Shown here one piece after another: positions 1-64,000 of a stretch of 64,000 nt of DNA. The position numbers and the translations under genes were made by a program. Source of the stretch: Endomicrobium sp. (GTDB lineage: Bacteria > Elusimicrobiota > Endomicrobiia > Endomicrobiales > Endomicrobiaceae); contig JAISLA010000004.1 of NCBI GenBank assembly GCA_031260705.1, positions 23,068 through 87,067 on the forward strand, given 5' to 3'. Position 1 is the first letter of the stretch. Each line of letters opens with the position of its first letter. The notes beneath the pieces were generated by a model. That model made no database searches. It was not told the DNA's origin and worked only from the letters and a program-made list of their open reading frames with translations.

Positions 1-1213
1 AGACGCTTTCAGAGTCCACCGCATACCTTATGCTGTTGTAGGTACGCTGCGGTTTTATGACCGCGCGGAGATTAAAGATGTCATAGCTTACTTAAAACTT
101 ATACACAACCCTAACGACAATGTGAGTTTTAAAAGAATTATAAATGTTCCCAGAAGAGGAATCGGAAAAACGTCTATAGAATCGCTCGAGAAATTTGCGC
201 AGCTTAAAAACATGTCTATCTGGCAGTCCGTGCCTTTTGCGCAGGATGCGGGTTTAGCCAAGATACCCGTAAAAGCTTTAAATTCTTTTGCGCAGTTTAT
301 AAAAGATTTTTCCGTATTGAAAGACAGCGGTTCCGTTAAACTGATAGCCGAAAAAGTCATAGCAGATTCCGGATATTTAAAAGAACTTGAGGTGGAAAAC
401 ACGCCCGAATCGAAAGTAAAAATAGGAAATATGCAAGAATTGATATCCGCTGTTGATGACTTTGAAACCCGTTCGCCGGATAAATCGCTTGCCGAATATT
501 TGACACAGATTGCCTTGATAAACAGTGCAGATTCTCCTGACGAATCAAAAGGAAAAGTTACTTTAATGACTTTGCATTTAGCTAAAGGACTGGAATTTGA
601 TAATGTTTTCATCTGCGGACTTGAAGAAAGATTGTTTCCTATAGGTGAATCCGTTTTTAATGACAAAGAATTGGAAGAGGAAAGAAGACTTATGTATGTG
701 GGAATGACAAGAGCGAAAAAACGTTTGTATTTGTGCTGGTCGACAGAAAGAAAAGTTTACGGTAAGACAATGTGGAATATACCGTCACGCTTTATTGAGG
801 AAGCGGGATTTAAAGACGAGTCTGCCGAAATGGAACAAAACCGAAGCCAGAATTTTCAAAACAGATTAAGTCAAGAATTTAACGGAATAATACAGAGCAA
901 CGGGTTCAGTCGGGGACAAAATTCCCGAAGTTTTAATAAAAAATCTTTTAAAGCCGAAATAGTATATACAAATGCCGAGAGTTGCGGTTATATGCCGTCC
1001 GAAAGCGAGATAACAAAAGACGAGCAGCTTGATAATCCCGCTGGAGATTTGAATCCGTACAAAATAGGAACGGCGGTCTCGCATCCCGTTTTCGGCAGAG
1101 GAAAAATTATTGAAAAAAACGGTGTGGGGAACGATTTAAAACTTGTAGTTTTATTTGAAACCGGGCAGTGGAAAAAACTGCTTGCAAGAATAGCCAATCT
1201 CACTTTGATCTAA
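1..1213 (+). CDS. UvrD/PcrA-type DNA helicase, C-terminal part (5' end outside window)
   Basis: Frame of ORF 122..1213 stays open to the window edge (DAFRVHRIPYAVVGTLRFYDRAEIKDVIAYLKLIHNPNDNVSFKRIINVPRRGIGKTS); motifs VTLMTLHLAKGLEFDNVFICGLEE and EERRLMYVGMTRAKKRLYL. Confidence 0.95.
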   Translation, partial: DAFRVHRIPYAVVGTLRFYDRAEIKDVIAYLKLIHNPNDNVSFKRIINVPRRGIGKTSIESLEKFAQLKNMSIWQSVPFAQDAGLAKIPVKALNSFAQFIKDFSVLKDSGSVKLIAEKVIADSGYLKELEVENTPESKVKIGNMQELISAVDDFETRSPDKSLAEYLTQIALINSADSPDESKGKVTLMTLHLAKGLEFDNVFICGLEERLFPIGESVFNDKELEEERRLMYVGMTRAKKRLYLCWSTERKVYGKTMWNIPSRFIEEAGFKDESAEMEQNRSQNFQNRLSQEFNGIIQSNGFSRGQNSRSFNKKSFKAEIVYTNAESCGYMPSESEITKDEQLDNPAGDLNPYKIGTAVSHPVFGRGKIIEKNGVGNDLKLVVLFETGQWKKLLARIANLTLI

Positions 1214-1639
1214 TATTGCGGATTTCCATGCAAGTCCCGGAGCTGCCGGGAGACCTTAAGGATTAAAGATACCATTAACTGTCTGCCGAAAGACAGCGTA
1301 ATTGCATTGTTCCCGTTCCGAACTTCCGTCGTATTTAGCAGTTTCAGGGCATCTGTCCGTAATTATTTTAAGCTGCTTAAAAAGACTATTGCCGCAGTCA
1401 AACGTATCGTTAATTTTTCTCCCGCATGGATATATATGTCTCTTTGACGGTGATTTTATAAAATTTCAGCAATTTTATAAAATGTCTGAATGGATTTTAA
1501 AAAATACTTCCGCATTGCTGAAAAAAATGTAAAACCAAACTGTATTATATGCCAAAGTTTTGATATTTCGCTCTTTGCAGACAAAACTTCCAGCGGGCTT
1601 TTTGTCAAATATGCAGATGTCGGCGATGCGACCATTATA

Positions 1640-1905
1640 TTGCTTTAAAAAATAATTTTCTTGCGGGCAACGCAATCCTGCATTTAGAAAACATAAAATG
1701 TAAAAACATTTTTCTTTTCGGAAGATGCGTCGGTTCTTTAGCGCTGGAATCAAATTTTTCAGATTGGTTTAGAGAAAAAAAAATATCGGCTGTAGATATG
1801 GAATCTTCAATAATTTTGTCTGTGGCAAAAGAAATAAAGAGAAAAACTGCCGCGTCAAGAAAAAAACTCGCAGATATGATTTTAAGGTTCTGCAATGAAA
1901 AATAA
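1640..1905 (+). pseudogene. Remnant of a nucleoside phosphorylase-like protein
   Basis: Open frame LKNNFLAGNAILHLENIKCKNIFLFGRCVGSLALES...VDMESSIILSVAKEIK resembles the phosphorylase superfamily end (VxMEsaa..vA); no intact N-terminus in the same frame. Confidence 0.35.
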
Positions 1906-3213
1906 TCCGGAAAATTTAACCGAGGACAAGGTTTTTAAAAATAGGTTTCCCAATTTCGGCATCAATAAGTCCAGAGAAATATTGCGACTGTTAAATGAAA
2001 TATCAAAAATTGAAAAGATAAAAATTGAGAGTCTTTTGAATGATTTTCACAGAAAAGACTATAAATCAGTCAAAGAGTTTTTTCTCAAACGTAAATACCC
2101 CGGGACTTTCGGCAAAATTTCCTTAAATTCTTTTTATCTGCCTAAATATGAAACTGATATTTTGTTAAAAGCTGATTTAAGATCCCGGAAATTTTATCCG
2201 AAAAATATTTACTACGAATCAGACGCTGGTATAACTCCGCTTTTTGAGAGAGTTAAAACATTATTTCCAGATTCAAAATGTGCCGAAAATAGAGTCGTTA
2301 AAAAGTTTCATAAAAAATAATTCTTTTACCGTACAAGACTATAATAACCGCAACAGCAATCTGTTTATTGTAAAGGAAAAATATGATTTTTTTAAAAAAT
2401 ATCCCTGTACTTCCGAAGTTGTAAACTGCGGGTATTCGGTTATGAATTTGGATGTGGGCTTGCATATACGACTGCAGCTATTGTCTTTTGCGGGGATATC
2501 AAAATTTAGCCGGTATCGTCATACCTTATAATATTGAAGATTATCTTTGCGATGAAAAAATTGAGAGTTCGATAAAAGAGTTTTTTAATTTTAAAAGAAT
2601 AGGAAGTGGCGAATTTACAGATTCATTAATTTTTGGCGATATTACAAGATTTTCAACAAAAATAATCGGCTACTTTAAAAAAAAGAATGATATCTTTTTT
2701 GAATTTAAGACAAAAAGCGCAAATATCAAAAATCTGCTTGAAAGCGGAGGAAAAGAAAATATTGTTGTTGCATGGAGCGCAAATTCAATAAGAATCAGCA
2801 AAGCCAACGAATTTAAAACTCCGCTAATTAGAGAAAGGCTCGAAGCAGCAAAAGAATGCGCTTTAAGCGGTTTCAGCACAGCTTTTCATTTTGATCCGAT
2901 AATTTATTATGACAACTGGAAACAGGGATATAGAGAAACAATAGATATGGTTTTTGACACCGTGCCAAATTACAGCATACAGCATAAAGTGGATAAGTCT
3001 GGGATCTTTGAGAATGCCGTCGGCACAGAAAACGGTTATTGAAAACCGTTTTCCCGGTACCGAAATACTAAACGGCGAACTTCTTTTAGAACAAGGCTCT
3101 AAATTGAAATGTATAAATACTTAAACCGGATTATTAAATCAAAAAAATCAAGAGCCGTAGTATATCTGTGCATGGAAGACAGTCAAGTGTGGAAAGCAGT
3201 GTTCGAAGCTTAA
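1895..3213 (+). pseudogene. SPL-family (spore photoproduct lyase-like) radical SAM protein, frameshifted
   Basis: Consecutive pieces in different frames (1895-2320, 2244-2531, 2452-3042, ~3000-3213); CIYDCSYC (CxxxCxxC), SIQHKVD, FPGTEILNGELL, AVVYLCMEDSQVWKAVFEA. Confidence 0.75.
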
Positions 3214-3259
3214 TTCTCAAAGAACTGAATTTTTCAAACTTATTACCGGAACAGTCGGT

Positions 3260-4363
3260 TTACCCGCGTTCCAATATTATCACTGCTATTTCGCTTGTGT
3301 TAAATAACCTCATCGGCGGTCCCCATAAGCGCGTTCCAGAAGTTATGTACATAACCGCATCGTTATTATAATATAAACCGTAATGGTATTTCATTAAATA
3401 TTTTCTCGCTATTTCAACAGGCGGAATCTGTCCCGCATGGGTATGTCCTGAAAGCTGTATTATTTTTATATCGTTATGTTTTGAAGCTTCGTCAAAAGAT
3501 TTCGGGTCATGGCTTAAAAAAATTACGGGATAATTTTTATTCACCTCGGCAAAAACTTTTGAAATTTTTTCAGGTTTGTCGCAGTCTATATAGTTGATAC
3601 CCGCCACATTAATCAGATTTTCAACCAAAACGCTTTCGTTCTGAAGGGCTTTAAATCCCAATTTTTCAAGCATTGAAAAATACGACTCAATGCCCGTATA
3701 ATATTCATGGTTTCCCGAGACGGCAAAAACGCCGTATTTTGCTTTTAATTTTTCAAAACCGTATTTAACATATTTGCCGTTTTTGTTAAGATCAGTATCC
3801 ATTACATCGCCCGTAATAACTATCATATCGGGTTTAAAAGACACAGCCTTATCAAAAATTTTGTTCATAATTTCAGACGAAGTAAACGAACTGATATGTA
3901 TGTCTGAAAGCTGTACTATTTTCAAGGAATCGACTGGGAGCTGCGGAACTTTTATTTTTATTTCTTTTACGTTAAATATAAACGCAAAATTCAACAAAGA
4001 CCAGACCGATGCTGCCATACTTAAAATTACAGCTGTCAGAGTTGAATAATATCTCAAATTTCTGACTTTAAACACTAAATTAACCGAATTCAATATATCG
4101 TTTGTGGCAAGAAAAGAGAACATTATTGCGCAGATTCCCATGCATATAAATCCAAATGTCCCTATTGCGGACATAAATGGAATTTTGTTATGGCCGGCGG
4201 CAAGCGAAAGAAGGCTTATAATTCCGAAAGTAGCAAATGTCACATATAAATAGGTACTGTAAGGTCTGCGGATATTTAAACCTGAATTCACGCGCCATGC
4301 AATATAAAGATATCCGGTTAAGTATATTGCTAGTATCGTTAAAATCGTTAAAATAGACATCAT
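3260..4363 (-). CDS. Membrane-anchored calcineurin-like metallophosphoesterase
   Basis: 367 aa; N-terminal TM helices then [32 protein letters not shown]. Confidence 0.9.
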
Positions 4364-4887
4364 GCCGTTCTCAACTGTTCTATGAGATCTTTTCGCGCTT
4401 TCAAAAGAAATTCCTTTGCTGGGTTAGAAAAGTAATCGGGATATGACCATGGAAGTTTAACAACTTCGGGTTTTTTATATATCGCTGTGACTTCTCCGTA
4501 TATACCGTCGGAGAGATAAATTCTATGGCTGTAATCTTTTGTCGTAGCGAGAATAATGTTTGCAGGAGTTATATACCCGGGATCAATATTTATCCGTCTT
4601 TTGTTGTTTACAGAAAAGCTGTCTTCGGTTGAGTTTGTAAAAATTTTTATTCCGGCAATATCGGCAGCAGTTATTAATTTTTTAAACGAAATCCAAAAAC
4701 GTTTCAAATTATTGCCCATTTCGGGATTATAGTAATCCGAAAAGTCAAAAGGCATAACAACGCTTGTCAAATCAATTTCACCGAATTTTTTTTCAAGTAC
4801 TGCAAGTGTTTTTTGTTCTATTTCTACACCTGAGGAAATTATGCCGCAGAACAATTTCACTTTTTTCGGCGCTCCTATAACACCCAT
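4360..4887 (-). CDS. DUF4416 family protein
   Basis: 175 aa; starts [19 protein letters not shown], contains [21 protein letters not shown]. Confidence 0.7.
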
Positions 4888-5427
4888 TCTTCCCGCTCCT
4901 GATCATTTTTGTTTTATGCAGAGACAGTTTACTATAAAGCATTAAAATTGTAAAATATACATGATACATGTTAAGTTTTAGATATTGAGAGCTGTTAAGA
5001 GACTTTTAAATCCAGTACACGATTATATTTGACGACGGGAAGGTTGGAAAAGTATAAGGATATTATAAGTGAAAAAATTAATGTGTTGTTTTTTTTACTA
5101 CGTTGTGTTTTTTCGGTTGCAATAAAAGGAGGAACCCTGTAGGATGTAGTCCCGCTGGTCTTGGAACTAATGCTAAAGCTGGTGCTGCTGATGCTGAAAT
5201 TCCTGCTGGAATTGCGGAGAAATTTGATTGGCTCTTATCGTGTTCTTTTCATGGAATTCCGAATGGGTAGCTGGTCCTACGGTAGCAGTTTTATTTTGTA
5301 GTTGTTGTAAATGTTGCTGTTGCGGAAAACAGTTATCGGGTACTCCTAAAGCTACTTCTTCTGCATAAAAAATGGAATTTAATACTGTAAAATGCTTAAA
5401 TTTAAAACGCAAATAAAATAGTAGAAG

Positions 5428-5778
5428 ATGTATTGTAGTCAAAAAAGTTTTAAAATGAAGAGAGAGAAAAAACGTCGAGTATCTGATAATCTGGAAAACG
5501 CCCAGGAGGAGATTAGAAGGCTGAATGCTAATAAGGTTAGGCAACGGGAATTGCAGAGACAAGAGATTGAAAAAGAGAATAATAGGCTAAGTCAAGAGAT
5601 AAAAATGCGGGAAGATAATATTATGTTTCTGTCTTATTATACGGACCAACAGAAAAAGATGATAAAATTGTTGTCAATAGCTCCTTCTGAGAAAAACACT
5701 TGGACTAAAATAAAAAAAATGGTTAGATCCATATTGAATAATGTTTTATTTAAGCGCTTGGCGCTTGTACGGGCATGA
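5428..5778 (+). CDS. Hypothetical coiled-coil protein (possibly degraded)
   Basis: 116 aa ORF rich in K/R/E/Q with heptad-like pattern (ENAQEEIRRLNANKVRQRELQRQEIEKENNRLSQEIKMRED); no recognised family. Confidence 0.3.
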   Translation: MYCSQKSFKMKREKKRRVSDNLENAQEEIRRLNANKVRQRELQRQEIEKENNRLSQEIKMREDNIMFLSYYTDQQKKMIKLLSIAPSEKNTWTKIKKMVRSILNNVLFKRLALVRA

Positions 5779-5977
5779 TATCGCTGTAGTGACCTAAAAG
5801 AGGCGGAATTCTTTTACGGCGGGGTATTGCCTTTGGAAAATCTGTGAAAAAACTAAAGCTCTTCACGATTATTTCTAAAGTCAGAGTACGTGTTGATTTC
5901 TGCGGGTATGTGTCCGGCGATTGGAAAATGGTTACGTTTGTTTACTGCGCTAAAAACGGTTAAAATAAAGATTTACA

Positions 5978-6445
5978 ATGAAAAAATTTTTTTTAACGGT
6001 ATTTTTTACATTAATCTTTGCGGCAGATATTTTTTGTTTCGGGGATTTTACCGAAAAAACTGACTATTTTGTAGAGTTTCAGGAAAAATCGCCAGGCATG
6101 TCGGCAGTACTGCATGTCAATTTCGTAAGCGTTATTCCAGAACCTAAAGAAGCGGAAGAAATAGTGAAACAACAGTTAAAAATATACGGAAATATGCCCG
6201 CGGCAAATAAAAAAACGCCGAAGTATAAGAATATTATCGGCTCGGCATGGCATATAAATAAAGCGGATCCTGCAAATCCCGTAAAGATTAAATTTCAAAA
6301 AGACTTAGCTGCTTACGTATGGCTTGGCAAGACAAGAAAAATTGTAGCATTTCCTGATTATATATCTTTCTTAAAAAAAGAAAAAAACAGCAAAAAGCTT
6401 AAATATAAAGAATCTAAAAAGCGCTTACAAGAGGCAGAAGGTTGA
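5978..6445 (+). CDS. Hypothetical secreted protein
   Basis: 155 aa with signal-peptide-like N-terminus MKKFFLTVFFTLIFAADIFCFG. Confidence 0.65.
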   Translation: MKKFFLTVFFTLIFAADIFCFGDFTEKTDYFVEFQEKSPGMSAVLHVNFVSVIPEPKEAEEIVKQQLKIYGNMPAANKKTPKYKNIIGSAWHINKADPANPVKIKFQKDLAAYVWLGKTRKIVAFPDYISFLKKEKNSKKLKYKESKKRLQEAEG

Positions 6446-6463
6446 GACGCTATTTGCTTTGTT

Positions 6464-7729
6464 TTACTCGTCTCTCATGGCGCAGAACTCTCCGCACATT
6501 GTACATACGTCTTCCTGTTGCGGCGGAAGTTTTTCTCTTTCTCTTGCAAATTTTATGGGATCTATGCAGAATTCTTTTTGTTTTTCCCAGTTTCTTGCTT
6601 TACGCCATTTGGACATTTCGGCATCGCGTTCGCTTGCGCCTTTAACGCTTTTAACAATATCTGCGGCGTGCCCGGCAATTCTTGCGGCGATAACGCCTTC
6701 GCTGACATCCTCAACGTCAGGAAGTCTTAAATGTTCGGCAGGAGTGACATAGCAGATAAAATCGACTCCGTAAGATGCCGCCAATGCACCGCCGATTGCA
6801 GAGGTTATATGGTCATAACCCGCGGCTATATCGGTTACCAACGGTCCTAAAAAGTAAAGCGGCGCTCCGTGTCCCAATCTTTTTGCAATAGTTACGTTTG
6901 CTTCAATTTGGTTCAGAGGAACATGTCCCGGACCTTCTATCATGGACTGAACGCCCGCTTTTCTCGCTTTTAAAACAAGCTCGCCCAAAACTGAGAGTTC
7001 GGCAAGTTGCGGTCCGTCTGAAGCATCAAACGCACAGCCTGGCCTGAATCCGTCACCGAGACTCAGTGTAACATCATATTTTTTTGCTATTTTCAAAAGT
7101 CTGTCGTAATTCTCAAATAAAGGATTCTCTTTTCCGGTCGCATTTATACACTTAACCAAAAAAGATCCGCCTCTGCTTACAACACCCGCAAGCCTCTTTT
7201 GACGATTTAATATTTCTACGGTATCTTTATTAATTCCACAGTGAACGGTAATAAAATCCACACCTTGCTGCGCTTGTTCCTCTATAATGTCAAATAACAA
7301 CTCGCTATCTATTTCAGATATTTTTTTACCTTTTGCAACCGTTTTGCAGGCAGCTTCGTAAACAGGCACTGTTCCTACCTGTACTGGCGAAGCCTCAAGA
7401 ATTTCTTTTCTTATCTGTTTTAAGTCGCCGCCTGTTGATAAATCCATAACAGCGTCGGCGCCGGCTTTGACGGCGGCATCAAGTTTTGCAAGTTCCTCTG
7501 CAATATCAATATGATCGGGCGAACTGCCGATATTAGCGTTAACTTTTGTTTTTAATCCCTTTCCGACGGCTACTATTTTCTGAAGTTTTCTATTGACATT
7601 TTTGGGTATGACAATGGTCCCGTCAGCAACGCCGGCTCTTATAAATTCTTTGTCTAAATATTCGGCTTGCGCCGCGCTCTTTATCAAACCGTTCGCTTTT
7701 TTATTTTGAGCATCTTCTATTAATGTCAT
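6464..7729 (-). CDS. thiC: Phosphomethylpyrimidine synthase ThiC
   Basis: 421 aa; GADAVMDLSTGGDL, RGGSFLVKC, MIEGPGHVPLNQIEANV, C-terminal CTMCGEFCAM cysteine motif. Confidence 0.95.
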   Translation of the reverse strand: MTLIEDAQNKKANGLIKSAAQAEYLDKEFIRAGVADGTIVIPKNVNRKLQKIVAVGKGLKTKVNANIGSSPDHIDIAEELAKLDAAVKAGADAVMDLSTGGDLKQIRKEILEASPVQVGTVPVYEAACKTVAKGKKISEIDSELLFDIIEEQAQQGVDFITVHCGINKDTVEILNRQKRLAGVVSRGGSFLVKCINATGKENPLFENYDRLLKIAKKYDVTLSLGDGFRPGCAFDASDGPQLAELSVLGELVLKARKAGVQSMIEGPGHVPLNQIEANVTIAKRLGHGAPLYFLGPLVTDIAAGYDHITSAIGGALAASYGVDFICYVTPAEHLRLPDVEDVSEGVIAARIAGHAADIVKSVKGASERDAEMSKWRKARNWEKQKEFCIDPIKFAREREKLPPQQEDVCTMCGEFCAMRDE

Positions 7730-7759
7730 TTTTCCTCCGTTTATATCTTTGTCGCAGCT

Positions 7760-9100
7760 TTAATTTGCACTATATTTTTGATTTTTGCTGCGGGGTTTAT
7801 CCGACACAGTTAACGATAATTTACCTGATTTAACAAGCGGATTCAAAATATATCTCCGGAAATATTCTCTATTTTTAATTTTAATATGATTCTGTATTTC
7901 ACCTCTGGTTTTAGGCAGTTTGCAGAACGAAAGTATCAATTTTTCCATGGTATCATTTATGATAATTTTATCATAGAAATTTATAGGAAAAACAAATTTG
8001 AATATATTTTCATCAAAAATCGTTGGATCATACCTTGCGAAAGTCTTGCAAAATTTATATAACTTTTGAAGTCCTGACCCAAGTTCTTCAACTCTGCCGA
8101 TTTGTCTAAAAAACTTAGCAATGTTGGGATTTTTAGGGTGTGAAGTTAAATTTGAAAGATTTATAATTCCATTTATATATGGTTTATTGCTGTTTTCCGT
8201 AAATTTTTTCTCTTTCTATAATAAATCTGGCAGTCTCTCCGCCAAGATATTCTTTATGCACAATAATATTAGCTATCAACTCGCGAAAAATATTTTCTCT
8301 TAAACTTATTCTTTGTCCTTTTTCAATATAAAAATGCTCAGGCAAATACTTGCGACAAAGTTCATTGCACAAGTATATGCATCTATAAGATTGGTTCTTA
8401 AGTCTAATCTGTCGTCATATCTGTCATAATTGTCAACTCTCTTAATTAAGTCTATCCTAAATGCCGGAACAGCTGCTGCAATAATCTCATCTTTGCCGAA
8501 TAAAAGTATTCCTGCCAGAGTAAAACCTTCTTCTCCCGTCATAGGATCTTTTTGGTATAATGCGGAGGTTCTTAAAAGTTCCATATCTGTCATTTGCTGC
8601 CAATGATGGTCAGTGCCTGTATATTTGCCAGCTTCCTCCTTGCTTTAGCTATTAAATCTGTTCTTAAATCTTCCAATTTCACCGCGGGAAATATTTTGTT
8701 TTCAGAATAAGAACTCTGTTTTCTTATGTATAAGTTTGAAAACTTCTTGGGATGTTATCCGTATATCTAAATTTGTGGAATTATTGCGTATAAATATCTT
8801 TTAGCGCACCTGTGAACCTGAGGAACTTTCCGGCACAGTAATATATAAAATTTTCTTCTCATCTATAAAAATTTCCTCAGGATAGAGACAAACTGTCGGC
8901 GACAATTTTAATGGGTTGTTTACAGCAGTAACGAAGTCTTGTTTAATTGAAGAAATATGTTCTTTGGCAATTCCGATAATATTTCCGCGTTATCTTTAAC
9001 TCCAAGTAAAATGTCTCCGCCTTTCGCATTTAAAAATGCGCATACGGTTTCATACACTGTATTTGATATGCCGCGTATGCATTCTTTAAAACTCTATACG
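7760..9100 (-). pseudogene. AlbA_2 (Schlafen-type) ATP-binding / DNA-binding domain protein, fragmented
   Basis: Minus-strand pieces in several frames: FKECIRGISNTVYETVCAFLNAKGGDILLGVKDN (~8960-9090), 8306-8593 (FTLAGILLFGKDEIIAAAVPAFRIDLIKRVDNYDRYDDRLDLRTNLIDAY), 8184-8372 (RENIFRELIANIIVHKEYLGG), 7760-7948 C-terminal piece. Confidence 0.65.
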
Positions 9101-9128
9101 CGGAAAGCAACTGTTTTATTTTTTTTAT

Positions 9129-9698
9129 TCACCGTAGAGACTTCTTTGTCAAAGTGCCGCCGTCCACTCTTTTACATTTCGTCTGCAACAAAAACTTGCT
9201 ATATTTTAAATAAACAGATTTTTCGGCATCGTATGCCATATATCTCTGTTTTTTAAAATCTGCAGATGCTTTTGGAAAAAGAGTTTTTGAATATTCTTCT
9301 AAAACTCTTAAAGATTCCTGCGTCCGTTTAAAATTTGCAGTTATTATACCCGCCAGCTCTTTCTTTGATATTTCCGGCATCTGTCTGCCGGAATCGTCAA
9401 AAGAATCTCTTTCTTTTATAAGTTCGTCATAACTGCTTCTTAAGATTTTATCGACCCTGTGACGAATCCTGCGGATTTTTTTATAAAGGAAACCATCGTT
9501 GAGAATAAAACGCAGAGCGTCTTCAACGACTCTTAAGCCTTCGCGGCAGCGGTTTAAGTTCGCATCTATTATTCTTAGAACTGATTCCCGTTTAAAATTT
9601 TCAGGAATTACATTTTCTATATATCTGGGAACGTCAGACGAAGAAACTTTTATTTTGTCCTTAACTTCGCTCTCCGCTTTACATTTTTTTAGAGCCAT
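9129..9698 (-). CDS. Stand-alone ThiD2-like protein (thiamine-phosphate-synthase-associated domain)
   Basis: 189 aa; VLRIIDANLNRCREGLRVVEDALRFILND...LRRIRHRVD...ITANFKRTQESLRVLEEYSK. Confidence 0.65.
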   Translation of the reverse strand: MALKKCKAESEVKDKIKVSSSDVPRYIENVIPENFKRESVLRIIDANLNRCREGLRVVEDALRFILNDGFLYKKIRRIRHRVDKILRSSYDELIKERDSFDDSGRQMPEISKKELAGIITANFKRTQESLRVLEEYSKTLFPKASADFKKQRYMAYDAEKSVYLKYSKFLLQTKCKRVDGGTLTKKSLR

Positions 9699-10194
9699 AG
9701 CGGTTTACTATCAGATTTATTAAATTTGTTGTTGATTTTCCTTTTATAAAAGGAAATCTGCAAACTTTCTTCACATATTCTCTTCCGACTATTTCAGATA
9801 GCTTATAATCGCCGCCTTTTACCAGAATATCCGGTCGCAGTTCACTTAAAATTTCTTTCGGCGTCTGCTCGCCGAATACGACTACATAATCTACAGACTT
9901 TAAAGAGAGAAGCAATTTTGCCCTGTCTTTTTCCCCGGATAAAGGTCTTTGCGGACCTTTAAGACGGCTCGAAGATTTATCCGAATTTATGGCAACTATT
10001 AGAACGTTGCCCATGCTTTTTGCTTTTTCAAGAAGACTTATATGTCCCAAATGAAGTAAATCAAAGCATCCGTTTGTGAAAACCACTTTTTTCCCGGCTT
10101 TTTGGAGTCTTTTTACTTCTTTCTGCATTTTCTTTCTGGTTAAAGCTCTGTTTTGACAGTCTCTCATTATAAAAAAGGCTATGCTTTTTTCCAC
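9679..10194 (-). CDS. rfaE2: D-glycero-beta-D-manno-heptose 1-phosphate adenylyltransferase (HldE C-domain / RfaE2)
   Basis: 171 aa; VVFTNGCFDLLHLGHISLLEKAKSMG, LKGPQRPLSGEKDRAKLLLSLKSVDYVVVFGEQTP, FIKGKSTTNLI. Confidence 0.9.
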   Translation of the reverse strand: MEKSIAFFIMRDCQNRALTRKKMQKEVKRLQKAGKKVVFTNGCFDLLHLGHISLLEKAKSMGNVLIVAINSDKSSSRLKGPQRPLSGEKDRAKLLLSLKSVDYVVVFGEQTPKEILSELRPDILVKGGDYKLSEIVGREYVKKVCRFPFIKGKSTTNLINLIVNRYGSKKM

Positions 10195-11615
10195 TTCAAA
10201 ACCGGATTTCTTGCCGCTTCCACCTCGTTTAATCTTCCGATAGAAATATTAACCGGCGCATCTTTAAGTTTCTGAGGCTCTTGTGCCGCTTCTTCAGAAA
10301 TAATTTTAATAAGAGTATCGACAAATGCGTCCATAGTTTCTTTGGATTCCGTCTCGGTAGGCTCTACCATAATCGCTTCTTCAACAATCAGCGGAAAATA
10401 TACGGTCGGAGCATAATAGCCGTAATCCAAAAGTCTCTTTGCGACGTCTAAAGTTCTTACGTTATTTTTAAACAAAGATTTAGGAGAGAGAACAAACTCG
10501 TGCATACATCTGCTTCCGGCGGGGATATCAATTTTATCTTTAAATCTGGCAAGCATATAATTTGCGTTCAAAACAGCCCATTCGGAAACATTTTTCAAAC
10601 CTTCTGCGCCTAACGATTTGATATATACGTATGCTTTTAATATCACGGGAAAATTTCCAAAAAATGCTTTTAATTTTCCTATGCTTTTCGGTTTTTTATA
10701 ATTTAGAACAAATTTAGATTTCCTGCTTTCTATTTTCGGAACGGGCAGAAAAGGCTCTAAAAACTCTTTTACGCCGACGGGACCCGAACCAGGACCTCCT
10801 CCACCGTGTGGAGTTGAGAAAGTTTTATGAAGATTTATATGCATGACGTCAAAACCCATGTCGCCGGGTCTTACTATGCCCATAACGGCGTTCAGATTTG
10901 CACCGTCATAATATAAAAGGCTGCCGTTTTCATGAACTATTCTTGATATTTCAGGTATATTTTTTTCAAAAGCTCCCAAAGTGTTGGGAACGGTAAGCAT
11001 AACTGCAGCAATATCCGGAGTTAAAAGTTCTTTTAATTTTTCAGGCAATATGCTTCCATCGGATTCCGATTTTAAAGGAACAATTCCGAAACCCGCAAAA
11101 GCCGCCGAAGCCGGGTTTGTTCCATGAGCGGTATCAGGAACGATTATTTTTGTCTTTTTTTGTTTTATTGATTTAAAATATTTTGCGATGATTAAAAGCC
11201 CCGTAAACTCTCCGTGCGCTCCTGCTGCCTGCTGAAGCGAGAAACAATCCATTCCGGAAATTTCGCATAAGTCTTTTTCAAGTTCGTACATTATTTTTAA
11301 AACGCCCTGCATGCTTTTCACCGGCTGATACGGATGTATAAAATTAAAAGCTTCGTTTTTTGCAACGCGTTCGTTTATTAAAGGATTGTATTTCATCGTA
11401 CATGATCCAAGCGGATAAAAGGATGTACTTAAAGCATAGTTTTTTCTTGAAAGGTTTGTAAAATGCCTTGACAAATCGTTTTCCGTAATACTGGGGAGAC
11501 CTAAACCGGAATTTCTTTTTAAATTTTCGGGAATCTGCGCATCAATTTCAACATCGGAATTCATGCTATATGCCGGTCTTCTTTCGGAAGACAACTCATT
11601 CAATAATTTTTCCAT
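10179..11615 (-). CDS. gcvPB: Glycine dehydrogenase (decarboxylating) subunit 2
   Basis: 478 aa; FYPLGSCTMKYNP, QQAAGAHGEFTGLL, DTAHGTNPASAA, HINLHKTFSTPHGGGGPGSGPVGV. Confidence 0.97.
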   Translation of the reverse strand: MEKLLNELSSERRPAYSMNSDVEIDAQIPENLKRNSGLGLPSITENDLSRHFTNLSRKNYALSTSFYPLGSCTMKYNPLINERVAKNEAFNFIHPYQPVKSMQGVLKIMYELEKDLCEISGMDCFSLQQAAGAHGEFTGLLIIAKYFKSIKQKKTKIIVPDTAHGTNPASAAFAGFGIVPLKSESDGSILPEKLKELLTPDIAAVMLTVPNTLGAFEKNIPEISRIVHENGSLLYYDGANLNAVMGIVRPGDMGFDVMHINLHKTFSTPHGGGGPGSGPVGVKEFLEPFLPVPKIESRKSKFVLNYKKPKSIGKLKAFFGNFPVILKAYVYIKSLGAEGLKNVSEWAVLNANYMLARFKDKIDIPAGSRCMHEFVLSPKSLFKNNVRTLDVAKRLLDYGYYAPTVYFPLIVEEAIMVEPTETESKETMDAFVDTLIKIISEEAAQEPQKLKDAPVNISIGRLNEVEAARNPVLKWKKA

Positions 11616-11678
11616 TTTTATACCTTGCCTTTTTCAATTATATTACACGTGTATATAACTTCTTAATCTTAAATTATA

Positions 11679-13211
11679 TCAGGGCTTTTCCCAGACGGCA
11701 ATACTTTTTCGCAGCGGTACTCTTCCAAACTTTTTCATCTGCTGACTGCTGTTGCCCTTTTGTTGTTTCAAAGAATATACTTTTACGGGATTAAAACCGA
11801 TTTGTTCCGCCAGTTCTGTTGAGATGAAATCTACGGGAATAATCTCGCCGCCGTAGCGGACATTATCATTGACAAAAGCCACTTTGGCTCCATGTTTTGA
11901 CAAGCGGAATATTTCTGCAAAAATAAATGACAGTTCTGTAAAATATCCATTGACCATTCGCAGTATGCCCTTGTTATTTATGTCTCCGTTGAAATTGCGT
12001 TTCATCAGAGAACTGTTTACTTCATTTAGAGCCTCGTTATTAACGACAATATCCAAAATTTTATCGTAATTCGCTCCTTTTCCCAATGAAACATAATGCT
12101 CTTTTAAGCGATTTAATTTTGATTTATTTTCAACCGTGCAGGATAATAATTCCTGTCTCAATTTCTTTATATGATTGTCCGTTGCATTCAAATAACTTAA
12201 TTCTAAAGCGTAGGTACGCGTATAATCATACCGGTTGCAATAAGGCGGTGATGTTATTACTCCATCCAAAATATTGTTTTCAAGTTTTGGTAATTCAAAT
12301 AATGCGCTGCCTTCAACAAATTTTAATGCCGAATCTGCAGGACGGTTTTTATCTCTTTGAATGAAAATAATATTTTCCGTAACGCTTCTTAGTTCATTTA
12401 ACAGCGTTTCTTTCAAAGATGGGATCTCTCTTTTATCTAACCTGATAATTAATGGAGCTTTTCCCTTTTGTTTTCTATATTGCGCGGATTTGAGCATTTT
12501 TTTACTTCTATAGTCCCATCTCAAATACTGACCGTCTTTAGCGGTATAGCTGACTTTTTCCAACGAATTTAATATGCAGAGAGTAACAAGGTTTTTAACG
12601 ATCGCCGAATATCTGGAATTTTTGTTCCATTCTGTAAAAAAGGCTATCTCTCTCTCCGTTTCATCGGGATATGCCCCTTCCGTGATATTAATATAAATTG
12701 TTCTCTTCGTATAATCTGTTGGAAGTAATAAATTTTCAATATCTTTTATCAGTTTTTTCAGTTCAGATGTACAATATTTGTAAACTGCTTCTTTAGCGTT
12801 AATAGTAATTTTTAAAATTGGTAAAATATCAAAACCTATACTATTAATACCTTTCATTTTGCACACCAATGAAGTTGTTCCCGAACCGACAAAAGGATCT
12901 AAAATAGTGTCTCCAACCTGAATCTTAAACTCTTCCAGCAGCCGCTCTACTAAATCTGCTGAAAAACCCTCTTTGTATTTCAGCCATCTGTGGATACAAT
13001 CTTTTTTACTTAACTGATGGCTTACACTTTGCCTGTTGAAATTATTTGAAATTTCCGTTATATTAATAAGTTTTTGTTCAAGATTTAGGCGGGCGATCTG
13101 TTCTCCGAAATTATTCGCAGAAAAACTGTTTACTTTCCATTTCTCAATAGCTGGAGGAATATCTAATAAGTTAAGTTGTCTCATAGTCATAATTTTAATA
13201 ACCAATCGCAA
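11679..13211 (-). CDS. Type II DNA methyltransferase (N4-cytosine/N6-adenine type)
   Basis: 510 aa; motif I DPFVGSGTTSLVCKMKG, motif IV SPPYCNRYDYTRTYALELSYL; overlaps the upstream REase gene. Confidence 0.85.
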   Translation of the reverse strand: MRLVIKIMTMRQLNLLDIPPAIEKWKVNSFSANNFGEQIARLNLEQKLINITEISNNFNRQSVSHQLSKKDCIHRWLKYKEGFSADLVERLLEEFKIQVGDTILDPFVGSGTTSLVCKMKGINSIGFDILPILKITINAKEAVYKYCTSELKKLIKDIENLLLPTDYTKRTIYINITEGAYPDETEREIAFFTEWNKNSRYSAIVKNLVTLCILNSLEKVSYTAKDGQYLRWDYRSKKMLKSAQYRKQKGKAPLIIRLDKREIPSLKETLLNELRSVTENIIFIQRDKNRPADSALKFVEGSALFELPKLENNILDGVITSPPYCNRYDYTRTYALELSYLNATDNHIKKLRQELLSCTVENKSKLNRLKEHYVSLGKGANYDKILDIVVNNEALNEVNSSLMKRNFNGDINNKGILRMVNGYFTELSFIFAEIFRLSKHGAKVAFVNDNVRYGGEIIPVDFISTELAEQIGFNPVKVYSLKQQKGNSSQQMKKFGRVPLRKSIAVWEKP

Positions 13212-14128
13212 TAATTAACTAATTGCGAATCGATCGTCAGATTGGCAGCACAGGAAAGAGTCTTAGTTTTTAGTTGGGAAAATATTTCGGTTGCCATTCT
13301 CTTTTCAATTACTGCCGCGACAAATGAAGTCAATATTTTTATATTTTTTTTAACAAAAGAGTCGCGAATTCTGTTTAATGCGGTATTTCCCGTTTTCCAA
13401 TGCTCATCAGCTCCGGCAGGGTCAATGCCGCCTTTCAATTCGCCCAGCATTAATATATTTTTTGGTTCGTCTACAATATTGCCGTTTTTGTACAAGCAAG
13501 CATCTGATTTAAACAGACATATATCTACATTATTTCTCACAATGGGAATATTCAGATTGAAAGCCAAAACGCGACTTTTGCCTTTTGAATTTATCCACGA
13601 CAAGGCTTTTAAGTTTTCCTCTATAGCAAAATCATCCGCAGGTTTATTTCCCCAATTTTCAGCTTTACTGCTGAACCATCGATAGTTAATGCCCATTATC
13701 GACAAGTTAGAAAGCAATATTCTTATTAATTTTTGTCGCGCAAGAGTTCCGACAATATTACGCATTGAACCGCCCAGAGAATCGCCTTTATTCAAAAGAT
13801 ACCTATAAACCGCTTCATCTGCAAAATACTTGCCTGCAGGTTCAAGAAAATTTTTTATCAAATTTAATATAGCTTTATTCTTATCTTTTTCCGTGAAATA
13901 ATTTAAAGCTTTATCAGATAATCCAGATGCCGTCAGCAAAGCGGTCCTGATTTCTGAAATTTTCAATAAGGATTTTGCTGTTTTTGCATTTAAAAGCAAT
14001 ACTTTGAATGATTTAGCGCTTTCTATAACAGGCGTAGATCGACGATTTTTTTCTAATGCAAATGAAATAAAGCCAGCCCTCGTTTGTTCGCGAGAAGTTA
14101 CTAAATCCTCAGGAGTTTTAATATTCAT
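13187..14128 (-). CDS. Type II restriction endonuclease, AvaI/BsoBI-like
   Basis: 313 aa; LMLGELKGGIDPAGADEHWKTGNTALNRIR (catalytic-type E-x-K block recalled from the AvaI/BsoBI family); partnered with the MTase. Confidence 0.7.
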   Translation of the reverse strand: MNIKTPEDLVTSREQTRAGFISFALEKNRRSTPVIESAKSFKVLLLNAKTAKSLLKISEIRTALLTASGLSDKALNYFTEKDKNKAILNLIKNFLEPAGKYFADEAVYRYLLNKGDSLGGSMRNIVGTLARQKLIRILLSNLSIMGINYRWFSSKAENWGNKPADDFAIEENLKALSWINSKGKSRVLAFNLNIPIVRNNVDICLFKSDACLYKNGNIVDEPKNILMLGELKGGIDPAGADEHWKTGNTALNRIRDSFVKKNIKILTSFVAAVIEKRMATEIFSQLKTKTLSCAANLTIDSQLVNYCDWLLKL

Positions 14129-14148
14129 CTTTCATCTTTTATTAACTT

Positions 14149-15486
14149 CTATGCTTCCGCTAAAATCTCAGTCAGCCTGTCAATTTCGGCTTTAGTTCTC
14201 TGCTCCGTTACGCAAAACAAAAAACAATTCTTAAAGTTTTCATTTATACCTATACCGGACAAATCCAAAGGACCGAGAATGCCGTTTTTAAGCAGAACGT
14301 TCTGAATTTTCTTAATGTTTTTTGACGTTTCAATGACGAATTCATTAAAAAAAACTTTGTTTTCAAATTTTGATTTAAATCCTTCCAAGGATTTTATTTT
14401 GTTAAAAGCATATTTTGCTTTTGATATATTAATTTCGGCAAGATTTTTAAAACCGATGTTTCCCCAGCCTGATAAAAAGACACAGCCTGCCAATGCGTTT
14501 AAAGACGCGCTGGTACATATGTTAGACGTTGCTTTTTCTCTTCTTATGTGCTGTTCTCTGGACTGCAAAGTCAGCACGAATCCTCTGTTGCCGTTTTTGT
14601 CAGTAGTCTGCCCTACGATTCTTCCGGGCATTTTCCATTCCAAAGCTTTTTTTACAGCCATAAATCCGAATGTCGCTCCGCCCGCGCTCATAGCAGAACC
14701 TAAAACCTGTCCTTCGCCGACGGCAATATCGGCTTTGTATTCGCCCGGCGACATAAAAACGCCAAGCGATAAAGGATTTACCACCGCAATAAATAACGAG
14801 TTCCTGCTTTTTATAACAGCGGAAAAAGCCTGCATATCTTCAATAACGCCGAAGAAGTTTGGCGATTGTATTATAACCGCCGCCGTATCATCGTCAACAG
14901 ATGCCTCAACGGCATCTGTTTCTATTGCGCCGTTTTCTGAGACGTTCAAAGTGACGATCTCCGCTCTGGAATTTTCAAGATATGTTTTTACGGTCTGTAT
15001 ATATTCGGGATGTAAACCCTGCGAAATCAATATTTTATTTTTCCCGCTTGCTCTTAAGGCAAGCAGAGCGGCTTCCGCTGTTGCGGTTGCGCCGTCATAC
15101 AAAGAGGCGTTTGACGTGTCAAGTCCGGTCAAAGCGCAGATTAAACTCTGGTATTCAAAGATAGACTGAAGGGTACCCTGGCTTGCTTCGGCTTGATAAG
15201 GTGTATATGCAGTCCAAAATTCTGATCTTCCTATAACTTCGCCTACTAAGGACGGTATATAGTGATCGTAGATTCCGGCGCCTCTGAAAGAAATAAGCAC
15301 TTTATTTTCGGACGCAATATCTGAAAAATAGTTTAAGAGTTCCTGTTCTGTTTTACCGCCGGAGACATTGAGTTTTTTTGCCCTTAAATCTTTAGGAATT
15401 GTGTCAAACAATTCGTTTACGTCATCGATACCTATTGTTTCAAGCATCTTTTTTTTATCTTTTTGATTTTGAGGTGTATAATCCAT
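14149..15486 (-). CDS. gcvPA: Glycine dehydrogenase (decarboxylating) subunit 1
   Basis: 445 aa; MDYTPQ.., FRGAGIYDHYIPSLV, FWTAYTPYQAEASQGTLQSIFEYQSLICALTGLD, SREQHIRREKATSNICTS. Confidence 0.97.
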   Translation of the reverse strand: MDYTPQNQKDKKKMLETIGIDDVNELFDTIPKDLRAKKLNVSGGKTEQELLNYFSDIASENKVLISFRGAGIYDHYIPSLVGEVIGRSEFWTAYTPYQAEASQGTLQSIFEYQSLICALTGLDTSNASLYDGATATAEAALLALRASGKNKILISQGLHPEYIQTVKTYLENSRAEIVTLNVSENGAIETDAVEASVDDDTAAVIIQSPNFFGVIEDMQAFSAVIKSRNSLFIAVVNPLSLGVFMSPGEYKADIAVGEGQVLGSAMSAGGATFGFMAVKKALEWKMPGRIVGQTTDKNGNRGFVLTLQSREQHIRREKATSNICTSASLNALAGCVFLSGWGNIGFKNLAEINISKAKYAFNKIKSLEGFKSKFENKVFFNEFVIETSKNIKKIQNVLLKNGILGPLDLSGIGINENFKNCFLFCVTEQRTKAEIDRLTEILAEA

Positions 15487-15504
15487 AAATAATATCTCTT
15501 CTTG

Positions 15505-15879
15505 TTAAATTAAATTTTTATAGCTGTCTGCTTCAAGCAGATCGGCAATCTCTTTTTCATCTGTAAATTCAATTACGAATAAATAGCCGTTTTCATACGG
15601 CGACTGATTTATGGTTTCGGGACTTCCCAAAACGCTGTCATTTACCTCAAGCACTTTGCCGCTTAACGGACTGTATATGTCAAAAGCGGATTTTACGGAT
15701 TCTATAATGGCTGCGGGCTGTGCTTTTTTAACCTGTTTGCCTATCTCAGGAAGTTCCACGTGTACGACGTCCGTAATTTCATGCTGGGCAAAGTCAGTTA
15801 TGCCGATTTTAGCTTTGTTGCCGTCAATTTTTACCCATTCATGGGTTTTAGTGTACTTTAAATATTGCGGAATATTCAT
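15505..15879 (-). CDS. gcvH: Glycine cleavage system H protein
   Basis: 124 aa; KYTKTHEWVKIDGNKAKIGITDFAQHEITDVVHVELPEIG, ESVKSAFDIYSPLSG lipoyl-lysine motif. Confidence 0.97.
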   Translation of the reverse strand: MNIPQYLKYTKTHEWVKIDGNKAKIGITDFAQHEITDVVHVELPEIGKQVKKAQPAAIIESVKSAFDIYSPLSGKVLEVNDSVLGSPETINQSPYENGYLFVIEFTDEKEIADLLEADSYKNLI

Positions 15880-15987
15880 TATGTCCCATCCCTTTTTTTA
15901 ACATTTTACAAAAATAGAATTTTACGTTTTTACGTCAATACGGTCATAAATAAGATTGAAAAAGTTGCTTTATAATATTTTCTCACT

Positions 15988-16632
15988 TTACTTAATCTGG
16001 TTAAGCCTGTTACAGGCGCTCTCCGCTGCCCGCGTTGCAGGAAAGTTTACCGACACTTCGTTAAAAACGTTCACGGCTTCGTCTTTTGAACCGGAAAGAA
16101 GATAATACTCAGCCAAATTCAGATAAATATCTCTTGTAAGAAAATGGTCGGGGTATTTGGCGATAAATTCTTTTGAAACAAGTACGGCGTTAGAATAATC
16201 TTTTTTAGAGTCATAAATGTAAATAATCCTTGAGTGCGCAAGCGATTTTATAGCATCGGATTTTCCGTTGTTTACAGTTTCAGTTAAAATCTTTAGAGCT
16301 TCATCATATTCGTGAATTTCAGCGAGAAAATCAGCTTTAATAAGTCTTGCATGATACGCGGCGGAAGTTTTTGGAAACTTCGCTATCGTTTCGTCTATAA
16401 GAGCGGTTCCGCTTTTTTTGTCGCCATACATAAAAGATGCATAAGCCGCCGCCAGTTTTGCAGATGACGCTTCTTCAGCCGCGTGAAGTCTCAAAATAAA
16501 TATTCCTATAAAAATTATTGCCAAAGCAAAAGCTACAACCGCAAAAAATTTAGTCTTATTTCCCTTAATCTGTTTTGCGGCAAACTCCGAAATTATTTCT
16601 CTGACCGATTTTCTGCCTGATATAGAATTCAT
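15988..16632 (-). CDS. TPR-repeat membrane-anchored protein
   Basis: 214 aa; one N-terminal TM helix then TPR-like helices (AAYHARLIKADFLAEIHEYDEALKIL...). Confidence 0.65.
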   Translation of the reverse strand: MNSISGRKSVREIISEFAAKQIKGNKTKFFAVVAFALAIIFIGIFILRLHAAEEASSAKLAAAYASFMYGDKKSGTALIDETIAKFPKTSAAYHARLIKADFLAEIHEYDEALKILTETVNNGKSDAIKSLAHSRIIYIYDSKKDYSNAVLVSKEFIAKYPDHFLTRDIYLNLAEYYLLSGSKDEAVNVFNEVSVNFPATRAAESACNRLNQIK

Positions 16633-16634
16633 TT

Positions 16635-17288
16635 TTATTGAATCCTTTTGTTTTCAATAATTTCAAGAGAATTCTTTTGCATAATGTCATAATAATTAGA
16701 CGGTAGACCCGCATCCGACAAAACCTGCGCTATAAGTTCTTTACTCAAAAGATTTTCTGGACTGTGAGTATCGGTGTTTAAAACAAGTTTTGCTTTTTTT
16801 TTAAGCGCAACTTCCGCAACTTCTTTGTTTGTTACGTTATGCCCTATTCTTGAGGTGATTTCTATTTTGACGTTATTTTCAGCCGCAATACCGGCTTCCT
16901 CTTCGGACAAGTGTCCCGGATGTGCCAGTATATCAACTCCTGCTTCAACAGCGCATATATTTGTTTTCGGAGGCACGGTTTCAGCTACCGTCTCGCCGTG
17001 AACGACGATAATTTCAGCTCCGAGCTTTCTGCATTTGTCTGTGGCGTCTTTTATAAGTTTTGGAGGAATATAGGTGAGTTCTGCTCCCGGCAAGACAAGA
17101 ATGTCATAGTTTTCTGTCAATATTTTTGCAACTTTAATTATGCTCGCAATAACAGTTTCCATGTTGGAATAATCAATATGGTCCGTAAGCGCAATAGTAG
17201 TATAGCCTTTGTATTTTGATCTATAGACAAGTTCAGAAGGACTTAATACGCCGTCTGAAAAGAAAGTATGTGTATGTAAATCTATCAT
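16635..17288 (-). CDS. PHP-domain phosphoesterase
   Basis: 217 aa; MIDLHTHTFFSDGVLSPSELV, ALTDHID, DILAHPGHL, LNTDTHSPENL. Confidence 0.9.
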   Translation of the reverse strand: MIDLHTHTFFSDGVLSPSELVYRSKYKGYTTIALTDHIDYSNMETVIASIIKVAKILTENYDILVLPGAELTYIPPKLIKDATDKCRKLGAEIIVVHGETVAETVPPKTNICAVEAGVDILAHPGHLSEEEAGIAAENNVKIEITSRIGHNVTNKEVAEVALKKKAKLVLNTDTHSPENLLSKELIAQVLSDAGLPSNYYDIMQKNSLEIIENKRIQ

Positions 17289-17413
17289 TTGACTTAACCC
17301 TAAAAGATATTATAACAAAGATGCAAATAACAGTCAATTCTTTTTCTAACTTGCAGATATTTATGCGCCGCCGCGCGGCATAAAAGTTTCCTAGTAGTAT
17401 GAAAGCCTTTCTC

Positions 17414-17458
17414 TGTCATGTTGAAGAGACGAAGTCCACGAAACATCTAGTCTTTTTT
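17414..17458. repeat. Dispersed intergenic hairpin repeat, copy A
   Basis: tgtcatgttgaagagacgaagtccacgaaacatctagtctttttt; near-identical to 52215-52260; contains GAC-GAA-GTC core flanked by ATGTT/AACAT. Confidence 0.7.
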
Positions 17459-17834
17459 GGTTAAAGACAGGTGTTCTTATTAATGCTTAACGACGGACTT
17501 TCAATATGAACTTACTTACAGAAGAAATGAAAAATGTATTAGTATTAATTAATGTATAATTAAACATGCAGCGAAATGTAAATAGTTGCTTTAAAATATA
17601 ATAAAATAAAAAAGAAAGCAGGATAAACAATACAATTATATTAGTTGTTGTTATAAGTTAACAAATAATACAATAATCTGTTTGGCAGTTATTGAGAGAC
17701 GGCGAAAAATCGACGGAAGTATTATTAAGGCTTAAATTCTCGTTGTTTATCCATTTGCTGTAAAACGCGTTTCTCGTGCTTTTTATATACGTAATGAAGT
17801 TATATTCATAAATGAATGGAATACAGAGAACATT

Positions 17835-18971
17835 ATGATTGATAACAGAATCAATATAAAGCATTCAATGATACGGTGGGCAATAGAACGTTCGGGAAAA
17901 GAGCAAGGTTTTTTTACGAAATCTTTCCCTAAACTTTCTCTTTGGGGAAAAAATGTTAAACCTACTTTAAAGCAGCTTCAAGATTTTTCTAAAAAAGCAA
18001 CGATTCCATTCGGTTATTTATTTTTGGAAGAACCGCTTGTTGAAACACTGCCGGTTCCGGATTATCGCACTGTTGATGATAAATATATAATGAGCAGTCC
18101 AAGCCCTGAATTGATTGAAACAATCTGCTTGATGCAGAGAAGACAGGATTGGCTGCGTTCTTATCGAATTGAAAATGGCAGCCAGTCGTTGGATTTTGCC
18201 GCTTCTTTTTCAAAATCAAATGATGTTGAAATTGCAAAAAATATAAGAAAAACATTGGGACTTGATTGCAGCTGGTCGGAAAATTGCAGGAACTGGAGCG
18301 TGGCTCTTGATGAGTTAAACAGAAAAATTGAAGATGTTGGAATTATGCTGATTTTTGATGGAATTGTTAAAAATAATACAAAAAGAAAACTGCTTGTAGA
18401 AGAATTCAGAGGATTTGTGTTATATGATGAATATGCTCCTTTGATATTTGTCAATAATTCGGATGCTAAATCAGCGCAGATGTTTACTATTGCCCACGAA
18501 CTTGCCCATTTATGGCTGAATGCAGGTGGGATATTTAATCTCGATAGAATGCAGCCCGGCAAAGGAGAAATCGAGATAAGATGCAGTAATATTGCAGCTG
18601 AATTTTTAGCTCCTGAATCTGAATTTCATAAATTATGGAAAGAGAAGCGATATAAGTTTGATAGCATAGCGCAGAGTTTTAAAGTAAGCACTATAGTTTG
18701 CGCAAGGCGGGCGCTGGACCTAGGTTTAATTTCTAAAGAAAAATTCTTTAGCTATTATGAAAATTCTACTAAAAGATTGAAAGATATAAAAAAATCAGAT
18801 AAGAAAGTAGATTTTTATAAAATGCAGCGTTATAGAATAGGCAGGAATTTGTCTGTTGCAATAAAGAACGCCCTTGCCGACGGATCTTTGCTTTACAGAG
18901 ATGCTTATAATTTAACAGGATTACGCGGTAAAACATTTGATAAATATGTTAAGGAGTTTGAGCCCTTATGA
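17835..18971 (+). CDS. ImmA/IrrE-family metallo-endopeptidase, probable antitoxin/regulator
   Basis: 378 aa; zinc motif TIAHELAHLWLNAGG, family-type sequence EEFRGFVLYDEYAPLIFVNNSDAKSAQMFTIAHELAHL. Confidence 0.85.
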   Translation: MIDNRINIKHSMIRWAIERSGKEQGFFTKSFPKLSLWGKNVKPTLKQLQDFSKKATIPFGYLFLEEPLVETLPVPDYRTVDDKYIMSSPSPELIETICLMQRRQDWLRSYRIENGSQSLDFAASFSKSNDVEIAKNIRKTLGLDCSWSENCRNWSVALDELNRKIEDVGIMLIFDGIVKNNTKRKLLVEEFRGFVLYDEYAPLIFVNNSDAKSAQMFTIAHELAHLWLNAGGIFNLDRMQPGKGEIEIRCSNIAAEFLAPESEFHKLWKEKRYKFDSIAQSFKVSTIVCARRALDLGLISKEKFFSYYENSTKRLKDIKKSDKKVDFYKMQRYRIGRNLSVAIKNALADGSLLYRDAYNLTGLRGKTFDKYVKEFEPL

Positions 18972-19426
18972 AATATTTATTAGATGCTAACGTGTTTATA
19001 GAATCTTGTAAAAATTACTATTCTTTTGATATAGTGCCTAAATTTTGGGAAACTATTACAGCTGAACATAAAAATGATAAATTATTCAGCTTGCAATCTG
19101 TGAGAGAGGAGATTCTCAAACAAGATGATGAATTAAGTGAATGGACAAAACCACTGCCGAAGTCATTTTTTTTATCAGAAACCAGCGATGTTATGAAAAA
19201 ATATGCAGAAATTCAGCAGCATATTCGTCAGTCAAATCAATATACAGAACAAGCAAAAGAAGAGTTTGCGCAATCAGATAATGCTGATCCGTATTTGATA
19301 GCGTTTGCTTTAACAAATGGGTATAAATTGGTTACAATGGAAAAATTTAATTCGAATAAAAAGAATAAAGTGCTAATCCCCAATATTTGCGAAACTTTCA
19401 AAGTTGAATGTATTAATAACATTTAA
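18968..19426 (+). CDS. DUF4411 family PIN-like protein, probable toxin
   Basis: 152 aa; MKYLLDANVFIESCKNYYSFDIVPKFWETI, DADPYLIAFALTNGYKLVTME; start overlaps the upstream stop. Confidence 0.85.
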   Translation: MKYLLDANVFIESCKNYYSFDIVPKFWETITAEHKNDKLFSLQSVREEILKQDDELSEWTKPLPKSFFLSETSDVMKKYAEIQQHIRQSNQYTEQAKEEFAQSDNADPYLIAFALTNGYKLVTMEKFNSNKKNKVLIPNICETFKVECINNI

Positions 19427-19478
19427 TATGTTGAGAGAATTAAAAGCGTCTCTTTAATGATGAACGATTTAAGATGAC

Positions 19479-21071
19479 ATGAAAAAAATAGTTTCAGCGA
19501 TCTTTTCCCTTTTTTTGTTTATACCCGCAGTTTTTGCAGACGTGTCTGTAACTCCCTACGGAGCGGCTTCGACTGTTTCGGGCAGCTGTTTTCTTTTGGA
19601 GACGGAAAATTCAAAGTTCCTTATCGACTGCGGTCTTTTTATGCCTGAGGAAGGCAGCTCTGCTGGCGGTGAAACTGCAAAATTAAAAAATCTGCAGATT
19701 CAAAATGAGCTTATTGGAGCAGAAGCACTTTTTTTGACGCATGCGCATTTAGACCACAGTGGCAGAATTCCGCTTTTAATACACAGGGGTTTTAAAGGTA
19801 AAATTTATTCAACTCAAGCTACGAAAAAACTTGCTTTGACTCTTTTCAAAGAGAGAAATGGGTTTGATTTGATAGAACGAAAATGGTTCTGGTCGAAAAG
19901 TCAAAGAGAAAAGGCGCGCTACACTAACAATGGCAAAGTTGTAGTGCACTGGACCGACTGTAAAAAAAATATAAAATCCGCCGAGTATTCCGACACGGAG
20001 ATTTCTTTAAAAGACTTGGAAGAGAGAGAAACCGTTGAATTTTTATTGTGTAAAAACTGTTGTAAAGAAGAAACTGAAAAGATAGAAAGACAATTTGTTA
20101 CAGTTAAATATGATAGGGATATCAAAATTTCTGATAATTTTACGGTAAAACTTATAAATGCCGGACATGTGCCGGGCTCCGCCTGTTTTGTTTTTACAAT
20201 TGACAATAAGAAAGTTTTGTTTTCCGGAGATTTGGGAAGCGGCTATTCGAGGTTTAACGGCGAGTTTGATATTCCGGAAAAGGTCGATTTAATTTTTATG
20301 GAGGCGACTTATGCTGAATGCCGGCATAAAGTCGACATGGAACAATACGAACTTTTCAGAAATGATTTGAAAGAAGCTCTTGCAGCAGGAAAAACTGTCT
20401 GGATACCCGCTTTATCTTTTAACAGAACCCAGAAAGTTTTATATGAACTAAAGCTTATGCAGGATGACGGCAGCCTGTCAAAGAAAATACCGGTTTATTC
20501 TATTTCTCCCTGTGCAAATGCCATAACAGCTTTATATCAGAAAGAAGCCGCAAAAAGAAAAGAGAAGTCTGAAAAGTCGGTGATTAGCAGCTGCTGGTTT
20601 TTAGACGGCGTGTATAAGAAAGGTTCGGTTCTTCCTGAAAATGTAAAGCTGCAGACAATAGGAAATTACAGCTCTGACTCTAATATGATTTTAATTTCCT
20701 CCAGCGGTGATATGGATAAAGGAAGATCAGAGCATCTTGTGCCTAAAATGTCGGCAAGGAAAGATGTTTTTATAATGATAGTAAATTACGTGAGTCCCGA
20801 AAGCAATGCGGGACTTCTGCTTCAAAATAAAAAAACCCGTTCCGGAACGAAAAGTTTTGCAGAAATAAAAAAATATGATGTTTTTTCAGACCATGCTGAT
20901 TTTGAAATGCTGCAGAAATGGCTTTCAAATCAGGATAAAAATAATGTTAAAATATATATAATACATTCAAATGAGAAAAATATGCAGAATATGATAAAAC
21001 TCTTGAAAAGTAAAGGCTGTAAAAGAGTAAATGGCGCAAAAGCCGGAGAACCGGTAAAATTAGGATTGTAA
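19479..21071 (+). CDS. Beta-CASP metallo-beta-lactamase-fold protein (RNA-specificity type) with predicted signal peptide
   Basis: 530 aa; MKKIVSAIFSLFLFIPAVFADVS; LTHAHLDHSGRIPLL, NAGHVPGSACFVF, LFSGDLGSG, FMEATYAE, VFSDHADFEMLQKWL. Confidence 0.88.
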   Translation: MKKIVSAIFSLFLFIPAVFADVSVTPYGAASTVSGSCFLLETENSKFLIDCGLFMPEEGSSAGGETAKLKNLQIQNELIGAEALFLTHAHLDHSGRIPLLIHRGFKGKIYSTQATKKLALTLFKERNGFDLIERKWFWSKSQREKARYTNNGKVVVHWTDCKKNIKSAEYSDTEISLKDLEERETVEFLLCKNCCKEETEKIERQFVTVKYDRDIKISDNFTVKLINAGHVPGSACFVFTIDNKKVLFSGDLGSGYSRFNGEFDIPEKVDLIFMEATYAECRHKVDMEQYELFRNDLKEALAAGKTVWIPALSFNRTQKVLYELKLMQDDGSLSKKIPVYSISPCANAITALYQKEAAKRKEKSEKSVISSCWFLDGVYKKGSVLPENVKLQTIGNYSSDSNMILISSSGDMDKGRSEHLVPKMSARKDVFIMIVNYVSPESNAGLLLQNKKTRSGTKSFAEIKKYDVFSDHADFEMLQKWLSNQDKNNVKIYIIHSNEKNMQNMIKLLKSKGCKRVNGAKAGEPVKLGL

Positions 21072-21072
21072 T

Positions 21073-22062
21073 ATGTTTTCAAGAATGTCCGATAAAAACT
21101 TAATATACAGCATAGTAATAACGGCGTGTTTTATTTTTGCGTCTGCAGGAATATACATCGCCAGAAATTTAGGTTATTCCAAAGACGTCATCTTGCAGAA
21201 AGCAGGCGGATATTATGCGGACAAACGGTATTTTATGGCTGTAAGGTATTTTAGTAAAGCTGTAGATTTGAACGCTTCAAGCGCAGGATTGTACAGAAAT
21301 TACGGCATTTCTCTTTTGAGAGTGGGAAATTATAATTTGGCGGTAAAGTATTTTAAACTCGCTGTAGGTCTTGATCCCGTCGATTCTGATAACTACTATT
21401 ATATAGGAGATGCTTTGTATCGCGAGGCTTCCGCATCTAATAACAGAGAAAAATTTTTACAGGCAGTCCGCTATCTTGAAAAAGCCATAAATCTGGATCA
21501 GTATTCTGAGAAGTCATATCTGCTTATAGGATTGTGTTTCAGAAGCTGCGGACTTCAGGAAAATGCGAGGATGTTTTATAAAAAAGCTCTTTTGTCAAAA
21601 AATTTCAGCACCGCCGGTTTTTACAATTTAATCGGCAATACGTTTAGAGAAGAGGGCAGATACAAAGAGGCACTGTCGTATTATGAAAAGGCAAAAGAAA
21701 ACGATAATTCGTTTGTCGCCGCATACTGCAGTATCGGCGACATGTATTTGAAATTAAATAACCATGCAGAAGCGTTATTGAATTACCGCAAAGCAATAAA
21801 AATTGATGGATATTTTATAATTCCGCATATAAGTCTTGCTAATAGCTATTACGACAGGAACAATTTCTCTGAAGCGGCAGAGTGCTGTTTAAAAGCACTG
21901 AAAATAAATCCTGACAGCGACAAAGCAAATTATATTCTCGGTATGTCGTATAAAGCTTTGGGCAGAAAAAAGGAATGTGTTGAGTATTTAAAGAAAGCGG
22001 CGTTCTGCGGCAGCGATGATGCTGTCGGCGAACTTAGAAATATAGGGATTGATTTGAGATAA
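21073..22062 (+). CDS. TPR-repeat protein with N-terminal TM segment
   Basis: 329 aa; multiple TPRs (GNYNLAVKYFKLAVGLDPVDSDNYYYIGDALY, GRYKEALSYYEKAKENDNSFVAAYCSIGDMYLKLNNHAEALLNYRKAIKID). Confidence 0.85.
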   Translation: MFSRMSDKNLIYSIVITACFIFASAGIYIARNLGYSKDVILQKAGGYYADKRYFMAVRYFSKAVDLNASSAGLYRNYGISLLRVGNYNLAVKYFKLAVGLDPVDSDNYYYIGDALYREASASNNREKFLQAVRYLEKAINLDQYSEKSYLLIGLCFRSCGLQENARMFYKKALLSKNFSTAGFYNLIGNTFREEGRYKEALSYYEKAKENDNSFVAAYCSIGDMYLKLNNHAEALLNYRKAIKIDGYFIIPHISLANSYYDRNNFSEAAECCLKALKINPDSDKANYILGMSYKALGRKKECVEYLKKAAFCGSDDAVGELRNIGIDLR

Positions 22063-22064
22063 AA

Positions 22065-22397
22065 ATGTTTTATAATGTAAAAGTGCTGTTTTTTGTAATT
22101 GTTTATTTGATGAGCATGCTGCTTTACTATTTTATCAGCAAACAGTTTGCGCTTGCGGGCATAATGCTCGGTTTTATTTTGGGATCGCTTGTGGTTTTCG
22201 GCGTTATTGTCGTCTCTTGTTTTATAGTATCCCTTATACTTTCGCTTTTGGTTAAATACTCTTATCTGGCGTGCTGCCGGATATTTAAAATGGAGAAAGC
22301 TGGTTTTTCTGCGTTTTCAAAAAATTTCTGGATAATTTTTACGGGACTTATTTATTTGATAATACTTATTGTTTTTCTTAAAGTTACAGAATATTAA
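22065..22397 (+). CDS. Small integral membrane protein
   Basis: 110 aa, three or more hydrophobic helices, 2-bp gap to the previous gene. Confidence 0.65.
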   Translation: MFYNVKVLFFVIVYLMSMLLYYFISKQFALAGIMLGFILGSLVVFGVIVVSCFIVSLILSLLVKYSYLACCRIFKMEKAGFSAFSKNFWIIFTGLIYLIILIVFLKVTEY

Positions 22398-23012
22398 ATG
22401 AAATATCAATCTGCCGTAGAACTGCTTTTTACAAAATCGCCCGATAATTTAGTTTTTTTAGATATCGAAACTACGGGACTTGATCCCGAAAAAGGTGCAA
22501 AGATACTTGAAATCGCAATGCTTAAAGTGTGTGGTGGGATTGAAGAGAGATATGAAAGTCTTGTAAATCCGGGTCTGCCGATACCTTCGGAATGTTCTAA
22601 AATCCACGCTATTTGCGACGATATGGTAAAAAATTCGCCGTCTTTTGACGAGATTGCGGGAGATGTATTTTCTTTTATCGGACACAACGTTGTCGTATGT
22701 CACAACGCTCCTTTTGATTTGCTTTTTGTCCACAGGGAACTTTACCGGACAAGAGTGCCTGCAAAAAATGTCCGCTATATAGACACTTTAAAACTTGCAA
22801 GACAGTATTTCAGTTTTGATTCAAATAAACTTGGCAATATAGCGAATGCTATAGGTATTGAAGCGAAATTGAGACACAGGGCAATGGCGGACGTTTTGAC
22901 AATGTTTTCGGTTGCAAAATATATATTTGCAAATATGTACAGAAAAGATATAAAAATTATAGAGCCTTCCGTATATGAATACAATCCTGATAAGCAAACG
23001 CCGCTTATTTAA
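22398..23012 (+). CDS. DnaQ-like 3'-5' exonuclease
   Basis: 204 aa; VFLDIETTGLDPEKGAKILEIAMLK, HNAPFDLLFVHREL, LRHRAMADVLTMFSV (DEDDh exonuclease motifs). Confidence 0.9.
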   Translation: MKYQSAVELLFTKSPDNLVFLDIETTGLDPEKGAKILEIAMLKVCGGIEERYESLVNPGLPIPSECSKIHAICDDMVKNSPSFDEIAGDVFSFIGHNVVVCHNAPFDLLFVHRELYRTRVPAKNVRYIDTLKLARQYFSFDSNKLGNIANAIGIEAKLRHRAMADVLTMFSVAKYIFANMYRKDIKIIEPSVYEYNPDKQTPLI

Positions 23013-24349
23013 TCAATTATTTTAACTTTAAAAAAATGATGATTTTAAATAGAAAACACTGAATCCAGCGTGAAAAGTCAATAATTTTGCTTTGAACAGT
23101 GGAATAGAAAGGATATATTTATAAAATTAAAAAAGATAGCAAGTATTATTGTTTTATTTTGTTTTGTTCTCTGGCTCATGCAGTAAAAGTAAAGATGCAG
23201 CAAAGTACGGAATTAGAAATGCTGGTAATACTAAACGATAATAATACGAAAGCACAGTCGTTTTCAATCACAATGACCAAAAAACAAATTGTAGGAACTG
23301 TTTAAACATGATGTATTCCATACTTTTGGTAATGAAAGGGAGTTTGATTTGGTTTTTTAAAGGGGTACTGAATTTAACAAAAATAATCAATTCTTTTTAT
23401 TATTTTTTCAAAAGAATTTTTGCTGAAAGTGGCATACGGTTGATGTTTCCATAAAGGTTGCCGCTGTATTGCAATACCGGCATAATAGAAATGAAATGAG
23501 GATTATGCCTTGCTTTTTTATTCTTTTCCTAAGCAGTTATTCTTTAAGGACGGAAGGTGCAGTCATCATTTTTCTTCTCTAGTAACCGTTTTATATATCG
23601 GGCAATCAGAGCGCCGTTGCTGCAGACCTTATTTAAAGAAGAAAATTCTCTGACGGGGGAATGGGAGATATCTGTTTTTGTGATTTTTTCTATTGATATT
23701 GAAGTCATATAAAGACTAAACTAAATTACACCAGAGGCATTTTTTTATCTATTCTGCCGTCGGTTTGTAAGCGGCTGACTCTTATTTTCTGTGTGGGAAT
23801 TTGTGTCAATAGGAACAATATATCTGGTTTTTACATAATCCTTAAGAAGTTTAAGAACAATCCGGCCGTTATCTGTTTATTATATTGAGGGTATTTTGTC
23901 TCCGAAATATTCAGTCTTTTATTATTCTTTTCTATATATTATATAATTGGGAGACTCATCATTTTTTTGTTTTTTCCGCCGGATTATTACATGCAGTAAA
24001 AATTGGAATATATTGAAAAAACCTTACGTTTATTTTTTTAACAGACATTTGTTTATGGGTAGCTTGATCATAAGAAGTAGCGGTAAATGATACTTAGATA
24101 ATAGATTATATTAGAAAATAATACTTGACTTGATATGATAAAACTTATGTAATTTCAATGGCGGGTAAAATTTAATGATAGAGAATAACGAAAATTAAAA
24201 ATATACGCGGCGCATAAAACAAGTAAGCAATGGATATAAAAAACTTTCTAAGTGTTTGTTAATTGGGAAATCCAAAATATAAAGTTTGAAAGTATGAAAA
24301 AAATCCCAGCTTTAAAAATCATCAGGTAGTTCAGATTCTCTAAAATGTG

Positions 24350-24379
24350 TTGACAGCTTGGCTGCCTTAAAGATAAAAT
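24350..24379 (+). promoter_or_regulatory. Sigma70-like promoter candidate upstream of the small basic protein
   Basis: TTGACA (24350-24355), 18 bp, TAAAAT (24374-24379), about 80 bp before the ATG at 24463. Confidence 0.4.
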
Positions 24380-24462
24380 GATTACAAAAAAGAAAGTATG
24401 TCAGAGAGAATAAAAACCCGACAAAAAGCGGTTAAGAGCATTTGCGCTGACAGGAGGTTGCA

Positions 24463-24723
24463 ATGAAAGAAAAAGTACAGAAAGTAGGAGTGGAAAAAGA
24501 ATCAGGTTATCTTTATTTTGTTGATAAGCAGGGCGATATTTCAAGATCTTTGATGGCAAGAGGCGGAAAGAAGGGCGGCAAAGCGTCAAAAGTAAAAAAA
24601 CTCGGCGTAGAGAAAGATGATAAGCAGGGCGATATTTCAAGATCGTCCATGAACAGAGGCGGAAAGGAAAACACAAAAAAGAAAGTTGTTAAAAAATCTG
24701 CGGGAAAAGGCAAAAAGAAATAG
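24463..24723 (+). CDS. Small basic protein with two imperfect internal repeats
   Basis: 86 aa; DKQGDISRSLMARGGKKGGK / DKQGDISRSSMNRGGKENTKK; preceded by aggaggttgca SD. Confidence 0.7.
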   Translation: MKEKVQKVGVEKESGYLYFVDKQGDISRSLMARGGKKGGKASKVKKLGVEKDDKQGDISRSSMNRGGKENTKKKVVKKSAGKGKKK

Positions 24724-24748
24724 GTTTAAAAATATAAATTTTTTAAAT

Positions 24749-24778
24749 ACTCCGGCGTTGACATTGTGATGCCGAAGT
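24749..24778 (+). terminator. Weak stem-loop terminator candidate
   Basis: actccggc...gccgaagt (7 of 8 pairs) followed by CTTTT. Confidence 0.3.
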
Positions 24779-24993
24779 CTTTTGCAGCAGAAAATTTTAC
24801 AGCCGATAATGGAAATAAGATTACTCTCTGTAAGCGGTGCGGCGGAGACGGATAGGTATGGCTGGCAGCGGCGCCGGTTAGTTTCCCCTTTGTCATTTTA
24901 AAATATTTTTGTTACAACATTGATGTATTTGGTTTATTATTCCTCGGGATAAAAAAGCGTTTATCCTGCAAGGGAAGTTTTTTGGATTTATTG

Positions 24994-26349
24994 ATGAAAA
25001 ATTTTTCAGCGGTAATAATTGCGGCAGGCGCAGGTACGAGAATGAAATCTTCTCTGCCTAAGGTTATGCATAAACTTTCAGGCAAGCCGTTGGTGAAATG
25101 GGTTATAGATTCTGTTTCCGACTTAAAACCTGACGGCATAATTCTTGTGCTTGGACACGAGGCTGAAGTTGTTGAAAAATATTTGTCGGAAAGCGGTATT
25201 AAAATTGTCTATCAGAGAGAACAGCTCGGATCGGGACATGCCCTAATGCAGGCTGAAACAGTTTTAAAGAATTATGAAGGCGGTGTTTTGGTTGTAAGTG
25301 CGGATGTGCCTTTGGTTAAATCTTCAACTCTGTCGTCTTTGGTGAGTGATAATAAAAAAACCGGAGCTTCGGTTACAGTTTTGGCTGCAAAAGTTGAAAA
25401 TCCTTTTGGGTACGGCAGAATTGTAAGAAACGGTGGGCTTTTAGAAAAGATAGTTGAAGAAAAAGATGCGACTCCGGCTGAAAAACGCATAAAAGAAATA
25501 AATTCGGGTATTTATTGTTTTGATAAAAATTTATGGAAAGCTCTTTCAAAAGTAAAGTCCGATAACGCAAAAAAAGAATACTATATAACCGACACTGTCG
25601 CCATACTTAAAGAATCCGGCAGAAAAGCTTCTTTAGTTGTGGTTAAAGACAATTATGAGGTTAGAGGCATAAATGACAGAGCGGAACTCTTGCGGGCGGA
25701 GAGCATATTAAAAGATAGAAAAATAAAAGAACTTTTAAGCAGCGGCGTCAGTATTGTCGATGCCGATAATGTTTATATATCTTACGATGCGAAAATCGGT
25801 GGCGATACTGTTGTTTATCCCGGCGCTTTTATAGATACGGGTGTTTCAATAGGTAAAAATTGTATAGTAAAAGGTACAAGTTATATATCTAATTCTAAAA
25901 TCGGCGACGAAAGCGCCGTATTATATTCTTATATAGAAGGCGCCGTTATAGATAAAAAAGTTAAGATAGGTCCCTTTTCTCATATAAGAGAAGGTTCCGT
26001 TTTGAGGGAAAATGTTAGAATAGGCAATTTTTCAGAGACGAAAAAAGCTGTAATAGCAAAGAATTCTAAAGTCAATCATCTTTCTTATATAGGCGATGCG
26101 ATGGTAGGGGAAAATGTCAACATAGGAGCTGGAACGATAACCTGCAATTATGACGGAGCAAAAAAACATCAGACAATTATAGGTTCAGAATCATTTGTCG
26201 GTTCTAACGTAAATTTTGTAGCTCCGGTTAAAATAGGTCGCGGCGTTTTGGTTGCGGCGGGTTCAACTATAACGCATAATGTTCAGCCGGGAAAACTTGT
26301 GATAGCAAGGGCAAGACAAGAAGTTAAGCGCAGAAGAATTAACAGGTAA
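24994..26349 (+). CDS. glmU: Bifunctional GlcNAc-1-P uridyltransferase / GlcN-1-P acetyltransferase
   Basis: AVIIAAGAGTRMKSSLPKVMHKLSGKPLV, left-handed beta-helix repeats, NIGAGTITCNYDGAKKHQT. Confidence 0.97.
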   Translation: MKNFSAVIIAAGAGTRMKSSLPKVMHKLSGKPLVKWVIDSVSDLKPDGIILVLGHEAEVVEKYLSESGIKIVYQREQLGSGHALMQAETVLKNYEGGVLVVSADVPLVKSSTLSSLVSDNKKTGASVTVLAAKVENPFGYGRIVRNGGLLEKIVEEKDATPAEKRIKEINSGIYCFDKNLWKALSKVKSDNAKKEYYITDTVAILKESGRKASLVVVKDNYEVRGINDRAELLRAESILKDRKIKELLSSGVSIVDADNVYISYDAKIGGDTVVYPGAFIDTGVSIGKNCIVKGTSYISNSKIGDESAVLYSYIEGAVIDKKVKIGPFSHIREGSVLRENVRIGNFSETKKAVIAKNSKVNHLSYIGDAMVGENVNIGAGTITCNYDGAKKHQTIIGSESFVGSNVNFVAPVKIGRGVLVAAGSTITHNVQPGKLVIARARQEVKRRRINR

Positions 26350-26424
26350 AATATCAGTATGTTTTATTTATCTGCAGATAGTCGACGGACGCGGATTTAT
26401 TTTCAATAAACATAAAGAGGCATT

Positions 26425-27357
26425 ATGAAGCTTAAAATTATTTCTGGTAACGCCAACGTTAAACTTGCAAAACAGATTGGACAACAGCTCGGTGTTGAAT
26501 TAAGCGAAGCAAAAGTGGAGCGTTTCAGCGACGGCGAGATACAAGTCAAAATTATTGACAATGTAAGAGGAACGGACTGTTATATAATTCAGCCTACAAG
26601 TTTTCCTGTCAATGAAAATTTGATGGAGCTTTTAATTATTGCAGATGCATTGAAAAGAGCGTCGGCAAAAAGAATAACGGCGGTTGTTCCTTATTACGGA
26701 TATGGCAGACAGGACAGAAAAGCCGAGCCGAGAGTTCCGATTACGGCAAGACTTGTCGCAAATCTTTTTGCTACGGCGGGTATCACGAGGGTTTTGACGA
26801 TGGATTTACACGCAGGACAGATTCAGGGTTTCTTTGATATTCCTGTAGATCATCTTTACAGCAGACCGGTGATTTTAAGTTATCTTAAAGAAAAAAATTT
26901 GAGCGATGTCGTAGTTGTTTCGCCCGATGCGGGCGGCGTGGAAAGAGCAAGATCTTTTGCTAAGCATTTTAACGCCGAACTGGCGATTGTTGATAAAAGA
27001 AGACCGCGTCCCAATGAAGCTTCTATTATGAATATTATCGGCGAAGTGAAAGATAAAGCCTGTATAATTTTAGATGATTTAGCTGATACTGCGGGAACTT
27101 TGACGAAAGTAGCCGAGGCGATAAAAGCAAAAGGAGCATCAAGAGTTTTTACGGCGGTGTCGCACGGAGTTCTTTCCGGAAACGCAAAACAGAAAATTCA
27201 GGATTCATGCATAGAAGAACTTATCATAACGGATTCGATTCCGTTGTTAAAAGACGGACCGACAGGGAAAATAGTTGTTTTAAGCATCGCTCCGATTTTG
27301 GCGGAAGCCATAATGAGAATTTCAAATGACGAATCGATAAGCGCCCTTTTCTTATAA
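26425..27357 (+). CDS. prs: Ribose-phosphate pyrophosphokinase
   Basis: 310 aa; RFSDGEIQVKI, PYYGYGRQDRK, VVVSPDAGGVERARSFAK, ILDDLADTAGTL. Confidence 0.97.
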   Translation: MKLKIISGNANVKLAKQIGQQLGVELSEAKVERFSDGEIQVKIIDNVRGTDCYIIQPTSFPVNENLMELLIIADALKRASAKRITAVVPYYGYGRQDRKAEPRVPITARLVANLFATAGITRVLTMDLHAGQIQGFFDIPVDHLYSRPVILSYLKEKNLSDVVVVSPDAGGVERARSFAKHFNAELAIVDKRRPRPNEASIMNIIGEVKDKACIILDDLADTAGTLTKVAEAIKAKGASRVFTAVSHGVLSGNAKQKIQDSCIEELIITDSIPLLKDGPTGKIVVLSIAPILAEAIMRISNDESISALFL

Positions 27358-27474
27358 GAATAGAAAGCGGAGATTCATCTGCGGGTATTTTTTTGCTCTT
27401 GCTTGTTGCTTTATACAGAGAGCGGGTCTCTATCTTAAATAACGGCGCAGTTGTAATGACAATGGAGGATTTAA

Positions 27475-28173
27475 GTGAAAGAAGTGATTTTGGATGCATA
27501 TGCAAGAACGACGGGATCGAAAGGATATCTTGCGGTTTTAAGGAAAAGCGGAAAAATTCCCGCGATATTTTACGGAAAAGGCACCAAACCTGAAGCTATA
27601 GCTGTTAACTCAAAAGTTTTTGTTTCAATAATGGAAGCGAACGGAGCGAATGTTATCATAGATTTGAACTTTAAAGACGGAAAAAAAGCGGCGATAGTAA
27701 AATCTCTGGACAGAGATGTTTTAACTCAGCATCCAATACATATAGATTTTCACGCAATTTCGCTTGAAGATAAAATTGAAGTTTTGGTTCCCGTTCATAT
27801 TGACGGCGTTGCCGATGGAGTTAAAAACTTCGGTGGCGTTATGGAATTTATAGTCAGAGAAGTTAAAGTGAAAGCGATGCCCAGAAATATTCCCCAGAAA
27901 ATAAGTGTTGATATCAAAGCATTGGGTATAGGTCAGGGAATAACTGTCGCGGATTTGCCTGAGTTAGACGGGGTAAAATACGTTCAGGATTCGTCAACGT
28001 TGATAGTTCACGTTATAGCTGTTGCGGTTGAAGAGGAAAAACCTGAAGGCACAGCAGCGGCGGTGCAGCCTGAGGTAATAAGTAAAGGTAAGAAAGATAA
28101 AGAAGACGAAGAAGCTGAAAAAGGCACGGCAGCGGCATTTCCGGCTACTGCGGCAGGCGGAACAAAAAAGTAA
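27475..28173 (+). CDS. rplY: 50S ribosomal protein L25/general stress protein Ctc
   Basis: 232 aa; RKSGKIPAIFYGKG, HIDFHAISLEDKIEVLVPVH, GITVADLPELDGVK. Confidence 0.92.
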   Translation: MKEVILDAYARTTGSKGYLAVLRKSGKIPAIFYGKGTKPEAIAVNSKVFVSIMEANGANVIIDLNFKDGKKAAIVKSLDRDVLTQHPIHIDFHAISLEDKIEVLVPVHIDGVADGVKNFGGVMEFIVREVKVKAMPRNIPQKISVDIKALGIGQGITVADLPELDGVKYVQDSSTLIVHVIAVAVEEEKPEGTAAAVQPEVISKGKKDKEDEEAEKGTAAAFPATAAGGTKK

Positions 28174-28219
28174 TTCGGTTCATTAATTTATAACACAGCC
28201 GCGGGAGTTATTTTAATTT

Positions 28220-28804
28220 ATGAGCGGGCAGATTAAGATTAAGCTTTTTATAGGGCTTGGCAATCCGGGACAAAAATATGAAAATACCCGCCATAATCTG
28301 GGTTTTATTATTTTAGATGAAATAGCTGTGTTAAAACATCTGAAGTTTAAAATGTGGAATGATATAGCTGCTGTCTCTTTTTACGGAGATCCAGATTTTA
28401 GAGTATGGTTTTTAAAACCTATGACTTTTATGAATCTTTCAGGAGTTGCGGTTTCTTCTTTTGCAAAGTATTATAAAATTAAACCTGAAGAAATTTTTGT
28501 TTTTTATGATGATTTTTTGATACCTCTCGGCGAATACAGAATAAGAATGTTGGGTTCTTCAGGCGGGCATAACGGGATGAGTTCCATAATAGAAAGTCTT
28601 CATAGCGATAATTTCCCCAGAATGAAGCTGGGCATAGGTCCGCTTCCAAAATTTATTCCGACGGCAGATTTTGTACTGTCAAAGTTTTCGCGGGAAGATA
28701 AGGATAGAGTAAGTTTAATAAAAAAAACTGCTATCAGCCTTTTTGATGAAATATATGTATCTGGGTTTGACAAAGCGGTTTCAAAGCTTGCAAATATAAA
28801 ATAA
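28220..28804 (+). CDS. pth: Peptidyl-tRNA hydrolase
   Basis: 194 aa; LFIGLGNPGQKYENTRHNLGF, LKPMTFMNLSG, YDDFLIPLGEYRIRMLGSSGGHNGMSSI. Confidence 0.97.
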   Translation: MSGQIKIKLFIGLGNPGQKYENTRHNLGFIILDEIAVLKHLKFKMWNDIAAVSFYGDPDFRVWFLKPMTFMNLSGVAVSSFAKYYKIKPEEIFVFYDDFLIPLGEYRIRMLGSSGGHNGMSSIIESLHSDNFPRMKLGIGPLPKFIPTADFVLSKFSREDKDRVSLIKKTAISLFDEIYVSGFDKAVSKLANIK

Positions 28805-28806
28805 CA

Positions 28807-29040
28807 ATGACAGAAGAAAAGCATAACAATGAGATCTTAAAAGAATTGCATTCGAAAACGGGATGTGCTAAAGGGTTTGTCAACGGTCCCTGCGGCGGAG
28901 AGGTCAACGGCAGATGCGAAACGGATGAAACAAGATACTGTACGTGGGTTTTGGTTTATGAAGAATTGAAAAAGAACGGAAAATTGGAAAAGTTTCTCAA
29001 TCAATATATAGAACCCAAAAAGTTGTCATTCAAAAGCTGA
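28807..29040 (+). CDS. Stand-alone MTHFR C-terminal-domain (MetV-like) small cysteine protein
   Basis: 77 aa; GCAKGFVNGPCGGEVNGRCETDETRYCTWVLVYEELKK. Confidence 0.75.
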   Translation: MTEEKHNNEILKELHSKTGCAKGFVNGPCGGEVNGRCETDETRYCTWVLVYEELKKNGKLEKFLNQYIEPKKLSFKS

Positions 29041-29335
29041 AGCAAAACGCCGTTGTAAACATAACTTTCTCTCTTTTTAAAAATTTGCATATTTATATCT
29101 AACTGTCACAATGATCTGGTTTGCAGGTATGACTTCTATATAGTTCGGCTCTTTAGTGTTTTAAAACATCTTTAAAGTTTATAAAGACAGTGTCTTTGAG
29201 TAGAAAGCAGGAGAGGATGGGCGGAATGTCTTTAAAAAGACGGTCTGCGGCAGAATGTCGTGCGGCTTTATATTATTTATTATTGCCGTCGGGTGAACTG
29301 TCTAAAGTACGACATTGATTAAAGTTTTATAATAA

Positions 29336-30211
29336 ATGCAAAGGAATGTGAGATTGAAATTTAAGGAGAAGTTAAAATCAGACAAATTTTTGATAACAGC
29401 GGAGTTGTTTCCGCCGAAAGGTGTGGATATATCTTCTTTTTTGCGCAGAGCAGACTGTTTGTATGGACTTGACGCCGTAAATGTTACCGACAATCAAAGA
29501 GCATCTATGAGAGTGAGTTCTCTTGCCATGAGCAGAATCCTGATAGAACGTGCAATAGAACCCATTTTACAGCTTACTGCAAGGGACAGGAACAGAATTT
29601 CGCTGCAGTCCGAACTGCTGGGTGCGAATATTTTAGGTATAGAAAATGTTCTACTTTTAAGTGGTGACCATCCGTTTATAGGCGAGTGTTCTGATGCAAA
29701 AGCAGTCTATGACTTAGATACTATACAGCTTATAAAAACCGCAAGACTCTTAGAAACCGGTGTGGATCTTGCGGGGAAAAAATTACAAGGAAATCCGAAA
29801 TTCTGCGTCGGAGCGGTTGTAAATCCGTCGGTTCGGTCAGTCGATTTACAGACTTTGATGCTTGAAAAAAAAGTAAAAGCCGGAGCTGAATTTTTTCAGA
29901 CGCAGGCGGTTTTTGACGTGCAGACATATAAGAATTTTTTTGATAATGTAAAACATTTAAAAGTAAAAATTTTACCCGGAATGATTCTCATTAAATCCCC
30001 AAAGTTTCTGCAGTTTCTGCAATCTATGTCCGGAATAAATATACCAGATGAAATAAGAGGCAGAATAAATTCTGCTTCTGACCCTTTGGCGGAAAGCATA
30101 AAAATTTGTTCAGCGACAATTAAAGAACTTCGTTCCTTTGCAGACGGCGTCCATATAATGGCAATAGGTACGGAGGAACATATACCGGAAATGATAAGAA
30201 ATAGTTTATAA
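29336..30211 (+). CDS. metF: Methylenetetrahydrofolate reductase
   Basis: 291 aa; FLITAELFPPKGVD, DAVNVTDNQRASMRVSS, PILQLTARDRNRISLQSELLGANILGIENVLLLSGDHP, AGAEFFQTQAVFD. Confidence 0.92.
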   Translation: MQRNVRLKFKEKLKSDKFLITAELFPPKGVDISSFLRRADCLYGLDAVNVTDNQRASMRVSSLAMSRILIERAIEPILQLTARDRNRISLQSELLGANILGIENVLLLSGDHPFIGECSDAKAVYDLDTIQLIKTARLLETGVDLAGKKLQGNPKFCVGAVVNPSVRSVDLQTLMLEKKVKAGAEFFQTQAVFDVQTYKNFFDNVKHLKVKILPGMILIKSPKFLQFLQSMSGINIPDEIRGRINSASDPLAESIKICSATIKELRSFADGVHIMAIGTEEHIPEMIRNSL

Positions 30212-30223
30212 ACAAGCATTTAA

Positions 30224-30536
30224 ATGTTTATATTGCCGGTTATGATAAAGGCAAAGAAAATTGCAGCTGTTTTATTGATTCTCATCATTTTTAACCGCAG
30301 TATTACCTATGCGGAAAATAATTCTTTTAAATTTCTAAAAATATACCAAAATGCAGTTCAGTCGTATTTTGCTGCCACAGCTGTTTTTGATGTAAAAAGC
30401 ATTTTTTTTAAATCCTGTAGTTGCAGGATTTGTTAGTAAGGGTAGTATTTTCGGCTATGTCTCATATTTCCTGGACAGCGGTTGTGAGCCAGTCCGGTTT
30501 TGTAGTGCAGATTTAATCATTTTTTTGACGGAATAA
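30224..30536 (+). pseudogene. Frameshifted small secreted protein
   Basis: Signal-peptide-like start AKKIAAVLLILIIFNRSITYAENNSFKF; after a poly-T run the reading continues in another frame as VVAGFVSKGSIFGYVSYFLDSGCEPVRFCSADLIIFLTE. Confidence 0.45.
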
Positions 30537-30569
30537 TTATGATATAATGTAAAATTAAAGAGGTTTTAA

Positions 30570-32093
30570 ATGCTTTCGCTTATTTATTCCGCGGCTATTA
30601 ACGGCATAGAGGCGGATATAGTTGAAGTTGAAACGTATATTTCGTCCGGAATGCCTGTTTTTTCTATAGTGGGTCTTCCTGACGCTGCGGTTAAAGAGTC
30701 TCGCGACAGAGTTACAGCCGCAATGAAAAATTCAGGATTTGATTTTCCGTCAAGAAAAATCACCGTTAATTTAGCTCCCGCAGACATCAAAAAAGAGGGT
30801 GGTATTTTTGACTTGTCTATAGCTTTGGGGATACTTGCTGCAAACGGTAAAATAAAAAAAGAGAATTTACGTAGATTTTGTGCAGCAGGCGAGTTATCTT
30901 TAGACGGCAAAATAAGGAAAGTTAAAGGTGTTTTGCCTATATCTTTGAGTTTACAAAAAAACAAAATAAAAGATTTTATAGTACCTGTTGCAAATAGGCA
31001 GGAAGCAGCTGCTGCGGGAAAAGTGAATATATTTCCGTTTAAAACTCTTGCTGAGATTGTTAAATTTATTAACGGCGAGCTGAATTGCGAGCCTTATGTT
31101 TATAATGCGTATGATTTAGACGCTGACAGTGTTGATGTGGACTGTGATTTTGCCGACGTAAAAGGTCAGAAGAATGCAAGACGAGCCGCTGAAATTGCGG
31201 CCGCGGGAAGCCATAATATAATAATGTCGGGTCCTCCCGGTTCGGGAAAAACTATGATAGCAAAGCGTATTCCCGGCATACTTCCTCCGATGACTTTTGA
31301 CGAAGCTATCGAGACTACCAGAATATGGGCTGTATCGGGTCGTGCCTTTGTGGGTGGCTTGATAAAGCGGCGTACTTTCAGAAGTCCGCACCATACTTCT
31401 TCAGCCGTAGCTTTAGCGGGAGGCGGAACGTATCCCAGACCCGGAGAAGTAAGTCTTTCGCATAACGGAGTTTTGTTTTTAGATGAATTTGCAGAATTCA
31501 GAAGAGACGCCCTTGAAGTTTTGCGTCAGCCTTTGGAGGATAAAAAAATAACCGTTTCAAGGGCAAAGATCAGTTTTATTTTTCCGGCTTCTTTTATGCT
31601 TGTTGCGGCGATGAATCCCTGTCCGTGCGGAAATCTGGGACATAGGGAAAAAGAATGTGTTTGTAATCCTTATCAGATAAGGAAGTATCAGAGTAGAATT
31701 TCAGATCCTTTAATGGATAGAATTGATATTCACGTTGAAGTGCCGGCTTTAAAATTTTCTGAACTTTCGACTTTAAACGACGATTCTGAAAGTTCGGCAG
31801 GCATAAGAGAAAGAGTTGTAAAGGCTAGAGAAATTCAGAATGCGAGATTTCTAGGAAGTGGCATATATGCAAATGCTCAGATGCAGTCAAAAGAAATAAA
31901 AAAATATTGCGTTTTAGACGGCAATGCTTTTGAAATGCTTAAGACTACGGTTGAAAAATTAAATTTTTCGGCGAGATCTTACGACAAAATTTTGAAAGTT
32001 TCAAGAACAATTGCGGACTTGGACGGCAGTGATATAATTAAAACAAACCATATAGCGGAAGCCGTGCGGTATAGATTTTTTGACAGGGTATAA
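30570..32093 (+). CDS. comM: YifB/ComM family Mg-chelatase-like AAA ATPase
   Basis: 507 aa; GLPDAAVKESRDRV, MSGPPGSGKTMIAKRIPGILPP, PHHTSSAVALAGGG, NPCPCGNLGH, SDPLMDRIDIHVEV. Confidence 0.95.
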   Translation: MLSLIYSAAINGIEADIVEVETYISSGMPVFSIVGLPDAAVKESRDRVTAAMKNSGFDFPSRKITVNLAPADIKKEGGIFDLSIALGILAANGKIKKENLRRFCAAGELSLDGKIRKVKGVLPISLSLQKNKIKDFIVPVANRQEAAAAGKVNIFPFKTLAEIVKFINGELNCEPYVYNAYDLDADSVDVDCDFADVKGQKNARRAAEIAAAGSHNIIMSGPPGSGKTMIAKRIPGILPPMTFDEAIETTRIWAVSGRAFVGGLIKRRTFRSPHHTSSAVALAGGGTYPRPGEVSLSHNGVLFLDEFAEFRRDALEVLRQPLEDKKITVSRAKISFIFPASFMLVAAMNPCPCGNLGHREKECVCNPYQIRKYQSRISDPLMDRIDIHVEVPALKFSELSTLNDDSESSAGIRERVVKAREIQNARFLGSGIYANAQMQSKEIKKYCVLDGNAFEMLKTTVEKLNFSARSYDKILKVSRTIADLDGSDIIKTNHIAEAVRYRFFDRV

Positions 32094-32144
32094 CGAAAAG
32101 GAATTAAAAAAGATATCTGGAGACGAAACGAAATAAGAAAGTAT

Positions 32145-32555
32145 ATGAAAAAGTATTTAAGGGAATTTGATAAGTTGATAAATATATTTGCAACTCTGCG
32201 TTCTAAAAACGGATGCATGTGGGACAGGGAACAGACGCATGAATCTCTTGTGAAACATTTGTTTTCGGAAGCAGAAGAAGTAAAGAAAGCGGTTAAAAAT
32301 GGGGATATAGACAATCTTGAGGAAGAATTGGGCGATATTCTGCTTCAGGTTATATTTCATGCACAGATTGCGAAAGAAAACAAAAGTTTTAATATTGCTG
32401 GAGTGATAGAAAAACTGAACAAAAAACTTATCCGAAGACATCCGCATGTATTTGGTGAATATAAAGTTAAAAACACAAAAGATATTGAAGTTATATGGGA
32501 AAAAGTCAAAGCGGAAGAAAAAACTTTTTTGAAAAAATGTAAAATTGAGAAATAA
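32145..32555 (+). CDS. mazG: MazG-family nucleoside triphosphate pyrophosphohydrolase
   Basis: 136 aa; LRSKNGCMWDREQTHESL, EAEEVKKAVKNGDIDNLEEELGDILLQVIFHA, RRHPHVFGE. Confidence 0.93.
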   Translation: MKKYLREFDKLINIFATLRSKNGCMWDREQTHESLVKHLFSEAEEVKKAVKNGDIDNLEEELGDILLQVIFHAQIAKENKSFNIAGVIEKLNKKLIRRHPHVFGEYKVKNTKDIEVIWEKVKAEEKTFLKKCKIEK

Positions 32556-32574
32556 TTTTTTGGAGGTAGTATGT

Positions 32575-34989
32575 ATGTTAAATAGAGTCTTTTCATTGAG
32601 AAAAGTTGCGGTGGCTTTTGCGTTTATAATTGCGGCTGTCAGTCGTTCTTTTGCAAGCGAAGCGAATTTGATTATTCCGGATTTGGCTTCCGTCGGATTT
32701 TTTGGAAATGCGATTGACGGCAAAACACTTTTGATGTCCGGTTTTCTCATCTGCATTTTCGGCTTGTTTTTTGGACTTTATCATTTTTGGAGCATTAAAA
32801 ATCTGCCGGTTCACAAATCAATGAAATCAATTTCGGAACTTATCTATGAAACCTGCAAAACATATCTTGTAACTCAGGGAAAATTCATATTTATACTTGA
32901 AGTTTTGCTTGCGGCTATAATAGTTGTATATTTTGGACTGTTGCAGCATTTTGGAGCGGTTAAAGTTATTACAATAGTGCTTTGCAGCATTATAGGAATT
33001 CTCGGAAGCTGCACTGTGGCATGGTTTGGCATGAGAATCAATACTTTTGCAAATTCAAGGACTGCTTTCGCAAGTTTGAAAGGAAACCCCTTTCCTCTTT
33101 ATGCGATACCGCTTCGCGCTGGTATGAGCATAGGAATGCTTTTAATAAGCATTGAACTTTTTATAATGCTTACAATTCTTCTCTTTATTCCTTCAGATTT
33201 TGCAGGTGCTTGCTTTATAGGATTTGCAATCGGCGAGTCGCTTGGCGCTTCGGTTCTTAGAATAGCGGGCGGAATATTTACAAAAATTGCTGATATAGGT
33301 TCGGATTTAATGAAAATTGTTTTTAATATTAAAGAGGACGACGCAAGAAATCCTGGTGTTATAGCGGATTGCACGGGCGACAATGCCGGCGATTCTGTAG
33401 GACCTACCGCAGACGGTTTTGAAACTTACGGCGTCACCGGCGTCGCTTTGGTGACATTTATAGTTCTTGCCGTAAATGATCCTGTTTTGCAGGTTAAACT
33501 TCTTGTGTGGATTTTTGTAATGCGTTTAATAATGCTTATATCAAGCGCTCTTTCTTATGGAATCAGTTCAGCAATCGCAAAAGCGAGATACGACACTACA
33601 GATAAAATGAATTTTGAAACTCCGTTGACATTTCTCGTATGGATAACCTCGATAGTATCAATTGCTTTGACTTTTGCAGTTTCTAAAATCGTAATCGGTG
33701 ATTTGGGTGACGGAACTCTTTGGTGGAAACTTTCGCTTATTATAAGCTGCGGGACGATAGCGGGCGCAATAATACCGGAGATCGTAAAAATTTTTACTTC
33801 TGTGAAAAGCGCTTTTGTACAGAATGTTGTTACTTCCTCAAAACACGGCGGAGCATCGCTCAATGTTCTTGCTGGTCTTACTGCTGGGAATTTCAGCGCA
33901 TACTGGATGGGCATTGCGATAATAATTCTCATGGGTATTGCTTATGCAATCAGTTTACATGGGCTTAGCTTAATCATGATAGCTCCCGCTGTATTTGCTT
34001 TCGGTCTTGTTGCTTTCGGGTTTTTGGGTATGGGACCTGTTACCATTGCGGTTGATTCTTATGGTCCTGTAACCGATAATGCGCAGTCGGTGTATGAACT
34101 TTCGCTGATTGAAAGTATTCCCAATATCGGCAAGGAAATTGAGAGAGATTTCGGATTTAAGCCTTCTTTCAGTAAATCAAAAATATTGCTTGAGGAAAAT
34201 GACGGTGCGGGAAACACTTTTAAAGCTACGGCAAAGCCCGTTCTTATAGGAACTGCTGTCGTGGGCGCGACGACGATGATATTCTCGACGATAGTTATGC
34301 TTACCGATGGTCTTACGACGGGGCTTGACAAGTTGTCGCTTTTACATGCTCCTTTCCTGCTTGGTTTGATTGCCGGCGGAGCCGTAATTTACTGGTTTAC
34401 GGGTTCTTCTAATCATGCTGTGACAAGCGGTGCCTATAAAGCCGTCGAGTTCATTAAAAATAATATAAAACTTGACGGAAGTTCGGATAGAGCTTCAACC
34501 GAAGATTCCAAGAAAGTTGTTGAAATATGTACGAAATATGCGCAGAAAGGCATGGTAAATCTGTTCTTAGTTATTTTCTTCACAACGCTTGCTTTTGCGT
34601 TTATAGAGCCTTATTTCTTTATAGGCTATCTTATTTCAATAGCATTATTTGGTCTTTTTCAGGCAATATTTATGGCAAATGCCGGCGGAGCATGGGACAA
34701 TGCGAAGAAATTCGTTGAAGTTGATTTGCGTGAAAAAGGAACAAAACTTCATAAAGCTACTGTTGTCGGCGATACGGTTGGAGATCCATTTAAAGACACT
34801 TCTTCCGTTGCGATGAATCCTATAATTAAGTTTACGACACTTTTCGGGCTTCTTGCATTGGAACTTGCACTGATACTTGCTGAAAAAGAGTGTTTAAATG
34901 CTGTTCTTGCGGTTGTATTCTTTTGTATAGCGGTTATATTTGTAGTAAAATCGTTTACGGATATGCGCGCTAAAGACGATGGAAAATGA
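32575..34989 (+). CDS. hppA: Membrane-bound proton/sodium-pumping pyrophosphatase
   Basis: DVGSDL-type block ADIGSDLMKIVFNIKEDDARNPGVIADCTGDNAGDSVGPTADGFETYG, GDTVGDPFKDTSSVAMNPIIK; SD ggagg about 10 nt before ATG at 32575. Confidence 0.96.
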   Translation: MLNRVFSLRKVAVAFAFIIAAVSRSFASEANLIIPDLASVGFFGNAIDGKTLLMSGFLICIFGLFFGLYHFWSIKNLPVHKSMKSISELIYETCKTYLVTQGKFIFILEVLLAAIIVVYFGLLQHFGAVKVITIVLCSIIGILGSCTVAWFGMRINTFANSRTAFASLKGNPFPLYAIPLRAGMSIGMLLISIELFIMLTILLFIPSDFAGACFIGFAIGESLGASVLRIAGGIFTKIADIGSDLMKIVFNIKEDDARNPGVIADCTGDNAGDSVGPTADGFETYGVTGVALVTFIVLAVNDPVLQVKLLVWIFVMRLIMLISSALSYGISSAIAKARYDTTDKMNFETPLTFLVWITSIVSIALTFAVSKIVIGDLGDGTLWWKLSLIISCGTIAGAIIPEIVKIFTSVKSAFVQNVVTSSKHGGASLNVLAGLTAGNFSAYWMGIAIIILMGIAYAISLHGLSLIMIAPAVFAFGLVAFGFLGMGPVTIAVDSYGPVTDNAQSVYELSLIESIPNIGKEIERDFGFKPSFSKSKILLEENDGAGNTFKATAKPVLIGTAVVGATTMIFSTIVMLTDGLTTGLDKLSLLHAPFLLGLIAGGAVIYWFTGSSNHAVTSGAYKAVEFIKNNIKLDGSSDRASTEDSKKVVEICTKYAQKGMVNLFLVIFFTTLAFAFIEPYFFIGYLISIALFGLFQAIFMANAGGAWDNAKKFVEVDLREKGTKLHKATVVGDTVGDPFKDTSSVAMNPIIKFTTLFGLLALELALILAEKECLNAVLAVVFFCIAVIFVVKSFTDMRAKDDGK

Positions 34990-35053
34990 TGTTCATTTAT
35001 TCCTTTTGTTCGTTTTAAAAATAAAAAATACTCTGCAGAACTAGATTTACGCT

Positions 35054-35393
35054 ATGATATTTCCTCTTAAAGTCGAAAAAGAATATAATCAGTTATTGGC
35101 AGATAATACGGCTGACCTGCGGCGGCAAATAAACAATCTGGTTGGTTTTATAATAAGATATTTTGCGTTGTTTGTGCTGGCGTCCCTTTTCTTTCTTATT
35201 CGGAAGTTTAATTTTGCTGCAGGCTGGCTTTTAGTGTGTTGGCGTTATCACATTTGATTACGGCTGTATACCCTATTTATTTCTTGTTACCAATAGAAAT
35301 ATAAGAGGAAACAACAGAAGATACGCTACAGGTTTTGCAGAGACTATGGTTGAAGAAAATCCGATATGGACTAAATTTCCTTACGGGAAATAA
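35054..35393 (+). pseudogene. Frameshifted small membrane protein
   Basis: MIFPLKVEKEYNQLLADNTADLRRQINNLVGFIIRYFALFVLASLFF continues in another frame as VGVITFDYGCIPYLFLVTNRNIRGNNRRYATGFAETMVEENPIWTKFPYGK. Confidence 0.4.
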
Positions 35394-35533
35394 GATTTAG
35401 CCGCTTGTGCTATAACAGCAAAACAGATGAAAAATGTCTTTATTGTAGTAAAATTCAGTTTTTTAAGATTTTAAAACGTTTTTGAACTTTATATAAAACC
35501 GATGCCGGACTAAATGTTTCAGTCGAGATAAGA

Positions 35534-35544
35534 GGGGGGGGGGG
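35534..35544. repeat. G11 homopolymer tract
   Basis: agaGGGGGGGGGGGaatg in an AT-rich intergenic region. Confidence 0.9.
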
Positions 35545-35624
35545 AATGTCCATTATTTTAATTTTTAAAATCTCTCTTTTCTGCAAATTCAATCTTGAGA
35601 ACTTTTTTATATAAAGACGGTAAA

Positions 35625-36314
35625 ATGAAGTTTTTGAGGAATATTTTTGCATTTTTATTGATACCGGCAATCAGCGGTGCTGGATATACGTTTATTAAAA
35701 ATTTTCTGTACTTTACGGTTTCCGCCGGAAATCGGTATATTCCGTTTTGGATAGGAATTTTATGTTATGTTGTATTTCAAATTATCCTTTACAAACCGAT
35801 GAAAACTTATGTGTTTGGACATGAACTTTCTCATGCGATAGTCGGGATTTTAAGCGGTGCAAAGATTAAAAAATTTAATGTTGGAAAAGAATCCGGAAGC
35901 ATAGTTTTAACTAAAGATAATATTTGGATAACGCTTGCTCCGTATTTTTTTCCGATATATACTTTCGCAGTAATAATAATTTATATTTTTCTGGGCTGGT
36001 TTATCAATATAAACCAGTTTTACGGATATTTTCTTTTTCTTGCAGGTTTTTCAATAGCTTTTCACGTTGCTCTTACGATATATATCCTTTCTATAGAACA
36101 GTCCGACCTGAAGATTTATGGAACATTTTTTTCTTATGTTATAATTTTTATGGTAAATATCGCAGTATTTGTTTTGCTTGCGGCTTTGGTTTTTCCATAC
36201 GATATAGTCGTAAAAGATATTTTCTTGCGGATTTTTGGTAATATAGCAGACATCTATAAATTTATATATGCCGGGGTATTGGAAATATGGTCGGCGTTCC
36301 GAAAGATGAGATAA
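35625..36314 (+). CDS. Integral membrane protein with HExxH motif (M50-like putative metalloprotease)
   Basis: HELSHAIVGILSGAKIKKFNVGKESGSIVL within a multi-TM protein. Confidence 0.6.
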   Translation: MKFLRNIFAFLLIPAISGAGYTFIKNFLYFTVSAGNRYIPFWIGILCYVVFQIILYKPMKTYVFGHELSHAIVGILSGAKIKKFNVGKESGSIVLTKDNIWITLAPYFFPIYTFAVIIIYIFLGWFININQFYGYFLFLAGFSIAFHVALTIYILSIEQSDLKIYGTFFSYVIIFMVNIAVFVLLAALVFPYDIVVKDIFLRIFGNIADIYKFIYAGVLEIWSAFRKMR

Positions 36315-36889
36315 AGAGAAAAGGATTTCATTTGCTTTCTCTTATATATGTGTTTGGATATTGGTATCTCCCTAAAACTGCGGTTGTCTGTGGTCTTGTC
36401 ATTGCGATTGTCATTGTTGTTTTATTTGAGTATTTGAGATTTAAAATTCCCAGACTTAATAATTTCTTCAAAAATAATTTTAAAGGGTTTTACAGACCTG
36501 AAGAAGCCGATAAAATCAGCGCTTTAACCGGCACATTATCCGGAGCTTTGCTCGCTATTGTGATGTTTCCAAACAGATATATGGTGTTTGCAAGTTTTCT
36601 TTACTTTGCGTTCGGTGATTCTACTGCGGCTTTAGCGGGTAAAATTTTTGGCAGACATAAAACTTTTGCGGGAAAAACTCTGGAAGGCAGCTTGGCATGT
36701 TTTACGGTTTGTTTTATAGCAGGACTTTTTATCTTTAACTGGCAGTTTGCGCTGGCAGGGGCTTTTATAGCGGCAATAGTTGAAGCGATACCGTGGAAGA
36801 TAAGTGACAATTTTTGGATGCAAATGATTAATGCTGGAGTTTTAACGCTGTTGTCATATATAGCGTCTCCTGTGAATTATATCAGATAA
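36287..36889 (+). CDS. Diacylglycerol/polyprenol kinase or phosphatidate cytidylyltransferase family protein
   Basis: 200 aa; KRKGFHLLSLIYVFGY, YFAFGDSTAALAGKIFGRHKTFAGKTLEGS. Confidence 0.85.
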   Translation: MVGVPKDEIKRKGFHLLSLIYVFGYWYLPKTAVVCGLVIAIVIVVLFEYLRFKIPRLNNFFKNNFKGFYRPEEADKISALTGTLSGALLAIVMFPNRYMVFASFLYFAFGDSTAALAGKIFGRHKTFAGKTLEGSLACFTVCFIAGLFIFNWQFALAGAFIAAIVEAIPWKISDNFWMQMINAGVLTLLSYIASPVNYIR

Positions 36890-36962
36890 TGTATCATAGT
36901 TTTTGGGGAGATTTTGTCTGCTTTGCGCGCGGAAATCCGAAGGGCCGCGAAATATTTGTAAA

Positions 36963-37685
36963 ATGAAAAAATTTATTGTTTTAATACTTCTTTTTTTTGC
37001 AGGCGTATGTTTTGCACAGGTAAAAACATTTTATTCAGATGGATCTAAAGATATCGGTAAAGTCGCTTTAACTTTTGACGACGGTCCCGGTAAAGCAACT
37101 GAAAAAATTTTGGAAATACTGGAAGAGAAAAATGTTAAAGCCTCATTTTTTATGCTCGGCGTAAGCGTGCAGAAAAATCCCGCCGGCGCAAAGGCGGTTG
37201 CTGCAGCAGGTCATGAAGTTGCAAACCACACTTACGGACATATAAATTTCTACGCTTACAAAGATAAAGATAAAACAGATAAGATGGAAAAAGAACTTTT
37301 ACGCAGCGAGAATATAATAAAAGAGGCGACCGGCGTTGAACCGTTTTTAGTGCGTTTTCCATATGGTTATTCAAAATCTGATGCTGTGGAAGTGGCAAAA
37401 AAGTATGACTGTTGCTTAATAAACTGGAGTTTCGGCTGCGACTGGGAAAAAATAACAGCTGGAGAAATGCATGATAAATATAAAAAAGCTATAAAAAACA
37501 GCGCAATATTTTTAATGCACGATTTACATGAAAATGAAAAAGTATTGTCGTTTTTAAGCGATTTTATAGATGAGATTAAACAAATGGGTTACGAAATAGT
37601 TCCTGTGAGCGAACTTTTAAATTTAAAGCGGGACAGATATTTTGATTTTGCTGATTCAGAAAAGACGGAGACGGCGGCGAGGTAA
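36963..37685 (+). CDS. Secreted polysaccharide deacetylase
   Basis: MKKFIVLILLFFAGVCFAQ signal; VALTFDDGPGKAT, ANHTYGHINF, VRFPYGYSK, FLMHDLHE (NodB domain). Confidence 0.93.
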   Translation: MKKFIVLILLFFAGVCFAQVKTFYSDGSKDIGKVALTFDDGPGKATEKILEILEEKNVKASFFMLGVSVQKNPAGAKAVAAAGHEVANHTYGHINFYAYKDKDKTDKMEKELLRSENIIKEATGVEPFLVRFPYGYSKSDAVEVAKKYDCCLINWSFGCDWEKITAGEMHDKYKKAIKNSAIFLMHDLHENEKVLSFLSDFIDEIKQMGYEIVPVSELLNLKRDRYFDFADSEKTETAAR

Positions 37686-37896
37686 ATGCAAGGTAAAGTT
37701 TTTTAAATTAATGAAGATAAGTTGTCTAAACTTTTTGAAGCTGACGGATAATCATTCAATGTGTTCTTCTTTTCATTTTACATAATATAATATTGCCATG
37801 TACCTGTATTTTACTGAAAATTTTATGTTGATTTTCTATGTATTTAGCGTTTTGATATTGGCTAAAACTTATTCTGTCGCTTTTGCGTAAAACGAT

Positions 37897-38613
37897 TTAG
37901 ATGGTCAGTTTAATAATATATTTGACGGCAAGAATGACAATCGCACCGACAAACAGCATAAAGGGCGCAAGTCTGTTTTTGCATTTATGAGTTTCTGGAA
38001 TTAAATCTGAAGCGGAAAGAAAGATAAAAGAACCTGCTGTTAAACCAAGCAGAGCGCCGAGAACAGACGTAGATATATCTTTAAACAAAAATATTCCTGA
38101 AATTGTGCCTACCGGGGTAAAACATGCCGTGAGAAGCGAAAAATTAAAAATTTTCTTTTTGGAAGCGCCGTTGTGCAATAGAATCCCTGAAATTGTTATT
38201 CCGTCAGGCAGTTTGTGCAGCAGAATTGCAATAGCTGTGAGGATTCCTATGCTGTCGTTTACTTCAAACCCTACGGCAATTATAAGTCCGTCAATCATAG
38301 AATGCAGAGACAGTCCTGCAATCGATGTTACTCCCGTGTGCTTTGAACATTCTTCGTCGTGGCACGGATGAAATAAAACAACAAACTGCAGAAAAAACAT
38401 GATTAAAAATCCCAGCAGAGCGAAAATCATTGTTTCGTAGTTCAGTTCCAGCCCTTCAGGTATCAAATGAGCAAATGCAAGTGCGAGCATTACACCTGCC
38501 GCAAAATTTATTATTAGAAAAGAATTTTTTTCAGACCATTTATGAAATATCAGTATTATAAGAGCGCCCAGCATTGCCGCACTTGCGGCTATAAGTGAAT
38601 AAATAATTTCCAT
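37897..38613 (-). CDS. ZIP family metal transporter
   Basis: 238 aa; ALAFAHLIPEGLEL, SLHSMIDGLIIAVGFE, LLHKLPDGITISGIL. Confidence 0.93.
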   Translation of the reverse strand: MEIIYSLIAASAAMLGALIILIFHKWSEKNSFLIINFAAGVMLALAFAHLIPEGLELNYETMIFALLGFLIMFFLQFVVLFHPCHDEECSKHTGVTSIAGLSLHSMIDGLIIAVGFEVNDSIGILTAIAILLHKLPDGITISGILLHNGASKKKIFNFSLLTACFTPVGTISGIFLFKDISTSVLGALLGLTAGSFIFLSASDLIPETHKCKNRLAPFMLFVGAIVILAVKYIIKLTI

Positions 38614-38686
38614 TTTTTCTCCAATTTGTTTTTATCTTTTTTATAATATTGAATTGCGGTTTTTGCGGATTACAGACAAAAGTGTC

Positions 38687-39223
38687 TCATTTATTTTTTA
38701 ACATTTTAAAGGAATTTTTAATTAAAAGTACCGAGTTTATCATAATTAAAACAGCAAAGAATATACTTAAATAAGAATCTAAAAGAACTGTTTTTTTTAG
38801 GACAGGAACTGAAAATCCCGTTATAATCAAAAGGGACATCAGAGCTGTAAAAATGAATTTCCCGTAAATGAAGAAACAGATGACAAGTCCGGCAAATACT
38901 ATGGATGTGATTATTTCTGCAAGCGGTATATTTATAATTTTTGGTGGTGTTATCGCATTAAGAGTTCTGCTTATCATAATCAAAGCCAAAATAAAAAGAA
39001 CCGATGCGTTTAAAATGATTGAAATAAACTGCGCTTTTCTAAAACCCTCATATATATCATTTAAGTTTGCAAGTTTTGGAAGCAGCGAAAAAGCATCTGA
39101 AATGATTAATCCCGCATAAGTGAATAAAGCAAGACTTTTAGAATAAAAAGCACCTGCCGTTTGCAAGAGTATCAGCAAAAGACTAATACTTAAAACGACA
39201 AACGGCTTTACAGATTCTTTCAT
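38687..39223 (-). CDS. Hypothetical integral membrane protein
   Basis: 178 aa, about five hydrophobic helices. Confidence 0.55.
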   Translation of the reverse strand: MKESVKPFVVLSISLLLILLQTAGAFYSKSLALFTYAGLIISDAFSLLPKLANLNDIYEGFRKAQFISIILNASVLFILALIMISRTLNAITPPKIINIPLAEIITSIVFAGLVICFFIYGKFIFTALMSLLIITGFSVPVLKKTVLLDSYLSIFFAVLIMINSVLLIKNSFKMLKNK

Positions 39224-39246
39224 TTTCTAAGCGGCATGGCAGATTT

Positions 39247-40281
39247 TTATTTTGTTCCATCAAATATAGAGTTGTTTTCCTCAGTAAATTTTATAATATT
39301 TCTCATTATTTCCACAGCTTTATCGGGATACTGGCCTATGGCTGTTTCCGCAGAGAGCATAACGTAATCGGTTCCGTCTATGACGGCGTTTGCGACGTCG
39401 CTTACTTCAGCTCTTGTCGGTATAGGGTTTTTAATCATGCTCTCAAGCATTTGAGTTGCGGTTATTACAAATTTTTTGTGCTCTGTACATTTCTTTATTA
39501 TGTTTTTCTGTGTTGCAGGAACTGTCCATAGAGGTATTGAAATTCCCATGTCGCCTCTTGCAACCATTATACCGTCGCAGGTTTCAAAAATCTGTATAAG
39601 ATTGTCGATTCCTGCTTTATCTTCAATTTTTGCGATAAGTTTGCAGGTGGTATTTTTTTCCGATTTTAAAATGTCTGCCAGTGGTTTCATATCTGCGGCG
39701 TTTCTGACAAAAGAGTTTGCAACAAAATCTACATTATGCTTTACCGCAAAAAGCATATCTTCGCGGTCTTTTTCTTCAATCAGCGGGAATTTAAGATCAG
39801 CCTGCGGAATATTTACACCTTTGTGCGTTTTTAAAACGTAATCCATTTGGACTTCTGTAACAAGCTCGTCTTTTTTTGAAGATAAAACTTTAAAAGTGAG
39901 GTTGCCGTCATCTATAAAAATAGTAAATCCTTTTTTTATATCGGTTAGAGAATTACGGTAATCTATAGAGATCTCTTTATTATTGCCGACAATTTTTTTG
40001 TTTGTAAGAATAAGTTTCTGTTTCTTTTTTAATTCTGCTTTACCGCCTTTAATTTTCCCGATTCTTATTCTGTGACCTTCAAGATCAGCAAGAATTTTTA
40101 CATTCTTTTTATATTTCTTGTTTAAAAGTTTTATTAAAGAAAGATCTTCTTCGTGTTCATCACATGTCCCGTGCGAAAAATTAAGCCTGACTACCGTCAT
40201 GCCGCTGTCGGACATTTTTTTTAAAACTTGAAGGGAACGTGTTGACGGTCCCATTGTACAAATAATTCCTGTCTTAGTCAC
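39247..40281 (-). CDS. pyk: Pyruvate kinase, short form lacking the C-terminal domain
   Basis: 344 aa; [96 protein letters not shown], then stop. Confidence 0.93.
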
Positions 40282-41163
40282 TTTACCGCTCCTTTAATAG
40301 TTTACTTTTGTAAGTTTAGCAGTGGCAAAAATGCTCCAAAACTTCTTTGAATCTCCGGTGTATCTAAAAACTTTTCAGAGGTTTGCAGTTCTTATCATCG
40401 GCGATGGTCTCCAGATTTTGCTGGCGACTGTAATCCGTATGGAATATAAATAAATCTTGCCGTAATAATTTTTCCGTTTTGCTTTCTTTTGGAAAAAGAA
40501 CTTCTAAATCTTACACCGTCACCGCTGGAGATATTCTATCTGTTATGTCAAAAATATGAACAGGAGAAATAGATAAATCTGACTGTATGTTATGCCGTTG
40601 TTCCAGCAAATATTTTTTTGTCTGGGAAAAAATTTTCTTTAACGGTATGAACAATTTCCTAAAACACATTTTTGCGGTTTTATTTAATGATAGTGCATTT
40701 TTTTGCTGTCAAAAATCTGGAAACTTACAAGAATTGTTGAATTGAAAACAGTAAAAATCATTTTCTTTTATAATTCAATGCATAACAACAATAAATGGGG
40801 AAAAAAATAAATATATATATAATTCATAGTTATTATATATAAATTACAATATTAAAGTCAATTTTTTACTGATCATTTACTGTCATCTTGATGTAATTGT
40901 CGCACAATCAGAGGTTATTCCGTCGGTATTGTTATGTTGTCCGGTAATCTTTCGTCCGGATTGCGCAGTAAAGCTCTTCTTTAAGGTTAAATGTAGCTGA
41001 GACACTAGGAAAAGACCAATGCCGGCGTTGCATAAGACGTTTAGTGTGAGGATGGACTTTAAAGTTTTTGTTAATTACCCGGCGAGAAAAGTTTTGTTCT
41101 TTTATTTTTCTGTTAGCATTTAAGGCTGGTGACCGGCTAAAAACGGTGAGAACACTGGTATTT

Positions 41164-41847
41164 TTAAATCTTTTGTAGTGACGCGGCTTTTTTTGCCAGA
41201 AAGTCAGTTTTGTCATTTTGGGGATTGCCGGTGTGGCTTTTTATATACCGCCATTCAATTTTTATTTTCGTTTTAATAATAAAATCCACATATTCTCTTG
41301 AGATGTCATTGCCCGCTTTCCATTTGCCCGTTGCGAATTTTTCTATTCCCTGATAATCGTAATTAATTCTTATTCTTTTTACGCTGTTAGTCTGGCACCA
41401 TTTTATTGTTTCAATGACGGATTTCAATTCGCCGCTGAACTGTCTAAACTGCGTATCTGCAACAGTGCCTGAAATTTCAGCTTTTATCTCATCTCCCAGG
41501 TAAATGATCGCTCCGTAACCGATAACGCCTGAAATGTATGAGCCGTCGACAAACGCTTCGTAAATACCGGTTTGGGCAGTATAAGTTTCGAAACAATTTA
41601 TTTTATTCCATACTGAATCAATAATTGTATCAAATTGGGAATTATTTAATTGTTTTTTTAGAGAGTAGGTGTTTTTTGTGGGTTTGTAATAAATTGAGAG
41701 ATTTCCGCCGGATATGCCACCAGCGTGAAGCTTAACAAGATAATCTCTGAAAGAATTGTTGTCAAAAGAAATTTTTATATTTTGTTTTTCAAGCGCACTT
41801 TGCAATTCTAAGGCTTTACTTTGAAGTTCATTTTTATACAGAGTCAT
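41164..41847 (-). CDS. RNase H-like protein
   Basis: 227 aa; YEAFVDGSYISGVIGYGAIIYL, FSGELKSVIETIKWC, YDYQGIEKFATGKW, WRYIKSHTGNPQNDKTDFLAKKAA. Confidence 0.88.
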   Translation of the reverse strand: MTLYKNELQSKALELQSALEKQNIKISFDNNSFRDYLVKLHAGGISGGNLSIYYKPTKNTYSLKKQLNNSQFDTIIDSVWNKINCFETYTAQTGIYEAFVDGSYISGVIGYGAIIYLGDEIKAEISGTVADTQFRQFSGELKSVIETIKWCQTNSVKRIRINYDYQGIEKFATGKWKAGNDISREYVDFIIKTKIKIEWRYIKSHTGNPQNDKTDFLAKKAASLQKI

Positions 41848-41863
41848 TTTTTATCTCCACTTC

Positions 41864-43168
41864 TTACTCGTTGGCTTTTAAAAGATCTTCGGGTATTTCT
41901 TTTTTTGTCTGAGAACCGAGATCTTTTAATTTTTGCACTCTTTTTATAAGGCTGTCGCCTTTTTTATCAGGTGCAGAAAGTCTCTTTATAGCTTCCTGCG
42001 TTTTGCTTTTTGCTTCTGATATTTTGTTGTCGGCGTCTTTTAGAACTTGAACAAATGTTACAAATTTATCATAAAGACTGCCCCCCTGTCTTGCTATCTC
42101 AAGCGCGTTTTTCTTCTGGTTTTCCTGCCGCCATATATATTGTATAGTTTTTAACGTAGCCAAAAGAGTTGATGGCGTGACAATTGCTATATTTTTTTTA
42201 AACGCATATTCGATAAGATCCGGTTTGTCAACGATCGCAAGAGAAACTGCTCCGTCTAAAGGTACAAACATCAAAGCATATTCCGGTTGATTGAGTCCGG
42301 GTAGTCCGGTATAATCTTTTGCGGCAAGTTCGTCGATATGTCTTTTTACGCTTTCGGAATGCTCTTTTAAGTGATTTTTTTTATCGGTTTCGTTTTGCGG
42401 ATTGTAATATTTCTCATAAGCGACGAGCGAAGTTTTTGCATCTATTACGATATGTTTTCCGTCGGGCAGGTTTACTATATAATCAGGGATTTTCTTTCCG
42501 TCGTCAACTTTGAATTGTTTCTGCGATTCGTAATCTATGTCTTTTGTCATTCCCGCATATTCAAAAATTCTCTCAAGGCACATCTCTCCCCATATTCCTT
42601 GAATTTTATTTTCTCCTTTCAAAGCGTTAGTAAGGTTGTTTGCTTCTTCACTTACCCGTTTGTTGAGACCTATCAATTTTTCCAATTCTTTTTGAAGTCC
42701 AGACATTTTCTCAGCTTCGTAAGTATGAAGATTGTCGATCTTATTTCTGAATTCGTCGATTTTTACTTTAAACGGAGACACGATGTTTTCCAGAGAAGTT
42801 CTGTTTAAATTCGTAATTTTTGCATTTTTTTCTTCTAATACTTTTGCCGCAATATTTTCAAATTCAATTTTTAGATTGCTACTGAGCTGTGTCTGGTTTT
42901 CAATATTTTTTGCCGCAATATTTTCAAATTCAATTTTTAGATTGCTACTGAGCTGTGTCTGGTTTTCAATATTTTCCGTTAAATTGTGTATTTTCTGTTC
43001 TTTTGCAGCATTGTCTTTTGACAAGTTTTCAATATTTTCCGTTAAATCATTTATTTTCTGTTCTTTTGCAGCATTATCTTTTGACAAGGATATATATTTA
43101 AATGCAAATAAACATATACCCGCTGCAATTCCGGACAGGAACAAAAAAATTGAAGTTATTGTATTCAT
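41864..43168 (-). CDS. rmuC: DNA recombination protein RmuC
   Basis: 434 aa; QGIWGEMCLERIFEYAGM, PDYIVNLPDGKHIVIDAKTSLVAYEKYY, FVPLDGAVSLAI, IVTPSTLLATLKTI. Confidence 0.93.
   Translation of the reverse strand: MNTITSIFLFLSGIAAGICLFAFKYISLSKDNAAKEQKINDLTENIENLSKDNAAKEQKIHNLTENIENQTQLSSNLKIEFENIAAKNIENQTQLSSNLKIEFENIAAKVLEEKNAKITNLNRTSLENIVSPFKVKIDEFRNKIDNLHTYEAEKMSGLQKELEKLIGLNKRVSEEANNLTNALKGENKIQGIWGEMCLERIFEYAGMTKDIDYESQKQFKVDDGKKIPDYIVNLPDGKHIVIDAKTSLVAYEKYYNPQNETDKKNHLKEHSESVKRHIDELAAKDYTGLPGLNQPEYALMFVPLDGAVSLAIVDKPDLIEYAFKKNIAIVTPSTLLATLKTIQYIWRQENQKKNALEIARQGGSLYDKFVTFVQVLKDADNKISEAKSKTQEAIKRLSAPDKKGDSLIKRVQKLKDLGSQTKKEIPEDLLKANE
42846..42977. repeat. Near-perfect 66-bp in-frame tandem duplication in rmuC
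   Basis: gccgcaatattttcaaattcaatttttagattgctactgagctgtgtctggttttcaatatt occurs at 42846 and 42912; encodes NIENQTQLSSNLKIEFENIAAK twice. Confidence 0.9.
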
Positions 43169-43428
43169 AAATTCCCTTTAGGTAATCTGCATTCATCTTT
43201 AGAAAATGAAACCAGATGAGACTGTGTTGTTTAAATGCAGTGTCATAGCAGAATCTTTTTCGCGCGGAAGGTGTTTGTTCTCTAAAAATTCTTTTACTTT
43301 ATTCATCTCTCTGCCGCATGCGCTGCGACATAACGCAACGGCAAAAAATCTTTTGCAACTATAATATTTCAGTGTCAAATTCAAAATGATAATAATAAAC
43401 AAAAACGTATCCGTAATATTTTTATGCT

Positions 43429-44319
43429 TTAAAGTCTGCCTCCCGGGCAGATTTCTTTGTAACAGCAGTATTTACATAAGAAGTTATTGTCGTTCAAAGG
43501 GAACTCTTTTTTATCTTTAGGTATGTTTTGTTCTATGTCAGTAAGATATCCGTACATATTTTGAGTTTCGTTTACTACAATGTTTGCGAATTCTGCAATC
43601 GAACAGTTGTCAACTTCAACGTTCTTTTCGTCATACTGCGGGTAGAGATAAGCTATTATTGGTATAATATCGCCTATTTTTTTGCCGAAGTGGTAATTTG
43701 CCCAAAGCGCATATCCCGTAAGCTGTTTTGAATGTTTTTCTTTGATGTGCTTGCCCGTTTTCCAGTCCATAATGTATATTTTGTCATCGACCGGGAATAA
43801 AAAATCTACTTTACAAAAAGCTTTAAGGTCATTTATTCTAGTTTCCCCGAAACCTTCGGGTTCTATAATCCATTCGGAACTTTTAGGAACAGCGTTTTTT
43901 TCAATCCATATAAATCTTGGGCTGTTAAGAAAATTCTCCAGTATATTTTTTACTTTTGCATAGATTTCAGGAACTAAAATAATTTCACCGTTGTAGTGGT
44001 GTTCAAAAAAAGTTTTTGAACTGCAGTAATTTTCGGTTATATCATAAGAATATTTAAAAAATTTATCTTTATTTAAAGGTTTTGTGCTTTTTTGGTATCT
44101 TTTGAGCATATCTCTTATAATATCGTGTACGATATTTCCGGTTTCTAAATCTCTGGAAGTCAGACTTTTTAAAAACCGTATTTTTTCAAGAGGTGTATCT
44201 TTATCAAATTTTGCGTAATAATCGTAGAAATACTGCCTTTTACAATTTGAAAATCTGTTATATCTTGATGCAGACCATCCTAAGATGTCGGTATAGTTAA
44301 ATTTTTTTATACATTCCAT
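43429..44319 (-). CDS. PD-(D/E)XK nuclease superfamily protein (Cas4/AddB-like C-terminal cysteines)
   Basis: 296 aa; SASRYNRFSNCKRQYFYDYYAKF, DFLFPVDDKIYIMDWKTGK, CKYCCYKEICPG. Confidence 0.85.
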   Translation of the reverse strand: MECIKKFNYTDILGWSASRYNRFSNCKRQYFYDYYAKFDKDTPLEKIRFLKSLTSRDLETGNIVHDIIRDMLKRYQKSTKPLNKDKFFKYSYDITENYCSSKTFFEHHYNGEIILVPEIYAKVKNILENFLNSPRFIWIEKNAVPKSSEWIIEPEGFGETRINDLKAFCKVDFLFPVDDKIYIMDWKTGKHIKEKHSKQLTGYALWANYHFGKKIGDIIPIIAYLYPQYDEKNVEVDNCSIAEFANIVVNETQNMYGYLTDIEQNIPKDKKEFPLNDNNFLCKYCCYKEICPGGRL

Positions 44320-44676
44320 TGTTTATAAGGTCTTACAAAACTGCCTGACGGTTTTTTTTAATATTGTTTTTTCCGGTGTGACAGTTTTATTGTGACGAAA
44401 ATGTCTGTACAGATCATGCCAACTTCGGCGGTTGTCAAACAAAACTAAAATGTATTTTTATAATTTATTATTGAAAAAATCATTAAACATTACAGCAGAC
44501 AAAATTTTGCCTTGCGTTCCGGAAGTTAAGTAAAAAAATAAGCATTGGTAAGCGTCAGCAAGAATTTTATTCTACATTAATAGAGTGCCTTAAATCAAAT
44601 AAAATGTATAAACGACGGCACCTGCCACTAAATATCAGCGGAAGATGGAATAAAAAAACATATTTCGTATGGAAGT

Positions 44677-46125
44677 TTAGCCGTAAGGTGTCAGCAGCCG
44701 GAACATATTATTTCTGATGCGCTTTAGAAACGGTAGCGTTTTGCATTCATGAACCGTAGTGAATTTTGCTTTTCTCTTTTTCGATTCGGCAATGGCGGTA
44801 AGTTCTTTTGCCAAATTTTTACTGAATATTTCTATATTGGACTCAAAATTGAGTTTAAAACTTCTTACGTCCCAGTTTGCCGAACCTATAAAAACCCATT
44901 CGCTGTCAACTACGAAAATTTTGCTGTGATCTAGGGGACGCGGCGTACGATAAATTTTTACGCCGCTTTTAACTAAACGCAGGAAATTGGGTTCGACAGC
45001 CCAGTCTATAAAATTGTAGTCGCTTTTATCAGGAATTATTATATCGACATCGACGCCTTTTATTGTGGCCATTTCAAGAGCCGTTAAAATGTTATTTTCC
45101 GGGAGGAAATAAGGCGTTACTATAAGAATTTTTTTTGTTGCGGCGTTTATTGCTCCGTGTGCGATGCGTTCGATAATTCCACTTTCGTTGTCAGGTCCAT
45201 CGGGAATTATCCTTGCGGGAATTGTACCTGTTTCGGTATAGGACAAATCCTTAGATGATGACTGGAACTTTTTACCGGTGACAAATTCCCAGTCATCTTC
45301 AAATATCTCCGCCATCTGGTCGATGACGTGTCCTTTTATCTTAAAGGTAATGTCTAAAATACCGTTTTTCTGGTCGTCAATTAAAACGTTTTTTTTTGAG
45401 AGATTCATTCCTCCGAAAAAGGCCGTTTCTCCGTCGATTATCATAATTTTTCTGTGGTTTCTTAAATTTACAAAAGGTATTGTCACAGGAATATACGGTG
45501 GCAGAAATATAGCGTACTCGAGACCTTTGATTCCGGCAAGTTTTTTTTCTATTGAGCGGTGGAAAAATTTTAAAGTGCCTATGCCATCAATCAGGACTTT
45601 TACTACTGCACCGTTTTTAATTGCAGTTTTAAAAGCCTCCAGAAATTTATCTGTTTCGTCGTCGCAATCAAAAATATAGCTTGAGATTAAAATCTCCTTT
45701 TTTGCGTTTTGTATGATTTTTATCATTTCGGGATAGGCTTCGATGCCGTTTTGCAGAGGCTCTATGGAATTTCCAAAAATAAAATTTTGAGGATATGCGC
45801 TATATCCGAAAGTTATAAACTGTCTGTAATTTTCAGATAAAATTTTAGGAACATTTTCTGCGAAATATTTTTCATAGGCGATGTTCTTTTTTCTTAAGCG
45901 AGTACCTCTTCTTTTTACTCTGTTAATGCCTAAGAATATATACAATATAGTACCTAAAAAAGGAGATAAGAAAACAAGTGCTATCCATCCTATTGAACTT
46001 TTGACGTCATCTTTATGTAGCAATATATGAACGGTCGTTCCTATCGATAAAACTACATATATACCCGCTACAAAGAAAGCTCGTATATCGGAATTGATAA
46101 AGTTTGAAAAGATGTTTATAACCAT
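44677..46125 (-). CDS. cls: Cardiolipin synthase (phospholipase D family)
   Basis: 482 aa; two HKD motifs NHRKIMIIDGETAFFGGMNL and DHSKIFVVDSEWVFIGSANWDVRS. Confidence 0.94.
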   Translation of the reverse strand: MVINIFSNFINSDIRAFFVAGIYVVLSIGTTVHILLHKDDVKSSIGWIALVFLSPFLGTILYIFLGINRVKRRGTRLRKKNIAYEKYFAENVPKILSENYRQFITFGYSAYPQNFIFGNSIEPLQNGIEAYPEMIKIIQNAKKEILISSYIFDCDDETDKFLEAFKTAIKNGAVVKVLIDGIGTLKFFHRSIEKKLAGIKGLEYAIFLPPYIPVTIPFVNLRNHRKIMIIDGETAFFGGMNLSKKNVLIDDQKNGILDITFKIKGHVIDQMAEIFEDDWEFVTGKKFQSSSKDLSYTETGTIPARIIPDGPDNESGIIERIAHGAINAATKKILIVTPYFLPENNILTALEMATIKGVDVDIIIPDKSDYNFIDWAVEPNFLRLVKSGVKIYRTPRPLDHSKIFVVDSEWVFIGSANWDVRSFKLNFESNIEIFSKNLAKELTAIAESKKRKAKFTTVHECKTLPFLKRIRNNMFRLLTPYG

Positions 46126-46290
46126 TGTAATAGTAATAATATATATATTTTAAATACTATCAAAATTGGTTTGTTTTAGCAAAAAATGTGTTTATATATA
46201 TTAATGTCAATTATGCGGTTGTCGTCGTGATTTGATAATCACTGGACTTTATTGTAGAATGTGATAAATTTAATACGCACAGGGGTTGAA

Positions 46291-47112
46291 ATGCTGAATA
46301 CCGAAACAAAATTGTTTGCGATTCTGGGCTATCCGGTAAAACACTCCTTTTCGCCGCAGATGCAGAACAAATGGTTTGAAAAAGAAAATTTGAACTGCGT
46401 TTATCTTGCTTTTGAACCAAAGCCCGAAGACCTTAAAAAGACAGTGGAATCTCTAAAACTTCTCGGATTTCAAGGCGTCAATATAACAATTCCGCATAAA
46501 ATTGAGGTAATGAAATATGTTGACTCTATAGATAAATCCGCAAAAAAAATAGGAAGCGTAAATACGATAGCTTTTAAAGGTGGTAAACTTTACGGATATA
46601 ATACCGATCACTTGGGATTCAGTCAAGATTTGACTGCGAAGAAAGTCAGCTTAAAAAATAAAAATGTTTTAGTAATCGGAGCTGGCGGCGGAGCGAGGGC
46701 GATAGTATATGCTCTGAAAGAAAGTAAAGCGAAAAACATATACATAGCAAACAGAACGCTCAAAAATGCCGAACAGATTGTGAAAATGTTTAAAATAAAA
46801 GCCGTTGACATAAACAAGATTGGAGAAGTGCTTTCGGAAGCAGATTTGCTTGTGAACACTTCTGCCTGCGGAATGAAAAAAACTGACGTTCTTCCTTTTA
46901 AAGCTGATAAAATTAAAAACGGTTTAATCGTGTATGATTTGATTTATAATAAGGTAACGCCTTTTACAAAACTTGCAGAAGATAAGGGATTGAAAATATT
47001 TACGGGTGTAGGAATGCTTATACGGCAGGGTGCCTGCGGATTTAAGATATGGACCGGAAAATATCCTGATATAGGAATTGCTGAACGGCTTTTAAAGGAA
47101 TTTATTGGATAG
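46291..47112 (+). CDS. aroE: Shikimate dehydrogenase
   Basis: LFAILGYPVKHSFSPQMQN, GVNITIPHKIEV, NTDHLGF, VIGAGGGARAIVYAL. Confidence 0.95.
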   Translation: MLNTETKLFAILGYPVKHSFSPQMQNKWFEKENLNCVYLAFEPKPEDLKKTVESLKLLGFQGVNITIPHKIEVMKYVDSIDKSAKKIGSVNTIAFKGGKLYGYNTDHLGFSQDLTAKKVSLKNKNVLVIGAGGGARAIVYALKESKAKNIYIANRTLKNAEQIVKMFKIKAVDINKIGEVLSEADLLVNTSACGMKKTDVLPFKADKIKNGLIVYDLIYNKVTPFTKLAEDKGLKIFTGVGMLIRQGACGFKIWTGKYPDIGIAERLLKEFIG

Positions 47113-47299
47113 TCGGAGCGGTTGTATCTGTCCAGTTTTTTAGAAATCTTATTGTTTCGCCGGGACCTCTGACGTTTTTTTATTTCCCGTGTCGCCGAAC
47201 TGTTGTTTTAAGAGAACTGGTTCTTTTCCCGGAAAAATTTTGTGGGAAAAATATCGTCTTTAATGTTGCTGCGTCTGAATGATATTTGGGGAAATTTAA

Positions 47300-47962
47300 A
47301 TGAAAAACGCCGCAATAATAGCAGCAGCAGGATCTGGTAAAAGGTTTGGCAACAGAGTTTCAAAACAATTTTTGAATCTCAGCAACAAACCGGTGTTTTT
47401 ATGGAGTGTCGAGGCGTTTGCTTCAATAAAAAGTTTTAAACAGATAATTGTGGTTGCGCCGTCTGATATGGTTGAGTCTTTGTCTTTAAAATATAAAACA
47501 GGTTTTGTTTGTACTGCGGGCGGAAATGAGAGATTTGACTCAATAAAAAACGGTCTCGCTCTTATTGGGGACGATATTGATTTTATCGCTGTTCATGATG
47601 CGGCGAGACCGCTTATATCAAAAGAAGATATTTTATCGGTTTTAGAAAAAGCTGCAAAGACAAAAGCTGCTGTTGCGGTTGAGAAGGCAAAAGATACCGT
47701 TAAATTAGTATCTGCCGGTGGAGGATATATATTGAAAACTTTAGATAGAACGATTTTGAGAAATGCACAGACGCCGCAGATTTTTAAAACAGAACTTCTT
47801 AAAAGAGCTTACTCTGAAAAAATATCTGCCGGTACAACTGACGACTCTCGGCTTGTGGAAAATCTTAAAATTAAAGTTTCTGCCGTCGAAACAAAGTTTC
47901 CAAACTTTAAAATAACGACAAAGCAGGATTTTGAATTGGCAGAGAAAATATTAAAATCTTAA
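47300..47962 (+). CDS. ispD: 2-C-methyl-D-erythritol 4-phosphate cytidylyltransferase
   Basis: 220 aa; AIIAAAGSGKRFGNRVSKQFLNL, AVHDAARPLISKEDI, RTILRNAQTPQIFKTELL, TDDSRLVE. Confidence 0.95.
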   Translation: MKNAAIIAAAGSGKRFGNRVSKQFLNLSNKPVFLWSVEAFASIKSFKQIIVVAPSDMVESLSLKYKTGFVCTAGGNERFDSIKNGLALIGDDIDFIAVHDAARPLISKEDILSVLEKAAKTKAAVAVEKAKDTVKLVSAGGGYILKTLDRTILRNAQTPQIFKTELLKRAYSEKISAGTTDDSRLVENLKIKVSAVETKFPNFKITTKQDFELAEKILKS

Positions 47963-48207
47963 GTTTTGTCTTTTATGACATTAACATTACTATTTGCCGC
48001 TGTCGTTGGTTTTTTTATGCCAGACCTCTGTTTATTGAAAGTGAAGTAGATGAGATTGTCTGTACTGTTAAAAGATGATAATACGATTCCTTAATATCAA
48101 TAGAAAAAAATTATAGAAATGCTGTTCCTGTCAGGATGGATTAACTCTTCTGCAGTTTGAAGGTTCAATTATCCCGGATTTCAGACAGCGGCGAAAGGCG
48201 ATGGAAA

Positions 48208-48690
48208 ATGTATATCGGTTTTGGATATGACGCTCACAGATTAAAAAAAGGAAGAGAGCTTATTTTGGGTGGGGTTAAAATAGTGGCTTCTGAAGGGCTT
48301 GACGGACACAGCGATGCCGACGTTCTTATACATGCTCTGATGGATGCTCTGCTTGGTGCTGCAGGATTGAACGATATAGGACATTTTTTTCCAGATACGG
48401 ATCCGAAATATAAAGACGTTTCCAGCATTTCTCTTTTGGAATATGTTTATAAAAAGTTAAAAAAACAAAAATTCTCTGTTAATAACGTCGATATTACCGT
48501 AATAGCCGAAGCGCCGAAAATATGTCCTTTTATTAACGATATGAAGGAAAATATTTCAAAAGCGATTGAATTGAAAAAAGAGAGAATTGGAATAAAAGCA
48601 ACTACAAATGAAAAAATGGGTTTTGTCGGACGGGGAAAAGGCATAGCCGTGGCGGCGGTTGCTTCTATAAGTCAGGAGAAAAAAAGATGA
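48208..48690 (+). CDS. ispF: 2-C-methyl-D-erythritol 2,4-cyclodiphosphate synthase
   Basis: [80 protein letters not shown]. Confidence 0.96.
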
Positions 48691-50081
48691 CAATAAAAGT
48701 CCGTAACACTCTTTCAAATAAAAAAGAAGAATTTTATCCGCAGAGGGAAAATTTTGTATCTATGTATGTATGCGGCATAACTCCTTATGATGAAGTGCAT
48801 TTGGGTCATGCAAGAGTTTATGTGGTGTTTGATATTGTAAAAAGGCATCTTTTAAGAAGGGGCTATATAGTAAAACACGTACAAAATTTTACTGATGTTG
48901 ACGACAAAATTATTAAAAGATCGCAGGAAAAAAATATGAAACCCTCAGAACTTGCGCAGATTTACATAGAAGATTATTTTGTTCAAGCTGGAAGATTAAA
49001 CATTTTAAAAGCTGAAAAATATCCGCGTGTCACGCAAATGATTCCGGAAATAATTAATTTTATCAAAGATCTTGTCAGTAAAGGTTTTGCCTATAAACTT
49101 GGCGGCGACATTTACTTTTCTGTTGAAAAGTTTAAAGATTATGGAAAACTGTCAAAGAGAAATCTCAAAGATTTAAGAGCAGGGGCAAGGGTGGATGTAT
49201 GCGACGGGAAAAATTCGGCATTTGATTTTGCGCTGTGGAAAAACACGAAAGAAAACGAACCGCGCGAAGTTGTATGGGAAAGCCCCTGGGGCAAGGGTCG
49301 TCCGGGCTGGCATATAGAATGTTCTGTAATGTCGTCTGAACTGCTTGGTAATACGATAGACATACACGGCGGCGGACAGGATTTAATATTTCCGCACCAT
49401 GAGAACGAAATTGCTCAAAGTGAAGCTAAAACCGGCAAACAATTTGTTAAGTATTGGATACATAACGGTTTTGTTACTATAAACAAAGAAAAAATGTCAA
49501 AATCTCTGAACAACTTTTTTACGTTAAAAGCAATTTTTGAAAAATATAGTCCTCGTGTTGTGCGTTATTATCTTTTAATGCAGCAGTATTCAAGTCCGTT
49601 GGATTTTTCTGATGCGGGTATTGAGTCTGCAAAAAACACTTTACAAGGAATGGACGACACTTATCTGAGACTTATTTCGTCCGTTAAAGAATCTGCCGCA
49701 GAAATAACTGATAAGGATTTATCGGATTTACAGGAAAATTTTTTAAACGCTCTTGACGATAATTTCAACTCCGAAAAAGCCCTGTCTTATCTTCACGAAC
49801 TGAAAGGTCTTATATCAAAAGGGCTTCTTATTGCAGGCAGAGAAAGACTTTCGCAGCTGAAAAAACTCTTTGAAGATTTTGCCGGAACGTCTTTGGGTAT
49901 TGTGTTGCCTGAAGAACAAAATACGGACGAAAGTTTACAGAATCTTTTGAAAGAGAGAAATGATGCGAGAAAAAATAAAAACTGGGCTGAATCTGACAGA
50001 CTTAGAAAACTTATAGATGAAAAAGGATATAAAATATCTGATAATAAAGACGGCAGTTCTTTGCTGGTGAAAAAGGTTTGA
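48687..50081 (+). CDS. cysS: Cysteinyl-tRNA synthetase
   Basis: 464 aa; [76 protein letters not shown]. Confidence 0.97.
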
Positions 50082-50194
50082 TTTTTGCCTGCAAATCGGT
50101 AAAACAAATGAAACAATATATATCGACTATGAATCGAATCGTCATGTCGCTGAAATTTTATTTTGTAGGCAGCAGCAGAAAAAAAGAACTTTAA

Positions 50195-50950
50195 ATGTAC
50201 AGCAAAAATAACAGTCAGTCATCGGAAAACGTTATTTGCGGGCGTAATCCGGTTTTGGAGCTTCTTAAAGCCGGCAGACGTACGGTAAATAAAATAATGA
50301 TTTCTAGGACTGCAAGAGGAGCGGCAGTTTCAGAGATTATTAATCTTGCAAAACAAAAGGGCATAGTCTTGCATAGCGTTCCGCCGGAAAAACTCGACAA
50401 ATTTTCTGAAAGTTCGCAAGGGATAGTCGCGGAAGTTTCTCCCGTGCAATATACAGAACTGTCGGATTTAATTGAAAAATCAAAAAAATCTCTAAAACCA
50501 CTGCTTGTAATCTTAGACGGCATTGAAGATCCGCATAATTTGGGTGCAATTATAAGGAACTGTGTAGCTTTCGGTGCGGACGGAGTTATAATACCTAAAT
50601 GGAGAGCTGTTGGAATAAATGAGACCGTGTCGAAATCTTCTGCCGGAGCAGTCGAACATATTTCAATATCGAGGGTTGCAAATACAAATCAAGCCATAGG
50701 TTTATTGAAAGAGAATGGTTTTTGGGTAGTCAGCGCCGAAAACGGGGGACGAATACTTGAAAAAATCGATTTGTCATTCCCGCTTACGGTAATAATAGGA
50801 AGCGAAGGTTTTGGTCTCCATAGTTTAACAAAGAAAAACAGCGATTTTTTAATATCCATTCCGCAGGAAAATACAATATCTTCATTAAATGCGTCATGCG
50901 CATCGGCTATTATTCTGTATGAAATAGCAAAGAAACGGAAAATAAGCTGA
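50195..50950 (+). CDS. rlmB: 23S rRNA 2'-O-ribose methyltransferase RlmB (SpoU family)
   Basis: 251 aa; VICGRNPVLELLKAGR, ILDGIEDPHNLGAIIRNCVAFGADGVI, VIIGSEGFGLH, SSLNASCASAIILYE. Confidence 0.93.
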   Translation: MYSKNNSQSSENVICGRNPVLELLKAGRRTVNKIMISRTARGAAVSEIINLAKQKGIVLHSVPPEKLDKFSESSQGIVAEVSPVQYTELSDLIEKSKKSLKPLLVILDGIEDPHNLGAIIRNCVAFGADGVIIPKWRAVGINETVSKSSAGAVEHISISRVANTNQAIGLLKENGFWVVSAENGGRILEKIDLSFPLTVIIGSEGFGLHSLTKKNSDFLISIPQENTISSLNASCASAIILYEIAKKRKIS

Positions 50951-51244
50951 TGGCAATCAGTCCAGATTAATATAAGTCTTTCGGGCTGTTTTCTTTATTT
51001 TATTTATGTATGAGATGTTTATTAAGATTGCTTTTTTGTATTTAAAAGTGTATAATATCAATCAGTTATGACTGTTAAAAAGTTTGGTTTCCCCGATTAA
51101 ATTTTAACAGGCAGGCGATGAAATGTGGTTTGCGGCGGTTATAAAGATTTGGTTGATTCTATGATTGGGAATTTTTATGATGCCTGTCTTATTTTGTCGC
51201 GGCAGTAAAAGCGGTATAATTTTTATGGGACAGGATTTTGAAAG

Positions 51245-51676
51245 ATGAATAAAAAGACTTTTTTACCAAAACAGGATGCAATTGAAAGAAAATGGCACTT
51301 GATAGATGCCGATGGAAAAATTTTAGGAAGACTTGCAGTTAAAATAGCGGAACTTTTAAGAGGGAAAAATAAAGTTTTCTATACAAATCATATAGACTGT
51401 GGTGATTTCGTACTTGTGACAAATGCAAGTAAAATTGTTCTTACGGGAAAAAAACTTGACCAGAAAACATATTTTACCTATTCGGGATATCCCGGCGGAG
51501 CAAAACTGACTCCTTATTCTGTTTTGATGGCTAAAAGTCCTGAAAAAGCTTTGTTTGCTGCAGTTAAGGGAATGCTTCCCAAAAATAAGCTTGCAGACAA
51601 ACAGATTACAAGACTTAAAGTATTTAAAGACGACAAACATACGCACGCTGCACAGGTTGTGGCATCGGCAAAGTAA
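51245..51676 (+). CDS. rplM: 50S ribosomal protein L13
   Basis: 143 aa; WHLIDADGKILGRLAVKIAELLRGK, YSGYPGG, AVKGMLPKNKL. Confidence 0.97.
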   Translation: MNKKTFLPKQDAIERKWHLIDADGKILGRLAVKIAELLRGKNKVFYTNHIDCGDFVLVTNASKIVLTGKKLDQKTYFTYSGYPGGAKLTPYSVLMAKSPEKALFAAVKGMLPKNKLADKQITRLKVFKDDKHTHAAQVVASAK

Positions 51677-51688
51677 AGAGGAGAGAGA

Positions 51689-52084
51689 ATGAGCAATATT
51701 TTTTATGCAAGCACGGGACGCAGGAAAAATGCGGTTGCTAAAATGAAAATTTCCGACGGCATCGGCAAAATTATAATTAATAATAAAACTATAGATGAAT
51801 ATTTTGGCGGTTTGGAAAGACTTAAAAAAGTAGCTTTAAAACCTTTTGATTTTTGGAACGGTAGAGGAAATTATAATTTTTATGTCAATGTTAAAGGTGG
51901 CGGAATAAGCGGTCAGGCGGGAGCTATAAGCCATAGCTTAGCAAGAACAATTTTAAGACTTGATGAACCGTCAAGAGCGGCATTGAAAAAAGAAGGTTTT
52001 TTGACCAGAGATTCCAGGATGGTGGAAAGGAAGAAAGCCGGAAGACCAAAAGCGAGAAAACGTTTCCAGTTCTCAAAACGTTGA
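51689..52084 (+). CDS. rpsI: 30S ribosomal protein S9
   Basis: 131 aa; ASTGRRKNAVAKMKI, VKGGGISGQAGAISHSLARTIL, DSRMVERKKAGRPKARKRFQFSKR. Confidence 0.97.
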   Translation: MSNIFYASTGRRKNAVAKMKISDGIGKIIINNKTIDEYFGGLERLKKVALKPFDFWNGRGNYNFYVNVKGGGISGQAGAISHSLARTILRLDEPSRAALKKEGFLTRDSRMVERKKAGRPKARKRFQFSKR

Positions 52085-52144
52085 GAAATGGTTCTTTTTG
52101 CATAATTGACGTCAGTCTTAATATGTCTGTGAAACTCTCATTTC

Positions 52145-52182
52145 TGTTATGCTGAAAATCACAAAACTTGTTACAGGTAAAA
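52145..52182. repeat. Degenerate copy of the dispersed intergenic repeat
   Basis: ctcatttctgttatgctgaaa... shares ctcatttctgt(t/c)atg(c/t)tgaa with the copy at 52215. Confidence 0.4.
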
Positions 52183-52214
52183 GTACTTTTAATGTGTGTA
52201 TCAATTCTCATTTC

Positions 52215-52260
52215 TGTCATGTTGAAGGGGACGAAGTCCTCGAAACATCCAGTCTTTTTT
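52215..52260. repeat. Dispersed intergenic hairpin repeat, copy B
   Basis: tgtcatgttgaaggggacgaagtcctcgaaacatccagtctttttt; GGAC-GAA-GTCC hairpin core; matches 17414-17458. Confidence 0.7.
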
Positions 52261-52633
52261 TAGATTTTTTGAGAAACAAAAGACCCAAAAAGTGATATTC
52301 CCAAAAGAAGCCGCTGAAATTAAAAGACTTTTTTATTTAAGACTGCAAACGTAAATTTTTCAATTATTGTATAAGATTGCAAAGGATATCAAAAGAGATA
52401 AAAGAATAGTATAACTTCACCGGCAGCAAAACCATATTTTTGTCTATGGCGGCTGCAGATATGATTTGAAGCATAAATAGGAAGAATTTTATTACAGAGG
52501 CTTTGCGATTGGAGGCTTTTACAGCCAGCGGAAAAATATGCTCAGAATCGCATTATATAATAAAAAATGAGATTAAATTGTCTAAACGTATTAAACTTGC
52601 TATTATCCATGTTGCCATTTAGAATATGGATTA

Positions 52634-54109
<1,476 letters not shown>

Positions 54110-54144
54110 TTATCTATTTAAGCACATTAGTACAGGTGTTTGCA

Positions 54145-54180
54145 AGATAAAACAAAAAATCCTGCTGTTTAAGCAGGATT
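54145..54180 (-). terminator. Rho-independent terminator after tRNA-Asn
   Basis: On the minus strand: AATCCTGC TTAAACA GCAGGATT TTTTGTTTT; perfect 8-bp stem then T-tract. Confidence 0.8.
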
Positions 54181-54201
54181 GGTATGTCTTGGAATTAAAA
54201 G

Positions 54202-54273
54202 CTCCGACGGCTGGACTCGAACCAGCAACCGATCGGTTAACAGCCGATTGCTCTACCATTGAGCTACGTCGGA
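54202..54273 (-). tRNA. tRNA-Asn (anticodon GTT), no encoded CCA
   Basis: Cloverleaf TCCGACG-TA-GCTC-AATGGTA-GAGC-A-ATCGG-CTGTTAA-CCGAT-CGGTT-GCTGG-TTCGAGT-CCAGC-CGTCGGA-G folds fully. Confidence 0.95.
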
Positions 54274-54769
54274 ACTAAGCGTCTTTTTTATAGTCAATTA
54301 AATTATATTAATTATATCTATTTAAAAAAAAATTTCAAGTTTCCGCTCCGGTTAAATATAATAATATGCGTAAAATCAGGACATAATATCTAAAGGAATT
54401 TCCGGACTTGAAGAAACCGGATTATTATTAATTTAGAGCGACATTTTCCCTGTTTTTTTACTGCAACCGCCGCAACATACAAATATATAAATGGTAGTAG
54501 AGCATATTAAACTACTTCCTTAAAGTTTCTGAAAAAAGAGTATTCACACAATGTTACAATAAAAAGCGGGGAACAGTAAATATACTACATTTCATTTATT
54601 TTTTTGTATTTTTTAAATAGAATAATTAAATCCGCTTGATTTATACATATACATATGAATAAAGATTTGATATAATGCCTAGCAAAATATCAATTATACA
54701 TATATACATAAATAATCAAATCGAAAAAAGGCAAGAATTTTGTAAAATAAGTAAGAAACGGAGTTTTAA

Positions 54770-56419
54770 ATGAGAAGCGATCAAATAAAAAGAGGCGCGG
54801 TGAGAGCGCCTAACAGATGTTTATTGTATTCTACAGGAATAAGTCCAGGAGATTTAGATAAACCTTTTATAGGTATTGCTTCGTCATTTACGGATTTAGT
54901 TCCGGGTCATGTTGCAATGCGCGATTTGGAAAGATATATAGAAAGAGGTATTGCCGCCGGCGGCGGAGTTCCTTTTATTTTCGGCGCTCCTGCGGTATGC
55001 GATGGCATAGCTATGGGACATAGTGGCATGCATTACTCGCTTGGTTCAAGAGAAATAATTGCCGATTTAGTGGAAACTGTTGCAAACGCACACATGTTAG
55101 ATGGTCTTATTCTTTTATCAAATTGCGATAAAGTTACGCCGGGAATGCTTATGGCTGCTGCAAGACTTAACATACCCGCGATTGTTGTTACTGCAGGTGC
55201 TATGATGACTGGAATGTATGATAAAAAAAGACGCTCTATGGTAAGGGATACTTTTGAAGCGGTCGGGCAGTTTCAAGCTGGCAAAATTACCGAAAAACGG
55301 CTTTCGGAGCTGGAAATGGCAGCATGTCCCGGAGCTGGCGCATGTCAGGGGATGTATACCGCCAATACTATGGCGTGTTTAACTGAGACAATGGGAATGT
55401 CTATGCGGGGCTGCGCAGCGGCGCTTGCTGTCAGCGCAAAGAAAAAGAGAATTGCTTATGAATCGGGTATGAGGGTTGTTGAACTTGTAAAAAAAGATGT
55501 AAAGCCGCGCGATATTTTGACACTTGATGCTTTTAAAAATGCAATTACCGCAGATATGGCTTTAGGAGGCTCTACAAATACAGTTTTGCATCTTCCTGCT
55601 ATAGCTAATGAAGCAGGAATAAAACTGCCTTTAGAATTATTTGACGAGATTTCTAAGAAAACTCCTCAGATTGCCTGTTTGGAGCCGGCGGGGGACCACT
55701 ATATGGAAGATTTAGATAATGCAGGCGGAATGTCTGCGGTGCTTTTTGCAATTCAGAAAAGTTTGGTGCATTCTAAAACAGTATCGGGATCTGATATAAT
55801 TGAAATTGCAAATTCGGCTGAAATATTGGATGAGTATGTCATAAGAGCGAAAAATCCTTATAAACCCGAAGGCGGCATCGCGATTTTGAGAGGAAATATT
55901 GCTCCGCGCGGATGTGTTGTTAAACAGGCTGCCGTAAGCGAAAAAATGAAAGTTTTTTCGGGCAGAGCGCGCGTGTTTAATTCTGAAGATGATGCTATGA
56001 AAGCAATACTTGATAATAAAATTGTTTCAGGTGATGTTGTCGTTATAAGATATGAGGGACCCGCAGGCGGTCCGGGAATGAGAGAAATGCTAAGTCCTAC
56101 GAGCGCGTTGCACGGTATGGGTTTAAGCGATTCGGTTGCGCTTCTTACCGATGGACGTTTTTCCGGCGGAACAAGGGGACCCTGCATAGGACATATTTCT
56201 CCTGAAGCAGTGGCAGGCGGTGCAATAGGTGCGATTAATGAGGGTGACACAATAAATATCAACATACCCGAAAGAACATTAAATGTTGAATTGACAGACG
56301 ATGAAATAAAGGCGAGAATTGACAATATTATAAAGCCGGAACCTAAAATCAAAACCGGTTATATGGCGCGTTATGCTAAGCTAGTGCAGTCGGCAGATAC
56401 TGGAGCTATATTGAAATAG
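54770..56419 (+). CDS. ilvD: Dihydroxy-acid dehydratase
   Basis: 549 aa; [68 protein letters not shown]. Confidence 0.97.
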
Positions 56420-56676
56420 AATGAAATATTATCAAAATTTAATGCTGTTAAAGATTGAAAAATCAGCTAAATACGAAGTTTTGAATACGGTAATGTAAAT
56501 TACAGCTGAATGTCTTGATTTGTCCGCGTTATGTCGTGCTTAATAACAAATATTTGTCTTGTCGTTTGGAAAAACAAAGACAAACTCTGGGCTGTTCCCT
56601 CAGTAAATGATTTCTTTTGTGTAATTAAATAAAGTCAATTTATTATTTATGTAAGGTAAAAAATAAGGATTATAGT

Positions 56677-58413
56677 ATGGAAAAAAAGACTGGTTCGCAG
56701 ATTTTAGTAGAGAGCTTATTAAAAGAGAAAGTTGAAGTGATTTTTGGACTTCCCGGCGGACAGGCATTGCCGATGTTTGACGCAATTCACGGATCGCGGT
56801 TAAACTTTATTTTAACAAGGCATGAGCAGGGCGCTTCACATATGGCTGACGGTTATGCTCGTTCTACTGGTAAGCCCGGCGTATGTTTAGTTACATCAGG
56901 TCCTGGAGCTACAAATATAGTTACAGGTCTTGGCACTGCATATACAGATTCTGTTCCTTTGGTTGCATTTACTGGTCAGGTTGCGACAAGCGTAATCGGA
57001 CAAGATGCTTTTCAGGAAGCGGATACCATAGGCATCACAAGACCTGTAACAAAGCATAATTTTTTAGTTAAAGACGTAAAATATTTGGCAAATACCATAA
57101 AAGAAGCGTTTTATATTGCAACTACCGGCAGACCCGGACCTGTTTTGGTTGACATTCCGATTGATGTGCAGCGCGGAGTGTGCGAGTTTGTTTATCCCGA
57201 AAGAGTTGAAATACGTTCGTACAAACCTAACTATAATGGTCATCCGGGGCAGATTAAAAAAGCTGTTAACGTTATAAATAAAAGTGAAAAACCTGTGTTT
57301 TATATAGGAACCGGCGTTGTCATTTCTGAGGCGGAAAATGAAGTTTTGAAAATATCAAAAAAAGCCGATATTCCCGTCACAAATACATTGCTTGCCATAG
57401 GTGCGTATCCTCATGACACGAGTTTAAGTTTGGGCATGCTCGGAATGCACGGGACTTTTTGTGCAAACAGAGCGATACAGTCGGCGGATGTCATTATAGC
57501 TGTCGGCGCAAGATTTGATGATAGATGTACGGGCAAGGTCTGCGATTTTGCAAAAAAAGCAAAAATAATTCACGTTGATATAGATCCTACAGCTATATCA
57601 AAAGTTGTTGACGTTGATATTCCCGTTGTCGGCGATGCAAAGACAGTACTAAAGGAAATGTTGACATTGATAGATAAGAAAGAAAGAAAAGACTGGATTA
57701 AAACAGTTGATGCTTGGAAAACGGAGCATCCGCTTTCGTATAACAGAGATGATGGTAAGCTTCATCCGCAACATGTGATTGAAAAAATTTCGGAATTTAC
57801 AAAAGGCGAAGCAATTGTTACAACGGAAGTCGGACAGCACCAGATGTGGTCGGCGCAGTATTATAAAGCGAAATATCCGCGTTTATTTTTGAGTTCCGGC
57901 GGACTTGGAACAATGGGTTTTGGATATCCTGCCGGTATCGGAGCAAAAATCGGAAATCCGGATAAAGAAGTTATAGTTATAGCCGGGGACGGTTCTTTTC
58001 AGATGAATATGCAGGAAATGGCGATATCTGTGTTAAATGGTATAAATGTTAAGGTTGTTATATTAAATAATCAATATCTCGGAAATGTGCGCCAATGGCA
58101 GGAAATGTTTTACGGTAAAAGATATTCGCACAGCTGTCTTGCAAGACGCAAGGAATGTCCGCAGTTGTGCAATACGCCAAACAGAGCTACTTGTCCCGTT
58201 TATATCCCTGATTTTGTAAAGTGGGCACAAAGTTACGGTGTTTTAGGAATACGCGTGACAGATAAAAAGGATGTTGAACCCGCTTTAAAAAAGATGCTTG
58301 AAACAAAAAGTTCAGTCGTTCTTGATGTGTGGGTTGAGATGGAAGAGAATATTTTCCCTATGGTACCTGCCGGTGCGTCTCTTGACGATGTTATTACACG
58401 AATGAGCGTATAA
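56677..58413 (+). CDS. ilvB: Acetolactate synthase large subunit
   Basis: 578 aa; EVIFGLPGGQALPMFDAI, RHEQGASHMADGYARSTGKPGVCLVTSGPGATN, GDGSFQMNMQEMAI, NNQYLGNVRQWQEMFY. Confidence 0.96.
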   Translation: MEKKTGSQILVESLLKEKVEVIFGLPGGQALPMFDAIHGSRLNFILTRHEQGASHMADGYARSTGKPGVCLVTSGPGATNIVTGLGTAYTDSVPLVAFTGQVATSVIGQDAFQEADTIGITRPVTKHNFLVKDVKYLANTIKEAFYIATTGRPGPVLVDIPIDVQRGVCEFVYPERVEIRSYKPNYNGHPGQIKKAVNVINKSEKPVFYIGTGVVISEAENEVLKISKKADIPVTNTLLAIGAYPHDTSLSLGMLGMHGTFCANRAIQSADVIIAVGARFDDRCTGKVCDFAKKAKIIHVDIDPTAISKVVDVDIPVVGDAKTVLKEMLTLIDKKERKDWIKTVDAWKTEHPLSYNRDDGKLHPQHVIEKISEFTKGEAIVTTEVGQHQMWSAQYYKAKYPRLFLSSGGLGTMGFGYPAGIGAKIGNPDKEVIVIAGDGSFQMNMQEMAISVLNGINVKVVILNNQYLGNVRQWQEMFYGKRYSHSCLARRKECPQLCNTPNRATCPVYIPDFVKWAQSYGVLGIRVTDKKDVEPALKKMLETKSSVVLDVWVEMEENIFPMVPAGASLDDVITRMSV

Positions 58414-58710
58414 TCTGGAATTTGAGGAATAAAGAGCGGATGTGTCTGTCAATTTCCAAGCGGCAAGTATTTATTTTTTAATATCTTTGTACTGTTTTAT
58501 CGTCTAAATAGTGAAAATAAGAAGAATTAATAATAGATTTTTAATGGTGCTTAATATGTTTAAAAAATTTATATGTATACTTTAATTGCTGATTATGCAA
58601 AATCAAAGCCTAAGGTTATTCCGGGTACTTTACTGGAGACTTCCAGCAAAGAGACTAACTATCCGTCTGGTTTAGTAGTTGGTGTTTCGGCGGTAGCTGT
58701 TGTTGCTTGC

Positions 58711-58725
58711 GGGGGTGGGGGGGGG
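58711..58725. repeat. Interrupted G-tract (G5-T-G9)
   Basis: gcGGGGGTGGGGGGGGGata within degraded DNA between ilvB and ilvN. Confidence 0.9.
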
Positions 58726-58879
58726 ATATTGCTTTTGCTGGGATAAAATAAGCGCTTGGTGGGCTGGTAATAGTAAAAAAGTGTCAAGCTCCTAAAGATA
58801 ATCAAGTCGATCATCATAAAAAAGAGGAAGAGGTAGCACAGGGTAACGCCTCCTAAAAAAGCCGCAAACTTTTCTCACG

Positions 58880-59676
58880 TTTAACCCCAGTGATTTAGGC
58901 TCGCAGAAAACGAACCATTTTTCATCAGGCTTTCCCTTTCTGTCTCAGAATCCGACTGTTAAAGTTGAGGAAAAAAAGTCCCTGATTATCTCGAATCTCA
59001 AAAAACATTTTTTTAATCAAGAGGGCATTGACGAGTTCAAAGGCACTACGAGGATTGGGTTCAAAAGTATATTTATATTTTCAGTGAGAAACCTGTAAGG
59101 GGAAGCTATTCTTAATGCTGTTGCGCATAGAGATTACACTATAGAAAGTCCGGAAGGTTTTTTGACAAGTATAACTCCGGAAAATGTACTTAATAAACAG
59201 GAATGGGCGTAACAGATGTATTGCTGAAACCTTTGAAAAAGCAGGTTTGGTTGAAAGGTCAGGTCAAGGTGTAGACAGACAATATTTTTAGTTAATACAA
59301 TAAAAGAAGGTAAAGGTATCCCTGATTTTTCTGAAAGCGACAGATGATTGGTTGTTTTAAAAATTCCTGAAAACATTTTATTGATTTGGTAATAGTAGAA
59401 TCCTTTATAAGAAAAATCAATATATGTATGTAGAAAACACTTACTGCGATGGGTAAAAATGGCGAATATACAAGAATTAAGGGATTGCCAAGAGATAAAA
59501 AATATAAGACTTTATTGCTTCATCATATTGAAAACTGCGGCAAAGGCTGTCTTAAAGAGTTTACAAATGTTTTGCCAGATCTGCCTAAAAGTACTGTATT
59601 GGCGATACTTTGTGAATTAAGGGAAGAGAAAAAAGTAGAATTTAAAGGCAGTTATATAGATATGGTTATTGGGTAA
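58880..59676 (+). pseudogene. RecG-like / AlbA-associated ATP-binding protein remnant with C-terminal wHTH
   Basis: GEAILNAVAHRDYTIESPEGFLTSITPEN; frameshifted RCIAETFEKAGLVERSGQGVDRQ; LVNTIKEGKGIPDFSESD; ORF 59449-59676 KYKTLLLHHIENCGKGCLKEFTNVLPDLPKSTVLAILCELREEKKVEFKG. Confidence 0.65.
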
Positions 59677-59946
59677 AAAGCGCAAAAAAGATTAAAATTA
59701 TTTATGTGATACATAATAAATTTATAAATTGTATAATATAAGTTTGATTTGTATAAAGTTGTTTTACATTGAAAAAATCAATAAGTTTTAAATTGTGCGA
59801 TTAGTTTGAAACTATTTATAAAACTACATAATAATTTTTTAAAAAATATTAATAAAAATTGGTTTATATGAAATCAATTTGAAATCTAAAATAGGGTTAA
59901 AATAAAGTAAATATGTATTAATATTAATTTACTGCAAGGAGACAAT

Positions 59947-60426
59947 GTGCGTCATACGGTTTCAGTTTTAGTAGAAAATAAATTTGGTGTTCTTGCAAGA
60001 ATATCTACTCTTTTTGCGGCACGCGGATTTAATATAGATTCGCTCAATGTAAGCGAAACTGAAGATCCGGCAATTTCAAGAATGACTATTGTCGTAAAAG
60101 GAGACTATTCTATTCTTGAGCAGGTTACAAAGCAGTTAAATAAGCTTGTGGATGTTATAAAAGTTAATGATTTTAATGATGTTGAATATGTTGAAAGGGG
60201 GATTGCCCTTATAAAGATAAACATAAAAAAATCCACTCGCAATGAAGTTCATCAGCTGATTGAAATTTTTAGATCAAGAATTATAGATGTGTCTCAGGAT
60301 TCAATTATAGTCGAAATAACGGGCGATGGAGATAAAATCAGAGCTTTTATAAAAATGGTTATGCCTTACGGAATAAAAGAAACCTGCAAAACCGGTATTG
60401 TTGCTTTAGGTCGCGGGCAGCGCTGA
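59947..60426 (+). CDS. ilvN: Acetolactate synthase small subunit
   Basis: 159 aa; HTVSVLVENKFGVLARISTLFAARGFNIDSLNVSETEDPAISRMTIVV (ACT domain). Confidence 0.96.
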   Translation: MRHTVSVLVENKFGVLARISTLFAARGFNIDSLNVSETEDPAISRMTIVVKGDYSILEQVTKQLNKLVDVIKVNDFNDVEYVERGIALIKINIKKSTRNEVHQLIEIFRSRIIDVSQDSIIVEITGDGDKIRAFIKMVMPYGIKETCKTGIVALGRGQR

Positions 60427-60461
60427 TAAGATGATGAAAAAGGAAAACAAGGAGAAATAAA

Positions 60462-61460
60462 ATGAAAGAAGCAAGAATGTATTATGAGAATGATGCGGAT
60501 TTAAGTCTTTTGAAAGGGAAAACTATTGCGGTTTTGGGTTATGGAAGTCAGGGGCATGCGCATGCTTTAAATCTTAAAGATTCCGGTCTGAACGTTATTG
60601 TCGCACAAAGACCCGGCGGAGATAACTATAAAAAAGCTATTGAAGACGGTTGGAAGCCGGTGAGCGTTGCCGAAGCGGTCAAGCAGGCGGATTGGGTTCA
60701 CATTCTTTTGCCGGATGAAGTTCAGAAAAAAGTTTGGGAAGAAGATATAAAACCTAATATTAAAAAAAATGCAATTTTAAATTTTGCGCACGGTTTTAAT
60801 ATACGCTTTAAACAAATTATTCCTACGCCGGATTTAGACGTTATTATGATTGCGCCTAAGGGTCCCGGACATTTGGTTAGAAGACAATATGAAGAGGGTA
60901 AAGGCGTTCCGTGTTTAATAGCTGTAGAGCAGAATGCGAGCGGTAAAGCGAAAGACTTGGCTCTTGCTTATGCAAAAGGTATCGGCGGAACAAGGGGCGG
61001 AGTTCTGGAAACGACTTTTGCCGAAGAAACCGAAACCGATTTGTTTGGCGAGCAGGTTGTTCTTTGCGGAGGACTTGTAGAATTGATAAACTCCGGCTTT
61101 GAAACGCTCGTAGCTGCAGGCTATCAGCCTGAGATAGCGTATTTTGAATGTTTGCACGAAGTAAAACTTATTGTTGATTTAATATTTGAAGGCGGATTTG
61201 GCAAGATGAATTATTCAGTTTCCGATACCGCTGAATATGGCGAATATGTAAGCGGAAAAAGAATAATAACCGATTCCACCAGAGAAGAAATGAAAAAAGT
61301 TTTGGCTGATATTCAATCTGGCAAATTTGCAAATAACTGGCTTGAAGAGAACAGAGTGGGAAGACCGTTCTTCAAAAAAGAGAGAAAAGATGTAAGCGAG
61401 AGGATGGTTGAACAAGTCGGAGCAAGACTGCGTTCCAAAATGTCGTGGATTAAAAAATAA
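60462..61460 (+). CDS. ilvC: Ketol-acid reductoisomerase
   Basis: 332 aa; [75 protein letters not shown]. Confidence 0.97.
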
Positions 61461-62186
61461 CTTTGGATTTTGACTAGTACATCATGTTATGTTGCCGTCC
61501 AAAGTAATGATAAAAACTTGCTTTTGTCGTTTGCCTGAACGGCAAACATAGTTCCTAAAAATCTCCGAGATAGTGTTTGTTTTTCAACGTTATTTCAGGT
61601 GCGTATCCGGAATATGACGTTCATGTTTATTTTTTTAGACGATATATGCTGAAAATAAGTTTCGGTACACCCGCGCTTAACGCTCCTATCCGGCAATATA
61701 CACCGTTTTGCGGTTAAAGCATTTGGGTACAAATTGGTATGGCGGGGTCCGCAAGTTTGTCATTGTTGTTTCCCACCTGATTATATCTTCTTTTGCCGTT
61801 TTGTAAACTATATAAGGTAAGAGAAAAAGATTCGGCAGAAGATGCGGAAATATTTGTCCAGTACTTTTTTCCTCTAGAGCGAAAATCTGGAAAAGAAGCG
61901 GGACGCTTAAGGCGACAACTGCAAGAACAGTAAAATAACGATGCTGACATCAACGCTATAACATTAACAAAGCGAGAGAATTACGCAAATATCAGCTATC
62001 AAAGTGGGAATTTTCTCCACCCCTCTATAGCAGGGTAAAGATAGTCTCTATCTTGTGGGACATGAATGAGGTTCTCAAGGTGGCTCAAAAGGGCACACCT
62101 AAAGGATTTGTCTATTCTCTTGAATACCAGAAGCTGGGGTTTTGGATATAATATTATGGAAGTTGCGGCAATCTGTTTAGTAAAAC

Positions 62187-62924
62187 TTGATATGGGATGG
62201 AATTTTGTTAAAAAAACTTTTTAAATTATTTATTATATTGACAATTATAGGGATAGCTTTTTATTTTGCTTTTAACATTATTATGGGCGCTTTAGTTCAT
62301 AATAAAAAAGAGGCTGTGTTGCCGAATGTGGTCGGAAAAAGTATTTATGATGCAACGGAAGAACTCTCAAATGCGGGGTTCGGACTTAAAAAAGGTGGTG
62401 AAGAATTCAATCAAAATGTACCTGCCGGAGTAATTTTGCGCCAAAATCCTTCTGCTGGAATGAATGTTAGGGAAGGGAAATTGGTTAGAGTGACAATAAG
62501 TCAGGGTGGGGAAATGATTTATGTCCCAAATCTTGTTGGGCAGACTGTCCGTTCGGCGGATATTTCTTTGAGATATTCAACTTTAGTCATGGGCGAGATC
62601 TCAAAAAAGTATTCTCTTAAAACGGGCAAGGGAACAGTTCTTTCGCAGGACATTGTGGCGGGATCTTCGGCGGATAAAGATTCTGTTGTAAATATTGTTG
62701 TTTCGGACGGTCCTCCGCCCGAAGGAGTTGTTCTTATGCCGGACTTTGTAAATAAAGATCTTGAAGAAGCGGAAATATGGGCGGCGCATTTTGGTATAAC
62801 TCTGAACGTAGCGGGCGAAAAATTTTCTGGTATTAGAACAAATATCATTTTAAGACAGCTTCCTGAAGCTGATACTGATGTGACAGATTTGGAAAGTGTC
62901 AGTCTATGGCTGAGTGCTGTATAG
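62187..62924 (+). CDS. Membrane-anchored PASTA-domain protein
   Basis: 245 aa; one TM then three PASTA units (VLPNVVGKSIYDATEELSNAGFGLKKG..., IYVPNLVGQTVRSADISL..., VLMPDFVNKDLEEAEIWA...). Confidence 0.88.
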   Translation: MIWDGILLKKLFKLFIILTIIGIAFYFAFNIIMGALVHNKKEAVLPNVVGKSIYDATEELSNAGFGLKKGGEEFNQNVPAGVILRQNPSAGMNVREGKLVRVTISQGGEMIYVPNLVGQTVRSADISLRYSTLVMGEISKKYSLKTGKGTVLSQDIVAGSSADKDSVVNIVVSDGPPPEGVVLMPDFVNKDLEEAEIWAAHFGITLNVAGEKFSGIRTNIILRQLPEADTDVTDLESVSLWLSAV

Positions 62925-62975
62925 GATTGCTCATCTGTTAATATCGCGGTAAATGCCGCTGTTTGGAATAAAGTA

Positions 62976-63626
62976 ATGAAAAAAATTATTATTGCTCCGT
63001 CAATTTTGTCTGCGGATTTTGCAGCTTTAAAGTATTATTTAAAAATGATAGAAGAGTCTGGGTCGGAATGGGTTCACATTGATGTGATGGACGGACATTT
63101 TGTGCCAAACATCACCGTAGGTCCAGTGGTCGTAAAGTCTTTGAGAAAGGAGACTGAGTTATTTTTTGACGTACATCTTATGATAACGAATCCGGAAGAA
63201 TATTGGCGAAAGTTTAAAGAAGCTGGAGCGGATTTAATAACTTTTCACAGCGAAATTTCAACCGAGAAAAAGAAACTTGTAGAAGACATAAGATCATCGG
63301 GTATTAAAGCGGGAATATCAATAAAACCAAGGACCTCAGTTTCTGAAATAGAAGCTTTGCTTCCTTATCTTAATTTAGTTTTGATTATGACAGTCGAGCC
63401 GGGATTTGGCGGACAGTCTTTTATGGATGATATGGTTTCGAAAATCAAAGTTTTAAGAAAAATTATTGATGAAAACAATTATGACTGTCTTATAGAAGTT
63501 GACGGTGGAATAAATTCTCGGACCGCTTCAATCTGTATTGACGCCGGTGCAGATGCATTAGTCAGCGGCAGTTACATTTTTGCAGCTGAAAACCCTGCTG
63601 AAGCTGTTAAATCCCTTTTTGTATGA
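62976..63626 (+). CDS. rpe: Ribulose-phosphate 3-epimerase
   Basis: 216 aa; IAPSILSADFAALKYYLK, WVHIDVMDGHFVPNITVGP, MTVEPGFGGQSFM, EVDGGINSRTASICIDAGADALVSGSYIF. Confidence 0.97.
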   Translation: MKKIIIAPSILSADFAALKYYLKMIEESGSEWVHIDVMDGHFVPNITVGPVVVKSLRKETELFFDVHLMITNPEEYWRKFKEAGADLITFHSEISTEKKKLVEDIRSSGIKAGISIKPRTSVSEIEALLPYLNLVLIMTVEPGFGGQSFMDDMVSKIKVLRKIIDENNYDCLIEVDGGINSRTASICIDAGADALVSGSYIFAAENPAEAVKSLFV

Positions 63627-64000
63627 GAAAAAAACTGTCTGTTTTATTCTTTTCACTGTTTATGCTGTTTTTTACCGCTTATTCACATGCGGTAAAAAAA
63701 GTTCCCGTTATTTCATCAAAAGTTATTAACGTAATTATTGATGGAGAATCTTTCCCGGGTGTAAAAATTTATAAAATGTCCGAACAGACGAGCTATTTTT
63801 CTGTAAGAGAGATTGCCAAAATATATAATGCGACACTTGAATGGAAGCCGGTAAGCTCGCAGGTGACGATGCATTTAAACCACAGAAAAATAGATATTAA
63901 AGCAGATAATGCCGGAGTTGTTTTCGGGAAGAAATTAAAGAAAATGTCTCTTCCGTCAAGACTTATAGGAAATGAGATATATATTCCGCCGGAAATTCTT
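63623..64000 (+). CDS. Secreted protein with copper-amine-oxidase-N-like domain, likely N-terminus of an N-acetylmuramoyl-L-alanine amidase (3' end outside window)
   Basis: MRKKLSVLFFSLFMLFFTAYSHAVKK... YFSVREIAKIYNATLEWKPVSSQVTMHLNHRKIDI...IGNEIYIPPEIL; ATGA overlap with rpe. Confidence 0.6.
   Translation, partial: MRKKLSVLFFSLFMLFFTAYSHAVKKVPVISSKVINVIIDGESFPGVKIYKMSEQTSYFSVREIAKIYNATLEWKPVSSQVTMHLNHRKIDIKADNAGVVFGKKLKKMSLPSRLIGNEIYIPPEIL

Follow-up and report, generated by a model that had tools for sequence, protein, structure and literature searches.

To our knowledge, beta-CASP nucleases act in the cytoplasm, the nucleus or organelles, on RNA or DNA, and we found no description of an exported or secreted beta-CASP family in the open-access literature. 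By sequence, the nearest solved relatives of the 530-aa Endomicrobiaceae protein described here are TTHA0252 and Cas14. TTHA0252, a ribonuclease of Thermus thermophilus (PDB 2dkf, 3iek and others), has the MBL, beta-CASP and RMMBL segments in the same order and the same motifs. However, it is 431 aa long with about 22% identity, its fold starts from residue 3 and so leaves no room for a signal peptide, and it lacks the HWxxxC/CxxC insertion found in our protein. Cas14 of type VII CRISPR (PDB 8yhd, NCBIfam NF045584) is also a beta-CASP nuclease and gives the best sequence match among solved proteins, but its fold starts from residue 6, again without a signal peptide. Membership in the described subfamilies was rejected: the protein scores 190 bits against the 800-bit NCBIfam cut-off for Cas14, 39.6 bits against the 400-bit NCBIfam subfamily cut-off for RNase J, and 145 bits against a cut-off of 580 for archaeal aCPSF1, whose KH domain is absent here (Pfam). 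No CRISPR context was seen for the gene.

The fold of EndA from Streptococcus pneumoniae is unrelated to that of beta-CASP nucleases. EndA is a possible functional analogue, as it degrades one strand during DNA uptake (PMC5031224, PMC6877725). In other bacteria, the competence nuclease is predicted to be the MBL domain at the C-terminus of ComEC (PMC5031224). This domain is likewise an MBL fold outside the cytoplasm, and it marks the functional slot proposed for the protein described here. Unlike our protein, it has no beta-CASP domain, sits in a membrane channel and belongs to a different MBL family.

The Artemis/SNM1 enzymes are beta-CASP nucleases that act on DNA, and Artemis likewise has an extra zinc site (PMC7458816). 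In Artemis this site lies in the beta-CASP domain, whereas the putative site of our protein lies between motifs 2 and 3. A His at motif C has been taken as a sign of RNA rather than DNA substrates (PMC3095777), and this is the residue found here (H496, in 95% of 44 family members), while SNM1 members have Val. A V-to-H change at motif C of SNM1A nevertheless left selectivity unchanged (PMC7458816). The substrate of the exported protein may be RNA, DNA or both.

Fold, catalytic motifs and insertion

The gene was found in a stretch of 64,000 nucleotides (hereafter the window) from a 0.99-Mb, 81%-complete assembly, where a single open reading frame fills the interval listed first in Table 1. The sequence-only reading had described its product as an MBL-fold protein with beta-CASP motifs, and this was confirmed. 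Pfam detects Lactamase_B (E 2.6e-14), Beta-Casp (6.8e-13) and RMMBL (4.5e-6), all above the curated cut-offs, and the full set of catalytic motifs (1-4 and A, B, C) is present. An AlphaFold2 model, built from a 43-row alignment of family sequences (mean pLDDT 89.7, pTM 0.90), has a TTHA0252-like fold, with TTHA0252 itself as the nearest structure in Foldseek (E 1e-32, TM-score 0.87 by target). The catalytic residues are at least 97% conserved among the 44 family members, H496 at 95%. Pairwise dN/dS between family members is about 0.13-0.28 in the mature part, which shows that the gene is under purifying selection. The predicted mature protein is basic (57.6 kDa, pI 8.9) and probably has nuclease activity.

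The same reading had also pointed to an insertion after motif 2 containing LLCKNCCKEE. The insertion is real and conserved; C191 and C194 are kept, while C195 is not conserved across the 44-member alignment. These two residues form part of a longer pattern, HWx2-3C...CxxC, which is nearly invariant in the exported family, and each half of which is placed with high confidence at a strand-to-helix turn in the AlphaFold2 model. In one member (L065) the position of C161 is occupied by His, a swap that is typical for zinc ligands rather than disulfides. Near-invariance combined with this single Cys-to-His swap suggests that the insertion is a family-defining extra zinc site, a putative zinc knuckle.

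Table 1. Features of the beta-CASP gene and its downstream neighbour, in window coordinates.
Feature	Positions	Strand	Basis and remarks
Whole gene, predicted exported MBL/beta-CASP nuclease, 530 aa + stop	19479..21071	+	ORF, Pfam, model, Foldseek
Predicted Sec signal peptide, residues 1-20, cleavage between A20 and D21	19479..19538	+	Sequence; in 44/44 members, absent from canonical relatives
Motif 1, D50 (LIDCG)	19626..19628	+	Alignment of 44 members, at least 97% conserved
Motif 2, H88-A-H90-L-D92-H93, predicted zinc ligands	19740..19757	+	44-member alignment; aligned with TTHA0252 and Cas14
Family-specific insertion, about residues 125-210	19851..20108	+	Absent from canonical homologues; searched alone, no convincing Pfam or PDB match
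HWxxC half of putative extra zinc site (H157, W158, C161)	19947..19961	+	At least 97% in 44 members; C161 to His in L065
CxxC half of putative extra zinc site (C191, C194), within LLCKNCC	20049..20060	+	At least 97% in 44 members
Motif 3, H230 (AGHVPGSA)	20166..20168	+	44-member alignment
Motif 4, D251 (FSGDLGS)	20229..20231	+	44-member alignment; D251N only in L015
Motif A, E275	20301..20303	+	44-member alignment
Beta-CASP domain, residues 317-443	20427..20807	+	Pfam PF10996; second search located it in the same place
Motif B, H472 (FSDHAD)	20892..20894	+	44-member alignment; pairs with TTHA0252 H380
Motif C, H496 (IIHSNE), the His of RNA-type members	20964..20966	+	95% of 44 members; pairs with TTHA0252 H400; PMC3095777
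Adjacent membrane-anchored TPR protein gene	21073..22062	+	Common neighbour in part of the family; functional link not implied

Export signal, distribution and gene neighbourhood

The N-terminus (MKKIVSAIFSLFLFIPAVFA, followed by DVS) has two Lys, a hydrophobic core and V-F-A at -3/-1, and the fold begins directly after it. This arrangement, a signal peptide immediately before the catalytic fold, had been noted from the sequence alone, and the family bears it out: all 44 members with readable starts have Lys/Arg and a hydrophobic core, and in nearly all of them the residue at -1, just before the fold, is small (mostly A, G or S). In contrast, the canonical beta-CASP relatives examined start straight in the fold, without a signal peptide. 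Set against these relatives, the retention of a signal-like N-terminus in 44/44 members is well beyond chance. In every pair for which both ratios could be computed, dN/dS was higher in the signal region than in the mature part. Judging from these features, an apparently active beta-CASP nuclease is very probably exported.

Among named relatives, Candidatus Endomicrobiellum agilis TA26 is the closest (74% identity over the protein); its genus holds endosymbionts of termite-gut flagellates (PMC11257099). The gene is the sole beta-CASP gene found in its 81%-complete assembly, in which no RNase J scored above cut-off. When an orthologue profile was searched against 341 Elusimicrobiota genomes, intact or contig-cut copies scored 380-950 bits, all of them in Endomicrobiaceae and spread over more than a dozen genera; the next scores, at about 105 bits, belonged to canonical enzymes from the rest of the phylum. 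The exported clade is thus restricted to Endomicrobiaceae among these genomes. Its members form one group on the tree with 100% support and a stem branch of 2.13 changes per column, and their carriers are gut bacteria of animals, including symbionts inside termite-gut protists. A single scan of genome contigs, non-exhaustive for other phyla, gave matches only in Endomicrobia. Plasmid and phage searches gave matches at only about 25-30% identity, and the signal peptide is absent from the four plasmid/phage matches and two viral contigs examined. Within Endomicrobiaceae we found no canonical cytosolic orthologue except a TTHA0252-type gene (L024, 1096-2750) in a small fragmented genome assigned to Endomicrobiellum (G035), which may be a contaminant contig or a horizontal acquisition.

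In part of the family, argS lies upstream of the gene, and genes for a TPR protein, a small membrane protein and a DnaQ-like protein lie downstream; another part has the MreB, MreC and MreD genes downstream. A conserved operon was therefore rejected, and with such differing neighbour sets the gene context does not give the function. Nor was a conserved operon with competence genes found in the family flanks examined. The window itself carries comM at 30570-32090, some 9.5 kb beyond the beta-CASP gene on its downstream side. Another genus has this comM cluster member closer by, at about 3 kb or less downstream in three genomes (L080, L083, L085). Where many relatives have argS, the window has two overlapping genes (17835-19426), one ImmA/IrrE-like (Peptidase_M78) and the other of the PIN-type DUF4411 family, likely a toxin-antitoxin pair, and the close relatives L086 and L092 also have an ImmA/IrrE-like gene upstream. 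At 24463-24723 lies the gene for a short, internally repetitive protein rich in Lys (KQGDISRS...; cluster c7), which several relatives also encode close to the locus.

Association with competence genes

Endomicrobium species keep and express comEC, comEB, comF, comM and dprA, and the route of DNA across their outer membrane is unclear (PMC8809381). Of 42 Endomicrobiellum genomes, 24 have an intact beta-CASP gene and four (G012, G019, G028, G297) a broken one; the rest lack it. The presence of the gene is closely associated with that of intact comEC (phi 0.86), dprA (0.86) and comM (0.90), compared with -0.26 to 0.47 for seven variable control genes in the same genomes. These control genes were drawn from the window, and each search used three concatenated window proteins as its query. 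Presence and absence were scored by hand from the search tables; comEC, dprA and comM were the competence genes scored, with the comM of G300, which is split in frames, counted as present and the copies in G024 and G021 being partial.

Genome reduction is a real confounder of this co-loss, since the best threshold on estimated genome size alone gives a phi of 0.77 with presence of the beta-CASP gene. Among genomes with an estimated size of at least 1.0 Mb, the associations with comEC, dprA and comM had p values of 0.0008, 0.0008 and 0.0002, and of the controls only PHP fell below 0.05, in the opposite direction. We also followed the changes on a tree built from a conserved PLD-family gene, on which the beta-CASP gene changed state about nine times; the independent losses number about eight or nine. 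In five well-supported independent pairs, the competence genes agree with it in 3.5-3.8 and are never opposite, compared with only 0.7-1.4 for gcvPB, PHP and ilvD; the median p of this test is 0.125, as five pairs are too few to reach significance.

In G019, the beta-CASP gene, comEC, dprA and comM are all pseudogenes, and gcvPB, PHP, PLD, ilvD, RmuC and metF are intact. The decayed beta-CASP copies of G019, G028 and G012 (L022, L023 and L025) still adjoin argS and are snapshots of recent independent losses. The only full-length member with active-site changes (L015, D251N and H496D) comes from G007, a genome in which dprA and comM were not found. There are exceptions: G298 keeps comEC, dprA and comM without the beta-CASP gene, and no comEC was detected in G000 and G299, which do carry the beta-CASP gene (MAGs 64-81% complete).

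The ComEC of Endomicrobiaceae has DUF4131 and Competence domains, and a domain search found no Lactamase_B domain in it; the MBL domain is likewise missing from the ComEC of H. pylori (PMC5031224). We rejected this absence as an Endomicrobiaceae-specific trait, because in most other sampled Elusimicrobiota families, too, ComEC has no MBL domain; one family (f17) retains it. As these other families have no exported beta-CASP enzyme, the enzyme is no general requirement for such a ComEC; that it substitutes for the MBL domain in Endomicrobiaceae is plausible but not required. Standalone exported or ComEC-type MBL proteins occur in many Elusimicrobiota families and are nearly absent from Endomicrobiaceae. 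Their export signals were checked in one locus (L026 of G045, 1369-3300), where two standalone ComEC-type MBL proteins, both with export signals, are encoded in tandem; they may be split-off competence nucleases.

Candidate roles of the predicted exported enzyme

We favour, with a probability of roughly 0.4, a periplasmic nuclease that acts on incoming nucleic acid and is probably tied to natural transformation. The Sec system would export the protein, the signal peptide would be removed, and the folded mature enzyme would be a dinuclear-zinc beta-CASP nuclease working in the periplasm, with the putative zinc knuckle beside its catalytic domain. Its most likely task would be the cutting or trimming of nucleic acid once this has passed the outer membrane, within or alongside transformation, so that the beta-CASP enzyme would supply the nuclease step attributed in many bacteria to the C-terminal MBL domain of ComEC. 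The stricter version, in which it is the dedicated DNA-processing nuclease of Endomicrobiaceae transformation and replaces the missing MBL domain of ComEC, is doubtful. The fold, the catalytic residues, the conserved signal peptide, selection, the restriction to one clade, the co-loss and the missing ComEC MBL domain are computed results; actual export, metal content, nuclease activity, an RNA or DNA substrate and the link to transformation are all properties that we infer. Of the roles first suggested from the sequence, DNA uptake has circumstantial support from the co-loss with comEC, dprA and comM, the ComEC without an MBL domain and the active-site changes in G007, and nutrient scavenging is possible. 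A role against host RNA finds no support: the gene is spread over the whole family, with genera treated in the literature as free-living among its carriers, and the genomes that have undergone the strongest reduction have lost it.

In the main rival account the protein is a nuclease of general function in the periplasm, most likely a ribonuclease, which breaks down environmental or leaked nucleic acid to salvage nucleotides or clean up the periplasm and has no mechanistic tie to transformation. This is a credible, if tentative, account: the motif C His is of the RNA type (PMC3095777), the nearest solved enzymes are ribonucleases, and the gene is present in larger-genome genera across Endomicrobiaceae with no operon link to competence genes. 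Against it stand the co-loss with three competence genes, which goes beyond that of the control genes, and the conserved neighbours in the flanks examined, among which no obvious nucleotide-salvage gene was recognised. It is improbable that an exported MBL hydrolase has instead been repurposed for a substrate other than nucleic acid, such as a phosphodiester or another envelope metabolite. The long stem of the clade and the new insertion could mean a new substrate, and a nucleic-acid substrate in the periplasm is only presumed, but strong constraint has kept motifs A, B and C and the whole beta-CASP/RMMBL architecture, and the mature protein is basic.

Two further alternatives concern the N-terminus. 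It seems quite improbable that the hydrophobic segment stays uncleaved as an inner-membrane anchor, with the catalytic part in the periplasm and the same chemistry, given the small residue at -1 directly before the fold in nearly all members; one member (L016) does have a lipobox-like SAIVGC in place of AxA, so anchoring may matter in some lineages. A cytosolic enzyme with a misread start, which the weak Shine-Dalgarno sequence at the 19479 start in the window might suggest, is very improbable and already largely refuted. An in-frame stop lies two codons 5' of the ATG, which leaves an open frame of 532 aa, and no further Met occurs before M55, beyond motif 1, so no cytosolic start fits; the start type and signal peptide are also alike in all 44 members.

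The conserved signal peptides of this clade, with its putative added metal site, indicate that the beta-CASP fold has been placed in the periplasm. If the reading as a dedicated transformation nuclease is true, this would be the first exported beta-CASP family and also the first periplasmic enzyme of this sort to be recognised in any Gram-negative lineage. Because its loss goes with that of the DNA-uptake genes, the beta-CASP enzyme of Endomicrobiaceae is a candidate, open to testing, for the as yet unknown nuclease by which incoming DNA is prepared.
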